Positions 1 through 64,000 of a DNA stretch of 64,000 nt are shown here, in pieces (position 1 is the stretch's first letter; the number at the start of each line of letters is the position of its first letter). The stretch is from Sphingomonas sp. NFR15 (lineage in GTDB: Bacteria > Pseudomonadota > Alphaproteobacteria > Sphingomonadales > Sphingomonadaceae). The notes beneath the pieces were generated by a model, which did no database searches, was not told the origin of the DNA, and saw only the letters and a program-made list of their open reading frames with translations. The translations under genes were made by a program, and so were the position numbers. The stretch spans positions 811,753 through 875,752 of the forward strand of contig NZ_FMWX01000001.1 in the NCBI RefSeq assembly GCF_900103265.1. The letters run 5' to 3'.

Positions 1-545
1 AGCGCGTCGCCGGTGTATTTCGCCATCGTCTTCGCGACGGAAACGTAATGCGGGTGAAGCCCCGGCGAGAGGATCGCCTTGGCGCGCTTGGTGATCCGCC
101 GCGCCATGCCGATCGCTTCCCAGCACGCAGTCGAGCCGTCGTACATCGAGGCGTTGGCGACGTCGGTGCCGAGCAGCCGCGCGACCTGCGTCTGGAACTC
201 GAACATCACCTGCAACGTGCCCTGCGCGATCTCGGGCTGGTACGGCGTATAGGCGGTGAGGAACTCGCCACGCTGGATGATGTGATCGACGCTCGCCGGC
301 ACGTGATGCCGGTAGGCGCCGCAGCCGAGGAAGAACGGCACCTGCCCGGCGACCGTGTTGCGCGCGGCGAGCGCGCTCATGTGGCGTTCGACCGCCATTT
401 CGCTCGCGTGCATCGGCAGGCCGGCGATCGGACCCGAGAGGCGCGCGGCCTCGGGCACATCGACGAACAGATCGTCGATCGTGGCGGCGCCGACCACGCT
501 GAGCATCGCCTGGCGATCGGTGTCGGTGAGGGGCAGATAGCGCAT
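1..545 (-). CDS. gcvPA: Glycine dehydrogenase (decarboxylating) subunit 1, C-terminus cut by window edge
   Basis: First 181 codons of the alpha subunit of the split P-protein of the glycine cleavage system, a cytosolic PLP enzyme that decarboxylates glycine and passes the aminomethyl group to lipoylated GcvH. It begins [15 protein letters not shown] and contains the family stretches [12 protein letters not shown] and [16 protein letters not shown]. The frame is open to base 1, so the gene continues outside the window. It follows gcvT and gcvH on the same strand; a palindromic repeat fills the 121-nt gap after gcvH. The split alpha/beta form implies that gcvPB lies further left (inference). 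Confidence 0.93.
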
Positions 546-552
546 TCGAATC

Positions 553-660
553 TCCTCCCCTCCCGCTTGCGGGAGGGGCTGGGGGAGGGCTTGTCCGCAA
601 ACAATCGGCCGGAGGGGTGGACAGGCCCTCCCCCGACCCCTCCCGCAAGCGGGAGGGGAG
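553..660. repeat. GC-rich paired palindromic repeat
   Basis: Two copies of a CCCCTCCCGC-TTGC-GGGAGGGG palindrome face each other across about 60 nt and fill the gcvH-gcvPA gap. A very similar pair lies between suhB and efp (29947-30050). As RNA each could form a strong hairpin inside the gcv message. No open frame is supported here. Confidence 0.75.
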
Positions 661-666
661 AAAGGT

Positions 667-1038
667 TTACTGCTTCGCCACGAAGTCGGCGTAGGCCGCT
701 TCGTCCATCAGGCTCGACAGTTCCGAAGGATCGGAGAGCGTCAGCTTGAAGAACCAGCCCTGCCCTTCGGCATCCTCGTTGACGAGCGCGGGATTGTCGG
801 CGAGCGCGGGGTTGCCCTCGGTCACCGTGCCGGAGACCGGCGCGTACACGTCCGACGCGGCCTTGACGCTTTCGACCACGGCGGCGTCGCCGCCCTTGGT
901 CAGCGCCTTGCCCGCCTCGGGCACCTCGACGAACACGATGTCGCCGAGCTGGCCCTGCGCGAATTCGGTGATGCCGACCGTGCCGGTATCGCCCTCGACA
1001 TCGACCCACTCATGATCTTCGGTGAAATAGCGGCTCAT
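667..1038 (-). CDS. gcvH: Glycine cleavage system H protein
   Basis: The 123-aa lipoyl carrier that shuttles the aminomethyl group between the P, T and L proteins. It has the family length, the N-terminal YFTEDHEWV motif, and the lipoylation lysine in [12 protein letters not shown] (Lys59). It starts 15 nt after the gcvT stop, so the two are surely co-transcribed, and it shares the upstream glycine riboswitch. Nothing unusual; the fold and modified lysine are intact. Confidence 0.97.
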
Positions 1039-1053
1039 GGCACGGGCCTCCTG

Positions 1054-2238
1054 TTAGCGGACGTAGCGGTGGGGAACGAAGGGCATCGCGGTGACGGTCG
1101 CGTGATGGACCTTGCCGCGCTGCGAAAGCTGGATGCGGGTGCCGGCGGCGGCGAGCGCGGCGGGCACATAGGCCATTGCGATCGGCGCACCGAGGCTCGG
1201 CGCGAAGCCGCCCGAGGTGACGCGGCCGTGCTCGCCGCCATCGGCGCCGAGCACGGCCGCGCCCTCGCGCACCGGCTGGCGACCCTCGACCAGCAGGCCG
1301 ACGCGCTTCACCGCCGGGCCGTTCTCGCGCTCGGCGAGGATGCGCTCGGCACCGGGGAAATCGGCGGCTTCCCGGCGGCGCTTGGACAGCGCGAAGCCGA
1401 GATCGGCGACCACCGGCGTGATCGTCTCGTCGAGATCATGGCCGTAGAGCGGCAGCCCCGCCTCCAGCCGGAGCGAATCGCGCGCGCCGAGACCGATCGG
1501 CTTGACCTCGGGCTGTTCGCACAGCGCATCCGCGAGCGCCTCGGCATGCTCGCCATCGACCGAAATCTCGAAACCATCCTCGCCGGTATAGCCCGAGCGC
1601 GCGATCCACAGCGGCTTGCCGTCCCATTCGAACGCCGCCGCCGTCATGAAGACGAGATCGCGCACGCCCGACACCAGCCGCGCGAGCGCATCGACCGCCT
1701 TCGGCCCCTGCAGGGCGAGCAGCGCCTGATCCTCCATATGGTTGATGAGCACGTCCTCGGGCAGTTGATCGAGGAAATAGGCGATATCGTCGAACTTGGT
1801 CGCGCCGTTGACGACCATGTAGAGGCCGCGCACGTCGAACGGATTCTCGTCGGGCAGGCGCGTGACCATGAGATCGTCGAGAATGCCGCCGTCTTCGGCG
1901 AGCAGCAGCGAATAGCGCTGGCGGCCCTGCTTCAACCCGGCGATGTCGCCCGGCAGAACCGATTCGAGCGCGCCGTCGAGATCGGCTCCCGCTTCGGCGG
2001 GTTCCTCGATGCGGAACAGGAGCTGGCCCATGTGGCTGACATCGAACAGCCCCGCCGACTCGCGCACCCACAGATGCTCGGGCATCACGCCTTCATACTG
2101 GACGGGCATGTGATAGCCGGCGAACTCGACCATGCGGCCGCCGCGCGCGCGGTGCCACGCATCGAGCGGCAGCGGCAGGATGGCGGGTTCGCCACCGTCG
2201 TCCGGGCCGGTATCGTCGATCAAATCCGCTTCGCTCAT
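1054..2238 (-). CDS. gcvT: Aminomethyltransferase (glycine cleavage T protein)
   Basis: 394-aa T protein; transfers the methylene group from GcvH-bound aminomethyl-lipoate to tetrahydrofolate, releasing ammonia. Family signatures include MVEFAGYHMPVQYEG, SAGLFDVSHMGQ and ARSGYTGEDGFEI. The open frame runs upstream to 2316, but that part enters the riboswitch. I chose ATG 2238 because GGAGACCGGG sits just before it; ATG 2250 is an alternative. First gene of the gcvT-gcvH-gcvPA operon, about 65 nt behind a tandem glycine aptamer, so expression should depend on glycine. Confidence 0.95.
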   Translation of the reverse strand: MSEADLIDDTGPDDGGEPAILPLPLDAWHRARGGRMVEFAGYHMPVQYEGVMPEHLWVRESAGLFDVSHMGQLLFRIEEPAEAGADLDGALESVLPGDIAGLKQGRQRYSLLLAEDGGILDDLMVTRLPDENPFDVRGLYMVVNGATKFDDIAYFLDQLPEDVLINHMEDQALLALQGPKAVDALARLVSGVRDLVFMTAAAFEWDGKPLWIARSGYTGEDGFEISVDGEHAEALADALCEQPEVKPIGLGARDSLRLEAGLPLYGHDLDETITPVVADLGFALSKRRREAADFPGAERILAERENGPAVKRVGLLVEGRQPVREGAAVLGADGGEHGRVTSGGFAPSLGAPIAMAYVPAALAAAGTRIQLSQRGKVHHATVTAMPFVPHRYVR

Positions 2239-2303
2239 CCCGGTCTCCATGCGTAGGTCTGACGGCGAACATGGCGCGCACGCATGCCCGCCACGATTCA
2301 CCG

Positions 2304-2490
2304 CCCCCTCTGTCACGGAACCTGAGAGCTTTCACCAACCGCACGACCGGATGGTTTACCCCTTCGGTGGGCCGCGCGAAACGCGCTGGGCCGCTTTCCA
2401 GAGTGTCGATTCGGCCGGCACGGTCCGCTTTGCCTGAGAGATTCCGGGGCGGTTGCTCCTTCGGCGGCGGGTCGCCCCGCACTCTCCCGT
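2304..2490 (-). promoter_or_regulatory. Tandem glycine riboswitch upstream of gcvT
   Basis: On the minus strand two glycine aptamers lie head to tail. The first has GGGAGAG, CGCCGAAGGAGCAA, then TCTCTCAGGCAAA and GGACCGTG, ending in GACACTCTGGA. The second has CACCGAAGGGGTAAACC followed by GCTCTCAGGTTCCGTGACAGAG. These are the conserved glycine-riboswitch cores. The position directly before the glycine-cleavage operon fits the usual role of turning the operon on when glycine is abundant. Confidence 0.93.
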
Positions 2491-2841
2491 GCCTGCCCAT
2501 GCCGGTCACCCGGCATCGACCGCGCCGGTGTGGCGCGGCGCGGCAACGGTGTCAATCGGCGTTGGCGCGGGTGGTGTGAAATTGCCGACGCCGTTGCGTT
2601 CCCACCCAAGCCGTTCGTGTCGAGCGACGTCGAGACACACACGCGGCGCTCCGGGCGCGTCCCTCGACTTCGCTCGGGGCGGACGGTGTGGGAGTGGCCC
2701 TTGCCGACGCATGGACGGTTCGGGGCGGGAGTGACGCCTGCCGCCCCGTGATCGATTCCGCCCGGTACCTCGACTTCGCTCGGGGCGGACGGGTTTTGGT
2801 GAGGTCCGATCCCTCACCTTAGCCCCGATCCCGGCCCCATG
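2491..2841. other. Intergenic region with GTCGAG/CTCGAC palindromic repeats
   Basis: About 350 nt without a supported gene. It holds a full copy of the dispersed repeat (2611-2686: CCGTTCGTGTCGAGCGACG ... CCTCGACTTCGCTCGG) and a half copy (2767-2792). The gcv promoter should lie at its left end, just upstream of the riboswitch, but I see no confident -35/-10. Short frames crossing it are repeat-derived. Confidence 0.7.
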
Positions 2842-3486
2842 TTACCGGGTCGCGTTATACTTGAGCTGGTCGTCGGTGAGCTGGAAGCCGACCAGCGCCT
2901 CGAAGGTGGCGCGGGCGACGGCCTGGCGGATCTCCGGGCGGGTCAGCGGGTCGGTGGCGGCGTCCTGATCGCCGGCCTTGCGCTTCTCGGTCAGCTTGGC
3001 GCGGACCTCCTTGGGCAGGGTCGCCGCCGAACGATCGACGCTGGCGCCGCCGGTTCCGGTCGCGCTCGCGCGCAGGCTGCCGGCATCGAAGTGGAGCGTG
3101 ACATGGCCGATGCGCTTGGCGACGACGGCGGTGCCGCCCTGCATCACCACCACGAAGAACGGCAGCGTCACGTCGCGCGCGCCCTCCGCACTGGCGCGGC
3201 GCGCGCGCACCTCGAAGGTGACGGTGGTGGCGATATCGTCGCTCTGGTCGTTGCAGGTCGAGCGGACGTTGGTGAGCGTCGCCGTGACGTCGATCGCCTT
3301 GGCGTCGCGGCTCTGCGGCGGGTTGAAGAGCGTGATGTCGCCCGTCGCCGCCGGGACGCCTACCGTGGGGCAGGCCGAGCGGATCGCGGAGATGCCGCCG
3401 GTCTCGTCGAACTCGCCGACCGAGGAGCACCCCGCGAGCAGCGTCAGGAGGGCGGAAGCGGCGAATTTGCGGCCTGTCAGGAACAT
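2842..3486 (-). CDS. Conserved lipoprotein of unknown function
   Basis: 214-aa protein with a type II signal peptide: MFLTGRKF, a hydrophobic stretch, then the lipobox LLAGC. The mature part is rich in beta-prone segments (DITLFNPP, VTATLTNVRS, ATTVTFEVRAR, TLPFFVVVMQGG) and ends without further membrane segments, so it is probably a periplasmic, membrane-anchored protein. ATG 3486 has AAGG six bases upstream; the GTG at 3501 has no Shine-Dalgarno. Divergent from ispH. I do not recognise a named family or function. Confidence 0.75.
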   Translation of the reverse strand: MFLTGRKFAASALLTLLAGCSSVGEFDETGGISAIRSACPTVGVPAATGDITLFNPPQSRDAKAIDVTATLTNVRSTCNDQSDDIATTVTFEVRARRASAEGARDVTLPFFVVVMQGGTAVVAKRIGHVTLHFDAGSLRASATGTGGASVDRSAATLPKEVRAKLTEKRKAGDQDAATDPLTRPEIRQAVARATFEALVGFQLTDDQLKYNATR

Positions 3487-3600
3487 ACGCACCTTAGTCA
3501 CGAAGGAAGGGGCCGCGGCTTGTGATCGCCCGGCCCCGATGGCATGGCACCATAGGAAGCGGCTTCCGCCCGTGCAAGCAATCGCGTAGAAGGTTCGCTA

Positions 3601-4572
3601 ATGACCCCCTCACCCTTCCAAGCGCCCGGCAAGCCCCGGCTCGAACTCGTCATCGCCGCCCCGCGTGGTTTCTGCGCGGGTGTCGACCGTGCCATCCAGA
3701 TCGTCGAGCTCGCGATCGAGAAGCATGGCGCGCCGGTCTATGTCCGCCACGAGATCGTCCACAACAAGCATGTCGTCGATGCGCTGAAGGCCAAGGGCGC
3801 GGTGTTCGTCGAGGAGCTCGACGAGGTGCCCGATGCGGCGCCGGTGGTGTTCTCGGCGCACGGCGTGCCCAAATCGGTGCCGGTGGAGGCGACCGTGCGG
3901 GGGCTGTCGTGGCTCGACGCGACCTGCCCGCTGGTGTCCAAGGTCCACCGTCAGGCCGAGCGGCATGTCGCCAACGGCCGCCACATCGTCTTCATCGGCC
4001 ATGCCGGCCACCCCGAGGTGATCGGTACGCTCGGCCAGGTGCCCGAGGGGGCGATGTCGCTGCTCGAGACCTGCGCGGACGTGGCGGCGTTCGAACCCGC
4101 CGACCCCGACAATCTCGCCTTCCTCACGCAGACGACGCTGTCGGTCGACGACACGGCCGAGATCGTCGCGGCGCTGAAGGCGAAGTTCCCGAACATCCAG
4201 GGGCCGCGCGGCGAGGACATCTGCTACGCCACGTCGAACCGGCAGGAAGCGGTCAAGGCGATCGCGCAGGATTGCGACGCGATGCTGGTGATCGGCGCGC
4301 ACAATTCCTCCAACTCGGTGCGGCTGGTCGAGGTCTCGCGGCGCGAAGGCACGCCGGCGCAACTGATCCCATGCGCGGACGAACTCGACTTCGCGTTCCT
4401 CGACGGGGTGAAGACGCTCGGGATCAGCGCGGGCGCGTCGGCGCCCGAGATACTGGTGCGCGATCTCGTCGCCAAGCTGGCCGAGCGGTTCGACATCGTC
4501 GAACGCGAGGTCGAGACGACGCGCGAGACGATCGCCTTCAAGCTGCCGCGCGGCCTCGAAGCCGTCGCGTGA
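3601..4572 (+). CDS. ispH: 4-hydroxy-3-methylbut-2-enyl diphosphate reductase
   Basis: 323-aa IspH (LytB), the last enzyme of the MEP isoprenoid pathway, reducing HMBPP to IPP and DMAPP with a [4Fe-4S] cluster. The three cluster cysteines are present: Cys25 in [11 protein letters not shown], Cys109 in [11 protein letters not shown] and Cys208 in [24 protein letters not shown] and VFSAHGVP are also typical. thrB follows after 29 nt on the same strand, so the two may share a message. Length and motifs are complete. Confidence 0.97.
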
Positions 4573-4601
4573 CGCGCCTTAGCACACACCGGTAATTTCC
4601 C

Positions 4602-5561
4602 ATGGCCGTCTATACACAGGTGTCAGCCGAGGCGCTGGCCGCTTTCCTGTCGCGCTATGATTGCGGCGCGCTGATCTCCGCCAAGGGCATCGCCGAGGGG
4701 GTGGAGAACACCAACTACCTCGTCGATACCACCAGCGGGCGCTTCATCCTGACGCTCTACGAGAAGCGCGTCGCGGCGGACGATTTGCCGTTCTTCATGG
4801 CGCTGCTCGATCATCTCGCCGCGAAGGGGCTGAACGTGCCGCCAGCGATCAAGGATCGTTCCGGGCGCGAGATACAAGAGCTCGCGGGGCGGCCCGCGTG
4901 CCTCATCAAATTCCTGTCGGGCGTGTCGGTGTCACATCCCACGCCGGCGCAGGCCGAGGCGGCGGGCCGGGCGATGGCTGAGATGCACGTCGCAGTGGGG
5001 GATTTCACCGGCACGCGCGACAATTCGATGGGCGTGGCGAGCTGGCGCCCGCTGTTCGAGCGGTGCGGGCGCAGTCTCGATGAAATCGCGCCGGGGCTGT
5101 ACGACGATCTCGGCCGCGCGCTCGACGTGGTCACCGCCGCCTGGCCCGATGCGGGGTTCGACCGGATCGCGATCCACGCCGACCTGTTCCCCGACAACGT
5201 GCTGATGCTCGGCGATACGGTCTCCGGGCTGATCGACTTCTATTTCGCCTGCACCGATCTCCGTCTCTACGATCTCGCGATCATGCACACCGCATGGAGC
5301 TTCGATGCGAGCGGCGAGACGTATCACGCCGCGACCGGCGAGGCGCTGATTCGCGGGTATGAGAGCCGCTTCGCGCTCCAGCCGCTCGAGCGCGCCGCGT
5401 TCGACACGCTGGCGAGCGGCGCGTGCATCCGCTTCGCGCTGTCGCGGGCGTGGGACTGGCTCAACACGCCGGCCGACGCGCTCGTCACGCGCAAGGATCC
5501 GCTCGCCTATCTGCGCCGGCTCGCCCATTATGACCCCTCGCTGGTGACACACGTACGATGA
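4602..5561 (+). CDS. thrB: Homoserine kinase (APH-fold, type II)
   Basis: 319-aa kinase of the aminoglycoside-phosphotransferase fold that phosphorylates homoserine in threonine synthesis. Features include [16 protein letters not shown], the [11 protein letters not shown] nucleotide-binding loop, the catalytic [11 protein letters not shown] (His192-Ala-Asp194) and metal-binding [10 protein letters not shown]. This is the form typical of alpha- and gammaproteobacteria that lack the GHMP-type ThrB. Its stop overlaps the rnhA start by 4 nt (ATGA), giving an ispH-thrB-rnhA order that recurs in related bacteria. Confidence 0.93.
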
Positions 5562-6010
5562 GCGAACTCGACAAGGTTGAAATCTTCACCGACGGCGCGT
5601 GCAAGGGCAATCCCGGCCCCGGCGGCTGGGGCGTGGTGCTGCGCATGGGCGCGGCCGAGAAGGAGCTTTCGGGCGGCGCGCCGCTCACCACCAACAACCG
5701 CATGGAGATGACCGCCGCGATCGAGGGCCTCAAGGCGCTCACCCGGCCGTGTCAGGTCGTGCTGTCGACCGATAGCCGCTATGTGATGGATGGCCTGACC
5801 AAGTGGATCAAGGGCTGGCAGAGGAACGGCTGGAAGACGGCCGACAAGAAGCCGGTCAAGAACGCCGAACTCTGGCAGGATCTGCTCGCCGCCGCCAAGC
5901 CGCACCGGATCGAGTGGAAATGGGTGAAGGGCCACGCCGGCCACCCCGAGAACGAACGCGCCGACCGGCTGGCGAGCGACGCGGCGGTGGCGGCGGGGCG
6001 GCGGGGGTAA
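5558..6010 (+). CDS. rnhA: Ribonuclease HI
   Basis: 150-aa RNase H1 that removes RNA from RNA/DNA hybrids (R-loops, primers). The catalytic acids are in place: Asp12 ([17 protein letters not shown]), Glu50 (NNRMEMTA), Asp72 (STDSRYV) and Asp136 (ENERADRLA), with the conserved [13 protein letters not shown] loop. It overlaps the thrB stop by 4 nt, which suggests translational coupling. A dispersed palindromic repeat follows and may end the transcript. Confidence 0.96.
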
Positions 6011-6034
6011 GCCTCGACCACGACCAACCCCTCC

Positions 6035-6104
6035 CCGTTCGTGTCGAGCGTAGTCGAGACACCTGCGCTTGGTGCCATCCCTCGACTTCGCTCGGGACGA
6101 ACGG
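6035..6104. repeat. Dispersed GTCGAG/CTCGAC palindromic repeat
   Basis: Copy of the family with the left arm CCGTTCGTGTCGAGCG and the right arm CCTCGACTTCGCTCGG then GACGAACGG, about 70 nt overall, between rnhA and purL. The arms could pair as a long hairpin. Confidence 0.8.
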
Positions 6105-6206
6105 GTCGGAAGTTTATACCTGCCCACGCCGGCCATGTATCGCTCAGCACGAACGGAATGTCCGATGATGGTGACGAACCCGCCGCGTGCCGCTATGGGC
6201 ACGCGC

Positions 6207-8438
6207 ATGAGCCAGATCACCCCCGAGATCGTCGCCCAGCACGGGCTGTCCGAAGATGAATATGCGCGCGTGCTGAAGGCGCTCGGGCGGGAACCGAACC
6301 TGACCGAACTCGGCATCTTCTCGGTGATGTGGTCGGAGCATTGCAGCTACAAATCGAGCCGGATCCATCTCAAGAAGCTGCCCACCACCGGCCCGCAGGT
6401 GATCTGCGGCCCCGGCGAGAATGCCGGCGTGGTCGATATCGGCGACGGCCAGGCCGCCATCTTCAAGATGGAGTCGCACAACCATCCCTCGTACATCGAG
6501 CCGTATCAGGGCGCAGCGACCGGAGTCGGCGGCATCCTGCGCGATGTGTTCACGATGGGCGCGCGGCCGATCGCCAATCTCAACGCGCTGCGCTTCGGCT
6601 CGCCCGACCACCCCAAGACGCGCCATCTGATCGCGGGCGTGGTCCACGGCATCGGCGGCTATGGCAATTGCGTCGGCGTGCCGACGGTCGGCGGCGAGGT
6701 CAACTTCCACAAGGCGTATGACGGCAACATCCTCGTCAACGCGATGACGGTCGGCATCGCCGATACCGACAAGATCTTCTATTCCGCCGCGAGCGGGGTC
6801 GGCAATCCGATCGTCTATGTCGGATCGAAGACCGGGCGCGACGGCATCCACGGCGCGACCATGGCCTCGGCCGACTTCGGCGAGGATGCCGACGCCAAGC
6901 GCCCGACCGTGCAGGTCGGCGATCCTTTCACCGAGAAGCTGCTGATCGAGGCGTGTCTCGAACTGATGGCCTCGGATGCGATCGTCGCGATTCAGGACAT
7001 GGGGGCGGCGGGCCTCACCTCCTCCTCGGTCGAGATGGCGTCCAAGGGCGGCGTCGGCATCGAACTCAACATGAACGCGGTGCCGCAGCGCGAAACCGGC
7101 ATGACGCCCTATGAGATGATGCTGAGCGAGAGCCAGGAGCGGATGCTCATGGTGCTCAAGCCCGGCCGCGAGGATTTCGCCGAGGCGATCTTCCGCAAGT
7201 GGGAGCTGGATTTCGCGGTGATCGGCCATGTCACCGACACCGGGCGGATGGTGCTGACCTTCAACGGCGAGACCGTGTGCGACATCCCGCTCGCGCCGCT
7301 CGCCGACGAGGCGCCGCTGTACGACCGGCCTTCGGTGAGCCGCGAGGAATACAAGGCCTGGGCGGGCGTGAAGCCGCTCGACGACACGCCCACGACGACC
7401 GATCTCCGCGCCGATCTGCTCAAGCTGATGGCTTCGCCCGACATCGCTTCGCGCCGCTGGATCTGGGAGCAATATGACACGCAGGTCGGTGGCGACACCG
7501 TGCAGCGGCCGGGCGGCGACGCGGCGGTGGTGCGCGTCCACGGCACGCAGAAGGGCATCGCGATCAGCACCGATTGCACCCCGCGCTATTGCTATGCCGA
7601 TCCCTATGAGGGCGGCAAGCAGGCGATCGCCGAATGCTATCGCAATCTCTCGGCGGTCGGCGCGCTGCCGCTGGCGGTGACCAACTGCCTCAACTTCGCC
7701 AATCCGCAGCGCCCCGAGATCATGGCGCAGATCACCGGCTGTCTCGACGGCATGAGCGACGCCTGCCGCGCGCTCGACTTCCCGATCGTGAGCGGCAACG
7801 TCTCGCTGTACAACGAATCCAAGGCGACCGGCGGCGGATCGGCGATCCTGCCGACCCCGGCGATCGGCGGGATCGGGCTGCTCAAGGACTGGTCGAAATC
7901 CGCGACGATCGGCTTCAAGGGCACCGGCGACGTGATCGTGCTGATCGGCAGCCGCACCGGCCATCTCGGCCAGTCGCTGTGGCTGCGTGAGCTTCATGGC
8001 CGCGAGGACGGCACGCCACCCCCGGTCGACCTCGACGCCGAGCGCGCGGCGGGCACGTTCGTGCGCGAAGCGATCCACGCCGGCGCGCTGACGGCGGTGC
8101 ATGACGTGTCCGACGGCGGCGTCGCCGTGACGATCGCGGAAATGGCGCTGGCCGGCGGCTATGGCGCGATGCTCAACGCGCCGCTGCCGTGCGGCGTGGC
8201 GTGCGCGCTGTTCGGCGAGGACCAGGGGCTGTACGTCGCGACCGTGGCCGACCACCTGCTGATGGAGACGCTGAAGCGCGGCTATGCGGCCGGAGTGGAG
8301 ATCGAGCGGATCGGGCGGACGATCGCCGACCGGATCATCTTCGAGCTGCCCGATGACGATCATGTCGTTACGCTCGCCGAGTTGCGCACCGCGCATGAGG
8401 GTTTCTTCCCGGCGCTGATGGGCGACACGATCGCCTGA
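6207..8438 (+). CDS. purL: Phosphoribosylformylglycinamidine synthase subunit PurL (small type)
   Basis: 743-aa catalytic subunit converting FGAR to FGAM in purine synthesis, with ATP and ammonia from PurQ. It has [14 protein letters not shown], the HNHPS substrate loop in [24 protein letters not shown], and the ISDVS-like [11 protein letters not shown] near the C-terminus. The frame is open back to 6069 inside a repeat; I took ATG 6207 ([14 protein letters not shown]) because PurL proteins begin this way. ATG 6195 is possible. This short form needs PurQ and PurS, which are not in the window. Confidence 0.95.
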
Positions 8439-8561
8439 GCGTTCCGTCGCCGCTGGATGGTATCCACGGCCGACGCTGGCCGGGCGCGGGCGGGCGCGAC
8501 GTTTACCGCCGCCGCGCGCTCGCCTATCCTCGCGCCCGCATTGAACGATCAGGGCCACGGC

Positions 8562-9038
8562 ATGACACCTTATACCCAATCGGGCACGTGGCGCGGGCTG
8601 GTGCTGGCGACGGCGGTCTCGGGCACGTTGCTGCTGCTCGCAGGGTTCGCGGGCGCGATCTGGTCGGGCGGCAGCCCGCTGGCAATGCTCACCCATATCG
8701 CGAGCGGCGTGATCGGCGACGCCGCGTGGCGTGGCCCCGTCATCGGGCCGCTGCTCGGGCTGCTGGTCCATTTCGTGCTGATCGGCGTGATCGTGAATCT
8801 GTATGTGATCGCCGTTGTTCGGGTGCCCGCGCTGAGCCGGCGTTGGCGGCTCGGCGGCGTGGTGTTCGGCGCGCTCGCCTGGATGGTGCTGGCCGTGATC
8901 GCATCGCCGCGCGACTGGCCGCCGGCGTTCCTCGCTCTCACCTCCCGCGAGGCGGGCGTGCAGATTCTGCTCCATATCTTGCTGCTCGGGCTGCCGAGCG
9001 CGGCGCTGCTCCGGCGGGCGAACGGCTGGCGCGGGTGA
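8562..9038 (+). CDS. Small integral membrane protein, function unknown
   Basis: 158-aa protein with about four hydrophobic helices (near residues 14-33, 60-82, 93-115 and 130-150), starting MTPYTQSGTW. ATG 8562 has AGGG upstream; the longer frame from 8457 is not hydrophobic and lacks a good ribosome site. It stands between purL and the bfd-bfr pair. No catalytic motif is visible; it is probably an inner-membrane protein. I do not assign a family. Confidence 0.7.
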   Translation: MTPYTQSGTWRGLVLATAVSGTLLLLAGFAGAIWSGGSPLAMLTHIASGVIGDAAWRGPVIGPLLGLLVHFVLIGVIVNLYVIAVVRVPALSRRWRLGGVVFGALAWMVLAVIASPRDWPPAFLALTSREAGVQILLHILLLGLPSAALLRRANGWRG

Positions 9039-9043
9039 TTCTT

Positions 9044-9087
9044 ATTGCGAGCGCGCCGCAATAGACTTGCGACGGATTCGCATTATC
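9044..9087 (+). promoter_or_regulatory. Candidate Fur-type iron operators upstream of bfd
   Basis: Two adjacent imperfect palindromes lie before bfd: ATTGCG-7 nt-CGCAAT at 9044-9062 and TTGCGACGGATTCGCATTATC at 9067-9087. Read on the other strand the second gives GATAATGCGAATCCGTCGC, close to the classical GATAATGAT-type Fur box. Iron control of an iron-storage pair is expected biology; that these sites are the operators is inference. Confidence 0.55.
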
Positions 9088-9118
9088 GCTACTTGAGCGC
9101 CAGCGGAGGATCCTTCGG

Positions 9119-9289
9119 ATGGTCGTGTGTATCTGTAATGCGATTCGGGAAAGTGACGTCCGGGCGGCGGCGCGCCAAGGCTGCGCGACGCCGTGCCAGG
9201 TTCATCAGGCGCTCGGCCGCCCGCCCAAGTGCGGGAAATGTGCCGCCTTCGCGCGCACCATCATCGACGAAGAACGCGCGGTCGCTTAA
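9119..9289 (+). CDS. bfd: Bacterioferritin-associated ferredoxin
   Basis: A 56-aa protein beginning [14 protein letters not shown]. The four [2Fe-2S] ligands are spaced as in Bfd: Cys4, Cys6, Cys38 and Cys41 ([10 protein letters not shown]). Bfd binds bacterioferritin and reduces its ferric core so that iron can leave. GGAGG lies about 10 nt before the ATG. bfr follows 29 nt downstream, making a bfd-bfr operon behind iron-box-like palindromes. Two further cysteines (22 and 26) lie in the middle. Confidence 0.93.
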
Positions 9290-9318
9290 ACAGCCCGCTT
9301 TCTGAACGGGAGCGACAT

Positions 9319-9804
9319 ATGCGCGGCGACGACAAGGTTATCGAGTTCCTCAACGAGGTGCTCAAGAACGAACTCACCGCGATCAACCAATATTGGCTGC
9401 ACTATCGGATGCTCGACCATTGGGGCGTCGGTCGCCTCGCCGAGTTCGAGCGCCACGAGTCGATCGACGAGATGAAGCACGCCGACTGGCTTTCGGAACG
9501 CATCCTGTTCCTCGACGGGCTGCCCAATTTCCAGTTGCTCGGCCGGCTGCGCATCGGTGAAACGGTCGAGGAAGTGCTCAAGGCCGATCTCGCGCTCGAA
9601 ATGGACGCGCTGCCGGTGCTGCGCGAAGCGATCGCGCATTGCGAGGCCGTCCACGACTTCATCAGCCGCGACCTGTTCAAGAAGATCCTCGCCAGCGAGG
9701 AGGACCATGTCGACACGCTGGAACGCCAGTTCGACATGATCGCGCGGATGGGGCTGGAGAATTACATCCAGTTGCAGAGCAAGCCCGCCGACGAGCAGGA
9801 GTAA
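9319..9804 (+). CDS. bfr: Bacterioferritin
   Basis: 161-aa haem ferritin that oxidises and stores iron in a 24-subunit shell. The ferroxidase ligands Glu18, Glu51 and His54 are present, and Met52 (DEMKHAD) is the haem ligand. [12 protein letters not shown] carries the second half of the site. The upstream frame reaches 9193 but overlaps bfd; ATG 9319 ([19 protein letters not shown]) has GGGAG ahead and matches the usual bacterioferritin N-terminus. Second gene of a bfd-bfr unit. Confidence 0.97.
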
Positions 9805-9855
9805 GCGCGCCGGCGGCCTTCGGCGACCGCAATCAGGAACGCGCGGCGCGCCTCG

Positions 9856-10140
9856 CTACGCCGTCGCCGCGTCGTTCCACGTATCGAGCACATCGAGCAT
9901 CTGCGGCGTGATCCAGCCATAGCGATAGTTGAGCATGAACAGCCCCCACAGGATCGAGCCGACGATCACCACGCGCAGCGCGGTGCGGCCGGGGCGGAAA
10001 TCATGCGGCGCGCTTTCCGCCTGACCGGGGACGCGCTCGGCGCCCGCCTCCTCGGCGGTGCGGACGCCGAACGGCAGCACGAAGAACACCGACAGCGCGC
10101 AGAACAGGAACCAGATCGCGAGCGCCGAGGTCCACCGCAT
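9856..10140 (-). CDS. DUF1467-family membrane protein
   Basis: 94-aa protein with two membrane helices (about residues 5-24 and 57-75) joined by an acidic and proline-containing loop; opening MRWTSALAIWFLFCALSVFFVLPFGVRT, with the repeated FVLPFGVRT-type core of DUF1467. ATG 10140 is preferred to the TTG at 10146. It is the last gene of the long minus-strand run after RNase J, which is its usual neighbour in sphingomonads (recollection). Function unknown. Confidence 0.8.
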   Translation of the reverse strand: MRWTSALAIWFLFCALSVFFVLPFGVRTAEEAGAERVPGQAESAPHDFRPGRTALRVVIVGSILWGLFMLNYRYGWITPQMLDVLDTWNDAATA

Positions 10141-10164
10141 AGCCAAGTCCCATCTGCTCGCTAG

Positions 10165-10232
10165 CCGTTCGCGCCGGGCGAGGTCGAGGCGCCTGCGCTG
10201 GGCAGCCCCTCGGCTTCGGTCGGGACGAACGG
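10165..10232. repeat. Degenerate dispersed palindromic repeat
   Basis: Diverged copy of the GTCGAG/CTCGAC family (CCGTTCGCGCCGGGCGAGG ... CCTCGGCTTCGGTCGGGAC) between the DUF1467 gene and the RNase J stop. Confidence 0.65.
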
Positions 10233-10242
10233 CGGGAGTATG

Positions 10243-11880
10243 TTACGCCTCGATCACCAGCACGTCGACGATCGGCTTCTTGCCGGTCCAGCGCGTCGCG
10301 ACGCGGCGTGCGGCGAGGCGGATCGCCTCGCGCAGCTTCTCACGGTCCTTGGGCGGCTGTTTGGCGACGGCGGCGATCGCCTCGACGGTTTCCTCGATGA
10401 ACGGCACCCGATCCTCCTCGACCGGGATGCCGCTATAGCGGACCTGCGGCGTGCCGATCAGCCCGCGCGCGCCGACCGCCACCGCGACCGCCATCTGGCC
10501 GTTGACGGCGAGCTTGCGCCGCTCGTTGATCGTTCCCCCGTCGCCCGGCAGGATGACGTCGCCATCGAGCACCAGCCGGCCGACCGGCGCGTGGCCGATC
10601 TTCGTGGGCGCGCCGGGCGCAAGCCGGACGATCTCGCCGTTCGTCTGCACCATCGCCTGCGGCACGCCTTGCGAAAGGCCGAAGCGCGCCTGTTCCATCA
10701 GGTGCCGCATCTCGCCGTGGACGGGCATCAAAATGTCCGGGCGCAGCCAGCCGTACATCTGCGCCAGCTCGGGGCGGCCGGGATGCCCGGAGACGTGGAC
10801 ATGCGCCTGACGATCGGTGACCATCTCGATGCCCTTGGCGGCGAGCTGGTTCTGGATGCGCCCGATCGCGACCTCGTTGCCGGGGATCTGCTTCGAGGAG
10901 AACACCACCGTGTCGCCCGCGTCGAGCTTGATCGGGTGATTGCCGAATGCGACACGCGACAGCGCGGCACGATCCTCGCCCTGCCCGCCGGTCGCCACGA
11001 TCATCACCTTGTCACGCGGCAAGCGCATCGCCGCCTCGGGATCGATCGTCGCGGGCAGATCGCGCAGATAGCCGGTCGCCTTGGCGACCTTGATGATCCG
11101 GTCGAGCGAGCGGCCCGCCACGCACAGCGCGCGGCCGGTCTCCTGCGCGACCTGGCCGAGCGTGTGCAGCCGCGCCGCGTTCGACGCGAAGGTCGTCACC
11201 AGCACGCGCCCGCGCGCCTTGGCGATCACCTCGGTGAGGCCGACGCGCACGTCCGCCTCCGAGCCCGACGGCTCGGGGTTGAACACGTTGGTCGAATCAC
11301 ACACCAGCGCGAGCACGCCCGCATCGCCGATGGCGGTGAGCGCATCGGGCGCGGCGGGCTTGCCGATCACCGGCGCGGTATCGAGCTTCCAGTCGCCGGT
11401 GTGGAACACGCGGCCATAGGGCGTCGCGATCGACAGCGCGTTCATCTCGGGAATCGAGTGCGACAGCGGGATGAAATCGATGCCGAACGGCCCGAGCTTG
11501 AGCGTCTTGGCCGGATCGACGACATTGAGCTCGATCCGCTTGACGTTGCCTTCCTCCTCCAGCTTGCCGCGGATCAGCCCCGCGGTGAAGGGGCTCGCGT
11601 AGAGCGGCACGCCGAGATCCTCGGCGAGGTACGGCAAGGCGCCGATATGGTCCTCATGCCCGTGGGTCAGCACGATGCCGAGCAGATCGTCGATCCGCTC
11701 CTCGATGAACTGGAGATCGGGCAGGATCAGCTCGATGCCCGGATAGTTCGGATCGGCGAAGGTGATGCCGCAATCGACCATCAGCCATTTGCCCTGGCAT
11801 CCGTACAGATTGACGTTCATGCCGATTTCGCCGGATCCGCCGAGCGCGACGAAAAGCAGTTCGTTCTTTGGGGTAGTCAC
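10243..11880 (-). CDS. rnj: Ribonuclease J
   Basis: 545-aa metallo-beta-lactamase/beta-CASP nuclease with both endonuclease and 5'-exonuclease activity in RNA decay and rRNA maturation. The zinc motif LTHGHEDHIG puts His73, His75, Asp77 and His78 in place; VFHTGDWKLD, VTTFASNAARL and the late HVHVSGHPGRPEL are beta-CASP motifs. It starts at GTG 11880. It lies downstream of nuoN-birA-coaX on the same strand, with a 166-nt gap after coaX that may hold its own promoter. Confidence 0.95.
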   Translation of the reverse strand: MTTPKNELLFVALGGSGEIGMNVNLYGCQGKWLMVDCGITFADPNYPGIELILPDLQFIEERIDDLLGIVLTHGHEDHIGALPYLAEDLGVPLYASPFTAGLIRGKLEEEGNVKRIELNVVDPAKTLKLGPFGIDFIPLSHSIPEMNALSIATPYGRVFHTGDWKLDTAPVIGKPAAPDALTAIGDAGVLALVCDSTNVFNPEPSGSEADVRVGLTEVIAKARGRVLVTTFASNAARLHTLGQVAQETGRALCVAGRSLDRIIKVAKATGYLRDLPATIDPEAAMRLPRDKVMIVATGGQGEDRAALSRVAFGNHPIKLDAGDTVVFSSKQIPGNEVAIGRIQNQLAAKGIEMVTDRQAHVHVSGHPGRPELAQMYGWLRPDILMPVHGEMRHLMEQARFGLSQGVPQAMVQTNGEIVRLAPGAPTKIGHAPVGRLVLDGDVILPGDGGTINERRKLAVNGQMAVAVAVGARGLIGTPQVRYSGIPVEEDRVPFIEETVEAIAAVAKQPPKDREKLREAIRLAARRVATRWTGKKPIVDVLVIEA

Positions 11881-12046
11881 TAAGTTTCTGTTCTTTCAAA
11901 TGACGGCTTTTGGCCGGGGAATTTCGTGGTCATCGCCGGGGAACCGGCATCCCGTCCCGCCGGGCGCTGGGCAGCAGCCTATGGGCGATGGAGCCTGACG
12001 TGCGTCAGGATGACGTGAGCGCGATATCGACGCTGGCCGACATGCT

Positions 12047-12829
12047 TCACCGCACCATATGGGCGCGATCCCACAGCATCGCCAGCCCCTGAATGGTCAG
12101 ATCGGGTTCGATCGCGTCGAAAACCGGCGTATTGCGCTCGAACAAGGTGGCGAGGCCGCCGGTCGCGATCACCTTCACGGGGCGGCCGATCTCGACCTTC
12201 ATGCGCGCGACCAGCCCCTCGATCATCGCGATATAGCCCCAATAGATGCCGATGTGCATCTGGCTGACCGTGTCGCGCCCGATCACGCTGGTCGAGGCGG
12301 GCGCCTCGATCGCGATGCGCGGCAGCTTGGCGGCGGCGGTGACGAGCGCGTCCAGCGACAGGTTGATGCCGGGCGCGATGATGCCGCCTTTGTACGCGCC
12401 GCGATAATCGGCGACGTCGAAGGTGGTGGCGGTGCCGAAATCGATGATGATGAGATCGCCGCCGTGCAGCGCGTGGGCGGCGATGACGTTGACGGCGCGG
12501 TCGGCGCCGACCGATTGCGGCTCCTCGACATCGAGCGCGATGCCCCATTCGGCCACGCCCTGCCCCGCGATCAGCGGCTCGAAGCTGAAATATTTGCGCG
12601 ACAGCGTCTGCAGGTTGTGGAGCGCGCGCGGCACGACGGTCGCGATGATGACGCCGGTCACCGCCTTGCGATCATAGCCTTCGAGCGCGAGCAACTGATT
12701 GAGCCACACCGCATATTCGTCCGCGGTGCGGCGCGCATCGGTGGCAATGCGCCAGCGCGCGCGGATGATGCCCCGGTCGAGCAGGGCGAAGACGACATTG
12801 GTGTTGCCGGCGTCGATCGCGAGTTGCAT
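12047..12829 (-). CDS. coaX: Type III pantothenate kinase
   Basis: 260-aa CoaX, first step of coenzyme A synthesis (pantothenate to 4'-phosphopantothenate), a class not feedback-inhibited by CoA. It begins [18 protein letters not shown] with the Asp6 phosphate-binding loop; [12 protein letters not shown] and [14 protein letters not shown] are the other two ASKHA-fold motifs. It follows birA by 40 nt and precedes rnj. Length is normal for the family. Confidence 0.96.
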
Positions 12830-12869
12830 GGCTTATCCTCCCCGTTCCCGCAGCCGCGTCAGGACGCGG

Positions 12870-13589
12870 TCACAGCAGGAATATGTCGGCGGCATGAATG
12901 ACACGCCGCCCACCATCCGCCAAGCGCAAGACGAGCGCGCCGGTCGCGTCCAGTCCGTCGAACAGCCCGTCGACCGCGCTGCCGTCGGGCAGCCGCGCGG
13001 TGAGCGGCGTGCCGGGCGGGTGCGCGCGCTCCAGCCAGCGCGCGCGGACCGGCGCGAGCCCCTGCCCGCGCCATACGCCGAGCCAGCGCGCGAATGCGTC
13101 GGCGAGCGTCTCCTGAAAGGTTGCGGGATCGACGGCTGCGCCATGCGCGGCGAGGCTGGTGGCCGCGCGATCGAGATCGCGGGGATGATGCGCGAGGTTC
13201 GCGCCGATGCCGATCACGACCGCGTCACCGGCGCGTTCGAGCAGGATGCCGGACACTTTGGCGCCATCCAGCAACAGATCATTGGGCCATTTGAGCGTCG
13301 GTGTCGCGGCGCCGCCGAGGTGCGCGCGCACCGCCTCCTCGAGCGCGACCGCCGCGACCAGCGCGAGCGACGCGGCGTGCGGATCGGTCGGGCGCAGGCG
13401 GACGAGCGTGCTGGCGTAGAGATTGCCGGCGGGCGACGCCCATGCCCGCCCCTGTCGGCCGCGCCCGCCGGTCTGGCGCTCGGCGCGCAGCCACAACCCC
13501 TCGGACGCGCCGCTGTGGGCGAGATCGAGCATGTCGGCGTTGGTCGAGCCGGTCTCGGCGAGGGTGCGGATCATCGCGCCGCACCCCAT
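12870..13589 (-). CDS. birA: Biotin--[acetyl-CoA carboxylase] ligase
   Basis: 239-aa biotin protein ligase that biotinylates the carrier domain of acetyl-CoA carboxylase. The biotinyl-AMP loop GGRGRQGRAW (41-50) and LKWPNDLLLDGAKVSGIL are present. No N-terminal winged-helix domain exists, so this form is an enzyme only and not a bio-operon repressor. It starts 13 nt after the nuoN stop. ATG 13589 is used; ATG 13574 (MIRTLAETGSTN), preceded by a G-rich run, is equally plausible. Confidence 0.93.
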   Translation of the reverse strand: MGCGAMIRTLAETGSTNADMLDLAHSGASEGLWLRAERQTGGRGRQGRAWASPAGNLYASTLVRLRPTDPHAASLALVAAVALEEAVRAHLGGAATPTLKWPNDLLLDGAKVSGILLERAGDAVVIGIGANLAHHPRDLDRAATSLAAHGAAVDPATFQETLADAFARWLGVWRGQGLAPVRARWLERAHPPGTPLTARLPDGSAVDGLFDGLDATGALVLRLADGGRRVIHAADIFLL

Positions 13590-13602
13590 GGACGCTCGGC
13601 GG

Positions 13603-15045
13603 TCAGAACAGCGACCTGGCCGCCGCCATCGTCGCCAGCCCCAGCGGGGCGAGCAGCAGCCAGCCGATCGGCGACACGAACACCGCCGCTGCGGTGATGA
13701 GGCCGCCCTCGACGATATCGCCGCTCTTCGGGAAGCCCGCGTCGACCGGCTCGTCGAAATACATCACCTTGACGACGCGCAGATAATAATAGGCGCCGAT
13801 CACCGAGGCGACGAAACCGACCACCGCGAGCGGATAGAGGCCGGCGGCGGTCGCCGCGTCGAACACCGCGAGCTTCGCGTTGAAGCCGAGCAACGGCGGG
13901 ATGCCGGCGAGGCTGAACATGAAGATCGCCATCGCCAGCGCCAGACCAGGCCGCGTGCGCGACATGCCCGACAGGCTGGCGATCGTCTCGACCGGCTGCC
14001 CCTCGGCATCGCGCATCTGGAGTACGACGAGGAAGCTGCCGAGCGTCATCACGACATAGACGGTGAGATAGAACAACACCGCCGCGACGCCCGCCTGCGT
14101 GCCGGCGGCGAGGCCGACCAGCACGAAGCCGACGTTGTTGATGGACGAATAGGCGAGCAGCCGCTTGACGTTGGTCTGCCCGATCGCCGCGACCGCGCCG
14201 AAGATGATCGAGGCGAGGCTCGCGAAGATCACGATCTGGCGCCATTGATCGACCGCCGGACCCATCGCCTCGACCGCGACGCGCACCGCGAGGCCCATCG
14301 CCGCGACCTTGGGGGCCGAGGCGAAGAACGCGGTCACCGGGGTCGGCGCGCCTTCATACACGTCGGGCGTCCACATATGGAACGGCACCGCGCTGATCTT
14401 GAAGGCGAGGCCGGCGAACACGAACACCAGCCCGAAGACGAGGCCGAGCGAATGGCCAGCGCCATAAGCGGTCGCGATCTGCGGGAACACCGTCGAGCCG
14501 CTGAACCCGTACACCAGGCTGATGCCGTAGAGCAGGATGCCGCTCGCCAGCGCGCCGAGCACGAAATACTTGAGTCCCGCCTCGGCCGAACGCGTGTCGC
14601 GGCGCATGAAGCTCGCCAGCACATAGGCGGCGAGGCTCTGCAGTTCGAGCCCGACGTAGAGCACGAGCAGATCGCCCGCCGACACCATCATCCCCATGCC
14701 GCATGCCGAGAGCAGCAGCAGCACCGGATATTCGGGACGGAGATCGTCACCGCTGGTCTGCTTGAAGAAGCGCGGCGCGAGCAGGATCGCCACCGCGGTC
14801 GCACCGTAGATCAACACCTTGGAGAAGGCCGCGAACGCGTCGGCGCGGAACAGCCCGTCGAAGGCGACGCCGCCGCTCGATGCCGGTCCGAGCAGCGCGA
14901 TCGTCGCGCCCGCGAGCACCGCCACGGCGACCCAGGAGATCATCCGCGTTGAGGCCTGCCCGCCCCAGGCGGCGATCAGCATCAGCACGATCGATCCGAT
15001 CGAGAGGATCTCCTCGGGGAGCACCATCATCAGCGAATCGGTCAT
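13603..15045 (-). CDS. nuoN: NADH-quinone oxidoreductase subunit N
   Basis: 480-aa antiporter-like membrane subunit of complex I, one of three (with NuoL and NuoM) that translocate protons. About 14 hydrophobic helices; conserved motifs LLVLYVGLELQSLAAYVLASF and KYFVLGALASG carry the expected charged residues. The start overlaps the nuoM stop (TGATG). Last nuo gene; birA follows directly, so the transcript probably runs on. Confidence 0.96.
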   Translation of the reverse strand: MTDSLMMVLPEEILSIGSIVLMLIAAWGGQASTRMISWVAVAVLAGATIALLGPASSGGVAFDGLFRADAFAAFSKVLIYGATAVAILLAPRFFKQTSGDDLRPEYPVLLLLSACGMGMMVSAGDLLVLYVGLELQSLAAYVLASFMRRDTRSAEAGLKYFVLGALASGILLYGISLVYGFSGSTVFPQIATAYGAGHSLGLVFGLVFVFAGLAFKISAVPFHMWTPDVYEGAPTPVTAFFASAPKVAAMGLAVRVAVEAMGPAVDQWRQIVIFASLASIIFGAVAAIGQTNVKRLLAYSSINNVGFVLVGLAAGTQAGVAAVLFYLTVYVVMTLGSFLVVLQMRDAEGQPVETIASLSGMSRTRPGLALAMAIFMFSLAGIPPLLGFNAKLAVFDAATAAGLYPLAVVGFVASVIGAYYYLRVVKVMYFDEPVDAGFPKSGDIVEGGLITAAAVFVSPIGWLLLAPLGLATMAAARSLF

Positions 15046-16568
15046 CAGCGTGCCTCCCCATGGGCGGCGGGGATCACCGCATGTCCGGCCGTCGGCAGCG
15101 AGTCACCGGCAGGCTTGGCGCGATCGACGCGCGCGACGAGCGTCGCGACATCGCCGCGCATCGGCGCGAGGAAGCTCTCCGGGTACACGCCCATCCACAA
15201 CACCACCGCCGCGACCGGCGCGAGCAGCGCGATTTCACGCAGCGAAAGATCGGGCATCACCCGCACATCATCCTTGGTCAGATCGCCGAACACGACGCGA
15301 CGATAGAGGTAGAGCATATAGGCGGCGCCGAGAATGATGCCGGTCGTGCAGATCGCGGTCGCCACGGTCGAGACCTGATAGGTGCCCATCAGGCTCAGAA
15401 ACTCGGCGACGAACCCGCTCGTCCCCGGCAGGCCGATCGAGGCCATCGTGAAGAACAGGAACAGCACGGCGTAGCGCGGCATGTTGATCGCAAGGCCGCC
15501 GTAGCGGTCGATCTCGCGGGTGTGGAGCCGATCGTAGATCACACCGACGCACAGGAACAGCGCGCCCGAGACGAGGCCGTGGCTGAGCATCATCACCATC
15601 GCGCCTTCGATGCCCTGCTGGTTGAAGGCGAACAGGCCGATCGTGACGATCGCCATGTGCGCGACCGACGAATAAGCGATCAGCTTCTTCATGTCGGACT
15701 GCACCAGCGCGACGAGCGAGGTGTACACCACCGCGACCGCCGACAGCGCGAGGATCAGCCACGTCAGTTGCGACGACGCTTCGGGGAACATCGGCACCGA
15801 GAAGCGCAGGAAGCCGTAGCCGCCGAGCTTGAGCAACACGCCGGCCAGGATCACCGACCCGGCGGTCGGCGCCTGCACGTGCGCGTCGGGCAACCACGTG
15901 TGAACCGGCCACATCGGCATCTTCACCGCGAACGACGCGAAGAAGGCCAGCCACAGCCACGTCTGCACCTGACGCGGGAAATCGGTCTTGAGCAGGGTCG
16001 GAATGTCGGTGGTGCCGGTGTAGTGGATCATCCAAAGCATCGCGACGAGCATCAGCAGCGAGCCGAGCAGCGTGTACAGGAAGAACTTGTACGACGCGTA
16101 GATACGGTTCGCGCCACCCCAGATGCCGATGATGAGGTACATCGGGATCAGGCCGGCTTCGAAGAAGATGTAGAACAGCAGCAGATCCTGCGCCGCGAAC
16201 GTGCCGATCATCAGCACTTCGGTGATGAGGAAGCACGCCATATATTCCTGCACGCGCTTCTCGATCGCCACCCAGCTCGCGCCGATGCAGATCGGCATCA
16301 GGAACACGCTCAGCATGATGAGCATCAACGCAAAGCCGTCGATACCAAGCTTCCAGTCGAACACACCGACGCTGCCGGCATTCTCGACGAACTGCCACTG
16401 CGCGCCACCGATGTCGAAATTCGCCCACAGGCCGATGCCAAGCACGAAATCGACCAAGGTTGCGATCAGCGCCAGCCAGCGTGCGCCAGCGGGGCTGAGG
16501 AACAGACAGCCGACGGCCGCCACCGTGGGGATCGCCAGCATCAGGGAAAGAATGGGGAAACCGCTCAT
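15045..16568 (-). CDS. nuoM: NADH-quinone oxidoreductase subunit M
   Basis: 507-aa antiporter-like subunit of complex I with about 14 membrane helices. [22 protein letters not shown] carries the key glutamate in helix 5 and [20 protein letters not shown] the conserved lysine/histidine region. The open frame extends back to 16805 inside nuoL, but [11 protein letters not shown] at ATG 16568 overlaps the nuoL stop by 4 nt (ATGA), the coupling seen throughout this operon. Confidence 0.97.
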
Positions 16569-18622
16569 CGTGTGATCGCCCAGGTCATCGCTGCGGTCAG
16601 CCCGATAAGCATGACGAACGCATAGGTGTAGAGATATCCGGTCTGCAGGCGGCCAGCCACTCGGCTGCCCAGCGAGACCATCCAAGCGGAACCGTCGGGC
16701 CCGAACCGGTTGATCGTCTTCTCGTCGCCGCGGTGCCAGAAGAACCGGCCGAGCGCGAAGGCGGGCTTGACGAAGATCAGGTCGTACAGCTCGTCGAAAT
16801 ACCATTTGTGGAGCAGGAAGTCGTACAGCACGCTGAACTGCTTCGCGACCGCCGCCGGCACGCCGGGCTTGGCGATATAGGCGTACCAGGCGCTGACAAG
16901 GCCGAGCAGCATCGCGATCGTCGCGGCCAGCTTCACCAGCATCGGCAGTTCCTCGACCGCTTCCGACAGATGCTCATGGAACGCGAGCGCGCCGCGCCAA
17001 TAGGCTTCACCGGCGGTCGGATCGATGAAGAAGCGGTGGAAGCCGAAGCCGGCGAACACCGCACCGATCGACAGCACGATCAGCGGAATGAGGATCGGCA
17101 GCGGGCCTTCGTGCGGATGATAGCCGGCGGTGCCGTCGTCGTGCGCATGGTGACCGTGGTCGTGCGACGCGTGTGCCGCATGGCCATGATCGTCGTGCGC
17201 ATGATCGTCGTGGCCGTGGCCGTGCGCGTCGTGCACCGCATGCTGGATGTGCTCGGACTGCGCCCAGCGCGGCTTGCCCCAGAAGGTGAGGAACATCAGC
17301 CGCCACGAATAGAAGCTGGTGAGCAACGCGACGAGGATGCCGACGATCGACGCGCCCTGCTGGTTCGCAGCCCAGGCCGAGAGGATGATCGCATCCTTCG
17401 AATAGAAGCCAGCGAAGCCGAACACGCCCTCGATGCCGACGCCGGTGATCGCGAGCGTACCCGCCATCATCGCCCAGAACGTCACCGGGATGCTCTTACG
17501 CAGGCCACCATAGTACCGCATGTCCTGCTCATGGTGCATCGCGTGGATCACCGAACCCGCGCCGAGGAACAGCAGCGCCTTGAAGAAGGCGTGCGTGAAC
17601 AGGTGGAACATCGCCGCGCCATAGGCCCCGCAACCGGCCGCGAAGAACATATAGCCGAGCTGCGAGCAGGTCGAATAGGCGATCACACGCTTGATGTCCG
17701 TCTGCACCAGACCGCAGGTCGCGGCGAAGAAGCAGGTCGCGGCGCCGATCGTCATCACGACGTGCATCGCGAACGGCGAGGTTTCGAACATCGGCGACAG
17801 GCGACACACCATGAACACGCCGGCGGTGACCATCGTCGCGGCGTGGATCAGCGCCGACACCGGGGTCGGGCCTTCCATCGCGTCGGGCAACCAGGTGTGC
17901 AGGCCGAGCTGCGCGGACTTGCCGCACGCGCCGACGAACAGCAGCAGGCAGAGCACCGTCATCGTATCGAAGCGCGCGCCGAAGAAGCCGATCGTCGAAC
18001 CCGCCATATGCGGTGCCGCGGTCAGGATCTCGTCGATCGACACCGTCTTGAACACCAGGAAGGTGCCGAAGATGCCGAGCATGAAGCCGAGATCGCCGAC
18101 GCGATTGACGACGAACGCCTTGATCGCGGCGGCATTGGCACTCGGCTTGCGGAACCAGAAGCCGATCAGCAGATACGAGGCGAGACCGACACCTTCCCAG
18201 CCGAAGAACATCTGGACGAGGTTGTCCGCCGTCACCAGCATCAGCATCGCGAAGGTGAACAGTGACAGATAGGCGAAGAAGCGCGGCTGGTCGGGATCGT
18301 CCGACATATAGCCCCAGCTATAGAGGTGGACGAGCGCGGAGACGCTCGTCACCACCACCAGCATCACCGCGGTCAGCGCATCGACGCGAAGCGACCACGA
18401 CACATGCATCGTGCCCGAGTTGATGAAGCTCAGCACCGGGGTGACGATCTTCTCGCCGCCGCCGAGATAATGGATGAACACCGGCCAGGACAGCGCGCAG
18501 GCGATGAACAGCGCGAGCGTCGTCACGATCTTCGGGAAGGCGGTGCCGAACGCTTTGTTCGAGAAGCCCGCGAGGATCGACGCCGCGAGCGGCAGGAAGA
18601 CAATGAAGAGGATCGAAGTCAC
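16565..18622 (-). CDS. nuoL: NADH-quinone oxidoreductase subunit L, with histidine-rich insert
   Basis: 685-aa complex I subunit with 16 or so membrane helices and the long lateral amphipathic helix near the C-terminus. Motifs [18 protein letters not shown] and [23 protein letters not shown] are intact. Between about residues 461 and 505 a hydrophilic loop is packed with His and Asp ([16 protein letters not shown] ... [10 protein letters not shown]), which could bind metal ions; this is not part of the core fold. Starts 7 nt after the nuoK stop; overlaps nuoM by 4 nt. Confidence 0.97.
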
Positions 18623-18629
18623 GCCGGTA

Positions 18630-18935
18630 TCACCCCTTCATCCGGTTGACGTCGTCGACCGCGATCGTGCCGCGACCGCGGAAGTAGATCACGAGGATCG
18701 CGAGCCCGATCGCCGCTTCGCCCGCCGCGACCGTCAGCACGAACATCGCGAACACCTGGCCGACGAGGTCGTGGAGGAACGCCGAGAAGGCGACGAGGTT
18801 GAGGTTCACCGCGAGCAGGATCAGCTCGATCGCCATCAGCATGACGATGAGGTTCTTGCGGTTGGCGATGAGCCCGAGCACGCCGAGCGCGAACAGGATC
18901 GCCGCGACGACGAGATAATGCGTGAGGCCGATCAT
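18630..18935 (-). CDS. nuoK: NADH-quinone oxidoreductase subunit K
   Basis: 101-aa membrane subunit with three helices. [22 protein letters not shown] is the usual start, and the two membrane glutamates of the proton path are present ([14 protein letters not shown] and [15 protein letters not shown]). The length is standard. A palindromic repeat of about 90 nt separates it from nuoJ, one of the few non-overlapping joints in the operon. Confidence 0.97.
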
Positions 18936-18940
18936 GCGGT

Positions 18941-19030
18941 CACCCCGTCGCCCCGGCGCAGGCCGGGGCCGCTGTGTTGTTGAACGTTGCGCGCGGCAAC
19001 GCGGCGATCCCGGCCTGCGCCGGGATGACG
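18941..19030. repeat. Palindromic repeat inside the nuo operon
   Basis: Inverted arms CCCCGGCGCAGGCCGGGG and CCCGGCCTGCGCCGGGATGAC flank about 45 nt in the nuoJ-nuoK gap. A half-like copy (CGGCCCCGGCCTTCGCCGGGG) lies at 34700-34722. In the transcript it would form a very stable hairpin between two co-transcribed genes. Confidence 0.75.
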
Positions 19031-19038
19031 ATGCAGGC

Positions 19039-19650
19039 TCACAGTTCGATTCCCTGTCCGACGGTCGGCCGGGCGTTGCGCGTCGCGTCCTGCGGACGGC
19101 GCTTGACCTGGCGATTGATGTTCTGCGGGCGAACCCCGCTACGCTCCCGGTGCGTCAGCACGATCGCGCCGATCATCGCGACGAGCAGCACCAGCCCGGC
19201 GCCCTCGAACACGAAGAGGTAGCGCGAATAGAGCAGCAGCCCGAGCGCCTCGATGTTGGGCACCGTATCGGGCGTCGGCGCAGCGCGGCGGCCGAGTTCG
19301 ATCGCGCCCGCACTCCACGCGCCGAAGGCGATCATGATCTCGGCGGCGAGCGCGACCGCGAAAGCGAGCCCGATCAGCGCGTAGCGGACGAAGCCCGCGC
19401 GCAGTTCGGCAAAATCGATGTTGAGCATCATCACGACGAACAGGAACAGCACCGCGACCGCGCCGACATAGACGATGACGAGCAGCATCGCGATGAACTC
19501 GGCGCCGACCAGCACCATCAGACCGGCGGCGTTGAAGAAGGCGAGGATCAGCCACAACACGGCATGAACCGGGTTGCGGGCGGTGATCGTCAGCACGGCT
19601 GACGCGATCACGATGATCGCGAAGAGATAGAAGGCGAAGGCCTGGATCAC
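19039..19650 (-). CDS. nuoJ: NADH-quinone oxidoreductase subunit J
   Basis: 203-aa subunit with five membrane helices, start [43 protein letters not shown] and the pi-bulge segment [18 protein letters not shown] are the family hallmarks. The C-terminal tail is basic and hydrophilic ([19 protein letters not shown]). A 108-nt gap without visible features separates it from nuoI upstream, and a repeat separates it from nuoK downstream. Confidence 0.96.
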
Positions 19651-19758
19651 GATGTTACTTCGAACCCCCGTTCGCCCGAGACTGTGAGATCGCCGTCGCC
19701 TCGCCCGTTGGCGATGGCAGCGCGTGCGCCGACGGCATGGAATCGATGTGGCTGCGCA

Positions 19759-20244
19759 TTACCGGTACGGCGCGTCTGCGGCAAGGTTCGCCGCGATCGC
19801 GCTCTCCCAACGGTCACCGTTATCGAGCAGCTTGTTCTTGTCGTAGATCAGTTCCTCGCGCGTCTCGGTCGCGAACTCGAAGTTCGGGCCTTCGACGATC
19901 GCATCGACCGGGCACGCCTCCTGGCAGAAGCCGCAATAGATGCACTTGGTCATGTCGATGTCGTAGCGCGTGGTGCGACGCGAGCCGTCGTCACGCGGCT
20001 CGGCCTCGATCGTGATCGCCTGCGCGGGGCAGATCGCCTCGCACAGCTTGCACGCGATGCACCGTTCCTCGCCGCTCGGATAGCGCCGCAGCGCATGTTC
20101 GCCACGGAAGCGCGGGCTGAGCGGGTTCTTCTCGAACGGATAGTTGATCGTCGCCTTGGCCTTGAAGAAATACTTCAGGGTCAGCGCGTGCGCCTTCACG
20201 AACTCCCAGAGTGTGTAGGTCTTGATCAGATGGCCGATGCTCAT
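19759..20244 (-). CDS. nuoI: NADH-quinone oxidoreductase subunit I
   Basis: 161-aa ferredoxin-like subunit that carries clusters N6a and N6b near the quinone site. Two complete [4Fe-4S] motifs are visible: [12 protein letters not shown] (62-72) and [12 protein letters not shown] (101-111). The frame is open back to 20508 in nuoH; ATG 20244 ([15 protein letters not shown]) overlaps the nuoH stop by 4 nt and matches the family start. Confidence 0.97.
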
Positions 20245-21290
20245 GCCGGTACTCCAACCCGCACGAGCATGAGATAGCCCGACACGAGGAAAACGAAGAT
20301 CAGCGACATCGGCAGGAAGATTTTCCAGCCCAGCCGCATAAGCTGGTCGTAGCGATAGCGCGGGACGGTCGCCTTGACCCAACTGAAGAGGAAGAAGAAC
20401 GCCGCCATCTTGAGCAGCAGCCAGATGATGCCCGGCACGACGTACAGGAAGCCGATGTCGAGCGGCGGCAGATAGCCGCCCCAGAACAACGTCGCGTTGA
20501 GCGCGCACATCAGGATGACGTTGGCATATTCACCGAGCCAGAACAGCGCGAAGCTCATCGACGAATATTCGGTCTGATAGCCGGCGACGAGCTCGCTCTC
20601 CGCCTCGGTCAGATCGAACGGCGCGCGCTGCGTTTCGGCGAGCGACGAGATGAAGAACACCACCGCCATCGGGAACAGCAGCGGGTTCGCCCAATGCCCG
20701 TTGAGGAAGCCGTAATAGCCCTTCTGGTTTTCGACGATCGCGCCGAGATTGAAGCTGCCCGAATAGAGCACCACCGAGATCAGCACGAAGCCGATCGCGA
20801 CTTCATAGCTGACCATCTGCGCCGCCGCGCGGATCGCCGAGTAGAAGGGATATTTCGAGTTCGACGACCAGCCCGCCAGGATGATGCCGTACACGCCGAG
20901 CGACGAGGCGGCGAGCACGTAGAGCAGCGCCACGTTGATATTGGCGACCGAGGCATCGCGCGCGAACGGCACCACCGCCCACACGATCAGCGCGACCGTG
21001 AAGGTGATGATCGGCGCGAGCAGGAACAACGTCTTGTTCGCGGCGATCGGGATGATCGTCTCTTGCAGGAAGACCTTGAGACCGTCCGCGAACGATTGCA
21101 GCAGCCCGAACGGACCGACCACATTGGGCCCGCGCCGCAGCGCCATCGACGCCCAGATCTTGCGATCGACGTAGATGATCATCGCGACGGCGAGCATCAG
21201 CGGCAGCGCGATGACGAGAATGTCGATCAGCGTCGCGACGAACCACGCCCAGCCGAACGGCAGGCCGAGATAGGTGAACCAACTGGTCAT
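20241..21290 (-). CDS. nuoH: NADH-quinone oxidoreductase subunit H
   Basis: 349-aa membrane subunit that forms the quinone chamber at the junction with the peripheral arm. [30 protein letters not shown] and [23 protein letters not shown] are diagnostic, and about eight helices are present. It overlaps nuoG (upstream) and nuoI (downstream) by 4 nt each, so it is tightly coupled. Confidence 0.97.
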
Positions 21291-23286
21291 TCGGCCGCCT
21301 CCGCGAAATCCTGGCCGTGGAGAATTTCGGCCGAGCAGCGCTGCATCGTCGGGCTGGCCCGGCAGATCGCGTTGGTCAGATAGAAGTCCTTGATCGGATA
21401 GCTGACCTCACCCGAGCCGGCTGCGTCGAGCGACGGCGGGTTCCAGGCGAAGGTCTTGAGGCCGAGCGTGGCGAGATCGGGCGTATCGACGCCCATCGCC
21501 GCGCGCAGCTCGTCGAGCGTGTCGAACGGCAGCGTGTGGCCGAGCACCGCCGACAGCGCGCGCAGAATCGTCCAGTCCTCGCGCGCATCGCCCGGCGGGA
21601 ACACCGCGCGATCACCGCGCTGCACGCGCCCTTCGAGGTTGACGTAGGTGCCCGACTTCTCGGCGTAGCTCGCACCGGGCAGCACCACATCGGCCGCCGC
21701 CGCGCCCTTGTCGCCGTGATGCCCGATGTAAACCTTGAAGCTGCCGGCGAACTTCGAGAAATCGACTTCGTCCGCGCCGAGGAAGAACGCGAGCTTGGGG
21801 TTCGCCGCCGCCACATCGGCGATGCCGCCCTTCTGCGCGAAGCCGAGCATCAGCCCGCCGTTGCGCGCCGCCGCCGCGTGCAGCACGTTATATCCGTTCC
21901 AGCCGTCGCGGACGAGATTGAGCGTCTTGGCCAGCGCCAGCGTCGCGCCGTGGCCGCCCTTGAGCGCGGCGCCACCGACGATCACCATCGGCCGTTTCGC
22001 GGAATCGAACGCCTGCGCGACCTCTTCGGGCAGCTTGCCGAGCAGCGACAGATCGTTTCCGAGCCACGTCGCCCGATAGGTCAGGTCGACTTCCGGGCCG
22101 ATCGCGAAGACCTTCGCGCCCTTCTTGATCGCCTTGCGGATCCGCGTGTTCACCAGCGGCGCTTCCCAGCGAAGGTTGGTGCCGACGAGCAGGATCGCGT
22201 CCGCCGTTTCGGTGCCGGCGATGGTGGTGTTGAAATTGACCGCGGCCAGGCTCGACGTGTCGTAATCCATGCCGGTCTGGCGGCCTTCGAGCAGGCTCGA
22301 GCCCATCGACGCGAGCAGCGCCTTGGCGGCGTACAGCGTCTCGCAGTCGACCAGATCGCCGTGGATCGCCGCGACGCTGCTACCGGCGTCAACCGCCTTG
22401 ATCGCCGCGAATGCCTCATCCCAGCTCGCCGCGACGAGCTTGCCGTCCTTACGGACGTACGGCCGGTCGAGCCGCCGGCGGACCAGACCATCGACCGCGT
22501 GGCGGGTCTTGTCCGAGGCCCATTCCTCGTTGACGTCGTCGTTGATGACCGGGAGCGCGCGCAGCACCTGCCGCCCGCGCGAGTCGAGCCGGATGTTGGT
22601 GCCGACCGCGTCCATCACGTCGATCGTCAGCGTCTTGCGCAGCTCCCACGGGCGCGCCTCGAACGCATAGGGCTTCGAGGTGAGCGCACCGACCGGGCAC
22701 AGATCGACGACATTGCCCGACAGCTCGCTCGTCACCGCATGTTCGAGATACGAGGTGATCTGCATGTTCTCGCCGCGATAGACCGCGCCGATCTCCTCGA
22801 CCCCGGCGACTTCCTCGGCGAAGCGGATGCAGCGCGTGCACTGGATGCAGCGCGTCATCACCGTCTTGACGATCGGCCCCATATATTTCTCGGTGACCGC
22901 GCGCTTGTTCTCGTCATAGCGCGAATGGCCGCGACCGTAAGCGAGGCTCTGGTCCTGCAGGTCGCACTCGCCGCCCTGATCGCAGATCGGGCAATCGAGC
23001 GGATGGTTGATGAGCAGGAACTCCATCACGCCTTCGCGCGCGTTCTTCACCATCGGTGAGTTGGTGAAGATTTCCTGCTTGTCGGCGGCCGGCAGCGCGC
23101 ACGATGCCTGCGGCTTGGGCGGCCCCGGCTTCACCTCGACCAGGCACATCCGACAATTGCCGGCGATGCTGAGGCGCTCGTGATAACAGAAACGCGGGAT
23201 TTCCTTGCCCGCGAGCTCGCACGCCTGAAGCACGGTCGCGCCCTGCGGCACCTCGACTTCGACGCCATCGACTTTGACTATCGGCA

Positions 23287-23287
<1 letters not shown>
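21287..23287 (-). CDS. nuoG: NADH-quinone oxidoreductase subunit G
   Basis: 666-aa peripheral-arm subunit. The N-terminal ferredoxin domain has Cys34, Cys45, Cys48 and Cys63; the next motifs ([20 protein letters not shown] and [18 protein letters not shown]) hold N4 and N5 ligands; the rest is a molybdopterin-oxidoreductase-like domain without a cofactor. The frame runs back into nuoF to 23545, but ATG 23287 ([18 protein letters not shown]) fits the family and overlaps the nuoF stop as TAATG. Confidence 0.97.
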
Positions 23288-24590
<1,303 letters not shown>

Positions 24591-24591
<1 letters not shown>

Positions 24592-24764
24592 CAGAAGCGC
24601 CCCCCCTTGTTCTTCGTAAGCGCGAGATAGATGACCACGCCGATCGCGATCACGATGACCGGGCCAAGCAGCGCGAAGGTCAGCTTGAGCAGCCAGCCGA
24701 GCACGACGATCCCGCCGATGATCGCCAGGATGGTGACGATGAGGTTCTTATCGCGCTGGCTCAC
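24591..24764 (-). CDS. Small membrane protein encoded between nuoE and nuoF
   Basis: 57-aa reading frame starting at GTG 24764, whose GTGA overlaps the nuoE stop; its own TGA overlaps the nuoF ATG (TGATG). It starts [20 protein letters not shown], has two hydrophobic stretches (about 8-25 and 29-49), and ends in a basic tail, KNKGGRF. The coupling at both ends supports translation. No family is recognised; a complex I assembly or membrane-anchoring role is only a guess from position. Confidence 0.8.
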
Positions 24765-25432
24765 GACGCCCACTCCCCGCGATAATCGTGGTTCTCGTCG
24801 ACCATCTGCTTGAGGCTGGTCGGGCCGCCGGCGGGGCACGAATCGCGACGCCCGGTCTGCGATCCCGGCGTCACCGCCCTGCCCTCGGCCAGCGCCTCGA
24901 GCAGCGCGGTGGTCTTGTCGTAATCGAGATCCTCGAAATTGTCGTCGTTGATCTGGACCATCGGAGCGTTCGCGCAGGCGCCGAGACACTCGACCTCGGT
25001 CAGCGTGAACAGGCCGTCCGGCGTGGTGTGGCCCTTCGAGAGCCCCTTGTTCTTGCACGCCGCGAGCACATCGTCCGAGCCGCCGAGCAGGCACGGCGTC
25101 GTCCCGCAGACCTGGACGTGATATTTGCCGACCGGCGCGAGATTGAACATCGTGTAGAAGGTCGCGACCTCGAACACGCGCATGTACGGCACGCCGATCT
25201 GGCGCGCGACATATTCGATCACCGGCACCGGCAGCCAACCCTGCGTCTGCGTCTCCGCGCCGACCTGACGCTGCGCGAGATCGAGGAACGGGATCGACGC
25301 CGATTGCTCGCGGCCCTTCGGGTAGCGGGCGAGGATCTCGTCGGCCTTGGCCTGGTTCTCGGGCGTCCACGCGAACGCGCCCCAGCGCGCGCGGGTCTCT
25401 GCCTCGTCTGGGATCTTTGGGGCGTCGGCCAT
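24761..25432 (-). CDS. nuoE: NADH-quinone oxidoreductase subunit E
   Basis: 223-aa thioredoxin-like [2Fe-2S] subunit next to NuoF. Cluster ligands lie in VQVCGTTPCLLGG and VECLGACANAP. The N-terminal helical part (WTPENQAKADEILARYPKGREQSA) is typical; a roughly 50-residue C-terminal extension beyond the ferredoxin fold is common in alphaproteobacteria. Its start overlaps the preceding SnoaL-like ORF stop (TAATG) and its stop overlaps the following small ORF (GTGA). Confidence 0.96.
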   Translation of the reverse strand: MADAPKIPDEAETRARWGAFAWTPENQAKADEILARYPKGREQSASIPFLDLAQRQVGAETQTQGWLPVPVIEYVARQIGVPYMRVFEVATFYTMFNLAPVGKYHVQVCGTTPCLLGGSDDVLAACKNKGLSKGHTTPDGLFTLTEVECLGACANAPMVQINDDNFEDLDYDKTTALLEALAEGRAVTPGSQTGRRDSCPAGGPTSLKQMVDENHDYRGEWAS

Positions 25433-25770
25433 TACCGGATGAACTCCACGCGGTCGACCTTGTCGCCGACGAACGAATAGATGGACATGACTTCAAACGT
25501 CTCGCCGCCGGGCGCGCGCGAGACGTCCTCGTGCAGCACGACGGTATCGCCGAGGACGTAGGATTTGAGGATCTCCGCGCGATTCTCGGGGAATTGCGCG
25601 AACATCGCCTTGAGGCCCGCGCGGACGCCCTCCTTGCCCTCGCGCAAGACCGCGCCGCGATACATGGCTTCGCAGGCGGTGTCGGTCATATGCTCGACAT
25701 AGCCGTCCGCATCCTGCGCGTTGTAGAGCGCGATCATGCGGTGGGTGGTCTCAAGCCGCGGGTCAGTCAT
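25432..25770 (-). CDS. SnoaL/NTF2-like protein encoded inside the nuo operon
   Basis: 112-aa protein with the cone-fold pattern of NTF2/SnoaL proteins: N-terminal helix with MIALYNAQDADGYVEHMTDTACEAMYRG, then strands HEDVSRAPGGETFEVMSIYSF and GDKVDRVEFIR. Members bind small ligands or act as isomerases, but no catalytic residues can be assigned. It overlaps the upstream small ORF by 8 nt and nuoE as TAATG. ATG 25770 is preferred over the longer frame from 25806. A role in complex I is inference from position. Confidence 0.82.
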   Translation of the reverse strand: MTDPRLETTHRMIALYNAQDADGYVEHMTDTACEAMYRGAVLREGKEGVRAGLKAMFAQFPENRAEILKSYVLGDTVVLHEDVSRAPGGETFEVMSIYSFVGDKVDRVEFIR

Positions 25771-25945
25771 GGCGCGCTCGCATGCGCGCGCCGCGCTGCG
25801 CGACATAGGCGGTCCACAGCGCCGAACCGAGACCGGCGACGATCATGCCGGCGCCCGCGTGAAGCTGCCCGACCGCGAACGCGGCGGCGGCGATCGCCAA
25901 CGCCACGGCGACGAACACCCACGTCGGGAACACCGCGCCGCTCAC
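25763..25945 (-). CDS. Small two-helix membrane protein encoded after nuoD
   Basis: 60-aa frame starting at GTG 25945, where GTGA overlaps the nuoD stop. Two hydrophobic segments (about 5-25 and 31-48) are followed by a strongly basic end, [11 protein letters not shown], so the tail is probably cytoplasmic. Its stop lies 8 nt inside the following SnoaL-like gene. An in-frame GTG at 25954 would add three residues. Family unknown; the overlaps argue that it is expressed with complex I. Confidence 0.75.
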
Positions 25946-27177
25946 CGGTCGCACTCGCCGAACACGATGTCCATCGCGCCGAGGATCGCGGTGGTGTCGG
26001 CGAGCATGTGACCCTTCGACATGAAATCCGCCGCCTGGAGGTGCGAGAAGGCCGTCGGGCGGATCTTGCAGCGGTACGGCTTGTTCGAACCATCGGCGAC
26101 CAGATACACGCCGAACTCGCCCTTCGGGCTTTCGGTGGCGACATAGACGTCGCCGGCGGGGACGTGGAAGCCCTCGGTGTACAGCTTGAAGTGGTGGATC
26201 AGCGCTTCCATCGAGCGCTTCATCTCGCCGCGCTTGGGCGGCACCACCTTGCGGTCAAGGCTCGCGATCGGCCCTTCGGGCATCTCGTTGAGGCACTGGC
26301 GCATGATCCGCGCCGACTGGCGGACCTCCTCGACGCGCACCATGAAGCGATCGTAGCAGTCGCCGCGCGTGCCGACCGGCACCTCGAAGTCCATCTTGCC
26401 GTACACGTCGTACGGCTGCGCCTTGCGGATATCCCAGGGGATGCCCGAGCCACGGATCATCGGGCCGGAGAAGCCCCATTTGATCGCGTCCTCGCGGCTC
26501 ACCGTCGCGATATCGACGTTGCGCTGCTTGAAGATGCGGTTGTCGGCGACGAGGCTGATCGCATCCTCGAACAGCCGGGGCAGCCGCGTGTCGAGCCATT
26601 CGCCGATATCGGTGAGCAGCTTGAGCGGTACGTCCTGATGCACGCCGCCGGGACGGAAATAGGCCGAGTGCATGCGCGCACCCGAAGCGCGCTCGAAGAA
26701 ATTGAGGCAGTCCTCGCGGATCTCGAACAGCCACAGGTTCGGCGTCATCGCGCCGACGTCCATGACGTGCGAGCCGAGGTTGAGCATGTGGTTCGAAATG
26801 CGCGTCAGCTCGGCGAAGAACACGCGAAGATATTGTGCGCGGATCGGCACTTCGAGGTCGAGCAGCTTCTCGACCGCGAGCACGTAGCTGTGCTCCATGC
26901 AGAGCGGCGAGCAATAATCGAGCCGGTCGAAATACGGCAGCGCCTGCATGTAGGTCTTGTATTCGATCAGCTTCTCGGTGCCGCGGTGGAGCAGACCGAC
27001 GTGCGGATCGACGCGCTCGATGATCTCGCCGTCGAGCTCCAGCACCAGACGCAGCACCCCGTGCGCGGCCGGGTGCTGCGGGCCGAAGTTGATCGTGTAG
27101 TTCTGGATGTCGATATCGCCGAGCGTGGGATCGGCCGCGTCGGTGACGCCCTCCAGCTTTTCGAGATAGTCGCTCAT
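25942..27177 (-). CDS. nuoD: NADH-quinone oxidoreductase subunit D
   Basis: 411-aa 49-kDa-type subunit that forms the quinone pocket with Nuo[23 protein letters not shown], the [10 protein letters not shown] region and the C-terminal DPVFGECDR-like DIVFGECDR are diagnostic. NuoC and NuoD are separate genes here, as in other alphaproteobacteria. The frame continues upstream through nuoC to 27753; ATG 27177 ([11 protein letters not shown]) overlaps the nuoC stop by 4 nt. Confidence 0.97.
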
Positions 27178-28001
27178 AGGTTCTGCCCCTTGCCCGGCGT
27201 CGGCGTCACGTCGGGGTTCTGCGGCTTCGGCGTCGCGTCGGGCTCGGCCTTGCCCGCGCCGGTCTGCGCCGGGGTTTCGGTGGTCTTGGCCTCGGTCGGC
27301 GCGACCTTGGCGGATTGCGCGGCGTCGGCCTTCTGGATCTCGTCGGCCTTGAGCGGGGTCGGCGCACCCTTTTCCTCGGGGAGCTTGGCCTTCTCGTCGC
27401 CGGGGAGGATATATTCCGCACCCTCCCACGGGCTCATGAAATCGAAATTGCGGAAATCCTGCGCGAGCTGGACCGGCTCGTACACGACGCGCTTGGCCTC
27501 TTCCGAATAGCGCACCTCGACATAGCCCGTGAGCGGGAAGTCCTTGCGCTGCGGATGGCCGCGGAAGCCGTAATCGGTGAGGATGCGGCGGAGATCGGCG
27601 TTGCCCGAGAACAGCACGCCGTACATGTCGTACACCTCGCGCTCGAGCCATCCGGCGACCGGCCAGATCCCGGTGACCGACGGAACCGGCAGCGTGTCGT
27701 CGGTGCGGACATGCACGCGAATGCGATGGTTGCGCGTCAGCGAGAGCAGGCAATACACGACCTCGAAGCGCTCGACCCCGCGATCGGGATAGTCGACGCC
27801 GGCGATTTCCATGAGCTGCTGATATTCGAGGCCGGGCGTGTCGCGCAGCGCGGTCATCGTCTCGACCAGGCTGTCACGCGCGACATGCAGCGCGACTTCG
27901 CCGACCAGATCGGTCGCGAGATCGAGCCTGGCGCCGAGCGCGGCGGTCGCCGCCTCGATCACACCGTCGTTGGCGGTGTACGCTGGTGCGGGCGCCCTCA
28001 C
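27174..28001 (-). CDS. nuoC: NADH-quinone oxidoreductase subunit C with low-complexity tail
   Basis: 275-aa 30-kDa-type subunit. The core carries [10 protein letters not shown]-like [22 protein letters not shown], the signature [27 protein letters not shown] and [18 protein letters not shown]. From about residue 205 the protein continues in an Ala/Pro/Lys/Thr-rich tail ([18 protein letters not shown] ... [10 protein letters not shown]) of unknown use. GTG 28001 overlaps the nuoB stop (GTGA); the upstream frame to 28172 lies inside nuoB. Confidence 0.95.
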
Positions 28002-28543
28002 CGTTCCACCGTTCCCGAGCGGCGAATCTTCCGCTGCAACTGCATGATCCCGTAGAGCAACGCTTCCGCGGTCGGCGGGCAGCCCGGCACATAGATGTCG
28101 ACCGGCACCACGCGGTCGCAACCACGCACGACCGAATAACTGTAATGATAATAGCCGCCGCCATTGGCGCACGAACCCATCGAGATGACGTATTTGGGCT
28201 CGCTCATCTGATCGTACACGCGGCGCAGCGCCGGCGCCATCTTGTTGCAGAGCGTGCCCGCGACGATCATCACGTCCGACTGGCGCGGTGACGCGCGCGG
28301 TGCGGCGCCGAAGCGCTCGAGATCATAGCGCGGCATGTTGACGTGGATCATCTCGACCGCGCAGCACGCGAGGCCGAAGGTCATCCACCAGAGCGAGCCG
28401 GTGCGCGCCCACTGGAACAGCTCCTCGGTCGAGGTGACGAGGAAACCCTTGTCGGTCAGTTCGCCGTTGAGCCCGTCGAAGAAGCTCTGGTCGGGCGGCA
28501 GCATTACGTCGCCGCGCGCGGGGCGGGTGAGTTCTACTCCCAT
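27998..28543 (-). CDS. nuoB: NADH-quinone oxidoreductase subunit B
   Basis: 181-aa PSST subunit holding cluster N2, the last iron-sulfur cluster before quinone. The ligands are in [21 protein letters not shown] and [17 protein letters not shown] 28543 ([13 protein letters not shown]) lies 10 nt inside the end of nuoA and has GGAG upstream; the longer frame to 28774 is nuoA read in the wrong frame. Confidence 0.97.
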
Positions 28544-28920
28544 TCGAGAGCTCCCTTCTTCCAGGCATAGACGAGGCCGAGCGCCAGTTCGCCGATGAAC
28601 ACCATCATCGCGATCCACGCGGTCCAGCTCGCCCAGCCGCCGAACTTGAAGACGCTGACCGCCCATGGATAGATGAAGGCCGCCTCGAGATCGAAGACGA
28701 TAAACAGGATCGCGACGAGATAGAAGCGCACGTCGAACTGGCTGCGCGGATCTTCGAACGCGGGGAAACCGCATTCATACTCGCTGAGCTTTTCAGGACT
28801 GGGCTTGTGCGCTCCCGTCAGCCGGCCGACGATGATCGGCAGGACGACAAAGGCGGTGGAAAGCGCCAGCGCCACGCCGAGGAACAGCAGGATCGGCAGA
28901 TATTGCAGCGGATCGAACAA
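28534..28920 (-). CDS. nuoA: NADH-quinone oxidoreductase subunit A
   Basis: 128-aa subunit with three membrane helices; [47 protein letters not shown] is reduced here to its key parts YECGF and FDLEAAF, both diagnostic. No ATG gives the right N-terminus: TTG 28920 ([15 protein letters not shown]) is the best family match, with GAGAA before it. An ATG at 28989 would add a 23-residue hydrophilic leader. First gene of the complex I operon. Confidence 0.88.
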
Positions 28921-29039
28921 TGGGGTTCTCGCAGGTGCGAAGTGGATGACCGGGGCTTTAGGACGATGGTTTCGGCCGGGCAAGGGCATCGGACGGTGAG
29001 AATGAATCGCAACAAGCGACACACGCCCGACGCGCGCCG

Positions 29040-29095
29040 TCGACGCCCGCTCATACGCCGCTAAGCGCTTGTATGCTTTAACATTTCTCAACAAT
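29040..29095 (-). promoter_or_regulatory. AT-richer candidate promoter region of the nuo operon
   Basis: Just below the suhB terminator hairpin, the minus strand reads TTGTTGAGAAATGTTAAAGC then ATACAAGCGC, the only AT-rich stretch before nuoA. I cannot fix a -35/-10 pair with confidence, but the operon promoter most likely lies here or in the following 100 nt. Confidence 0.35.
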
Positions 29096-29120
29096 CGCGG
29101 GGGCGCGGACGGCCCCCGCG
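29096..29120 (-). terminator. Hairpin after suhB
   Basis: Perfect 9-bp inverted repeat CGCGGGGGC / GCCCCCGCG with a 7-nt loop begins 5 nt after the suhB stop. No U-run follows, so termination strength is uncertain. Confidence 0.6.
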
Positions 29121-29125
29121 CCCGA

Positions 29126-29938
29126 TCAGCGCAGGGCGCCCGCGATCAGCTTGTGAAGGCGTGATTGCAGCGCGTCGTTCGCCGCGAGAAATTCGTTGCG
29201 TTCCATCATCTTGTCGCCACCGCGGAAATCGGTGACGAACCCGCCGGCTTCCTTGACGAGCAGCATCCCCGCCGCAACGTCCCACGGCTTGAGACTCGAT
29301 TCCCAGAAGCCGTCGAACCGACCCGCCGCGACCCAGGCGAGATCGAGCGCCGCCGAGCCGAGCCGGCGGATGCCGGCCACTTCGGGTGCGACCGCGCCGA
29401 AGATGCGGCTCCACTGGGCGAAATCGCCGTGGCCGAGAAACGGGATGCCGGTCGCGATCACCGAGTCGGCAAGATCGCGGCGCGCCGAGACGCGCAGACG
29501 CTGCTCCTGCACCCAGGCGCCCCGCCCCTTCTCGGCCCAGAAGCTCTCGTCGGTGAGCGGCTGATAGACCACGCCCGAGGTGACTTCGCGCTTGCCGTTC
29601 GCCATCGGCTCCTCGACCGCGATCGAGATCGAGAAGTGCGGGATGCCGTGGAGGAAGTTGGTGGTGCCGTCGAGCGGATCGACGATGAAGCGCGGCTTGG
29701 ACGGATCGCCGGCGATCTCGCCGCGCTCTTCCATCAGGAAACCCCAGTCCGGCCGCGCCTTGGACAGTTCCTCGTAAATCGTCTGCTCGGCGCGCTGATC
29801 GGCCATCGAAACGAAATCGGCCGGGCCCTTGCGGCTGACCTGGAGATGCTGGACCTCGTTGAAATCACGCCGCAGCCGTGGCGCGGCCTTGCGCGCGGCG
29901 CGGTCCATGACGGTGAGAAGGCCGGAATGGGATGGCAT
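29126..29938 (-). CDS. suhB: Inositol monophosphatase family protein (SuhB-like)
   Basis: 270-aa Mg-dependent phosphatase of the IMPase fold. [27 protein letters not shown] (metal site and catalytic loop) and [17 protein letters not shown] are all present. SuhB dephosphorylates inositol-1-phosphate and in some bacteria also binds RNA polymerase in rRNA antitermination; which role applies here cannot be read from sequence. It follows efp by a 113-nt repeat-filled gap. Confidence 0.92.
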
Positions 29939-29946
29939 TGTTCATT

Positions 29947-30050
29947 CTCCTCCCCTCCCGCTTGGCGGGAGGGGTCGGGGGAGGGCCAGTCAACACACGC
30001 GAAGCTGGAGACACGCCCTCCCCTAGCCCCTCCCGCAAGCGGGAAGGGGA
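29947..30050. repeat. GC-rich paired palindromic repeat
   Basis: Second copy of the element at 553-660: CCCCTCCCGC-TTGG-CGGGAGGGG facing CCCCTCCCGCAAGCGGGAAGG across about 50 nt. It fills the space between efp and suhB on the same strand. Confidence 0.75.
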
Positions 30051-30051
30051 A

Positions 30052-30615
30052 TTAATCCGCGCGCTTCACATAGGTCTGTTCGTACACGTCGACGACGATG
30101 CGCGTGCCCGCGCCGATATGCGGCGGCACCATCACGCGCACGCCATTGTCGAGCACCGCCGGCTTGTAGCTCGACGAGGCGGTCTGCCCCTTCACCACCG
30201 CATCGGCCTCGACGATCGTCGCTTCGATCTGCGAGGGCAATTCGACCGAGATCGGGCGCTCGTCGTAGAGTTCCATCACGACATCCATGCCGTCCTGCAG
30301 AAAGGCGGCGGCATCGCCGAGGATGCCGGCGTCGAGCGTGATCTGCTCGTAATTGTCCTTGTCCATGAAAGTCAGCGCGTCGCCGTCGCGGAACAGGAAC
30401 TGGAAATCCTTGGTGTCGAGCCGGATGCGCTCCACCGTCTCGGCCGAACGGAAGCGGACGTTGTTCTTGCGGCCGTCGATGAGGTTCTTCATCTCGACCT
30501 GCATGTACGCGCCGCCCTTGCCGGGCTGGGTGTGCTGAATCTTGACGGCCTTCCAGATGCCGCCTTCATATTCGATGATATTGCCGGGACGGATGTCCAC
30601 GCCGCTGATCTTCAT
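30052..30615 (-). CDS. efp: Elongation factor P
   Basis: 187-aa EF-P, which enters the ribosomal E site and relieves stalling at polyproline. It begins [19 protein letters not shown] and has the three beta-barrel domains; the tip loop is PGKGGA with Lys33, so modification would be lysine-type (not the arginine-rhamnose type). The C-terminal [28 protein letters not shown] is characteristic. No EpmA/EpmB gene lies in the window. Confidence 0.96.
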
Positions 30616-30657
30616 TGGATGTACCTGTGGAAAGAGCGAAGGCTGCGGGCTTTAGCC

Positions 30658-31284
30658 TCAGCCGCCCGATCCGGCAACCCGCCGCCCGGTGAGATGTGGG
30701 AACGGATCGACATCCTCGCCTTCGTACCAATGCTGATCGGGCGTGGTGCGGGTGAGGCCGAAATGGAGGTGGTAATTCCCTGCCCCCGCATCGCCGGTGT
30801 CGCCGACATAGCCGAGCGGATCGCCGGTACGCACGGCCTGCCCCTCATGCAGGCCCGGCGCGTAGCCGGAGAGGTGCGCGTAGTAATAGGTCCAGTCGCG
30901 CGCGGGCGAACGGACATAGACGGTGGTGCCCCCGGCCTTGCTCTCGAACAGCTTTTCGACCGTGCCGGGCGCGGCCGCCGTGACCAAGGTTCCGCCCGCG
31001 GCGGGGATATCGGTGCCGTGGTGCTGGCGCGCGCCATTTTCGCGCGGATCGCCCCAGCTATCGGTGATCTGGCCGCGCGCAACGCCAGCGACGGGGACGG
31101 CGAGCGCCGCCACGCCTGTGCGCGTCGCGTCCGCCGGCGGACCATGCCGCCCGGCTTCCGAACCGGTGGACGTGTCCGATACGGGCGCCTTCGCCGTCGG
31201 CGCGTCGGGAAGGCTCAGCAACCCCAGCCACGCCGCGATCAGCAGCGCGGCCAGCAGGATCAGGATGAGGACGAGCCGCCGCAT
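30658..31284 (-). CDS. M23-family peptidase (LytM-type), membrane-anchored
   Basis: 208-aa protein with an N-terminal hydrophobic anchor (MRRLVLILILLAALLIAAWL), a variable linker rich in Thr/Ala/Pro, and a LytM/M23 domain. The zinc motif is HHGTD (His88, Asp92) with the later HLHFG, so the enzyme looks active on peptidoglycan cross-bridges. It follows the L,D-transpeptidase with only 1 nt between stop and start, so the two are co-expressed. Located in the periplasm. Confidence 0.88.
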   Translation of the reverse strand: MRRLVLILILLAALLIAAWLGLLSLPDAPTAKAPVSDTSTGSEAGRHGPPADATRTGVAALAVPVAGVARGQITDSWGDPRENGARQHHGTDIPAAGGTLVTAAAPGTVEKLFESKAGGTTVYVRSPARDWTYYYAHLSGYAPGLHEGQAVRTGDPLGYVGDTGDAGAGNYHLHFGLTRTTPDQHWYEGEDVDPFPHLTGRRVAGSGG

Positions 31285-31285
31285 G

Positions 31286-32293
31286 TCATTCCTGGAAAAC
31301 GGCGGGCGTGCCGGGCTTGACCATCAGCGACAGCCGCGCGACGTCCCAATTGGTCAGGCGGATGCAGCCGTGGCTCTCGGCGCGGCCGATCGTCGAGGGT
31401 TCGGGCGTGCCGTGAATACCGTAATGCGGCTTGGAGAGATCGAGCCACACCACCCCGACCGGGCCGTTCGGCCCCGGCGGCAGCGTCGCCTTCTTCTCGC
31501 CCTTCTTGGCATCCCAGAACAGCTTCGGGTTGTAATGGAACGGCGGGTTGTACGCCGGGCCGAGGATCTTCCACGTGCCGATCGGCAGCGGATCGTGCTT
31601 GCTGCCCATCGTTGCCTGGAATTGCGCGACCAGCTTGCCGTCGGCATCGAGCACGCGCAGCACGGAATCCGACTTGTCGACGACGATCTTGGCGCCTTGC
31701 GGCTGCTTCGAATCGACGTTGAGGCCGCTCAGCGTCTGGCGCCATTTCTCGGGCAGCTTGGGATCGTAATCGCGCGCGGTGGCGATCGCGTTGGGCACGA
31801 CGATCTTGACGCCGGGCGACAGCCGGGTGTCCGGGCTGTTGAGCGCGACGAGCACCGCCGGCGTGGTATGGAACATCTCGCCGAACTTCTCCATCGCGTT
31901 GCGATAGCCGAGTTCGGGCAGGTCCGCCTGCTTTGCCGGACTCTTGGGCAGCGGATTGGTGTACGGCCCCGCGAGCAGCTCCGGGGTCAGCGTCACCGTC
32001 TGCGTGGCGGGGATGTTCTGGTATTTCGACAATGCGGCCTGGGTCGGCTTGTCGAGCGTTCCGTTCACATCGAGGCCGTTCGCCTCCTGAAACCCCTTCA
32101 CCGCCGCCGCCAGCGACATGCCCGATTTCCCGTCGAGCACGCCCGGCGAAAAGCCGAGATGATCGAGGATCACCTGCGTCTGGAGCACGCCTTGATCGAC
32201 AGCCGCAGCGGCTTTGGTTCCCGCCGCGCCCACCGGAACAGGCCCAAGCGAGGCAGACGCCAGACAAGCCGCGAGCAGCGCTATTCTTCTCAT
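31286..32293 (-). CDS. L,D-transpeptidase with peptidoglycan-binding domain
   Basis: 335-aa secreted protein: signal peptide (residues 1-23, cut near VGAAG), a PG_binding_1 domain at about 33-90 (VILDHLGFSPGVLDGKSG), a LysM-like stretch at about 138-168 (FHTTPAVLVALNSPDTRLSPG), and a YkuD domain at about 200-334. The active motif is SHGCIRLTN with Cys310, after HGTPEP. Such enzymes make 3-3 cross-links or attach proteins to peptidoglycan. Divergent from the DUF882 gene, with only 25 nt between starts. Confidence 0.93.
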   Translation of the reverse strand: MRRIALLAACLASASLGPVPVGAAGTKAAAAVDQGVLQTQVILDHLGFSPGVLDGKSGMSLAAAVKGFQEANGLDVNGTLDKPTQAALSKYQNIPATQTVTLTPELLAGPYTNPLPKSPAKQADLPELGYRNAMEKFGEMFHTTPAVLVALNSPDTRLSPGVKIVVPNAIATARDYDPKLPEKWRQTLSGLNVDSKQPQGAKIVVDKSDSVLRVLDADGKLVAQFQATMGSKHDPLPIGTWKILGPAYNPPFHYNPKLFWDAKKGEKKATLPPGPNGPVGVVWLDLSKPHYGIHGTPEPSTIGRAESHGCIRLTNWDVARLSLMVKPGTPAVFQE

Positions 32294-32318
32294 CGTTTCA
32301 ACATCCTACAAGGTCTTC

Positions 32319-32912
32319 ATGCCATCAACGACAAACATGGCGGTTGTTTCCGCGCCGCAACGGTCTCTCTCGCGCCGTGGGCTTCTGGGCGGCCTCGCCG
32401 GGCTCGGCGCGATCGCGGCGATGCCGGGGCCGGCGCACGCGCTTGCCGGCACCCGCGAGTGGCGGCTGGCGATCCGCAACGTCCACACCAACGAGAGCGT
32501 CGATGCCGTGTTCGCGCGCGGTGGGCAGTTCGTGCCGGAAGGACTCGCCGAGCTGAACCACGGCCTGCGCGATTGGCGCACCGGCGAAGCGACGGTGATG
32601 GACCGTAAGCTGCTCGCGCTGCTGGTCAGCCTGCGCCGCACGCTCGATGTCGGTGACAATCGCAAGATCGATCTGATCTCCGGCTATCGCTCGCCCAAGA
32701 CCAACGCTTCGCTGCGCGCACGCGGCGGCGCGCATACGGGCGTTGCCAGCCAGAGCCAGCACATGCTCGGCAAGGCGACCGACATCATGGTGCCCGGGGT
32801 GTCGCTCGACCGGCTGCACAGCGCGGCGCTGGCGCTTGGTGGCGGCGGCGTCGGCTTCTATCCGCGCGACGGCTTCGTCCACGTCGATACGGGCCGCGTG
32901 CGCCACTGGTAG
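32319..32912 (+). CDS. DUF882 (YcbK-like, M15-type) protein with Tat signal
   Basis: 197-aa protein with a twin-arginine leader (SRRGLLGGLAGLGAIAAMPG) followed by the DUF882 domain. The putative zinc residues lie in SQSQHMLGKATDIMVPG and VHVDTGRVRHW, resembling D,D-carboxypeptidases of the VanY/M15 group. ATG 32319 has AAGG upstream. Divergent from the L,D-transpeptidase, making a small cell-wall locus with the M23 peptidase. The substrate is inferred to be peptidoglycan. Confidence 0.88.
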   Translation: MPSTTNMAVVSAPQRSLSRRGLLGGLAGLGAIAAMPGPAHALAGTREWRLAIRNVHTNESVDAVFARGGQFVPEGLAELNHGLRDWRTGEATVMDRKLLALLVSLRRTLDVGDNRKIDLISGYRSPKTNASLRARGGAHTGVASQSQHMLGKATDIMVPGVSLDRLHSAALALGGGGVGFYPRDGFVHVDTGRVRHW

Positions 32913-33043
32913 GTTTCGGCGCGTCGGGAATCGCGCCGTTAACTTTCTTCATACTTTCGTTGCGCTTGATCGTCGCGGGGGCACGCGCCAAGTGCCGCGC
33001 CGCGGCAACGAACCTGTCGCGCCAATGGTTACGAAGCGGCGAG

Positions 33044-33298
33044 ATGAACCAGGCTGCGGCGCATTATGAGGTGATCTTCGCGCTCGACCGCGTGTTCGTC
33101 GGGGGGCCGTTCCGCTGGTCGTGGGTCAGGATCGGTGGCGATGGCTTGGTCGCCGTGCGGGGCAAGGCGCACGAGACGATGCGCGCGGCGATCGATGAAG
33201 CGGCCCGGCATCGGCGCGACCATGGCGGCGGCGAGATTCGCGTCAACCTGAAGGACACGCCCCACGAGGATGCACGGGACGTGACCTATCTGGCGTGA
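33044..33298 (+). CDS. Hypothetical protein, 84 aa
   Basis: Short frame starting MNQAAAHYEVIFALDRVF, without signal or membrane segments, with an amphipathic helix (KAHETMRAAIDEAARHRRD) in the middle. The upstream frame extends to 32960 but lacks a ribosome site. It stands alone between the DUF882 gene and thiE (opposite strand). I do not recognise a family, and coding status is moderately likely only. Confidence 0.45.
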   Translation: MNQAAAHYEVIFALDRVFVGGPFRWSWVRIGGDGLVAVRGKAHETMRAAIDEAARHRRDHGGGEIRVNLKDTPHEDARDVTYLA

Positions 33299-33333
33299 GC
33301 ACCGCAACGGCGTGAGCTGGCCGGGCCGGTGCG

Positions 33334-34017
33334 TTACCGGGCGAGCACCGCCTCGAACGCCTTCACGGCGGCGGCCTCGTCGCCGCCCCAGACCGCGCCC
33401 GACACCGCGAGGAAATCCGCGCCGGCGCGCACCAGCGGCGCGGCGTTGGCGGGGGTGATGCCGCCGATCGCGACACAGGGCAGTTCGAACATCGTCGCCC
33501 ACCAGCTCAGGATCACCGGTTCGGGCCGATGCTCGACCGCCTTGGTGGTGGTCGGATAGAAAGAACCGAACGCGACGTAATCCGCGCCCGCCTCGCCCGC
33601 TTCCATCGCGAGGTGGCGGCTGTCGTGGCAGGTCACGCCGATCTGCGCATTGGGGCCGAGCACGCTGCGCGCCTCGCGGGGATCGCCGTCGCCCTGCCCG
33701 AGATGGACGCCGTCCGCACCGAGTCGCTTGGCGAGCGCGATGCTGTCGTTGACGAGGAACGCGACGTCGCGTTCCGCGCAGATGCGCTGAAGCGGCTCGG
33801 CGAGCCGCGCCGCTTCGTGCTGATCGACATCCTTGACGCGGAACTGGAACGCCGCGACCGGCCCCGCGTCAAGCGCGCGCGCCAGCCGGTCGGCGAAGCC
33901 GCCGGTCACGTCGAGCGGCGAGATGAGGTAGAGCTGACACGGGGGCCGGCGGTCGTCGCGCCGGAACTGGTCGGCGAAATCGGGATCGAGCGGGCCGAGC
34001 GGATCTTCTTCTGTCAT
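33334..34017 (-). CDS. thiE: Thiamine phosphate synthase
   Basis: 227-aa TIM-barrel enzyme joining the thiazole and pyrimidine halves of thiamine. FQFRVKDVDQHEA, LVNDSIALAKRLGADGVHLGQGD and AFGSFYPTTTKA are characteristic, and VAIGGITPANAAPLVRAGADFLAVSGA is the phosphate-binding end. The N-terminus is about 25 residues longer than usual and starts MTEEDPLGPL; a later start is possible but no better ATG is seen. It ends close to the hypothetical gene on the other strand. Confidence 0.93.
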   Translation of the reverse strand: MTEEDPLGPLDPDFADQFRRDDRRPPCQLYLISPLDVTGGFADRLARALDAGPVAAFQFRVKDVDQHEAARLAEPLQRICAERDVAFLVNDSIALAKRLGADGVHLGQGDGDPREARSVLGPNAQIGVTCHDSRHLAMEAGEAGADYVAFGSFYPTTTKAVEHRPEPVILSWWATMFELPCVAIGGITPANAAPLVRAGADFLAVSGAVWGGDEAAAVKAFEAVLAR

Positions 34018-34064
34018 GCCGCCGCCCTAGCGCGCGGATCGCCGCAACGAAAGCGGCGGCGCGC

Positions 34065-34610
34065 TTACTTCGCCAGTTCCGCCTCGATCGCGGCGACCAG
34101 CGCGGGATCGTCGGGCGCGGTCGATGGCGCGAAGCGCGCCGTGACGGTGCCGTCGCGGGCGATCAGGAACTTCTCGAAGTTCCACAGCAGTTCAGGCGCG
34201 TCGTTCGGGGTCATGCCATAGCCGCGCAGCCGGGCGCGAAACGCCTCGGCATCCCCCGCCGCATCCGGCGCGGCCGCGATCAGCGCGGCGTATAGCGGGT
34301 GCTTGCCCGGACCCGTGACGGCGATCTTCGAGAACATCGGGAAATCGACATCGTAGGTCGCCTTGCAGAAATCGGCGATTTCGGCGTCGCCACCCGGCTC
34401 CTGCCCGGCGAAGTCATTGGCGGGAAAGCCCAGCACCTTGAAGCCGCGCTCGCGATACTGGCGGTACAAGGCCTCCAGCCCCTCATATTGTGGGGTCAGC
34501 CCGCATTTGGATGCGACATTGACCACGAGCAACACGTCGCCCGCATATTGGGCGAGGCTGGTGTGCTGACCGTCGATGGTCTTGACCGGGGCTTCGAGCA
34601 AGGTCGTCAT
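34065..34610 (-). CDS. Glutathione peroxidase family protein
   Basis: 181-aa thiol peroxidase of the GPx fold with a cysteine in place of selenocysteine: Cys36 in NVASKCGLTPQYEGLEALY, then LGFPANDFAGQEPG and the WNFEKFLI motif. ATG 34610 has GGAGAA in front; the frame back to 34826 enters a repeat-containing gap. It reduces peroxides with thioredoxin or glutathione; which donor is used cannot be told. 47 nt downstream of thiE in genome order, same strand. Confidence 0.93.
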   Translation of the reverse strand: MTTLLEAPVKTIDGQHTSLAQYAGDVLLVVNVASKCGLTPQYEGLEALYRQYRERGFKVLGFPANDFAGQEPGGDAEIADFCKATYDVDFPMFSKIAVTGPGKHPLYAALIAAAPDAAGDAEAFRARLRGYGMTPNDAPELLWNFEKFLIARDGTVTARFAPSTAPDDPALVAAIEAELAK

Positions 34611-34737
34611 CAGTGTTCTCCGGGACGTATCCATAACACTCATCCGACATCCCGGCCGCGCGGGGATCGATGTCGGGCGGGCGGCGCGCTTTATTCCTGG
34701 GCGGCCCCGGCCTTCGCCGGGGCGACGATGACTGGGT

Positions 34738-35649
34738 TCACGCCGCGACCGGCTGGGCGACCTTGTCCACCGAGGCCGCATAGATCTCGTCGATCGCCGC
34801 CGACAGAGCCGCGTCGAACTCGGCATCGCTCATCTGGTGGCGCAGATCGGAGAGCAATGCGCGGCTGAAGCTGGCGATGACGCCGCGATTCTTGGCGAGC
34901 TCGGCGCACGCTTCGCTGCGCGAATAGCCGCCCGACAGCGCGACGACGCGCAGCACGCGCGGATGATCGACGAGCGGATCGTACAGCCCAGGCTGCTCGG
35001 GAAGCGAAAGCTTGAGCATCACCGTGTCGTCGCCGGTCAGCGCGTCGAGCGCCTTGAGCAATTCGTCGCGCAGGATCACCTCGGCCTCGGCGCGCTCGGG
35101 GCTCTTGATGTTGAGTTCGGGTTCGAGGATCGGCATCAGCCCGCCGGCGATCACCTGCGCGCCGATTTCGAACTGCTGCGCCACGACAGCGGCGATGCCC
35201 TCGTGGTTGGCGCGGTTGATGAACGATCGCGCCTTGGTGCCGAACACTTCGAGCGCTTTCGATCGCGCGAGCAGCGCATCGAGCCCGGGGATCGGCTTCA
35301 GCAGTTGCACGCCGTTCGCTTCGGCCTCAAGCCCCTTATCGACCTTGATGAACGGCACGATGCCGCGGTCGATCAGCGCGGCGGGCGCGCTCGTGCCGGC
35401 GACCGTGCCGTCCATCGTGCGTTCGAACAGGATCGCGCCGATCACCTTGTCGCCGGTGAAGCTCGGCGCGGTGATGATACGGCTGCGCATCTCGTGGATG
35501 AGCGCGTACATCTCCTCGTCGTTCGACCAGGAGCCCTCGGCGACGCCATAGCCGGTGAGCGCCTTGGGCGTGGAGCCGCCGCTCTGGTCGAGCGCGGCGA
35601 TGAAGCCTTTTCCGGCGGCGATCTTAGCGGTCATCTCGGCGGTGTTCAT
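34738..35649 (-). CDS. Fructose-bisphosphate aldolase class I
   Basis: 303-aa Schiff-base aldolase of the class I type: KGFIAALDQSGGSTPKAL, the Schiff-base lysine in MLKLSLPEQPG (Lys213) and RVVALSGGYSRSEACAEL. It interconverts fructose-1,6-bisphosphate with dihydroxyacetone phosphate and glyceraldehyde-3-phosphate. It lies near pgk and gap, with a thioredoxin-like gene on the other strand between them. The C-terminus (VDKVAQPVAA) is as expected. Confidence 0.95.
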   Translation of the reverse strand: MNTAEMTAKIAAGKGFIAALDQSGGSTPKALTGYGVAEGSWSNDEEMYALIHEMRSRIITAPSFTGDKVIGAILFERTMDGTVAGTSAPAALIDRGIVPFIKVDKGLEAEANGVQLLKPIPGLDALLARSKALEVFGTKARSFINRANHEGIAAVVAQQFEIGAQVIAGGLMPILEPELNIKSPERAEAEVILRDELLKALDALTGDDTVMLKLSLPEQPGLYDPLVDHPRVLRVVALSGGYSRSEACAELAKNRGVIASFSRALLSDLRHQMSDAEFDAALSAAIDEIYAASVDKVAQPVAA

Positions 35650-35786
35650 GGCGTGCCACTCCTTGCGTGCTGCGCTGCGTCATGACGTGTTAGCGAGACA
35701 GTCGGGGTCGAGCAACGGCCAAGCGCGCCGCTTGACCGAAGCTTCGCAAAGTTTCAGCGTGACGTCGTCTCGGGGGGAATAACATC

Positions 35787-36305
35787 ATGACCGGAACATC
35801 GCAGGTCTTTCGACATCTTGCGCTCGTCTTGGTAGCGCTAGCATCAATTGGCGCGAAAGCGCCCGAGGTGGGCGGCCAGGCGCCGCCGTTCGAATTGACT
35901 TTGGTCGATGGCACCAAAGTGTCCTCGGCGGACCTGCGCGGTCAGGTGGTGGTGCTCAATTTCTGGGCGACGTGGTGCGTTCCGTGCAAGCAGGAACTGC
36001 CGACGCTCGACGCCTATTATGCGGTGACCAGCAAGTACGGCCTGCGCGTCTTCGCGGTGACGACCGAGGATTCGGTGCCGCTCTCCCAGTTGAAGCGGCT
36101 GTTCGCCGCGATGCACATCGCCCCCGTTCGAAAGGTTCGGGGGCCATATGCCACGATGAGCGGCGTGCCGACCAACTATGTGATCGATCGCACGGGCCGG
36201 CTACGCTATGCGCGCGCCGGCGCGTTCGATCTCGACGCGCTCAACGCGCTGCTGATCCCGCTGCTCAAGGAGCCGGCGCCGCCAGCAGCCGCCCCGACGA
36301 CCTGA
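35787..36305 (+). CDS. TlpA/ResA-like thiol-disulfide protein
   Basis: 172-aa thioredoxin-fold protein with an N-terminal hydrophobic signal (HLALVLVALASIGAKA) and the redox motif WATWCVPCKQELP (Cys64, Cys67). SGVPTNYVIDRTGRLRY holds the cis-proline loop. It is probably periplasmic or membrane-anchored, reducing target disulfides (for example in cytochrome c maturation), but no partner gene is nearby. The only plus-strand gene in the fba-pgk-gap block; it converges with pgk, 4 nt between stops. Confidence 0.9.
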   Translation: MTGTSQVFRHLALVLVALASIGAKAPEVGGQAPPFELTLVDGTKVSSADLRGQVVVLNFWATWCVPCKQELPTLDAYYAVTSKYGLRVFAVTTEDSVPLSQLKRLFAAMHIAPVRKVRGPYATMSGVPTNYVIDRTGRLRYARAGAFDLDALNALLIPLLKEPAPPAAAPTT

Positions 36306-36309
36306 TCAC

Positions 36310-37503
36310 TCAGCGCGCCAGCGCCGCGACGCCGGGCAGTTCCTTGCCTTCCATCCATTCGAGGAACGCGCCGCCGGCGGTCGAGACGAAGGTGAAGTCG
36401 TCACCCGCCCCCGCCTGATTGAGCGCGGCGACGGTATCGCCGCCGCCCGCCACCGAAACGAGCGATCCGCCGACCGTGAGCGCCGCCGCCGTCTTGGCGA
36501 GCGCGACGGTCGCCGCGTCGAACGGCGGCGTCTCGAACGCACCGAGCGGGCCGTTCCACACGAGCGTCTTGCAGGTCTTGAGCACGTCGGCGAGCGCTTC
36601 GACCGCCGCCGGGCCGATGTCGAGGATCATCTCGTCGGCGGCGACCTCGTGGACGTTGCAGGTCCGCAGGCTCGGCGGGTTGGGTGCGAATTCCTTCGAC
36701 ACGACCACATCGTACGGCAAATGAATCGTGCAGTTCGCGCCCTCGGCCGTGGCGAAGATTTCCTCGGCGGTGCCGACCAGATCATGCTCGCACAGCGACT
36801 TGCCGACATCGACCCCGCGCGCGGCGAGGAAGGTGTTGGCCATGCCGCCGCCGATGATGAGGTGATCGACCTTGGTGACGAGATGCTTGAGCACATCGAG
36901 CTTGGACGAGACCTTGGCCCCGCCGACCACCGCCGCGACCGGATGCTCGGGATTGCCGAGCGCCTTGTCGAGCGCGTCGAGTTCCGCTTCCATCGCGCGG
37001 CCGGCGAACGCGGGCAGCACATGCGCAAGTCCCTCGGTCGAGGCGTGCGCGCGATGCGCGGCAGAGAAAGCGTCGTTGACGTAGAGATCACTGAGCTTGG
37101 CAATGTCCGCGACCAGCGCGGGATCGTTCTTCTCTTCGCCCGCGAAGAAGCGGGTGTTCTCCAGCACGGCGATGTCGCCGGGCTGGAGCGTCGGGACCGC
37201 CTCCGCCGCGCCATCCCAATCGATGAAGCGCACCGGCCGGCCGAGTACCGTCGAATAGGGCTTCACCACCATCGCCAGCGACATCTCGGGGTTGCGCTGC
37301 CCCTTGGGGCGGCCGAAATGCGCGAGAACCAGGACGATCGCGCCCTTGTCCGCGAGCTCGCCCACCGTCGCGACGGTGGCACGCAGCCGGGTGTCGTCGG
37401 TGACGGCGCCGTCAGCCATCGGCACGTTGAGATCCTCGCGGACCAGCACGCGCTTGCCGTGGATGTCGCCCATGTCGTCGAGCGTCTTGAAGTTGCGCGC
37501 CAT
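36310..37503 (-). CDS. pgk: Phosphoglycerate kinase
   Basis: 397-aa glycolytic kinase (1,3-bisphosphoglycerate to 3-phosphoglycerate with ATP). [13 protein letters not shown], the DTRLRAT and [17 protein letters not shown] regions, [15 protein letters not shown] and the late [11 protein letters not shown] all match. ATG 37503 has GGAGG five bases upstream; the GTG at 37509 is less likely. It follows gap by a repeat-filled 133-nt gap. Confidence 0.97.
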
Positions 37504-37526
37504 CGTCACCTCCCGTCGTCTATCAT

Positions 37527-37620
37527 CACCCTCACCCTTCCCACTCGCCTTCGGCTCGCGGGCCCCTTCCCTCTCCCGGCGGGAGAGGGAGGGAGGAGCG
37601 TAGCGACGGAAGGGTGAGGG
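37527..37620. repeat. Palindromic repeat between gap and pgk
   Basis: Inverted arms CCCTCACCCTTCC and GGAAGGGTGAGGG enclose a second hairpin CCCTCTCCCGGCGGGAGAGGG and TCGCCTTCGGCTCGCGGGCC. Fills most of the gap-pgk spacer. Could form an mRNA structure that sets relative expression of the two glycolytic genes. Confidence 0.7.
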
Positions 37621-37636
37621 CGATTTGCTCTATCGA

Positions 37637-38647
37637 TTACAGGAACTTCGCCATCGCACCGGCGGTGTCGATCATGCGGTTCGAGAAACCCCATTCGTTG
37701 TCGTACCAGCTCACCACGCGGACCAGCTTGCCGTCGATGACCGCGGTCTCGAGGCTGTCGACGGTCGACGAATAGGGCGTGTGAACGATGTCGATCGACA
37801 CCAGCGGTTCGTCCGAGAAAGCGAGGATGCCGGCGAGCGGGCCGCTTTCCGACGCCGCCTTGAGGATGCCGTTGATCTCGTCCTTGGTGGTGTCGCGCTT
37901 GGGGGTGAAGGTCAGATCGACGAGGCTGCCGTCCGCGACCGGCACGCGCACCGCCGAACCGTCGAGCCGGCCCTTGAGCTCGGGCAGCACCTCGCCCACC
38001 GCGCGCGCGGCGCCGGTGGTGGTGGGGATGATGTTCATCGCGGCGGCGCGCGCACGGCGCAGATCGGGGTGGATCTGGTCGAGGATCTTCTGGTCGTTGG
38101 TATAAGCGTGGATCGTCGTCATGAGCCCGCGCTCGATGCCGACCGAATCGTTGAGCACCTTGGCGATCGGCGCGAGGCAATTGGTGGTGCACGACGCGTT
38201 CGAGACGATCGTGTGCCCGGCTTCGATCTTGTCGTGGTTGACGCCGTACACGACGGTCAGATCGACGTTCTTGCCCGGCGCCGAGATCAGCACCTTCTTG
38301 GCGCCGGCGTCGAGATGCTTCTGGCAGCTCGCCTTGTCGGTGAAGAAGCCGGTGCATTCGAGCACGATATCGACGCCGAGTTCAGCGTGCGGCAGGTTGG
38401 CGGGATCACGCTCGGCGGTGACGCGGATATGCTTGCCGTCGATGACGATATCATTGCCCTCGGCGACGACGGTGCCGGGATATTTGCCGTGGACGCTGTC
38501 GCGGCTGAACAGCCAGGCGTTCGATTTCGCATCGGCGAGATCGTTGATCGCGACCAGTTCGAGGCCGGTGTCGGCACGTTCCATCAGCGCCCGCGCCACG
38601 AGACGCCCGATCCGCCCGAACCCGTTGATCGCTACCTTAACCGTCAT
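37637..38647 (-). CDS. gap: Glyceraldehyde-3-phosphate dehydrogenase, type I
   Basis: 336-aa NAD-type enzyme: [15 protein letters not shown] dinucleotide loop, Asn35-Asp36 at the ribose position (NAD preference), active cysteine Cys153 in [11 protein letters not shown], and [12 protein letters not shown] at the end. ATG 38647 chosen; the longer frame from 38668 has no support. Upstream of pgk on the same strand, forming a gap-pgk unit with the class I aldolase further down. Confidence 0.97.
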
Positions 38648-38813
38648 CGCATGCGCTCCTGTCGCCAATGGCGGAGACGGGCTGCAAGCGCAGCAGGCTT
38701 CCCCGCCGATTCCCTCGTGTTCGCGGCGTCTTTGCGGTGGGCGGAGGCTGGCGTCAACCAGTGCGAAACAATTCGAATATTGTCAGACAACCCTGTCATG
38801 CTAGGCCTGCGCG

Positions 38814-39002
38814 ATGGCAGAAGTACCGTCCCCTGCCGCGATCGACCGGATCGAACGCGCCATCGCCCGTATCGAAGCAGCGGTCTCGGATCGCGAACAT
38901 GCCCATGCCGCGCTTGCGAAAAGGCATGAGGCGCTGCGCGCGCGAATCGAGGCGGCGATCATCGCGCTCGACGCGGTGACGGCGGCGGAGGAGATCGACT
39001 GA
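38814..39002 (+). CDS. Small coiled-coil protein upstream of zapA
   Basis: 62-aa helical protein with regular heptads (AIDRIERAIARIEAAV ... LRARIEAAIIALDAV), no membrane segment, and a stop overlapping the zapA start (TGATG). The position and coiled coil suggest a cytosolic partner in cell division, as small coiled-coil ORFs next to zapA are common in sphingomonads (recollection). Function not known. Confidence 0.75.
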   Translation: MAEVPSPAAIDRIERAIARIEAAVSDREHAHAALAKRHEALRARIEAAIIALDAVTAAEEID

Positions 39003-39304
39003 TGGCCGACGTGACGCTCACCATTGGCGATCGGCGCCACGTCGTCGCCTGCCGCGACGGTGAGGAAGAGCGGCTGATGAAGCTCGGCGCGCTGCTCGAT
39101 TCGCGCTGGGCGGATGCGGCGCGCGCGTCGGGCGGGATGAGTGCGGAGCGCACGATGCTGTTCATCGCGCTGCTGCTCGCCGATTCGCTCGACGAGTCGG
39201 AGCGCCGCCCTGCCGAACTGGCCGAATCGCATGCGCTGGACCGTGTCGCCGAGTGGCTGGAGGATCTTGCCGATGCCCTTGAGAATCGCAGCATCAACGC
39301 CTAG
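39002..39304 (+). CDS. zapA: Cell division protein ZapA
   Basis: 100-aa FtsZ-ring-associated protein: the N-terminal strand pair VTLTIGDRRHVVACRDGEEERLMKLGALLD is the ZapA signature, followed by two long helices for tetramer formation. It overlaps the upstream coiled-coil gene by 1 nt and is followed at once by the 6S RNA gene, a conserved zapA-ssrS-fau order in proteobacteria. Confidence 0.9.
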   Translation: MADVTLTIGDRRHVVACRDGEEERLMKLGALLDSRWADAARASGGMSAERTMLFIALLLADSLDESERRPAELAESHALDRVAEWLEDLADALENRSINA

Positions 39305-39311
39305 ATTGGCC

Positions 39312-39476
39312 GGTGGCGGGCACTGCCCGGTACGAGCCTTACCGAACATCCCTGAGGCGATTAAACTTCCTAGGGGGTTGTCCCTGCGCTGGCCCTGGCC
39401 TGTCGTACATGATCCCCACCTGATGCTTACGGCGTCAGAGGATATTCAGGCAAACGGCCACGGCGGTCCCGCCACC
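39312..39476 (+). ncRNA. ssrS: 6S RNA
   Basis: The spacer between zapA and fau contains a 165-nt element closed by a 9-bp stem: GGTGGCGGG (39312-39320) pairs with CCCGCCACC (39468-39476). Inside are the typical 5' strand GAACATCCCTGAGGCGATT and a purine/pyrimidine-rich bubble around GTTGTCCCTGCGC. Location and shape match the 6S RNA that binds sigma-70 RNA polymerase in stationary phase. Exact ends are approximate. Confidence 0.85.
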
Positions 39477-39496
39477 CGCTTCCGCGGCCGCGCGGC

Positions 39497-40042
39497 ATGA
39501 CGCTCGACAAACGCGCCTTGCGTGCGCGGATGCGCGCCGTACGCGACGCGTTCTTCGCGACCTCGCCGCCGCCGATCCGCGCGAGTGCGGAGTTCGCCGC
39601 GCTCCTCCCCCACGCCGCGACCGTCGCGTCCTACGTGCCGATCGGCAGCGAGGCGGACCCGATGTGGCTCGCGCGCGCCGCCGTCGACCATGGGTGCGCG
39701 ATCGCGCTCCCGCATGTCATCAGCCGCGCGGACCCGATTCGTTTCCTCGCCTGGGATGCCGAGGACGATCTCGCCCCCGGCCCCTATGGCCTGCAACAGC
39801 CGCACCACGCCTCGCCCGCGCTCGCGCCCGATATCGTGCTGACGCCACTGGTCGCGTTCGATTCGGCGCTCAACCGGCTCGGCCAGGGCGCGGGGCATTA
39901 CGACCGCGCGTTCGCCGCGTTTCCGAACGCGGTGCGAATCGGGGTGGCGTGGAGCGTGCAGCAGGTCGATACCCTGCCCGCCGACCCGTGGGACATGCCG
40001 CTCCACGCGATCGCGACCGAGACAGGATGGATCACGCGATGA
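39497..40042 (+). CDS. fau: 5-formyltetrahydrofolate cyclo-ligase
   Basis: 181-aa ATP-dependent enzyme converting 5-formyl-THF to 5,10-methenyl-THF. KRALRARMRAVRD, LTPLVAFDSALNRLGQGAGHYDRAF and the YVPIGSEADPMWLA motif match the YgfA family. It sits just downstream of 6S RNA, as in many proteobacteria. Its stop overlaps the DUF2842 start by 4 nt (ATGA). Confidence 0.94.
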   Translation: MTLDKRALRARMRAVRDAFFATSPPPIRASAEFAALLPHAATVASYVPIGSEADPMWLARAAVDHGCAIALPHVISRADPIRFLAWDAEDDLAPGPYGLQQPHHASPALAPDIVLTPLVAFDSALNRLGQGAGHYDRAFAAFPNAVRIGVAWSVQQVDTLPADPWDMPLHAIATETGWITR

Positions 40043-40245
40043 CCCCAAGCTGGCGCAAACCCTTCGGCATGTTCGCCATCCTCGCGCTGATCCTGGTGTG
40101 GGTGGCGATCGTCGCGAGCTTCTCGGGCTGGGTCGGGCGCTGGCCCGCGCTGGTCCAGGCGCTGTTCTACGTGGTGACGGGGCTGGTGTGGATCGCGCCG
40201 CTCAAGCCGCTGCTGGCGTGGATGGAGACCGGGCGCTGGCGGTAG
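40039..40245 (+). CDS. DUF2842-family small membrane protein
   Basis: 68-aa protein with two helices (about 10-28 and 38-58), starting MTPSWRKPFGMFAILALILVW and ending WIAPLKPLLAWMETGRWR; the PLKPLLxWMETGR end is the hallmark of DUF2842. The ATG lies inside the fau stop (ATGA), so it is translationally coupled. Function unknown; inner membrane. Confidence 0.85.
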   Translation: MTPSWRKPFGMFAILALILVWVAIVASFSGWVGRWPALVQALFYVVTGLVWIAPLKPLLAWMETGRWR

Positions 40246-40266
40246 CCGCACCGGGCCAATCCCAAA

Positions 40267-40347
40267 CCGTTCGTGCTGAGCTTGTCGAAGTACGTGCCAA
40301 AAATGCGACGTTTGCGGCACGCCCTTCGACAAGCTCAGGGCGAACGG
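40267..40347. repeat. Dispersed palindromic repeat, GCTTGTCGAAG variant
   Basis: Long inverted repeat: CCGTTCGTGCTGAGCTTGTC and GACAAGCTCAGGGCGAACGG, with further inner pairing GTGCC/GGCAC, around a 17-nt loop. A related sub-type is at 56480-56560. Between DUF2842 and tRNA-Asp. Confidence 0.8.
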
Positions 40348-40397
40348 TGACTATCGATGCTCGGTAACCGCTTGATCCGCCAACCCTTTTTGAAGGG

Positions 40398-40474
<77 letters not shown>

Positions 40475-40497
40475 TTGGAAAGCGTGAGGCGCGCCAA

Positions 40498-41766
40498 CTA
40501 GGTCAGGGGTTCATGGCTGTCAACAGACTTCGCCAGACTTTCTTCAACCTCGCCACTTTTTGGCGGCGCGCCCTTGGCCATCGCGCCATGTTCGAACAGA
40601 AAACCGGCGATGTCGGGCTTGCCGACCGCGCCCAGCACGGTCTGCAGGATGATGAGCAGCGGCACCGCGAGCAGCGCACCGGGCGTGCCCCACACCCAGC
40701 TCCAGAAACTGATCGAGATGAGAATCAGGATCGGGTTGATCGTCAGCCGCCGTCCGACGATCAGCGGGGTGATGGCGTTGGCCTCAACGAGATGGCAGCC
40801 GATCATCAGGAACGCCGGGAACAGCGCCGCCCAGATATCGCGGAAGGTCATCAAGCCGCCCAGCCCGAGCAGCAGCGCCGCCGCGATCGGTCCGAAATAG
40901 GGGACGTAGTTGAGCAGCGCGACGATGCCGCCCCACATCAGCGGATAGGGCATGCCCATCGTCCACAGCACGCCCGAGACGAGCAGCCCGAGCGCGAGGT
41001 TGATGACCGTGATCGTGCCGAGATAGGCGGCGGTATCATCGACGACATGCTGGATCACCCGCGCGGTCGCCATCGCGCCGCCGAAGCTGGAGCGGCTGGT
41101 GATCGTGCGCCGCCGCAGCCGCGTCCAGCCGGCGAGGAAGAAATAGATGACGAGAATGCCGAAGAACACCTGCACGATCGCGGTCGGCGCGGACGTCGCG
41201 GCGAGTTCGAGGATCGAACTGGGGGGCGCGACCGCGGTGGTCTGTGCCGTCCGCACCGGCCCCGGCGAGGCGAGATGCCGCACCGCGCGGTTGAGATAGC
41301 GCTCCAGGCTCGAATACAGGTCGATCAGCGGCGCGATGTTCATCTGGATGCGGTCGATCCGCTCGGGCAGCTTGCGGAAGAACTCCACCGCCGGCACGAC
41401 GATCGCGGCGAGCGCGATATTGGCCGCGAGCAGGAACAGCAGGATGCACACCAGCGCCGCCAGCGCCGAGGGGACACGATGCCGTTCGAACCATTCGAGA
41501 ATCGGCACCAGCGCGATCGCGATCACCAGCGCGGCAGTGGTCGGCAGGAAGAATTCCGCCCCGGCCTTGAGCGCGAACGGGGTCGCCAGCGCGAGGCCGA
41601 TGCCGGCGAACAGCGTGAGCGTGGCGAGGATGCGGTCGCGCCGCATCGCCAGCACCATCATCATCTCGTCGGGATCGGCGGCGGCGGGCAAGCGCGGGAA
41701 CGGCCCGACCGTGGGGGGCGCGAAACGCGCCTCCTCTTCCCGCATGTCGATACTGGTGTCGTCCAC
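40498..41766 (-). CDS. AI-2E transporter family (PerM/YdiK-like) membrane protein
   Basis: 422-aa protein with about seven membrane helices and the family's central PDZ-like/helical stretch (LPERIDRIQMNIAPLIDLYSSL). The C-terminal motifs MPYPLMWGGIVALLNYVPYFGP and ITPLIVGRRLTINPILILISISFWSW are diagnostic. Substrates of the family are varied (autoinducer-2, ions), so no substrate is assigned. Starts at GTG 41766, preceded only by a non-coding stretch before the divergent CLC gene. Confidence 0.9.
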   Translation of the reverse strand: MDDTSIDMREEEARFAPPTVGPFPRLPAAADPDEMMMVLAMRRDRILATLTLFAGIGLALATPFALKAGAEFFLPTTAALVIAIALVPILEWFERHRVPSALAALVCILLFLLAANIALAAIVVPAVEFFRKLPERIDRIQMNIAPLIDLYSSLERYLNRAVRHLASPGPVRTAQTTAVAPPSSILELAATSAPTAIVQVFFGILVIYFFLAGWTRLRRRTITSRSSFGGAMATARVIQHVVDDTAAYLGTITVINLALGLLVSGVLWTMGMPYPLMWGGIVALLNYVPYFGPIAAALLLGLGGLMTFRDIWAALFPAFLMIGCHLVEANAITPLIVGRRLTINPILILISISFWSWVWGTPGALLAVPLLIILQTVLGAVGKPDIAGFLFEHGAMAKGAPPKSGEVEESLAKSVDSHEPLT

Positions 41767-41881
41767 GCCTACCCGCTCCCTTAGACCGCACGCGAAACCC
41801 TAGCGGCATTCCCCCTTCATGCAATCGGCGCTACGGGGCGAAATGACCGTTCCGCCCCACCCTGACCGCGACCGCTGAGCG

Positions 41882-43630
41882 ATGTCGGCGCGGCTTCGAC
41901 TCGTCCGGCCGGTGAACTGGCTGCGGCGCCGCCTGCGCGCGAGCGAGGCGGTGTTCATCCTGCTCGCGATCGGCATCGGCGGCGCGGCCGGCGCGCTCAG
42001 CGTCGCGCAGGGTGCGCTGGCGCGGACGCTGCAACATTGGTTCTTCGCGCTGCCCGGCACCTCGCGGCTGAGCGCACAGCCGGATCTGTCGCTGGGCGCG
42101 CTGCTGGTGCTGCCGATCGGCGGCGTGGTGCTCGGGCTGTTCACGCTGGCCACGCGCGCGCGCAAGCGGCGGCTGGTCGATACCGTCGAGGCGAACGCGC
42201 TGCACGGCGGGCGGATGGCGATCGGCGACAGTCTGGTGATCTCGGGGCAGACGATCCTGTCGAACGGCTTCGGCGCGTCGGTCGGGCTCGAGGCGGCCTA
42301 TGCGCAGCTTGGCGGCGCGGTCGCCTCGTGGACCGGCGGGCTGCTCAACCTGCGGCGGCCCGATCTGCGCAACCTCGTCGGTGCGGGTGCGGGCGCGGCG
42401 ATCGGGGCGGCATTCGGCGCGCCGCTGGCGGGCGCTTTCTACGCGTTCGAGATCGTGATCGGCGCGTACACACCGTCGGCGATCGCCCCGGTCGCCGCCG
42501 CGACGCTGTCGGCGGTGCTGGTATCGCAGACGCTAGGCGCGCATCCCTATGTGCTCGAAACCGCCTCGGGCGCCGTCACCGAGACGCATCATTACATCGC
42601 TTATGCCGGGCTCGGTGCGGCGTGCGCGGGGTTCGGCATCGTGCTGATGAACGCGGTCGCCTTGCTCGAACGCGGCGTGCGGCGGCTGCGCATCCCCGAT
42701 TGGGCACGGCCCGCGATCGGCGGCGCGCTGCTGGTGCCGATCGCGCTGATCTCGCCGCAGGTGCTGTCGGCGGGGCACGGCGCGCTCCACAACGATCTGA
42801 TGGCGGACGTTCCGCTCGGCTTCATCGCGCTGATCCTGGTCGCGAAGTCGCTGGCGTCGATCGTCTCGCTCGGCTTCGGGTTTCGCGGCGGGCTGTTCTT
42901 CGCCTCGCTGTTCCTCGGCACGCTCGCCGGCACGCTGTTCGCCGCCGGATTGACGGCAGTGGCGGGGTTCCAGATCATCGACCCGCACAATGCCGCGATC
43001 GTCGGCATGGCGGCGCTCGGCGTCGCGGTGATCGGCGGCCCGATGACGATGGCGATGCTGGTGCTCGAGGCGACGCATGATTTTGGATTGACCGGCGCGG
43101 CGATCGCGGCGAGCCTCGTCTCCTCGACGATCGTGCGCGAACTGTTCGGCTATTCGTTCTCGACGTGGCGGCTGCATTTGCGCGGCGAGACGATCAAGAG
43201 CGCGCGCGACGTCGGTTGGGTCAAGATGCTCACCGCCGGGCGGATGATGCGGCGCGAGACCCGCGAAACCCCGGCCGAGACGACGATCGCCGAATTCCGC
43301 CGCCGCTACCCGCTCGGCTCGGCGAGCCGCGTCGTGCTGATCGACACCGACGCGCATTACGCCGGCATCGTGCGGACCAGCGACGCCTATGCCGAGACGC
43401 TCGACCCGGCGGCGCGGGTGGCGAGCGTCGCGGTCAACACCGAGGCGGCAATCAAGCCCGACATGGACATCAAGCAGGTGATGACCGCCTTCGACGCGAC
43501 CGGCGCCGACGAACTCGCGGTGCTGGCGGCGGACCGGACCGTGCTCGGCGTGCTTTCCGAGACCTATGTGCGGCGGCGCTATGCGGAGGAGTTGGAGAAG
43601 GCGCAGCGGGAGTTGTTCGGGGAGCGGTGA
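41882..43630 (+). CDS. CLC-family chloride channel/antiporter with CBS domains
   Basis: 582-aa protein: about 12 hydrophobic helices (residues 20-430) of the CLC fold and a C-terminal cytosolic region with paired CBS-like segments (SVAVNTEAAIKPDMDIKQVMTAF ... ELAVLAADRTVLGVLSETYV). The gating glutamate is kept in GASVGLEAAYAQ, but the usual GSGIP and GxFxP motifs are altered (HGGRMAIGD, RGGLFFASLF), as in a divergent bacterial subgroup. Ion selectivity is therefore uncertain. Divergent from the AI-2E-family gene. Confidence 0.88.
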   Translation: MSARLRLVRPVNWLRRRLRASEAVFILLAIGIGGAAGALSVAQGALARTLQHWFFALPGTSRLSAQPDLSLGALLVLPIGGVVLGLFTLATRARKRRLVDTVEANALHGGRMAIGDSLVISGQTILSNGFGASVGLEAAYAQLGGAVASWTGGLLNLRRPDLRNLVGAGAGAAIGAAFGAPLAGAFYAFEIVIGAYTPSAIAPVAAATLSAVLVSQTLGAHPYVLETASGAVTETHHYIAYAGLGAACAGFGIVLMNAVALLERGVRRLRIPDWARPAIGGALLVPIALISPQVLSAGHGALHNDLMADVPLGFIALILVAKSLASIVSLGFGFRGGLFFASLFLGTLAGTLFAAGLTAVAGFQIIDPHNAAIVGMAALGVAVIGGPMTMAMLVLEATHDFGLTGAAIAASLVSSTIVRELFGYSFSTWRLHLRGETIKSARDVGWVKMLTAGRMMRRETRETPAETTIAEFRRRYPLGSASRVVLIDTDAHYAGIVRTSDAYAETLDPAARVASVAVNTEAAIKPDMDIKQVMTAFDATGADELAVLAADRTVLGVLSETYVRRRYAEELEKAQRELFGER

Positions 43631-43648
43631 TGCCGAGGCTCCTGCCCG

Positions 43649-44614
43649 TCACTCGGCCGCAACGTCCTGACGCGCGCCCGGCGGATGGTAGAGCATCGCC
43701 ACGTTACATCGCTCGTACCGCCTGCCGAACGCGTCCATGATCCCGGCATCATGGACGAAGCCGATCTTCTCGTAGAGATGGATCGCCGCCGCGCTCTTGG
43801 TGTTGCTGAGCAGATAGAGCCGGTCACAACCGAGCGCGTGCGCGCGCGCGACGATCGCATCGAGCAGGAACGCGCCGACCTTCTTGCCCCGCGCCTTGTC
43901 CAGCACGCCCATCTTCGTCAGCTCGAACTGGCGCGCGCCCGTCTTCTGCAACGCGCAGGTGCCGACGATGCCAAGGCTCGGGTCTTCGACGAACAATATG
44001 TCGCCGCCCGGCGCGATGATCCGTTCGCGCGGGTTCTTGAGAACATCGATATCGGTCTGCTCCAGCCGATACATATCCCCGATCCATTCGGCATTGATGC
44101 GATAGAACGCGTCCGCCAGATCGTCGGTGAAACGCCGGATCGCGAGACCACCGGCGGGCCGCTGGTCCAGCGGCTGTTCGGCAAGGGCGCGCTCGGTCGC
44201 CTCGATCATGGCGAGCAGCGCCGGCGCGTCGCAAACCTCCCCCACCGCGGCGCGCAGACGCGGCCACAATATCGTCGTGGCCAGTTCCATCGCCTCGACA
44301 CCAGCGGGGGTGAGCGAAATCGTCTTGCTGCGCTGATCGCGCACGTCCCGGCTGGTTTCGACCAACGCCATCTCGACCAAGCGGGACAGGATCCGCGTGA
44401 CGGCGGGCTGGCTGATCCCCAGCACCTGCACGGCATCGCCCACCGTCATCGGCCCCCGGCGGTATAAAGCGGTGAGGAGCGGCATCTGGCTCGGCTGGGT
44501 CGGCAGGCCGCAATCCGCGGCGATCCGCTCGGCGCCCGCCTGGAGGCGTTCGGCCAGCCGCTTCAAGCGGCTGCCGAGCATCACAGCGCCTTCGTGTGCC
44601 AGTACGTCCGTCAT
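43649..44614 (-). CDS. MarR-GNAT fusion: winged-helix regulator with acetyltransferase domain
   Basis: 321-aa two-domain protein. Residues 1-150 are MarR-like (GPMTVGDAVQVLGISQPAVTRILSRLVEMALVE, followed by the wing DVRDQRSKTISLTPAG). Residues 157-312 are a GNAT domain with acetyl-CoA loop KARGKKVGAFLLDAIVARA and FVEDPSLGIVGTCALQK. Such fusions link gene control to acetylation, but substrate and effector are unknown. ATG 44614 has GAGAGGA upstream. A palindrome just ahead (44636-44647) may be its own operator. Confidence 0.9.
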   Translation of the reverse strand: MTDVLAHEGAVMLGSRLKRLAERLQAGAERIAADCGLPTQPSQMPLLTALYRRGPMTVGDAVQVLGISQPAVTRILSRLVEMALVETSRDVRDQRSKTISLTPAGVEAMELATTILWPRLRAAVGEVCDAPALLAMIEATERALAEQPLDQRPAGGLAIRRFTDDLADAFYRINAEWIGDMYRLEQTDIDVLKNPRERIIAPGGDILFVEDPSLGIVGTCALQKTGARQFELTKMGVLDKARGKKVGAFLLDAIVARAHALGCDRLYLLSNTKSAAAIHLYEKIGFVHDAGIMDAFGRRYERCNVAMLYHPPGARQDVAAE

Positions 44615-44635
44615 GAGCCATTCCTCTCGATCTTA

Positions 44636-44659
44636 ATAACGCGTTATATATCACGTTAT
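44636..44659. promoter_or_regulatory. Candidate MarR-type operator
   Basis: Perfect 12-bp palindrome ATAACGCGTTAT followed at once by a second CGTTAT-containing half-palindrome (ATATCACGTTAT). AT-rich in a GC-rich setting, between the MarR-GNAT start and the divergent FAD oxidoreductase. That the fusion binds here is inference. Confidence 0.55.
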
Positions 44660-44749
44660 GAATCTCCACCAGTAGATTTGTGCATATTTCTCGGCTCGCT
44701 TGTATCGTCGCGATTTGGCGCGAGCGGTGCGAACCTGTACAGCCCCGCG

Positions 44750-46372
44750 ATGCTCCGTCTCTCCGGCCTATACCTTCCGCTCGATCATCCCCCCGAGGCG
44801 ATCGCGCCCGCGATCTGCGCGCGGCTCGGCGTCGCGCCTGCCGATCTGCGCGGCTACACGCTCTACCGGCGCGGCAACGATGCGCGGCGGCGGAACGCGG
44901 TGCAGCTCGTCTATACGTTCGATGTCGATCTCGCCAACGAAGCCGACGTTTTGGCACGCTTCGCCGGCGACAAGGACGTCCGCCCTACCCCCGACATGAC
45001 CTACCGCCCGCCCGTCACCGCGCCCGCCGGCTGGTCCGGCACGCGGCCGGTGGTGATCGGCGCGGGGCCGTGCGGGTTGTTCGCGGGGCTGATCCTCGCG
45101 CAGATGGGGTTCCGCCCGATCATCGTCGATCGCGGCAAGGCGGTGCGCGAGCGGACCAAGGACACCTGGGGGCTGTGGCGGCGCGGCGTGCTCGACCCCG
45201 ATTCGAACGTCCAGTTCGGCGAGGGCGGCGCCGGCACCTTCTCCGACGGCAAGCTCTATTGCCGCGTGAAGGATCCACGCTTCCTCGGGCGCAAGGTGCT
45301 CGAGGAGTTCGTCGCCGCTGGCGCCCCCGACGATATCCTGTGGGAAGCGCATCCGCATATCGGCACGTTCCGGCTGGTCTCGATGGTCGAGGCGATGCGC
45401 GCGCAGATCGAGTCGCTCGGCGGAGAGTATCGCTGGCAGACCCGCGTCGACGATCTCGAACTGGAGCGCACCGGCGACGGCCAGCAGCGGCTGCGCGGGC
45501 TGCACCTGCACGACGGCGGCTTCCTTGAGGCGGAGCATGTCGTGCTCGCGGTCGGCCACAGCGCGCGGCCGACGTTCGAGATGCTCCATGCGCGCGGCGT
45601 GCATATCGAGGCCAAGCCGTTCTCGATCGGCGTGCGGATCGAGCATCCGCAAAGCTGGATCGACCGTGCGCGCTTTGGCGCCTGCGCGGGTCACCCCGAC
45701 CTGGGTGCTGCGGCCTACAGCCTGTCGCACCACTGCGCGAACGGGCGCACCGTCTATAGCTTCTGCATGTGCCCCGGCGGCCGGGTGGTGGCGGCGACCT
45801 CCGAGGAGGGCCGCGTCGTCACCAACGGCATGAGCCAATATTCGCGCGCCGAGTTCAACGCCAATTCGGGCCTCGTCGTCGCGATCGATCCCGCGCGCGA
45901 TTATCCGGGCGGGCCGCTCGCGGGGATCGTGTTCCAGCGGCACTGGGAGTCGTTGGCCTATGTCGCGGGCGGATCGTCGTACCACGCGCCGGGCCAGCGG
46001 GTCGGGGATTTCCTCGCCGGCCGCGCGTCCACCGCGCTCGGCGCGGTGACGCCGTCGTACAAGCCCGGCGTGACCCCGACCGATCTCGCCTCATGCCTGC
46101 CCGACTATGCGATCGCGGCGATCCGCGAGGCGCTGCCGGTGTTCGGCCGGCAGATCGCGCGTTACGACGATCCCGACGCGGTGATGACCGGCGTCGAGAC
46201 GCGCACCTCGTCGCCAATCCGCATCACACGCGGGGCGGATTTCCAGAGCCTCAACAGCGCGGGACTGTACCCGGCGGGCGAAGGCGCGGGCTATGCGGGC
46301 GGCATCCTCTCGGCGGCGATCGACGGGATCAAGGTGGCGGAAGCGGTGGCGGCGCGCATCGTGGCGGGATAG
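44750..46372 (+). CDS. FAD-dependent NAD(P)/FAD oxidoreductase (COG2509-type)
   Basis: 540-aa flavoprotein. An N-terminal roughly 95-residue domain (LSGLYLPLDHPPEAIAPAICARLGV) precedes the Rossmann motif VIGAGPCGLFAGLILA (Gly104-Gly109). NVQFGEGGAGTFSDGKLYCRVKD and the C-terminal SLNSAGLYPAGEGAGYAGGILSAAIDGIKVAEAV are characteristic of uncharacterised FAD dehydrogenases. Starts at ATG 44750, divergent from the MarR-GNAT gene, which may control it. Substrate unknown. Confidence 0.9.
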   Translation: MLRLSGLYLPLDHPPEAIAPAICARLGVAPADLRGYTLYRRGNDARRRNAVQLVYTFDVDLANEADVLARFAGDKDVRPTPDMTYRPPVTAPAGWSGTRPVVIGAGPCGLFAGLILAQMGFRPIIVDRGKAVRERTKDTWGLWRRGVLDPDSNVQFGEGGAGTFSDGKLYCRVKDPRFLGRKVLEEFVAAGAPDDILWEAHPHIGTFRLVSMVEAMRAQIESLGGEYRWQTRVDDLELERTGDGQQRLRGLHLHDGGFLEAEHVVLAVGHSARPTFEMLHARGVHIEAKPFSIGVRIEHPQSWIDRARFGACAGHPDLGAAAYSLSHHCANGRTVYSFCMCPGGRVVAATSEEGRVVTNGMSQYSRAEFNANSGLVVAIDPARDYPGGPLAGIVFQRHWESLAYVAGGSSYHAPGQRVGDFLAGRASTALGAVTPSYKPGVTPTDLASCLPDYAIAAIREALPVFGRQIARYDDPDAVMTGVETRTSSPIRITRGADFQSLNSAGLYPAGEGAGYAGGILSAAIDGIKVAEAVAARIVAG

Positions 46373-46622
46373 CGGAGGTTCGGCTCGGTCGCGGCGGATG
46401 CGACCGGCGCGGCGAAACGGCGCAAAAGTTGTCCATCGGCGGCACGGTGCGCGGGGTGTCACTTTTGCGCTTCTTCCACGGCGGGGCATACCCCGCGCGC
46501 GCCGCGAAGGTGACCGGTACGGTGGCGCTGACACTGTCAAAGAGCGTGGCCGGGAGTTTGCCACGTGCGGCGCGTGTAGGACAGGCCGGACGGTGACGCT
46601 GATTAGGCGTCCAGAGGTAAGG
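46373..46622. other. Gene-free stretch with perfect inverted repeat
   Basis: 250 nt without a credible gene. GCGCAAAAGT (46420-46429) and ACTTTTGCGC (46461-46470) are perfect 10-bp inverted arms 31 nt apart; a second hairpin GCGGGG-CATA-CCCCGC lies at 46481-46496. These may end the oxidoreductase transcript. Base composition drops just after this point. Confidence 0.6.
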
Positions 46623-46964
46623 TCAGCCGTCGTTCCGCTTCAGGCTGTTCTCGATCAGCCAAAAGTGAAGGAGATGCATACCGACGAAGCTAGCCCCTAT
46701 CAGCATCGTCACGGGCAACACGATGCCCTCTTGCCCGACCCGCGGCGCAACGTTGAGCGCCAAAAGCGCGATAAACCCCAAGGTGACAGCCGCCAAGGCC
46801 GGGGTGAAGCTGAGCGCAAGAACGCGAGGCGCGGTCCAGTTTACCGTTCCCGCAAGTGACCATTGCATCGGCAATCGCTCATGCGGGCGGAACCGGGCAT
46901 TGGCCCACACCGACAAGCCGATGAGGACGGACGCGAAGATGCATGCGATCGCGAACACAAACAT
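46623..46964 (-). CDS. DUF1648-like small membrane protein
   Basis: 113-aa protein with three to four hydrophobic segments and the short motif HERLPMQWSLAGTVNWTAPRVLAL, which resembles the DUF1648 (SdpI-type) LPxHWxxxG pattern. Begins MFVFAIACIFASVLIG. Base composition is visibly less GC-rich than neighbours, so it may have been acquired. Related SdpI proteins give immunity to a toxin peptide, but there is no evidence for that here. Confidence 0.65.
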   Translation of the reverse strand: MFVFAIACIFASVLIGLSVWANARFRPHERLPMQWSLAGTVNWTAPRVLALSFTPALAAVTLGFIALLALNVAPRVGQEGIVLPVTMLIGASFVGMHLLHFWLIENSLKRNDG

Positions 46965-47132
46965 CGCGACTTGATATCATCAGGCTGCGTGGCGGCAAAT
47001 GGGCGGCTGCCGATAGACCGCTTCGGCCCGGCGCCGATCGCCGGCGGGAACGGGCGAAAGTGGTGGTCGGCAGCTCGACCGCTTTCGGGCGGGCAGAGAA
47101 TAAAGCCGCCAAAACGGAAGCCGAGTCAACCG
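46965..47132. other. Spacer between two orphan membrane genes
   Basis: 168 nt between two same-strand small genes. It contains two imperfect direct copies of a GACCGCTT-containing segment (TAGACCGCTTCGGCCCGG and TCGACCGCTTTCGGGCGGG), and no convincing gene. Confidence 0.4.
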
Positions 47133-47387
47133 TTAATTGGCCGGCGGGAAAGCTCGGAGATGTCTGATTGCTACGGTCATCATCAACACACCAAAGCCGA
47201 CCACCCAAACGAGCGCTCCTACGCTGTGGTCGGCTTCAACATAACGGCTTGCGGTGAACAGGCCGAAAGCGGAGCCAGTAACTGCAAATTTGGCCAACGG
47301 AGGGAGGCTTTGTGATCGCGCCACCATAAACACGATGACAATCACCCCGCCGAGGACTGCCGCCAAACTCAATAGATCATCGACCAT
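47133..47387 (-). CDS. Hypothetical membrane protein, 84 aa
   Basis: Three hydrophobic segments are visible (LLSLAAVLGGVIVIVFMVA, LAKFAVTGSAFGLF, VGALVWVVGFGVLMMTVAI) with no recognisable motif. ATG 47387 has GGAG nine bases upstream; ATG 47396, directly against GGAG, is less likely. Like the preceding gene it is less GC-rich than the surrounding chromosome. Family unknown. Confidence 0.55.
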   Translation of the reverse strand: MVDDLLSLAAVLGGVIVIVFMVARSQSLPPLAKFAVTGSAFGLFTASRYVEADHSVGALVWVVGFGVLMMTVAIRHLRAFPPAN

Positions 47388-47476
47388 CACTGCCATCTCC
47401 GAGCGGCCTACGTGCGGTTATCGGATCAGACTTTCGAAGGCGCAAGGTCGGATTGTGGGCGACTCCCGCCCCCCGC

Positions 47477-48826
47477 TCACATCCGCTCCACTCCCCGTTC
47501 GCTTCCCTGCCCGCGCCGCAGCAGCCGTGCGATCATCCAGCCGGCGGCGAGGAGCAGGAACGGCATCGCGGGATAGTGATAGCGCACCTGTCCGGTGAAG
47601 GCGAAGGCGGTGAGCGTCACGAACGCGGGCATGCAGCCGAGCAGCAGGATCGGCCGCCGCTCGTCCGCTCCACCCCGGCCACGCCACAGCGACGGCAGCG
47701 CGACCGCCAGCCCGGCGAAGCCGAACAGCAGCACGCCCAGATAATAAAGCTGGTTGCCCACCTGCGCGACGGCGACCCCGCCGCGCAGCCCCGGGTAGCT
47801 CGCGTCGATCCCCCACAGCCCGTCCGTATCCTTGCGCCACACCAATATGACCTTGCGGACGCCGAGCGCGATCCATTGCCGCGGATGACGGGCGATCCAA
47901 TCGCGGGCGAGCGCCTTGAAACGCCGGTCGAGCTCGACCTGGCGCTGGACGTGCTCGCGGTACGAGATGCCGACCCCGGTCGCGTCCCAGATCGGCGTGC
48001 GCTCCCATTCATACCAGTCGCCGGTCGCGCGGTCGTTCGCGCCGTAATAGAGCGCGATGCCGCCGTTGGTGGAGACGGGGATGAACGCCCCCATCTCGGC
48101 GCTGTTGCGGATGGTCCACGGCAGCACCACCGCCGCGAGCGCGAGATGAACCGGCAGCAGCGCGCGGAGCAGCCCGCGCCAGCCGAAGTCGCGCAAGCAC
48201 AGCGCCATCGCGATCAGCGCGCCGATCGGGAAGAACAGGATCTGCGCGCGCATCAGCGTCGCCGCGCCGAACAGCAGCCCCGCCACCACCAGCCCGCCCG
48301 CGCGCGCGCGTCCCGCGACCATCACCGTGAACGCCGCCATCACCAACGCGGTCGACACCGTTTCCGAGAAGGGCGCGCCGGCATAAGCGATATGCGCGGG
48401 GTAGAGCGCGTAGAGCAGCCCCGCGATCCGCACGCCGAGCGGCCCGATCCCGAGCAGCGCGCCGAAGCGGAACATCAGCACGAGGATCGCGACGGCGGCG
48501 GCGAGGTTGAGCGCCATCGGGCCGAGCGGCGACGGCCCGGCGACGATCATGCTCGCGGCGAGCGCGGCGGGATAGCCGACCGGCCAGAAGGCGGTCGGGC
48601 GGCCCTGCTCCTGGAAACCGAGCCCGCGCGCCATCTCGCCCGCGCGGTCCATGTACCATAAGCCGTCGGACATCGGCTGCTGCGGCATCAGCAGCATCAG
48701 CGCGAGGCGCAACACGATCGCGAGCGCGAAGATCGCCGGCACGATCCAGCGCGCGGTCTCGAACGCGCCGGCCCAGCCATGCCGCGTGCGCGGGTACGCC
48801 ATCACGTTCGCTGCCGCCATGTCCAT
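47477..48826 (-). CDS. GT39/ArnT-like membrane glycosyltransferase
   Basis: 449-aa protein with about 10-11 membrane helices. The first periplasmic loop has SDGLWYMDRAGEMARGLGF, where the acidic residue corresponds to the GT-C active site, and GYPAALAASMIVAG follows. A large C-terminal periplasmic part holds STNGGIALYYGANDRATGDWYEW. Likely transfers a sugar from a polyprenyl-phosphate donor to lipid or protein; acceptor unknown. ATG 48826 has GGGAGGG in front; the upstream frame to 49135 lies across a divergent gene. Confidence 0.85.
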   Translation of the reverse strand: MDMAAANVMAYPRTRHGWAGAFETARWIVPAIFALAIVLRLALMLLMPQQPMSDGLWYMDRAGEMARGLGFQEQGRPTAFWPVGYPAALAASMIVAGPSPLGPMALNLAAAVAILVLMFRFGALLGIGPLGVRIAGLLYALYPAHIAYAGAPFSETVSTALVMAAFTVMVAGRARAGGLVVAGLLFGAATLMRAQILFFPIGALIAMALCLRDFGWRGLLRALLPVHLALAAVVLPWTIRNSAEMGAFIPVSTNGGIALYYGANDRATGDWYEWERTPIWDATGVGISYREHVQRQVELDRRFKALARDWIARHPRQWIALGVRKVILVWRKDTDGLWGIDASYPGLRGGVAVAQVGNQLYYLGVLLFGFAGLAVALPSLWRGRGGADERRPILLLGCMPAFVTLTAFAFTGQVRYHYPAMPFLLLAAGWMIARLLRRGQGSERGVERM

Positions 48827-48956
48827 CGCCACCCTCCCGCTGCTGCGCGGCGACGGTAGCGAAACTGTGTTAACGGAAACGCCTGCGGGCACGGCACCGG
48901 CTTGACTCGCGCCGCGCGGGCGCGGACGGCGGGGTATCGCAGTGGGGAAACCTCCG

Positions 48957-49823
48957 ATGACCGTTCCGCCTTCCGCCGATGTCGCCTCCGAACTCGTGAC
49001 CTTGCTCGACGTGGAGGAGATCGACACCGATCTGTTTCGCGGCCGCCGGCTTGCCGGTGCGGTCGGTCGCGTGTTCGGCGGCCAGGTGATCGCGCAGGCG
49101 CTCCAGGCCGCGCAACGCTCGACCGAGCCGCCCAAGACCGCGCATTCGCTCCACGCCTATTTCATGCGGCCGGGCAATGACGATTATCCGATCGTGTTCC
49201 GCGTGGTGCGCGATTTCGACGGGCGCAGCTTCGCGACGCGGCGGGTGATCGCGACGCAGAAGGGCGTGCCGATCCTGACCATGACGGCGAGCTTCCAGCT
49301 TCCCGAGGACGGGCTGCACCACCAGGATGCGATGCCCGACGTGCCCGGCCCCGAAGCGCTGCGCAACGAACGGCAGCTCCGGGGCGGGCTGGCCGTGCCC
49401 GAGGGCACGCCGCCGCCCGCCTTCGCGCGCGCGATCGAGGTGCGGCCGGTCGAGCCGGCGCTCTGGGCCTCGCCCGAGGCGGGGCCGGCGGTGCTCAACA
49501 TCTGGCTGCGCGCGATCGGCGAGATCGGCGACGATCCGGCGATGCACCGCGCCGTGCTCGCCTATGCCTCCGATCTCGGGCTGATCACGGTGGCGCGCTC
49601 GCCGCACCCGATCACCTTGTTCGACCCGCGCGTCCAGGGTGCCAGCCTCGACCATGCGCTGTGGCTGCACGAGCCGTTCCGCGCCGACGAATGGCTGCTC
49701 TATTCGATTCAGTCGCCGTGGTCGGGGCACGCGCGCGGGCTGGGCCTCGGCCGCATCTTCACGCGCGACGGGCGCCTGGTCGCGAGCAGCGCGCAGGAGG
49801 GGCTGATGCGCTGGCGCGGGTGA
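48957..49823 (+). CDS. tesB: Acyl-CoA thioesterase II
   Basis: 288-aa double-hotdog thioesterase hydrolysing acyl-CoAs to free acids. TDLFRGRRLAGAVGRVFGGQVIAQAL, SLHAYFMRPGNDDYPIVFRV and DHALWLHEPFRADEWLLYSIQSPW are typical, the last containing catalytic-triad positions. ATG 48957 has GGGGAAA upstream; GTG 48942 is an alternative. Divergent from the GT39 gene. Confidence 0.94.
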   Translation: MTVPPSADVASELVTLLDVEEIDTDLFRGRRLAGAVGRVFGGQVIAQALQAAQRSTEPPKTAHSLHAYFMRPGNDDYPIVFRVVRDFDGRSFATRRVIATQKGVPILTMTASFQLPEDGLHHQDAMPDVPGPEALRNERQLRGGLAVPEGTPPPAFARAIEVRPVEPALWASPEAGPAVLNIWLRAIGEIGDDPAMHRAVLAYASDLGLITVARSPHPITLFDPRVQGASLDHALWLHEPFRADEWLLYSIQSPWSGHARGLGLGRIFTRDGRLVASSAQEGLMRWRG

Positions 49824-49852
49824 TCGGGCGGGGCGCGGCGGCATCCCCTGTC

Positions 49853-49922
49853 CCATTCGTGTCGAGCACAATCGAGATGGCCGCGCTCCGGTCGGCCCCT
49901 CGACTGCGCTCGGGGCGAACGG
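49853..49922. repeat. Dispersed palindromic repeat
   Basis: Copy of the GTCGAG/CTCGAC family: CCATTCGTGTCGAGCAC ... CCTCGACTGCGCTCGGGGCG, then AACGG. Lies between the convergent tesB and cysQ-like genes, where it could serve as a two-way terminator. Confidence 0.75.
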
Positions 49923-50023
49923 TTGGGAGTGTGAGCGCGCCCCCGCCCCACCCGTTCACGCCGGGCGCGGGTGCTCCGGTCGTCGCGCTCGCGCGCGGGG
50001 TAGAGACGCGCGCGGGGTAGAGA

Positions 50024-50803
50024 TCAGCGCCCGCTTGCCGCCAACGCGCGGTCGCGCAGGCGCGCGGAGGCGGCGGCGTGGATGCCGGGGGCGGTGGCGA
50101 GGATGCCGAAGGCTTCGGCGGCCTCGGTGTTGAAGGCGAGCGCGCCGCCAAGCGCATCGGTGATGATCGCGCCGGCCTCGGTCGCGATCAGCGCGGCGGC
50201 GGCGATGTCCCATTCGTTGCCCCAGCGCGCGGTGGCGACCAGATCGGCCTCGTCGGCGGCGACCATCGCGATGCGGAGCGCAATCGAATTGGGCTTGTCG
50301 ACGATGACGAGATCGCGGTCGCCCTTGGGCAAGGCGTCAGTCGGCACGCGCGCGCCGACGAGATTGGTGCGCGCGCTCGCGCGCAGGCGCGTGTCGTTAC
50401 GATGCGCGCCGCGCCCGCGCGTCGCGCGCCACACCTCGCCGCGCGCCGGCGCGTCGAGCACGCCGATCACGGGCGCGCCATTCTCGATCAGCGCGACCGA
50501 CACCGCCCAGCCGGGCCGCCCGCGCAGATAATCGCGCGTGCCGTCGATCGGATCGACCACCCACAGCCGGCGGCACGACAGCCGCGCGGCGCTGTCGGCG
50601 GTCTCTTCCGAGAGCCAGCCCGCATCGGGATCGAGTTCGGACAGCCGCGCGTGGAGCAGCGCGTTGACTTCGAGATCGATGTCGCTGACCGGATTGCCGG
50701 GCGATTTCTCCCAGCGCGCGAAATCGGTTCGCCAGCGCGCCATCGCCAGCGCGCCCGCCTCCGCCGCGATGTCGGCGATCCGGTCGGCGAGCGCGTCAGC
50801 CAC
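50024..50803 (-). CDS. cysQ: 3'(2'),5'-bisphosphate nucleotidase (CysQ-like), IMPase family
   Basis: 259-aa Mg-dependent phosphatase. WLSEETADS (metal-binding), VVDPIDGTRDYLRGRPGWAVSVALI and WGNEWDIAAAALIATEAG are IMPase-fold motifs; DGTRDY (not DGTTNF) favours CysQ, which removes the 3'-phosphate of PAP in sulfur assimilation. A histidinol-phosphatase role is the main alternative. GTG 50803 overlaps the tldE stop by 8 nt, suggesting coupling. Confidence 0.85.
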   Translation of the reverse strand: MADALADRIADIAAEAGALAMARWRTDFARWEKSPGNPVSDIDLEVNALLHARLSELDPDAGWLSEETADSAARLSCRRLWVVDPIDGTRDYLRGRPGWAVSVALIENGAPVIGVLDAPARGEVWRATRGRGAHRNDTRLRASARTNLVGARVPTDALPKGDRDLVIVDKPNSIALRIAMVAADEADLVATARWGNEWDIAAAALIATEAGAIITDALGGALAFNTEAAEAFGILATAPGIHAAASARLRDRALAASGR

Positions 50804-52142
50804 TCGCGACCGTCATACCGTCGATGCGGATGGTCGGCACGTTGGTGGCGTAGCGGAATTCGAGGTCGTTCGCCGGGGTCAATTCGCGGAACATATCCTT
50901 GAGATTGCCCGCGATCGTGAACTCGGCGACGGGCGTGGTGATCTCGCCATTCTCGATCAGGAAACCGGCGGCGCCGCGACTGTAATCACCGGTCACAGGG
51001 TTGACCCCCATGCCGATCAGCTCGGTGACGTAGATGCCGCGCGCGATGTCCGCCGTCAGCGCCTGTACCGACATGTGGCCGGCCGCCATGTGGAGGTTGC
51101 TGGTCGCGACGCCCGGCGCCCCGCCGACACCGCGCGCGGCATGGCCGGTCGGCTCCAGCCCGAGCTGCCGCGCCGAGGCACTGTCGAGCAGCCAGCTTTC
51201 GAGCACCCCGTCCTGGACGATCGCGAACGGCGACACCGGCAGCCCCTCGCCGTCGAACGGGCGCGACCGCAGCCCGCGCGGGCGGTGCGGATCGTCCTCC
51301 ACGCGGACGCCGGGCGCGAACACCGGCGTGCCGAGCGCATCGAGCAGGAAGCTGGTGCGGCGCGTGACCGCCTGACCGCCGATCGCGCCGATGAAATGCC
51401 CGAGCAGGCTGGAGCCGATGCGCGGATCGAACACCACCGGCATCGCCCCGCTTTCGACCCGGCCGGGATTGGCGCGGGCGACGGTGCGCTGCCCGGCACG
51501 CGTGCCGATCACCTCGGCGCTGTCGAGGTCGCGGCGGCGGCGCGTGGAGTGATAGGCGTAATCCCGCACCATCAGGCCACCCTCCCCCGCCAGCACGCTC
51601 GCCGACAGGCCGTAGCCGGTCGCGGCATAGGCGGCGGCGAAGCCGTGGCTGGTGGCGAGCGCCCAGATCGAGCGCGACGCGTTGGCCGAGCCGCCTTCGC
51701 TGTTGGTGACGCCCGGCACCGCACGCGCCGCATCCTCGGCGGCGAGCGCGGCTTCACGCAGGGATTCGGGGGAGACTTCGCCGCCGTCGTCGAGATCGAG
51801 TTGCGGCGGCGCACCGTGCATCAGCCGTTCCTTGGGGGCGAGCCCGGCCCAGGCATCCTCGGGTGCCTCGCGCGCCATCGCGACCGCGCGTTCGACCAAA
51901 GCGGCGAGCGCATGCTCGCTGAAGTCCGAGGTGGAGACGCTGGCCGAGCGCTTGCCGGCGAAGACGCGTAGGCCCAGTTCCTCGCTCTCGCTGCGGCCGA
52001 CATCCTCGAGCGCGCCGAGCCGCACCGACACGTCGAGCGCGGTATCGGCGGCGAAGACGGCATCGGCGGCGTCGGCGCCGGCGGCGCGGGCGCGGTCTAC
52101 GATGGCGGCGGCGCGATCCTGCGCCTGTTCGATGGTCAACAT
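50796..52142 (-). CDS. pmbA: TldE/PmbA metalloprotease-like protein
   Basis: 448-aa TldD/PmbA-family subunit. LGLRVFAGKRSASVSTSDFSEHALAALVERAVAMA, ESGAMPVVFDPRIGSSLLGHFIGAIGGQAVTRRTSFL and MGVNPVTGDYSRGAAGFLIENGEI are the family core. TldE is the inactive partner of the TldD zinc protease that trims peptides such as microcins; tldD is not in this window. 31 nt from ubiA, both on the minus strand. Confidence 0.94.
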   Translation of the reverse strand: MLTIEQAQDRAAAIVDRARAAGADAADAVFAADTALDVSVRLGALEDVGRSESEELGLRVFAGKRSASVSTSDFSEHALAALVERAVAMAREAPEDAWAGLAPKERLMHGAPPQLDLDDGGEVSPESLREAALAAEDAARAVPGVTNSEGGSANASRSIWALATSHGFAAAYAATGYGLSASVLAGEGGLMVRDYAYHSTRRRRDLDSAEVIGTRAGQRTVARANPGRVESGAMPVVFDPRIGSSLLGHFIGAIGGQAVTRRTSFLLDALGTPVFAPGVRVEDDPHRPRGLRSRPFDGEGLPVSPFAIVQDGVLESWLLDSASARQLGLEPTGHAARGVGGAPGVATSNLHMAAGHMSVQALTADIARGIYVTELIGMGVNPVTGDYSRGAAGFLIENGEITTPVAEFTIAGNLKDMFRELTPANDLEFRYATNVPTIRIDGMTVASG

Positions 52143-52173
52143 GGGTCGGACTTAGGTGCGCGATCCGCGAAGG

Positions 52174-53091
52174 TCAAAGTGTCGCGACGGTTCCGACGAC
52201 GAAACACGCGCAGAACACGAGAAATCCAGCGAAGCGGTTGGCGCGGAACCGCGCGAGCGCGCCGGCGCCGTCATCAGGCGAGAGCGTGCCGACCTGCCAG
52301 CCGAAATGCGCGGCGACCGGCAGCAAAGCGGCGAGCGCGAGCGGATCGGGGCGGACCAGCCACAGCGCCGCGCCCCACAGCAGCAGCGCCCCCGCGTAGA
52401 ACAGACCGACGCCGAGCCGCACGCGCCGGCCCATCCGCAGCGCCGAGGAGCGCACGCCGATCAGCGCATCATCCTCGCGGTCTTGCAACGCGTAGATCGT
52501 GTCATAGCCGATCACCCAGGCGATCGATCCGGCGTAGAGCAGCAGGCCGGGAACGGTCAGTCTGCCCGCGATCTCGCTCCAGCCGACGAGGCACGCCCAG
52601 GAGAACACCATGCCGAGCCATGCCTGCGGCCACCAGGTGATCCGCTTCATGAACGGATAGCCGGCCACCAAAGCGAGGCTGAGCAGCGCGACGATCGCGG
52701 CATAGAGGTTCAACTGGAACAGGACGACGAGGCCGATCAGGCAAAGGGCGACCAGCCAGACCCACGCCGCCTTGAGGCTGACCGCGCCGCTCGCGAGCGG
52801 GCGGCTGCGCGTGCGCGCGACCTTCCGGTCGAGATCGCGATCGACGATGTCGTTATAGACGCAGCCCGCTCCGCGCATCGCGATGCTGCCGAGGAGCAGC
52901 CACAGGATCAGATCCCAGTGCGCGATCGCGCCGCCGGCGAGCGCGACGCCCCAGGCGCCGGGCCAGAACAGCAGCCACCAGCCGATCGGCCGATCGAACC
53001 GCGCGAGCAACGCGAACGGGCGCGCGGCGGCGGGGAGCAGCGCGACCAGGCCGCGGTGTTCGGTGTCAGGGGTGAGATCGGTGGCGGTCAT
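52174..53091 (-). CDS. ubiA: 4-hydroxybenzoate polyprenyltransferase
   Basis: 305-aa integral membrane prenyltransferase of ubiquinone synthesis, with about eight helices. The two aspartate motifs are NDIVDRDLDRKVARTRSRPL and YDTIYALQDREDD. ATG 53091 (MTATDLTPDTEHRGL) is used; the frame to 53160 enters a repeat region. The product feeds the quinone pool that complex I, encoded elsewhere in the window, reduces. Confidence 0.95.
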   Translation of the reverse strand: MTATDLTPDTEHRGLVALLPAAARPFALLARFDRPIGWWLLFWPGAWGVALAGGAIAHWDLILWLLLGSIAMRGAGCVYNDIVDRDLDRKVARTRSRPLASGAVSLKAAWVWLVALCLIGLVVLFQLNLYAAIVALLSLALVAGYPFMKRITWWPQAWLGMVFSWACLVGWSEIAGRLTVPGLLLYAGSIAWVIGYDTIYALQDREDDALIGVRSSALRMGRRVRLGVGLFYAGALLLWGAALWLVRPDPLALAALLPVAAHFGWQVGTLSPDDGAGALARFRANRFAGFLVFCACFVVGTVATL

Positions 53092-53113
53092 GCGTCCCGC
53101 ACGCCCCTTCCTT

Positions 53114-53277
53114 CTCCCCTCCCTGGAAGGGAGGGGTCGGGGGTGGGTCGGTTGCGGCACGCGTCACGCTCCCATGCCAGCAACCCACCCCCAGTTTCGG
53201 GTGAACAGTGCCCCGCACTGTTCAGGTCATGCCGGGGGCATGACCGACCCGAAACTCCTCCCTTCCAGGGAGGGGAG
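53114..53277. repeat. Nested multi-stem palindromic element
   Basis: Outer perfect 21-bp arms (53114-53134 and 53257-53277, CTCCCCTCCCTGG... type) enclose a hairpin with arms GGGGGTGGGT/ACCCACCCCC (53139-53192), then a stem AGTTTCGGGT/ACCCGAAACT (53193-53202, 53247-53256) that itself carries two 8-bp hairpins (GAACAGTG-CCCCG-CACTGTTC and GTCATGCC-GGG-GGCATGAC). Nearly every base is paired. No gene lies inside. Confidence 0.85.
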
Positions 53278-53305
53278 CCGGTTGCGTTCTCGGACAGCCC
53301 CCCCC

Positions 53306-55087
53306 TCACGCCGCCTCGCTGAATTGCAGGCTCGCCAGCCGCGCGTACAGGCCGCCGGCGCCGATCAGCTCGGCGTGGCTGCCGCTTTCGACGATGCGGC
53401 CTTCGTTCATCACGATGATCCGCCGCGCCGCGCGCACGGTGGCGAGGCGGTGCGCGATGACGAGCGTGGTGCGGTTGGCCATCAGCCGTTCGAGCGCCTG
53501 CTGGACGAGGCGTTCGCTCTCGGCGTCGAGCGCGCTGGTCGCCTCGTCGAGCAGCAGGATCGGGGCATCGCGCAGCAGCGCGCGCGCGATCGCGAGGCGC
53601 TGGCGCTGCCCACCCGACAGCCGCGCCCCGCCCTCGCCCAGGAACGTATCGAGCCCGTCGGGCAGCTTGCGGAGGAATTCGGCGGCGTTGGCGGCCTCGG
53701 CGGCGGCCCAGACCTGCGCGTCGCTGGCGTCCCAGCGGCCATAGCGGAGATTGTCGCGCGCCGACGCGCCGAAAATCACCGTATCCTGCGGCACCATCGC
53801 GATCCGTTCCCGGACCTTGGCCGGATCGGCGGCGGGCAGCGCGACGCCGTCGATCCGCACCTCGCCGCCGTCGGGATCGTAGAAACGCTGGAGCAATTGG
53901 AACAATGTCGATTTGCCTGCGCCCGACGGACCGACGATCGCGACCGTCTCGCCCGGCGCGACGCTCAGCGTGAAATCGTGCAGCGCCGCCACGTCGCGGC
54001 GGGTGGGATAGCGGAATTCGACGTGCGAGAATTCGACCGTGCCGCGCGCCGGCTCGGGCAACGCGAGCGGCGCGGGCGGCGCGGCGATCGTCGGCCGCTC
54101 GGCGAGCAGTTCGGAGAGGCGCCCGGCGGCACCCGACGCGCGGAGCAGATCGCCATAGACCTCGGTGAGCGACCCGAACGAGCCGGTGACGATCCCCGCC
54201 GTCAGCACGAAGGCGGCGAGCGACCCGCTCGACAGCCGCCCGCTCGCGACATCGTTGACCGTGTCCCACATCAGCAGCGTCACCGCGCCGAACAGCAGGC
54301 CCATCACCAGCGCGGTCATGATCGCGCGCAGCCGGAAGCGGCGCTTGGCCGACTGGAAGCTCTGGTCGACGGCGGTGCGGAAGCGCTCGCCCTCGCGGCG
54401 CTCCTGCCCGAACGCCTGGACGATCTTCATCGCGCCGAGCGTCTCGACCGCGAGCGCGCCGATATCGGCGACACGGTCCTGGCTGGAGCGCGAATATTGC
54501 CGCACGCGCCGGCCGAGCAGGAAGATCGGCGTGATGATGATCGGGATGCCGACGATCAGCGACAGCGCGAGCTTGGGCGCGAGCGCGAAAAGATAGACGA
54601 TGCCACCGATGCCGATGACGAGGCTGCGCAGCGCGACCGAGATCGTGCTGCCGACCGCATTCTCGATCTGCGCGGTGTCCGAGGTGAGCCGCGACGCTAT
54701 CTCCGACGGGCGATTCTCCTCGAACCACGCGGGCGACAGCGTCAGCAGGTTGTGATGGACGGCGGTGCGGATGTCCGCGACCGTCCGCTCGCCGAGCCAA
54801 GAGACACTGTAGAAGCGCACCGCCGTCGCGACCGCGAGCACCAGCACGACGATGATGAGGTGGTGGAAATAGGGCGCGACCGCCGCCGCATCGGCGTGTT
54901 CGGCGAAGCCGTTGTCGACGATCTGCTTGAAGGTCGCCGGGAACGCCAACGTCGCCCCCGCCGCCACCACGAGCGCGACCAGCGCGGTCGCGATCCGGCC
55001 GGGGTAGCGCGTGGCATGACGCCACACCATGCCGAGATTGCTCAACTTGCGCGATCCGCGCGGCTCGGCGTTGTCGACTTCAGCCAT
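53306..55087 (-). CDS. ABC transporter, fused permease and ATPase (MsbA-like exporter)
   Basis: 593-aa half-transporter: six-helix membrane domain (about 35-310) and ATP-binding domain (350-590). Walker A GPSGAGKS (386-393), signature LSGGQRQR (490-497), Walker B ILLLDEATSALD. Works as a homodimer in the inner membrane, exporting lipid or other hydrophobic substrates; the exact substrate is unknown. Upstream (downstream in genome coordinates) lies phaZ, divergent. Confidence 0.92.
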   Translation of the reverse strand: MAEVDNAEPRGSRKLSNLGMVWRHATRYPGRIATALVALVVAAGATLAFPATFKQIVDNGFAEHADAAAVAPYFHHLIIVVLVLAVATAVRFYSVSWLGERTVADIRTAVHHNLLTLSPAWFEENRPSEIASRLTSDTAQIENAVGSTISVALRSLVIGIGGIVYLFALAPKLALSLIVGIPIIITPIFLLGRRVRQYSRSSQDRVADIGALAVETLGAMKIVQAFGQERREGERFRTAVDQSFQSAKRRFRLRAIMTALVMGLLFGAVTLLMWDTVNDVASGRLSSGSLAAFVLTAGIVTGSFGSLTEVYGDLLRASGAAGRLSELLAERPTIAAPPAPLALPEPARGTVEFSHVEFRYPTRRDVAALHDFTLSVAPGETVAIVGPSGAGKSTLFQLLQRFYDPDGGEVRIDGVALPAADPAKVRERIAMVPQDTVIFGASARDNLRYGRWDASDAQVWAAAEAANAAEFLRKLPDGLDTFLGEGGARLSGGQRQRLAIARALLRDAPILLLDEATSALDAESERLVQQALERLMANRTTLVIAHRLATVRAARRIIVMNEGRIVESGSHAELIGAGGLYARLASLQFSEAA

Positions 55088-55228
55088 TGCCGTCGCCTAG
55101 CAAAGCCGCCGCGCGCGCGCCACTGCCCCGGCGATCGATAGGGTCGATCACCGAAACAAAAAATCGCCGTGGACCCACATTGATGTTGCGTATGTTTATT
55201 TCGCTGAAAACAGCTTACAGGGCACCCC

Positions 55229-56443
55229 ATGCTGTACAATGCCTATGAACTGCAACGTTCCCTCCTGGCTGGCGCGAGCGCGATGGCCGATTTCAGCGCC
55301 GAGCTGCTCCAGAACCCGGTCAACCCCTTCGCCTATTTCGGCGGCGGTCCGGTGATCGCCTCGGCATTGGAGGTGTTCGCCCATGCCGCCGCGCCGCGCG
55401 GCAAGCCGCATTTCGCGCTCGACCGCACGATCGTCGATGGCAAGGAGGTCGATGTCATCGAGGAGATCGTGCTGCGCAAGCCGTTCGGACAGCTCAAGCA
55501 TTTCGCGCGTCGTGGCGTCGAGGGCGGCCCCAAGCTCCTGATCGTCGCGCCGATGTCGGGCCATTTCGCCACGCTGCTGCGCGGCACGGTCGAGCGGATG
55601 CTGCCAGTCGCGGACGTGTACATCACCGACTGGCGCGACGCGAAGCTGGTGCCGATGTCCGACGGTGCGTTCGGGTTCGAGGATTATGTCGATTACGTGA
55701 TCGCCTTCCTCGAGGCGATCGGGCCGGACACGCACATGCTCGCGGTCTGCCAGCCGTCGGTGCCGTGCTATGCCGCCGCGTGCGTGATGAGCGCGGACAA
55801 AAACCCCTGCCGCCCCAAGACGCTGACGATGATGGGCGGGCCGATCGACACGCGCGAGGCGCCGACCGCGGTAAACACGCTGGCGACCGAGCGGCCGCAT
55901 AGCTGGTTCGAGCAGAATGTGATCGTCAAGGTGCCGCTCACCTATCCGGGGGCGGGCCGCAAGGTCTATCCGGGCTTCCTCCAGCTCGCCGGCTTCATGT
56001 CGATGAACCTCGGCAATCACCTGATGTCGCATTGGGAAATGTTCAAACATCTCGTCCAGGGCGACGACGAGAGCGCCGATGCGACCAAGCGCTTCTACGA
56101 GGAATATCGTTCGGTCTGCGACATGACCGCCGAATTCTATCTCCAGACGATCGACCTGGTGTTCCAGAACCACGCGCTGCCCAAGGGCGAGATGACGCAT
56201 CGCGGGCGCAAGGTCGATCCGGCGGCGATCACCGACATCGGCATCCTCGCGATCGAAGGGCTGCGCGACGATATCTCGGGTGTCGGCCAGACGCGGGCGG
56301 CGCTCACGATCGCGACCAGCCTGCCCGAGGAGAAGAAGCGCTATTTCAGCGTCGATGCCGGACATTACGGCATCTTCAACGGCAGCAAATGGCGCAATCA
56401 GGTGGCGCCGGTGGTCGAGCAGTGGATGGCCGCGAACGCGTGA
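55229..56443 (+). CDS. phaZ: Intracellular polyhydroxyalkanoate (PHB) depolymerase
   Basis: 404-aa alpha/beta-hydrolase that breaks down stored PHB granules in the cytoplasm. The nucleophile is a cysteine in the lipase-like box AVCQPSVPC (Cys174), the classic mark of PhaZ1-type enzymes; the later GLRDDISGVGQT (Asp) and VDAGHYGIFNG (His) complete the triad. Begins MLYNAYELQRSLLAG. No phaC or phasin gene is nearby. Confidence 0.94.
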   Translation: MLYNAYELQRSLLAGASAMADFSAELLQNPVNPFAYFGGGPVIASALEVFAHAAAPRGKPHFALDRTIVDGKEVDVIEEIVLRKPFGQLKHFARRGVEGGPKLLIVAPMSGHFATLLRGTVERMLPVADVYITDWRDAKLVPMSDGAFGFEDYVDYVIAFLEAIGPDTHMLAVCQPSVPCYAAACVMSADKNPCRPKTLTMMGGPIDTREAPTAVNTLATERPHSWFEQNVIVKVPLTYPGAGRKVYPGFLQLAGFMSMNLGNHLMSHWEMFKHLVQGDDESADATKRFYEEYRSVCDMTAEFYLQTIDLVFQNHALPKGEMTHRGRKVDPAAITDIGILAIEGLRDDISGVGQTRAALTIATSLPEEKKRYFSVDAGHYGIFNGSKWRNQVAPVVEQWMAANA

Positions 56444-56479
56444 TTGGCGGGGGTGGCGTGGCTCGCGCACCCCAAGATC

Positions 56480-56560
56480 CCGTTCGTCCTGAGCGTGGCG
56501 AGGGACGGCCCCACACGGTGACACCTGGGGCACGCACTTCGACAGGCTCAGTGCGAACGG
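56480..56560. repeat. Dispersed palindromic repeat, GAGCGTGGCGAG variant
   Basis: Arms CCCGTTCGTCCTGAGCGTGG and CTTCGACAGGCTCAGTGCG then AACGGG, around CCACACGGTG. Related to 40267-40347. Lies just after phaZ. Confidence 0.7.
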
Positions 56561-56576
56561 GCTTTAACGGTTAAGC

Positions 56577-56599
56577 GAGGGCGGGGTCTCCCCGCCCTC
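56577..56599. terminator. Convergent terminator hairpin
   Basis: Perfect 10-bp stem GAGGGCGGGG / CCCCGCCCTC with a 3-nt loop between the convergent phaZ and the flavin-fold gene. It would act on both strands; no T-run is present. Confidence 0.7.
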
Positions 56600-56605
56600 A
56601 CCCAT

Positions 56606-57085
56606 TCAGACCGCGGTCGTCTCGACCACCGCGTGGCTGCTGTCCTCGTCGCTCTTGATCGTGCCGCCGAACAGCATCTTGATGCGGCCGGTGAGCGAGA
56701 TGTCGGTCTCCCACAGTTCCGCGCTCGCGATGTCGAGGCGGATCAGCGCTAGGTTGGGATCGTCCTTGCCGCCGGGGAACCACGCCTCGACCTGATTATT
56801 CCACAGCTTGTCGATCAGCGCCCGGTCATTGTCCTGGCGGATCTCGCCGGCGAGACAGGCGAAGAAATCATGCCCCTTGGAGACGAACTGCGCCATCGCG
56901 CTGCCGCCGCCGGCGAGGCGGTTGTCCTTGCCCACGAAGAAGAACAGCGTGTCGACCTGATCGCGGTCGAGCTGCGCGGTCAGCGGCTCGCTGTGCTGGC
57001 TGGTGCCGGTCAGGCCGACCATGAGGAACGGGCTTTGCGCCATCTTGTCCCACATCGTCTGCTTGATCGCGTGCGTTTCGGTCAT
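56606..57085 (-). CDS. Pyridoxamine 5'-phosphate oxidase-fold (general stress FMN-binding) protein
   Basis: 159-aa split-barrel protein: MAQSPFLMVGLTGTSQHSEPLTAQLD, TLFFFVGKDNRLAGGGSAMAQFV and GHDFFACLAGEIRQDNDRALIDKLW. This arrangement is typical of general stress protein 26-like flavin-binding proteins, not of PdxH. ATG 57085 has AAGGAG before it. Substrate unknown; single-gene unit upstream of a convergent phaZ. Confidence 0.88.
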   Translation of the reverse strand: MTETHAIKQTMWDKMAQSPFLMVGLTGTSQHSEPLTAQLDRDQVDTLFFFVGKDNRLAGGGSAMAQFVSKGHDFFACLAGEIRQDNDRALIDKLWNNQVEAWFPGGKDDPNLALIRLDIASAELWETDISLTGRIKMLFGGTIKSDEDSSHAVVETTAV

Positions 57086-57163
57086 GTCGCTCTCCTTGCC
57101 TCGGATTTCGTCCAATGAACGACGCAACCCCGGCTTGGTTGCGAGGGCGCGGCGCGCGGACGA

Positions 57164-58345
57164 TCAAGCTTTGTTCGCCTCGCCATCCACGCGCTCGACC
57201 TTCTGTGGATCGGGATAGGGCATGATGAGCGTACCGTCGGGCGCGGCGGTGAAGGTGGTCTGGGTCGGATAGGCGAGCGAAATGCCCTCCTTGGCGAAGC
57301 GGCGCAGGATCGTGACCAGCAGCCGGTCGCGGGTCGCGTGCGCGGTGGCCCAATCGTTGCCGGCGGTGTCGAACTGGACCGCGAAATCGAGCGTGCTCGC
57401 GCCGAACGATTCGAAGCCGGCGCGCGCCACCGTGGCACCCTCGGCCTCGATCAGTTCCTTGAGGATGCCGGGCAGCCGCTCCAGCGTCTCGTGCGGCGTC
57501 TCATACGCCACGCCGAGCGTGAAGCCGATGCGGATGTGGTTGCGCTGCGAGACGTTGAGGATTTCCTTGTCGAGCAGGTTCTTGTTGGCGATTACGCGTT
57601 CCTCGCCGGTATAGGCGCGGATGCGGGTCGATTTCAGGCCGATGCTCTCGATCACGCCGCTCGAATCGCCGAAGCTGATCTGATCGCCGCGTTTGAACGG
57701 CCGGTCGAACAGGATGGCGAGCGCGGCGAACAGATCGGCGAAGATGCCCTGCGCGGCAAGGCCGATCGCGATGCCGCCGACGCCGAGCCCCGCCACCAGC
57801 CCGGTGACGTTGACGCCGAGATTGTCGAGCACGACGATGAACGCGATCGCGAACACCGCGAAGGTGACGAGCAGGCTGATGATGCCCATCGCGCTCTGCA
57901 GCGCCTCGCCCGAATAATTTTCCGAATGGGTGCGGTGCTCGATCGCGCCGAGGATGATCTCGCGCGCCCAGATCGCCACCTGAAACACGCTGGCGATGGT
58001 GAACAGGAAGCGGATCGTCGTCGCGACCTCGGGCGGGGCGCCGGCATAGCCCTGCACCAGCTTGGCGGCGACCATGACGATGAAGAAATTGTTGGTCTTG
58101 ACGACCGCGCGGCCCAGCACCGTGCCCCATCCGGCGATGCCGATGCGGGTGCTGCACAAACGCTGGCCCAGTTTGCGCGCGGTGGCGAGCGCGATGACGA
58201 TCACGGCGCCGATGGCGAGCGCGATCAGGATTTGCAGCCAGTGCGTGGCGAGCCAGTCCACCGTCGCGCCGACAAGGTCGCGCAGTTGGGCGTTGATGTC
58301 GCGCACCTTCACCGGCGGAAGGATCGCCGTCGTCGTGTTGCTCAT
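57164..58345 (-). CDS. MscS-family mechanosensitive ion channel
   Basis: 393-aa channel protein. Four to five membrane helices (about 35-200), the pore helix GLVAGLGVGGIAIGLAAQGIFADLFAALAILFDRPFKRGDQI, and the C-terminal beta and alpha/beta vestibule (VIESIGLKSTRIRAYTGEERVIANKNLL). Relieves osmotic stress by opening on membrane tension. It directly precedes the topoisomerase IB gene on the same strand (5-nt spacer), so the two may be co-expressed. Confidence 0.93.
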   Translation of the reverse strand: MSNTTTAILPPVKVRDINAQLRDLVGATVDWLATHWLQILIALAIGAVIVIALATARKLGQRLCSTRIGIAGWGTVLGRAVVKTNNFFIVMVAAKLVQGYAGAPPEVATTIRFLFTIASVFQVAIWAREIILGAIEHRTHSENYSGEALQSAMGIISLLVTFAVFAIAFIVVLDNLGVNVTGLVAGLGVGGIAIGLAAQGIFADLFAALAILFDRPFKRGDQISFGDSSGVIESIGLKSTRIRAYTGEERVIANKNLLDKEILNVSQRNHIRIGFTLGVAYETPHETLERLPGILKELIEAEGATVARAGFESFGASTLDFAVQFDTAGNDWATAHATRDRLLVTILRRFAKEGISLAYPTQTTFTAAPDGTLIMPYPDPQKVERVDGEANKA

Positions 58346-58350
58346 AGCGG

Positions 58351-59355
58351 TTATGCTGCCTCTGCGATGTCGGGGGCGCCGCCCTTTTCGAGAAACGCGA
58401 TCAGGCCGCGCTCGGCGCGAGTGAGATAGCGGGTCGCGCGCGGCAGGCGCGTCGCGCGCAGCGCCGCCTGCCCGTCCTTCACCGCCGCGATCAGCAGCGG
58501 ATGGACGTAGGATTTTCGGCTGATCGCCGGCGTGTTGCCCAGCGCCTCCGCGACGGGTTCGAGCATCGTCTTGAGGCCGATGTCGTGCGTCGCGGCGATC
58601 AACGTCTCGAACGCGATCACGCTCGCGCCCCAGGTGCGGAAATGCTTGGCGGTGTAGGGCCCGCCCATCGCCTCGCGGATATAGGCGTTGACGTCCGACG
58701 AGGTGACGGGATGCGTCGCGCCATCGTCATCGACCCAGCGGAACAGATGCTGGCCGGGCAGATCCTGGCATTTCTTGACGAAGCGGCTGAGCGAATGGTC
58801 GGTGATCGTCAGCAGCCGGATCTTGCCCGATTTCGCCTTGTACTGGAGCTTGATCGTCTTGCCCTTGAGCACCGCGTGGCGGCGGCGCAGCGTGGTCGCG
58901 CCGTAACTCTTGTTCGCCTTCACATAGCCTTCGTTGCCGATGCGGATATGGCCGAGATCGAGCAGCCGCACGATCGCCGCGACGGCGACGGCCTTGCCCA
59001 GCCCGCGCCGTGCCAGATCGGCCTCGACACGCGCGCGCAGGCGGGGCAGCGCGTGGCCGAACGGCGCGCATAGATCATATTTGGCGCATTCCTGCGCGGC
59101 GCGGAATTCGAGGTGATAGCGATATTGCTTGCGGCCGCGCTCGTCCCAGCCGACCGCCTGGATGTGGCCATAGGGGTCCGGGCTGAACCAGGCGTCGCGA
59201 TAGGCGGGCGGCAGGCCGATGGCGTTGAGCCGGTCGATCTCGTCGCGATCGGTGATGCGCTTGCCCGCCGCATCCCAATAGCCCCAGCCGTGGCGCAATT
59301 TCCGACGGGTGATGCCCGGTTCGGTATCGTCGCAATAGGTGATCTCGCCGTCCAT
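58351..59355 (-). CDS. DNA topoisomerase IB (poxvirus/eukaryotic type)
   Basis: 334-aa type IB topoisomerase. The N-terminal beta-barrel half ends near residue 110; the catalytic half has KYKAKSGKIR (RKxxR region), TAKHFRTWGAS (Arg240) and the nucleophilic tyrosine Tyr283 in AISRKSYVHPLL. Such enzymes relax both positive and negative supercoils and are found in many proteobacteria. Start is ATG 59355, MDGEITYCDDTEP. Confidence 0.94.
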   Translation of the reverse strand: MDGEITYCDDTEPGITRRKLRHGWGYWDAAGKRITDRDEIDRLNAIGLPPAYRDAWFSPDPYGHIQAVGWDERGRKQYRYHLEFRAAQECAKYDLCAPFGHALPRLRARVEADLARRGLGKAVAVAAIVRLLDLGHIRIGNEGYVKANKSYGATTLRRRHAVLKGKTIKLQYKAKSGKIRLLTITDHSLSRFVKKCQDLPGQHLFRWVDDDGATHPVTSSDVNAYIREAMGGPYTAKHFRTWGASVIAFETLIAATHDIGLKTMLEPVAEALGNTPAISRKSYVHPLLIAAVKDGQAALRATRLPRATRYLTRAERGLIAFLEKGGAPDIAEAA

Positions 59356-59472
59356 CGCGCTCCCTCGTCAAGTCTCTAAAAATGCGCGGTCGGTCGCTTC
59401 GTTCCGGAACGGGCGGCATCGGCCGCGGGTTTGGACGGCATTCGCGACGCCATTTGGCAAGGAGACTTCCCC

Positions 59473-60024
59473 GTGACCGACCTATCGCAAGCGCACGTCC
59501 TGATCGTCGCCACCAACGGCTTCGAACAGTCCGAACTGTTCGAACCGCGCCAGGCCCTGCTCGATGCCGGGGTGAAGGTGACGCTCGCCTCGCTCTCGAC
59601 CGATCCGATCCAGGGCATGAAGCACGACGAGAAGGGTGACACGATCACGCCCGACCTGACCGTCGATGACGTCGACACGCAGGATTACACCGCGCTGCTG
59701 CTTCCCGGCGGCGTCGCCAACCCCGACACGCTGCGCACCAGCGACCGCGCGGTCGAGATCGTCGAGGAGTTCGTCGACGACGAGAAGCTGGTGGCGGCGA
59801 TCTGCCACGGCCCCTGGCTGCTGGTCGAGGCCGATGTGGTCGATGGCCGCACCGTGACGAGTTGGCCCTCGATCCGCACCGATCTGGAAAACGCCGGCGC
59901 GGACGTGGTGGACGAGGAAGTCGTTCGCGACGGCCAGTTCATCACCAGCCGCAAGCCGGACGACATTCCGGCGTTCAACAAGGCCATCCTCGCGGCGCTG
60001 GCGGAAGAAACCGCCAACGCATAA
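59473..60024 (+). CDS. DJ-1/PfpI-family protein (type 1 glutamine amidotransferase-like)
   Basis: 183-aa protein with the nucleophile elbow AAICHGPWLLVEA (Cys111, His112) and Glu18 in NGFEQSELFEPR, as in the PfpI/YhbO group linked to stress protection and deglycase activity. GTG 59473 has AAGGAGAC upstream, so it is preferred over ATG 59431. No amidotransferase partner is visible. Followed by a tandem-repeat region. Confidence 0.9.
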   Translation: MTDLSQAHVLIVATNGFEQSELFEPRQALLDAGVKVTLASLSTDPIQGMKHDEKGDTITPDLTVDDVDTQDYTALLLPGGVANPDTLRTSDRAVEIVEEFVDDEKLVAAICHGPWLLVEADVVDGRTVTSWPSIRTDLENAGADVVDEEVVRDGQFITSRKPDDIPAFNKAILAALAEETANA

Positions 60025-60043
60025 GCGGCACACGCAGTTCTGA

Positions 60044-60468
60044 GCCGCTCGGGTCGAGCGCGGTCGTGACACCGCGCACGGCACGCGGGGCATATCCCTC
60101 GACTTCGCTCGGGACGAGCGGAGGTTTGCGTTAGCCTGGTCCGGGGCAGAGCGTCCGTTTGCTCCTGCGGAACAGTTGCCGCCTCGCTTGCACACGGCGA
60201 TGGCGGCAGCGCGATATCCAAACCGTTCGTGTCGAGCGTAGTCGAGACACCACAAGGCACGCGGGGCCTCCCTCGACTTCGCTCGGGACGAACGGAGGTT
60301 TGCGTTAGCCTGGTCCGGGGGCAGAGCCTCCGTTTGCTCCTGCGGAACAGTTGCCGCCTCGCTTGCACACGGCTGGCGGCAGCGCGCGATCCAAACCGTT
60401 CGTGTCGAGCGAAGTCGAGACACCACACGCCACGCGGGGCCTCCCTCGGCTTCGCTCGGGACGGGCGG
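60044..60468. repeat. Tandem 174-bp repeat built on the dispersed palindrome
   Basis: A 174-bp unit (60121-60294, again 60295-60468) begins GAGGTTTGCGTTAGCCTGG and ends in a GTCGAG/CTCGAC palindrome; a partial preceding copy (60044-60120) has only the palindrome. The two full units differ at scattered positions and by single-base indels. No gene in the 447 nt between the PfpI and ligase genes. Confidence 0.85.
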
Positions 60469-60471
60469 ATA

Positions 60472-61836
60472 TTATGTGAGCGCAGCGTCGGACAGCGGCT
60501 GTTTCGCCTTGCGGAACGGGCGCCATGCCGCCTCCGAGCGTTTGCGCGCGAGATAGGTGTCCAGCCCGATCTGCGCGCCGATCAACTGGTAGATGAACGG
60601 CTGGAACGCGATGCCGACGAACGACGCGCCGAGCAGGTAGATCAGCAGCGCCGATTGCAGCGCGCCGGCCAGTGGCGCGATCCATTGCTCCTCGGGCGGC
60701 GCCTTGCGGTAGCGGCGGCGCAGCATCTCCATGCGGATAATGCCGATGATGTTGAGCCCGCCCCACAGGATGATGCCGGGCCAGCCCTGCTCGCCGAGCA
60801 TCTCGAAATAGGAGCTGTGATAGGCGCGCGCGCGGTCGGTGGTCGGGGTGTGTTTGATCGTCAGGCTGTTGCCGCTGCCCTCGGTGGTGACGAGATCATA
60901 GTTGAGCACGTCCTGCCGGTACATGTCGAAGCCGCCGCCGAACGGATGCGTCTTCGCGTAATTCCACGTCCATTGCCAAACGGCGAGCCGGGTCGAGGCG
61001 GATTCGTCGGCCTTGTAGGTCTTGATCGTTCCCATCCGCGCGACGAAGGCGGAGGGCAGGAACGGCACCGCGACCAGCCCGATCGCGGCGATCAGCCCGA
61101 GGTAGAGCATCTTGCGCTTCACGTCGCGCAGCATCAGCACCGCCGCCAGCACGACGCACAGCAGCCCGGTGCGCGCCGAGGTGCCGACCGGGATCATGCA
61201 GCATGCGAATACCAACGCGTAGCAGAACAGCTTCACCTTCCAGTCGGGCGGGAACACCGTGCCGTGGTTGGAGAACCACAGCACCAGCGGCACGATCGCC
61301 ACCGCCACGGTCGAGATGATCGAGCCTTCGTACAGACCGCTGTTGTTGGACACCATCAGGTTGAGCGAGCCGTACCCGCCGCCCGACACCACCGTCTTGA
61401 TGCCGCCGACGATGATGATCGACGAGGCGGAAAGCACCATGAACAGCAGCAGCGATTCGATCCTGAGCCTGGTGCGCAGCGTCAGCGGCAGGAAGGCGGC
61501 GAACACCAGCGCCTTCCACACCCAATCCCATTTATCGAGTGCTTCCAGCGGGAAGTCGGCGTTGCGCGTGGTGATTCCGCAATAGAGCAGCAGCAACAGG
61601 ATGATGATCTGGCGCGGCGCGATCCGCACGTCGCGCTTGTCGTCGATCAGCGCCCAGCTCAGCACCGCCGCGCAGAAGGCGATCAGCGAGATCGGCATCG
61701 CATTGAGCAGCAGATAGGTCAGCCGCTGCGGGCTGACGATGTCGATATAGATATAGGCGAGGATGAAGATGAACGGCTTGCGCAGGCCCGCCAGGAAGAA
61801 GGCGCCGAGGAACGCGACGAAGACGAGGTCACGCAC
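60472..61836 (-). CDS. Exosortase-A-associated O-glycosylation/O-antigen-ligase-like protein
   Basis: 454-aa Wzy/WaaL-type protein with about 11 membrane helices. RDLVFVAFLGAFFLAGLRKPF and DIVSPQRLTYLLLNAMP resemble the N-terminus of exosortase-A-associated ligases; the large periplasmic loop has RARAYHSSYFEMLGEQGW. GTG 61836 is chosen because it matches that family start and because the stop of an upstream 55-aa ORF overlaps it; the longer frame from 61869 is possible. Likely polymerises or transfers polysaccharide in the periplasm. Confidence 0.85.
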   Translation of the reverse strand: MRDLVFVAFLGAFFLAGLRKPFIFILAYIYIDIVSPQRLTYLLLNAMPISLIAFCAAVLSWALIDDKRDVRIAPRQIIILLLLLYCGITTRNADFPLEALDKWDWVWKALVFAAFLPLTLRTRLRIESLLLFMVLSASSIIIVGGIKTVVSGGGYGSLNLMVSNNSGLYEGSIISTVAVAIVPLVLWFSNHGTVFPPDWKVKLFCYALVFACCMIPVGTSARTGLLCVVLAAVLMLRDVKRKMLYLGLIAAIGLVAVPFLPSAFVARMGTIKTYKADESASTRLAVWQWTWNYAKTHPFGGGFDMYRQDVLNYDLVTTEGSGNSLTIKHTPTTDRARAYHSSYFEMLGEQGWPGIILWGGLNIIGIIRMEMLRRRYRKAPPEEQWIAPLAGALQSALLIYLLGASFVGIAFQPFIYQLIGAQIGLDTYLARKRSEAAWRPFRKAKQPLSDAALT

Positions 61837-61996
61837 CGGGCCGGTCCTCTTCCGGTCGCCGGGCGGCACGCGGGCGGCCGCGGATGTCGCGGTCGAACGG
61901 CCCCGGTTCGTGATCGAGATCGGGCCGCTTGAGCAGTGCCCAGATCGCGAGCAGCATCAACCCGTGGCTGATCAGAAGCGCGAAATTGTCGATCAT
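61829..61996 (-). CDS. Small membrane protein coupled to the ligase
   Basis: 55-aa frame: MIDNFALLISHGLMLLAIWALLK forms one membrane helix, then an acidic and Arg/Pro-rich tail (RPDLDHEPGPFDRDIRGRP). AGGGGT lies nine bases before ATG 61996, and the TGA lies 3 nt inside the ligase gene, so translation is coupled. I do not know a family. It could be a membrane partner of the ligase (inference). Confidence 0.7.
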   Translation of the reverse strand: MIDNFALLISHGLMLLAIWALLKRPDLDHEPGPFDRDIRGRPRAARRPEEDRPGA

Positions 61997-62096
61997 GCTT
62001 GATACCCCTGGAACGCGCTTCGCGGCTTCGCCGGCACCGCGAATACGCGCCGCGAGTTGAGGCTCCGTTAAGCACTGGCGTGCGAGGGTGGCGGTG

Positions 62097-63335
62097 ATGA
62101 AAATCCTCCACGTTCTCGACCACGGTTTGCCGTTGCAGAGCGGCTATACCTTCCGCACCCGCGCGATCCTGAGGGCGCAGCAGGCACGCGGCTGGCAGGT
62201 CGCCGCCGTCACGGGCACGCGCCAGGGCGCATCGGCGGCGGCGGCCGAGACGGTCGACGGCATCGACTTCCACCGTACCGCGCCGATCGGCGCCTCGCCG
62301 CCGGTGCTGGGCGAGCTGCGCGAAATCCGGGCGCTGTCGCGCCGCGTCGCCGAGGTGGCGGAGACGTTCCGCCCGGACATCCTCCACGCGCATTCGCCGG
62401 TGCTCGGCGCGCTGGCCGCGCTCCGCGTCGCGCGGGCGACGCGGCTGCCGCTGGTCTATGAGATTCGCGCCTTCTGGGAGGACGCGGCGGTCGGCAATGG
62501 CACCGGGCGCGAGGGATCGGCGCGCTACCGGGCGACGAAGATGCTCGAGACCTGGGCGGTGCGCCGCGCCGATGCCGTGTCGGTGATCTGCGAGGGCCTG
62601 CGCGGCGACCTGATCGCGCGCGGCATCGCGCCGGACAAGATCCTGGTTTCGCCCAACGGGGTCGATCTCGCGCTGTTCGGTACCCCGCTTGCCTATGACG
62701 ATGCGCTTGCGCGGCGGATCGGCGTCACGGGAGCCGAGGTGATCGGCTTCATCGGCAGCTTCTATGATTACGAAGGCATCGACGATCTGATCGCGGCGAT
62801 GCCCGCCCTCGTCGCGGCGCGCCCGACCGCGCGGCTGCTGCTGGTCGGCGGCGGGCCGATGGAAGCGGCGCTGCGCGCGCAGGCGGCGGCCTCTCCGGTG
62901 GCGAGCCATATCCATTTCGTCGGCCGCGTGCCGCATGATGAAGTCGATCGCTATTACAGCCTCGTCGACATCCTCGCATATCCGCGCAAACGGATGCGGC
63001 TGACCGACCTCGTCACGCCGCTCAAGCCACTGGAGGCGATGGCGCAGCGCCGGCTGGTCGCCGCGTCGGATGTCGGCGGGCACCGCGAGCTGATCCGCGA
63101 TGGGATCACCGGCACCTTGTTCCCGCCCGGCGATCCCGCCGGGATCGCCGCCGCGCTCGCCGGTCTGCTCGGCGACCGCGACGGCTGGGAGGAGCGCCGC
63201 GACCGCGGCCGCGCCTTCGTCGAGGCCGAGCGCAACTGGGCGGTCAACGTCGGTCGTTACGAACCTGTTTACCAAAAACTTACCAGTGCGGTGGCATCAC
63301 CCCGCCCATGGTCGCGTCCCCCCGTCAGCGTCTGA
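62097..63335 (+). CDS. Exosortase-A-associated GT4-family glycosyltransferase
   Basis: 412-aa GT-B enzyme. MKILHVLDHGLPLQSGYTFRTRAIL is the recognised N-terminus of the PEP-CTERM/exosortase-A-associated group; PLVYEIRAFWEDAAVG, VSPNGVDLALF, GFIGSFYDYEGIDDLI and PLKPLEAMAQRRLVAASDVGGHRELI are GT4 motifs, the last containing the nucleotide-sugar glutamate region. Builds surface polysaccharide on the cytoplasmic side. ATG 62097 is used; divergent from the small membrane protein gene. Confidence 0.92.
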   Translation: MKILHVLDHGLPLQSGYTFRTRAILRAQQARGWQVAAVTGTRQGASAAAAETVDGIDFHRTAPIGASPPVLGELREIRALSRRVAEVAETFRPDILHAHSPVLGALAALRVARATRLPLVYEIRAFWEDAAVGNGTGREGSARYRATKMLETWAVRRADAVSVICEGLRGDLIARGIAPDKILVSPNGVDLALFGTPLAYDDALARRIGVTGAEVIGFIGSFYDYEGIDDLIAAMPALVAARPTARLLLVGGGPMEAALRAQAAASPVASHIHFVGRVPHDEVDRYYSLVDILAYPRKRMRLTDLVTPLKPLEAMAQRRLVAASDVGGHRELIRDGITGTLFPPGDPAGIAAALAGLLGDRDGWEERRDRGRAFVEAERNWAVNVGRYEPVYQKLTSAVASPRPWSRPPVSV

Positions 63336-64000
63336 TCCTGCCCATCGCGCCGCTCGGCGCGGGCGTGACCGGCGCGTTCACCGCCTTGCTGTTCCTCCTG
63401 ATGCCGACCGATGCGCTCGAATCGCTCGTCGTCGACAGTGGTGTCGCCACCCTGCTCGACGCGGCGCGGCCGCCGCTTGGGCTCACCGCGCGCGCGGTGC
63501 TGGCGCTCTCGGGCGGCGGCGCGGGCGCGCTGTTGGCGTGGATCGCGCTGTTCGTCGCGTTCGGCACGCGGCTGGTGATCCTCAACGGGTCGATCGCGCA
63601 CGGCGATGCGGTGCCGCCCCAGCGCCGTGCGGATGCGCATCCCGACGCGCCGCCGCGCCAGCCCGTGTTCGCCAACCGCGACCTTGGCACACCCTTCCTC
63701 GATGTCCGCGCCGAGGCGCCCGCCGCGGTGCCGATGGGCGCGGCACGCGCGCGGCCGCTGCCTGCCAATCTCGACGTGCCGCTGGCGCTGTTCGATCCGG
63801 TCTCGTTCGCCGCGCGCACCGCGCCCGCGCCCGATCCGGTCGAAATCCTCGAACCCGCCCGCGAACAGCGTGACACCGCGCCGATCCCGATCCGGCGCGA
63901 CACCGCCGACGTGCTCGGCCTGATCGCCGCCTCGATGCGATCCGCCCCGCCGGTGCGCCGCGCCGAGGCCGAATCGCCCGCCTCGATCCGCGCGCTGCTC
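63308..64000 (+). CDS. Unknown membrane protein, C-terminus cut by window edge
   Basis: 231 codons, still open at the window end. It starts inside the last 28 nt of the glycosyltransferase gene in another frame (MVASPRQRLILPIAPLGAG). Two hydrophobic helices (about 16-34 and 66-86) are followed by a long Ala/Pro/Arg-rich hydrophilic region without motifs. Codon use matches its neighbours. Possibly part of the same surface-polysaccharide locus; function unknown. Confidence 0.7.
   Translation, partial: MVASPRQRLILPIAPLGAGVTGAFTALLFLLMPTDALESLVVDSGVATLLDAARPPLGLTARAVLALSGGGAGALLAWIALFVAFGTRLVILNGSIAHGDAVPPQRRADAHPDAPPRQPVFANRDLGTPFLDVRAEAPAAVPMGAARARPLPANLDVPLALFDPVSFAARTAPAPDPVEILEPAREQRDTAPIPIRRDTADVLGLIAASMRSAPPVRRAEAESPASIRALL

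Follow-up and report, generated by a model that had tools for sequence, protein, structure and literature searches.

The 164-bp palindrome found at positions 53114-53277 of the analyzed window (a stretch of 64,000 nucleotides from Sphingomonas sp. NFR15) is quite probably a repeated host palindrome that was invaded by a 64-bp non-autonomous mobile DNA element, here designated Y, whose folded strand would be recognized by an enzyme acting in trans. As judged from the comparison of filled and empty sites among genomes, Y appears to be mobile; its ends are fixed, its many copies occur in both orientations and at precise insertion sites, and its three-way fold is maintained by compensatory changes. 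It is apparently a palindromic mobile element devoid of genes, which is recognized by shape and leaves an unusual insertion signature.

Bacteria commonly contain short palindromic repeats, but a known means of moving is largely confined to the REP/RAYT system. The Y family combines sharply defined ends with numerous copies, clear empty sites, and a shape kept at the DNA level, and it renders testable the question of what moves gene-less palindromes. Y suggests recognition by shape, and its signature of 64 bases in and four out is a constraint for any proposed enzyme.

The composite palindrome and its locus

It was verified by folding and shuffle tests that positions 53114-53277 form a single nested structure, composed of the host palindrome and Y (features below are given on the plus strand). 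The coordinates and the perfect 21-bp outer stem of the original prediction were exact, with the left outer arm (53114-53134) pairing throughout with the right one (53257-53277). The left part of the host palindrome, up to the insertion, comprises positions 53114-53192 and belongs to the family CTCCCCTCCCTGGAAGGGAGGGGTCGGGGGTGGGT...ACCCACCCCC, known from uninterrupted copies elsewhere in the genome. Within it, four host bases, GGTC (53135-53138), are left unpaired opposite Y, their partners GACC having been replaced by the element, as indicated by partner-arm comparison and by the empty ortholog in genome G066. They are followed by the host inner stem, in which the left arm GGGGGTGGGT (53139-53148) forms 10 pairs with the right arm ACCCACCCCC (53183-53192), and by a host middle of 34 nt (53149-53182) in which pairing is weak. 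Y itself occupies positions 53193-53256 (covariance-model match of 94.4 bits, E 6.8e-19), and the right outer arm past the insertion corresponds to the remainder of the host palindrome, on the basis of pairing and of the G066 comparison.

Y consists of a left arm (53193-53202) forming 10 pairs with a right arm (53247-53256), the outer 6 nt of the left arm, AGTTTC, being of the freely varying kind, and of two hairpins enclosed by these arms. Hairpin A (53203-53223) has 9 bp and the loop CCC at 53212-53214, and hairpin B (53225-53245) has 9 bp and the loop GGG at 53234-53236. Between them lies the junction base A (53224), invariant or nearly so, and hairpin B is followed by the nearly invariant junction base G (53246). 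Folding recovered both the 10-bp host stem and the 10-bp stem carrying two hairpins that had been described before, and corrected the length of the inner hairpins, reported as 8 bp, to 9 pairs each. The strong nesting was also borne out, whereas the accompanying remark that hardly any bases are unpaired was slightly generous, given the weakly paired host middle. In comparison with shuffled sequences, the 164-nt fold reached z values of -8.95 and -11.3 as RNA (one value per strand) and -12.1 as DNA, and Y alone reached -7.5 as DNA; none of 200 shuffled sequences was equally stable.

The host palindrome is a sequence of about 105 nt of the form CTCCCC...GGGGAG, of which the window genome has a dozen copies or more. 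When the genome was searched with the 164 nt, at least a dozen partial copies were obtained that matched the outer part only. These other host copies are uninterrupted, comprising CTCCCCTCCCTGGAAGGGAGGGGTCGGGGGTGGGT, 35-45 variable bases, and a complementary arm ending in CCCCTCCCTTCCAGGGAGGGGAG, and the window copy is the same palindrome with 64 extra bases (53193-53256) replacing four. Outer arms and three-way unit thus belong to separate families, each with its own genomic copies, as expected of the composite of several palindromic repeats that the original prediction had proposed as one option. Two palindromes related to the host, of the CCCCTCCCGC...GGGAGGGG type, were also observed at 555-660 and 29951-30048 of the window; they lack Y, and their hairpin loops are different. 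Moreover, a G-quadruplex pattern can be read in the G-rich strand of host arms, for instance at window 53128-53147 (GGGAGGGGTCGGGGGTGGG), and the counterpart of this motif in the opposite arm is broken by Y.

The composite is located between two minus-strand genes, a ubiA-like prenyltransferase gene that adjoins it (52174-53091) and an ABC transporter gene (53306-55087) that lies upstream of Y on that strand, both supported by ORFs and gene calls, which confirms the location given previously. The ubiA-ABC adjacency was found by DNA search of 295 genus genomes to be kept in genomes G252, G174, and G066, and a UbiA protein search of 60 relatives revealed no conserved gene order. A scan of the gap between the two genes disclosed no promoter-like or terminator-like site, and no U-tract follows the palindrome. 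Apart from the very strong hairpin that it places between ubiA and the ABC gene, Y probably has no particular role for either gene here. The longest ubiA ORF has a GTG start within the palindrome (53160; window 53092-53160), the ATG at 53091 being the likelier start, and automatic gene callers may extend proteins into palindromic repeats of this kind. In Sphingomonas sp. Leaf407, a more distant species, a Y-bearing palindrome was also found just upstream of ubiA (G087, L140, C1:446424-446487), and several copies in that genome are identical to the window Y.

Fold, ends, and distribution of element Y

The layout of Y was constant among 151 collected copies, with 6 variable bases, a 52-base core, and a terminal stretch of 6 bases that complements the initial one. 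The 6-nt arms paired in full in 107 of these copies and at five of the six positions in another 36, and the base just outside the arms paired in only 3 of 151; therefore, the ends of Y are sharp. Perfectly paired arms comprised 27 different sequences. Over 28 pairs in 114 distinct copies, 96.9% of the pairs were of the Watson-Crick type, versus 81% when the 3′ letters were shuffled. In an alignment of 36 sequences, picked for diversity, changes on both sides were found in 22 of the 28 pairs; none of 500 shuffles was as good, and slid controls were 28-39% paired. The compensatory changes that the original prediction had called for were thus abundant, and the outcome that it had named as a refutation, with neither further copies nor such changes, did not occur.

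Almost no variation was seen in the CCC and GGG loops or at the junction bases A and G. When the ten covariance-model matches of greatest divergence were compared with the window Y, differences occurred at 195 of 560 paired sites and at none of 80 unpaired ones, a large contrast even if loop conservation may be partly inflated by the way in which copies were collected (blast seeds, followed by a model built from them). It may be suggested that the CCC and GGG loops could pair with each other. In addition, G.T and A.C mismatches occurred in the stems at similar frequencies (30 and 31, respectively, in the 114 copies; 30 and 21 in the model-derived set), which suggests that the fold of Y is probably conserved, or arises, at the DNA level and not as a single RNA strand, since selection on one RNA strand would be expected to leave G.T in clear excess.

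By blast, Y was found in 126 of 201 Sphingomonas genomes, and copies were also obtained in named genomes of Sphingomonas, Sphingobium, and Allosphingosinicella. In the window genome, DNA blast returned a single copy and the covariance model four loci, namely that of the window, C20:206752, C15:147051, and C8:307571. Blast misses three of these four loci because only the shape is kept; in fact, related Y elements are more alike in folded shape than in sequence, and the covariance model offers annotators a route to copies missed by sequence search. Each of the other three loci lies inside a longer palindrome, one of them of a different kind, the GTTCGTGCTGAG type. Of the 14 genomes searched closely, 13 showed 10-30 matches each and the remaining one showed three, some sites being counted on both strands.

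In an order-level sample, model matches were obtained in 30 of 251 genomes, all of the same family and distributed over 8 genera. In a class-level sample, the matches were again in family members, except for a marginal one in a genome of another family (G607, E 6.5e-4) that was taken as chance, so that nothing convincing was detected outside the family in the order- and class-level samples searched. A phage or plasmid vehicle for Y was considered and rejected. There was no match in phages, and two matches in a viral collection corresponded to one locus with an ordinary host palindrome. The only plasmid matches were on replicons of S. parapaucimobilis YK209 that are large and contain core genes.

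Insertion sites and the loss of four bases

At seven loci with orthologous empty sites, it was observed that 64 bases had been gained and exactly four lost, in one arm of a G/C-rich palindrome. At the ubiA-ABC locus, G066 has the uninterrupted palindrome with the empty site CCCCC/GGCC/CCTCCC (here and below, slashes enclose the lost bases). The window locus lost GGCC if G066 is taken as the reference, or GACC if the partner arm is. G252 shares the window insertion, with all 64 bases of Y identical despite a divergence of about a tenth in the DNA around it. In S. populi (G174), the same host palindrome carries Y in inverted orientation, with other arms, 5 nt away.

Filled and empty sites were also compared at six further loci. 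G187 is filled at two loci that are empty in G031 (AGG/GGAG/GGGTT and, at another locus, AACCC/CTCC/CCTGAAG); S. populi is filled at a locus that is empty in G187 (AAAG/GGAG/GGG) and in the window genome (CAAG/GGAG/GGG); G139 is filled where G062 (AGG/GGAG/GGGTT) and, elsewhere, G187 (ACCC/CTCC/CCTG) are empty; and G031 is filled where G139 is empty (GGG/AGAG/GGTGGCC). Five of these six loci therefore lost GGAG or CTCC, and the remaining one lost AGAG. Orthologous sites that are precisely filled in one genome and empty in another, the general hallmark of a mobile element, were thus found for Y; together with its separate copies and compensatory changes, they lend support to the earlier suggestion of a mobile non-autonomous element.

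Comparison of Y-bearing arms with their partner arms pointed in the same direction, with a gap of 4 bases being the commonest (48 of 81 cases) and gaps of 3, 5, or more in the others, where the scatter at 3 and 5 was attributed to imperfect, C-rich host arms; strict matching of the partner arms leaves only a handful of cases. With such noisy data, it is the seven orthologous loci that provide most of the support for the 4-base rule. The palindromes hosting Y were of several unrelated sequences, the GTTCGTGCTGAG-type repeat among them.

Mobilization, rival explanations, and known systems

In the mechanism that we favor, a trans-acting enzyme would recognize Y as a folded single strand (hairpin or cruciform DNA) and would cut near a hairpin in the target. 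The cut may have a 4-base stagger, with the overhang being lost rather than filled in; four bases would then disappear, in contrast to the short duplication left by ordinary transposition. More tentatively, and with somewhat less than even confidence, Y might be the footprint of an undescribed mobilization system, in which the enzyme would identify the three-way junction from its CCC and GGG loops, which could pair with each other, and its junction bases instead of the sequence of its ends, and would insert Y into hairpins of other palindromic repeats, swapping exactly four bases without target duplication. No mobilizing gene was found for Y among the RAYT/Y1 transposases, the obvious candidate class examined.

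The main rival to insertion by an enzyme is recombination between palindromes. In this scenario, which we regard as unlikely, a single founding insertion would have been followed by ectopic homologous recombination or gene conversion among dispersed host palindromes, with template switching within hairpins keeping the arms complementary and no dedicated enzyme being involved. Y is indeed nearly always found in a palindrome, mostly at the GGAG/CTCC position, and palindrome merger and co-conversion have been described for yeast mitochondrial GC clusters (PMC4478555). Moreover, template switching can perfect arms, producing pairing without selection, and gene conversion could copy Y together with its flanks, mimicking insertion. 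However, the target positions differ (GACC at the window locus, CTCC 5 nt off in S. populi, and AGAG in another host family), and Y occurs in both orientations and in hosts of unrelated sequence. In addition, filled and empty junctions differ solely by 64 bp versus 4 bp, the local host sequence being retained, and template switching leaves the constant loops and junction bases unexplained.

It is also conceivable, at a much lower probability, that Y and its host are kept as a 3′ end signal, such as a terminator, an mRNA stabilizer, or a protein-binding site, as proposed for REPs. Among 75 copies with clear context, 42 were in tandem, 23 in convergent, and 8 in divergent intergenic regions and 2 in genes, as assigned by a home-made gene caller that was checked on the window and on six annotated plasmid copies, one of which it placed in the wrong context (L036). 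Since the available intergenic bases were 54% tandem, 15% convergent, and 31% divergent, the 73 intergenic copies under-used divergent regions and over-used convergent ones, that is, 3′ ends. This pattern is expected of a 3′ end signal, but harmful insertions in promoter regions would give the same pattern. The patchy presence of Y among close relatives, the occurrence of some copies in coding sequence (as in L040, described below), and the missing U-tract also argue against it.

Marginally less probable still is the structured RNA that the original prediction had listed, either a cis-acting or a small RNA produced from the intergenic region. The sequence folds strongly as RNA on both strands and its pairs covary; however, G-U was not clearly in excess of A-C mismatches, Y was found in either orientation and beside unrelated genes, the orthologous site is empty in G066, and the gap harbors neither promoter-like nor terminator-like sites. 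Against Rfam, there was no match at gathering score, with no family near the threshold and only weak, chance-like matches to microRNA precursors.

A REP/REPIN-type element moved by a RAYT (an IS200/IS605-like Y1 transposase) is scarcely credible in spite of the similar manner of such elements, which are short intergenic palindromes perhaps recognized as folded single strands, and of the presence of a Y1 transposase in 22 of 201 genus genomes, since that transposase (PF01797) is absent from the window genome and from about 110 genomes with Y, a Y copy was near none of the 28 Y1-transposase loci of relatives (92 kb, model search), and neither end bears a constant GTAG or CGTC tag, the terminal six bases comprising 27 sequences. 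The RAYT partner suggested originally was therefore missing from the window genome and most carriers, and the RAYT genes of relatives were not flanked by Y.

Insertion by an enzyme in trans, the reading preferred here, leaves Y without a close counterpart among known families; the nearest described systems are the mitochondrial GC clusters and double-hairpin elements (PMC4478555) and the REPs (PMC3733652). The former, found in yeast, Allomyces, and cryptophytes, are short, G/C-rich, hairpin-built, and dispersed, and are presumed mobile without a coding gene; such palindromes merge, with stand-alone and merged forms at the same orthologous site, and the GC clusters are flanked by short direct repeats (AG or ACT) reminiscent of a target duplication (PMC4478555). 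Like the double-hairpin elements, Y has two adjacent G/C-rich hairpins (9 bp), is dispersed, and varies in presence at orthologous sites. Unlike the GC clusters, it has a fixed three-way fold, closing arms, and constant CCC/GGG loops and junction bases, it loses four bases at insertion, and its host is bacterial (the Sphingomonas family), not mitochondrial. REPs and REPINs associated with RAYT are palindromes tagged with GTAG and CGTC (PMC3733652). Y resembles them as a short palindromic repeat of bacterial intergenic regions, but it has neither a constant tetranucleotide tag nor a RAYT association, forms a closed three-way junction, and targets another palindrome. Membership in REP/RAYT was rejected after a cognate RAYT, a RAYT flanked by the repeat, and a constant tetranucleotide had been looked for and none of them found.

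Similarly to prokaryotic MITEs, Y is short and non-autonomous, with terminal inverted repeats and many copies. In contrast to them, its terminal sequence is not conserved, self-complementarity alone being kept (27 arm sequences), and no target duplication occurs at its sites (seven filled/empty loci, with four bases lost). Among the copies encountered, a full-length parent transposon was not seen. The Rickettsia palindromic elements (RPEs) are also palindromic and alphaproteobacterial, and are sometimes located within genes. In S. parapaucimobilis YK209, a Y-bearing palindrome was likewise found in frame in an annotated cysteine desulfurase gene (L040 2541-3791), where the insert is rich in proline, glycine, and histidine. 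Compared with the general description of RPEs, however, the structure and targets of Y differ, and most of its copies are intergenic. A description of the Y family was not found in the openly licensed literature on Sphingomonas palindromes, MITEs, and structured repeats, and the term undescribed is therefore provisional.

Other structured repeats were observed in the window. Three near-tandem copies of a CCGTTCGTGTCGAGCG...CCCTCGACTTCGCTCGGGACGAACGG palindromic repeat, 173-178 bp apart, are located at 60040-60493, and more copies of it were found at 2606-2792, 6030-6104, 10160-10232, and 49852-49928. Finally, tandem glycine riboswitch aptamers (Rfam RF00504, both above the gathering score) are present on the minus strand at 2300-2499.

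Follow-up and report, generated by a model that had tools for sequence, protein, structure and literature searches.

The window analysed here, 64,000 nucleotides of Sphingomonas sp. NFR15, contains on its minus strand, at 61829-61996, a small open reading frame of 55 codons that is a genuine conserved protein-coding gene under purifying selection. With a probability of roughly 60%, its product is a dedicated accessory subunit of the DUF5935-type, WaaL-like, XrtA-associated ligase encoded directly downstream. We prefer this reading because the gene is real, is under purifying selection, co-occurs almost perfectly with the ligase, is retained in trans where the two genes have parted and encodes one predicted helix. 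The original prediction had placed a small membrane protein at this position and left its strand unstated; the frame is present, and both its conservation and codon-level selection rule out a chance frame, while the interpretation then given is borne out in part.

The frame starts with an ATG at 61996, encodes the 55-residue product MIDNFALLISHGLMLLAIWALLKRPDLDHEPGPFDRDIRGRPRAARRPEEDRPGA and ends with a TGA stop at 61831-61829, so that its end overlaps the GTG start of the ligase at 61836 by 8 nt. Direct reading of the sequence reveals a Shine-Dalgarno-like AGGGG (62005-62009, minus strand) 8 nt 5' of the ATG. The window has a candidate for the good ribosome site originally claimed. Across the bacterial family the corresponding signal is real but modest: 53 of 129 small ORFs are preceded by a sequence that matches the anti-Shine-Dalgarno over 4 bases or more, and in an upstream stretch used as control the count is 23 of 129.

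AlphaFold2 predicts one transmembrane helix at residues 4-23 (pLDDT block means of 91 and 97 in residues 1-20 and of 76 in residues 21-30) and models the charged, Pro-rich tail with low confidence (pLDDT 57-64), which fits the one helix and charged tail described at the outset. The mean number of Lys/Arg is 0.03 in residues 1-6 as compared with 1.95 in residues 20-26, suggesting, by the positive-inside distribution of charge, an N-out/C-in topology. With a single helix and a length of 32-88 aa among 129 family members, the protein resembles single-pass accessory subunits, which are shorter than about 100 aa. The consensus of these members, [MVL]IDxFxLxLTHGLxxxAxWRLxxRxDLDxE, contains five nearly invariant residues, namely D3 (126 of the 129 rows), H11 (126), L13 (123), R20 (117) and D28 (117). 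The window protein carries an Ala at position 20, where many relatives of the same genus have a hydrophobic residue, and this substitution at an otherwise nearly invariant position weighs against the subunit reading.

The window protein matched 0 families of Pfam, NCBIfam and PHROGs at the curated cut-off or E <0.001, and the 129 members gave no accepted match in Pfam (best E 0.026) or NCBIfam (best E 0.018), the PHROGs scan having covered the window protein alone. A match of the small-protein profile to cornichon (whole-sequence E 0.0011, best-domain i-Evalue 0.087) was dropped, as it looks like a resemblance between hydrophobic helices. The source genome contains a single copy of the gene; the second match comprises 20 residues at E 0.117.

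Protein sorting and a polysaccharide are linked in exosortase A systems. According to family profiles and a structure model, the neighbouring gene (60472-61836, minus strand) encodes an exosortase A system-associated O-glycosylation ligase (TIGR03097; DUF5935 plus Wzy_C), scoring 196.7 bits against TIGR03097 with its curated cut-off of 188.1. Position 1 of the DUF5935 profile aligns to the GTG at 61836, which bears out the earlier choice of this start over the longer ORF starting at 61869. A second Shine-Dalgarno-like sequence, AAGAGGA (61845-61851, minus strand; direct reading), lies within the small ORF, 8 nt 5' of this GTG. The ligase model (mean pLDDT 79.0) found WaaL (7tpg) as its best Foldseek match (prob 1.00, E 1.4e-05, TM 0.59/0.65) and no other match at E <0.001, indicating that the modelled protein has a WaaL-like fold. 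Among the best 80 of 570 loci, the nearest titled relative is Sphingomonas populi 3-7, at 97% across the ligase domain. Intergenic repeats are suggested between the DJ-1/PfpI gene and the end of the ligase gene, where peptide-like strings recur in several frames (60030-60470).

A divergent glycosyltransferase of the XrtA system (TIGR04063; 628.6 bits, cut-off 442.05) occupies 62100-63335 on the plus strand. For the protein following it (63308-64000, plus strand), neither Pfam nor NCBIfam gives a match at E 1; this protein is again found beside the glycosyltransferase in the loci, described below, where the small gene and the ligase are separated. Upstream of the small ORF lies a TTAAC-N6-TCAAC sequence, here TTAACGGAGCCTCAAC (62056-62071, minus strand), a conserved promoter-like element that is followed by GcTAgGgC. 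Of 209 loci, 173 have it about 68 nt 5' of the small ORF, the mean in shuffled sequence being 0.0. It may resemble a CtrA box. In its exact form it was rejected as the box of a genome-wide regulon, the source genome having 2 exact copies, one of them here, and the control count also being 2.

To what extent does the small gene accompany the ligase elsewhere? Of the 199 family genomes, 136 contain DUF5935, with 132 strong (E 1e-58 or better) and 4 weak matches. Upstream DNA was taken first from 130 family loci (30 plus 100), and with an HMM grown from 11 seeds a homologue of the small ORF was detected directly upstream and on the same strand in 129 of them (E <1e-4), the exception being genome G091, whereas the best E in the opposite-strand control was 0.007. 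The upstream ORF is also present in G005 and G099, bringing the total to 131 of 132 family loci with strong DUF5935. The same arrangement is seen in 80 of 80 further publicly titled loci (the best 80 of 570, partly from the same genomes as the family set, so that the two sets are not fully independent) and at 124 of 130 ligase genes in 151 genomes of the same genus. The search for this ORF before exosortase-A-associated ligases elsewhere, proposed as a check of the original prediction, therefore gave a positive answer in all three sets. Two of the titled loci, Bacillus sp. 2B10 (L231) and Arthrobacter sp. TPD3018 (L244), are of the Sphingomonas type and are probably mislabelled records; L231 clusters with S. 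hankookensis in the ligase tree.

The overlap with the ligase start that had been predicted is likewise seen in most relatives. It measures 8 nt, the commonest value, in 73 and 4 nt in 11 of the 129 family ORFs, and 8 nt in 74 of the 80 titled loci. As start codons the 129 ORFs use ATG (69), GTG (30) and TTG (30).

A profile built from the 129 members (A1) was run on the 199 family genomes at E 0.01 and matched 134 of them, namely the same 132 that have a strong ligase plus G106 and G072, whose matches are marginal and partial and which are without DUF5935; the presence side of this count is nearly circular, as A1 was made from 129 of those genomes, but the absence side is not. On that side, 61 of the 63 family genomes without DUF5935 gave no match at all. 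The genus set is a cleaner test because 149 of its 151 genomes lie outside A1: both genes are present in 129 genomes, the small gene alone in 1 (G859), the ligase alone in 0 and neither in 21. Co-occurrence with one client is therefore conserved in the family as well as in the genus set. In G859, which is without a DUF5935 ligase, the glycosyltransferase is split over several frames and a short form of the small protein is kept, pointing to decay or to an assembly error.

The strongest alternative holds that the small protein acts in the same XrtA polysaccharide pathway with another partner, an acyltransferase, a flippase or the exosortase, and that its place next to the ligase reflects shared expression; we regard this as possible but on balance unlikely. 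As to the exosortase, PF09721 is found in 166 of the 199 family genomes, comprising 127 of the 132 with a strong ligase and 39 others. These 39 are without a strong DUF5935 ligase, and in 5 of the 132 strong-ligase genomes a PF09721 match is absent. The small protein tracks the ligase, not the exosortase.

This association belongs to the strong-DUF5935 ligases. In the four family genomes with weak DUF5935, no such ORF was found in the three frames read and no A1 match genome-wide, and at 18 weak-DUF5935 loci (L157-L174; 17 from other classes plus G040 of the family, which falls in both weak sets) no such upstream ORF was found at E 1 or better. This suggests that the companion sets the strong-DUF5935 ligase subfamily apart from the weak-DUF5935 ligases of other classes. 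Strong DUF5935 is rare beyond the family: at E 1e-30 it occurs in 7 of 385 genomes of the class, five of them from the same family. G313 and G407, which represent two further families of this class, carry a homologous ORF immediately 5' of their DUF5935 ligase; in both it is the best A1 match of the whole genome, though with weak E values of 0.06 and 0.7. A look-alike ORF precedes the strong DUF5935 ligase of G815, from another class (E 0.12 in a small search); the whole-genome profile search does not select it, which weighs against the subunit reading.

The ligase genes of the genus set without an adjacent small gene are six in number (those of G091, G954, G891, G879 and G868 and the second ligase of G918) and form one clade with 100/100 support in a tree that comprises 76 ligases and samples every second row of the publicly titled loci. 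Each of the six genomes retains the small gene at the old locus, with the ligase elsewhere. Loss of the frame in relatives keeping the ligase had been named in the original prediction as the observation that would speak against it: the adjacent frame is indeed missing at these six genes of a single clade, but every one of the six genomes keeps the small gene at another site. An obligatory coupling of the two genes is contradicted by this clade. The detachment looks, from the tree, like one event rather than several independent ones, and this weighs against the subunit reading, as does the fact that G918 (L272) also has a second, adjacent pair of small gene and ligase, possibly acquired.

At the old locus the order is glycosyltransferase, small gene, acyltransferase, DJ-1/PfpI gene and topoisomerase IB, and the small gene overlaps or abuts the acyltransferase gene. 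Pfam supports the assignments as acyltransferase, DJ-1, topoisomerase IB and MscS, Acyl_transf_3 being confirmed in 3 of the 6 genomes. That the small gene of this one clade precedes an acyltransferase while the ligase sits elsewhere is in favour of an acyltransferase as partner, and so is the order small gene, ligase, acyltransferase in G155 of the same genus, where the acyltransferase is recognised by sequence likeness. In the window, however, about 450 bases separate the ligase from the next gene, so that there is no acyltransferase there. The gene order of G155 also fits an origin of the detached clade by loss of the ligase from between its two neighbours; alternatively, the ligase may have been replaced by a diverged one from elsewhere.

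The detached small proteins continue to be constrained, their core having a pN of 0.03-0.28 and a pS of 0.25-0.70, with pN<pS in all 15 of the non-independent pairs. At the five relocated ligases (G918 excluded), the promoter-region element lies 76-83 nt upstream in three by pattern, with near forms seen by eye in two. In four of these five (G091, G954, G879 and G868; L138, L264, L268 and L270) an ORF of 10-11 codons (e.g. MRRAAPLPIA), unlike the small protein, ends 3-7 nt before the ligase. Our reading of this clade is that of a split: one site has retained the protein, the other an ORF resembling a leader. It thereby constitutes a natural experiment which separates coupling from protein function.

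These short ORFs, together with the 8-nt overlap in the majority of family ORFs and titled loci, favour a second alternative, in which the small ORF is a mere leader that opens or feeds the ligase start and whose peptide is functionless. We consider this quite improbable. The peptide sequence of such a leader should be free of selection, but when 87 disjoint pairs are compared across 31 core codons the in-frame pN/pS is 0.47, as compared with 1.28 and 1.87 once the frame is shifted, and dN<dS holds in 85 of the 87 pairs; the lack of in-frame stops is given by construction, open frames having been chosen. D3, H11, L13, R20 and D28 are nearly invariant, the core is constant where tail and spacing vary, and the protein is kept in trans where the ligase sits elsewhere, all of which argues against a leader. 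Finally, although GC-rich minus-strand ORFs are common in the window, a spurious ORF arising by chance in GC-rich DNA is refuted because sequence, frame and place are conserved across the family and selection acts at the codon level, the in-frame pN/pS being well under that of the shifted frames and the opposite-strand control giving nothing of comparable strength.

As an accessory subunit of the ligase, the small protein would span the inner membrane once, N-out/C-in, with its charged tail in the cytoplasm. Helix 4-23 might pack against the ligase, and the protein could stabilise the ligase, tune it or present the lipid-linked substrate to it. A physical contact and a functional effect on the ligase are what we infer. 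The overlap would put both proteins on one message, and, judged by its geometry, the two are probably coupled in most species; an overlap of -8 nt is among the three enriched co-directional overlap geometries named in PMC12548453.

A first run of mean-field DCA (209 rows) on the small protein paired with the N-terminus of the ligase was suggestive, with z values up to 6.1. In a joint model, the top pairs, joining small-protein residue 18 with ligase residues 13, 16 and 23, were no higher than pairs involving the glycosyltransferase, so that coevolution established no contact. In this joint model the divergent glycosyltransferase served as a phylogeny-matched control (181 of the 209 loci gave a glycosyltransferase and 178 rows were used), and the top scores were alike for small protein and ligase (2.08), small protein and glycosyltransferase (2.00) and ligase and glycosyltransferase (2.13). 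Without the control block, the real pairing reached 2.93 as compared with top values of 1.62-2.51 in ten row permutations. A bolder and rather doubtful extension would make the whole WaaL/Wzy-like ligase class a two-subunit enzyme, its second subunit a one-helix protein with a nearly invariant helix His near the membrane substrate site of the ligase, and would let the small subunit co-decide the attachment target of the polysaccharide. If true, the small subunit, and not the ligase alone, would decide what the exosortase A polysaccharide attaches to.

The small gene represents a widely conserved family which is called hypothetical in one public record and missed in another. The Sphingomonas parapaucimobilis record lists it as "hypothetical protein" (WP_347091853.1), again with an overlap of 8 nt. 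On a Qipengyuania citrea plasmid (L276, 2742-2897, minus strand) the GTG-started gene is missing from the gene table, which is described as incomplete and which instead shows a hypothetical ORF opposite to it. Among the matches listed from the open PMC literature, the titles and abstract starts contained no description of the small protein. A nearly obligate small companion provides a second handle on a ligase which is itself named "putative" (TIGR03097).

Tiny one-helix subunits encoded together with their enzyme are known in CydX, KdpF and CcoQ. The small protein differs from them in having no accepted family match, another client and another gene order; the KdpF model NF011326 gave weak matches in 3 of the 129 members (best E 0.031). 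The WaaL O-antigen ligase (7tpg) is similar in fold to the modelled neighbouring ligase, and the title of the 7tpg entry names the ligase alone. In the promonan cluster of Sphingomonas sp. LM7, PMC11340318 reports a 64-aa ORF of unknown family, apparently PrmB to judge from the paper's table, whose deletion left colony form and EPS unaffected. By description, both are small ORFs without a known family that belong to polysaccharide clusters of Sphingomonas; the promonan ORF, however, lies, according to PMC11340318, between the genes for a sugar-phosphate transferase and an outer-membrane protein and not beside an XrtA ligase. AcrZ, a short membrane protein which, according to PMC7267776, binds and tunes the large polytopic AcrB pump, is by description alike in being a small single-helix partner of a large membrane protein, whereas here the putative client is a glycan ligase, and the gene lies upstream of its client and overlaps it.
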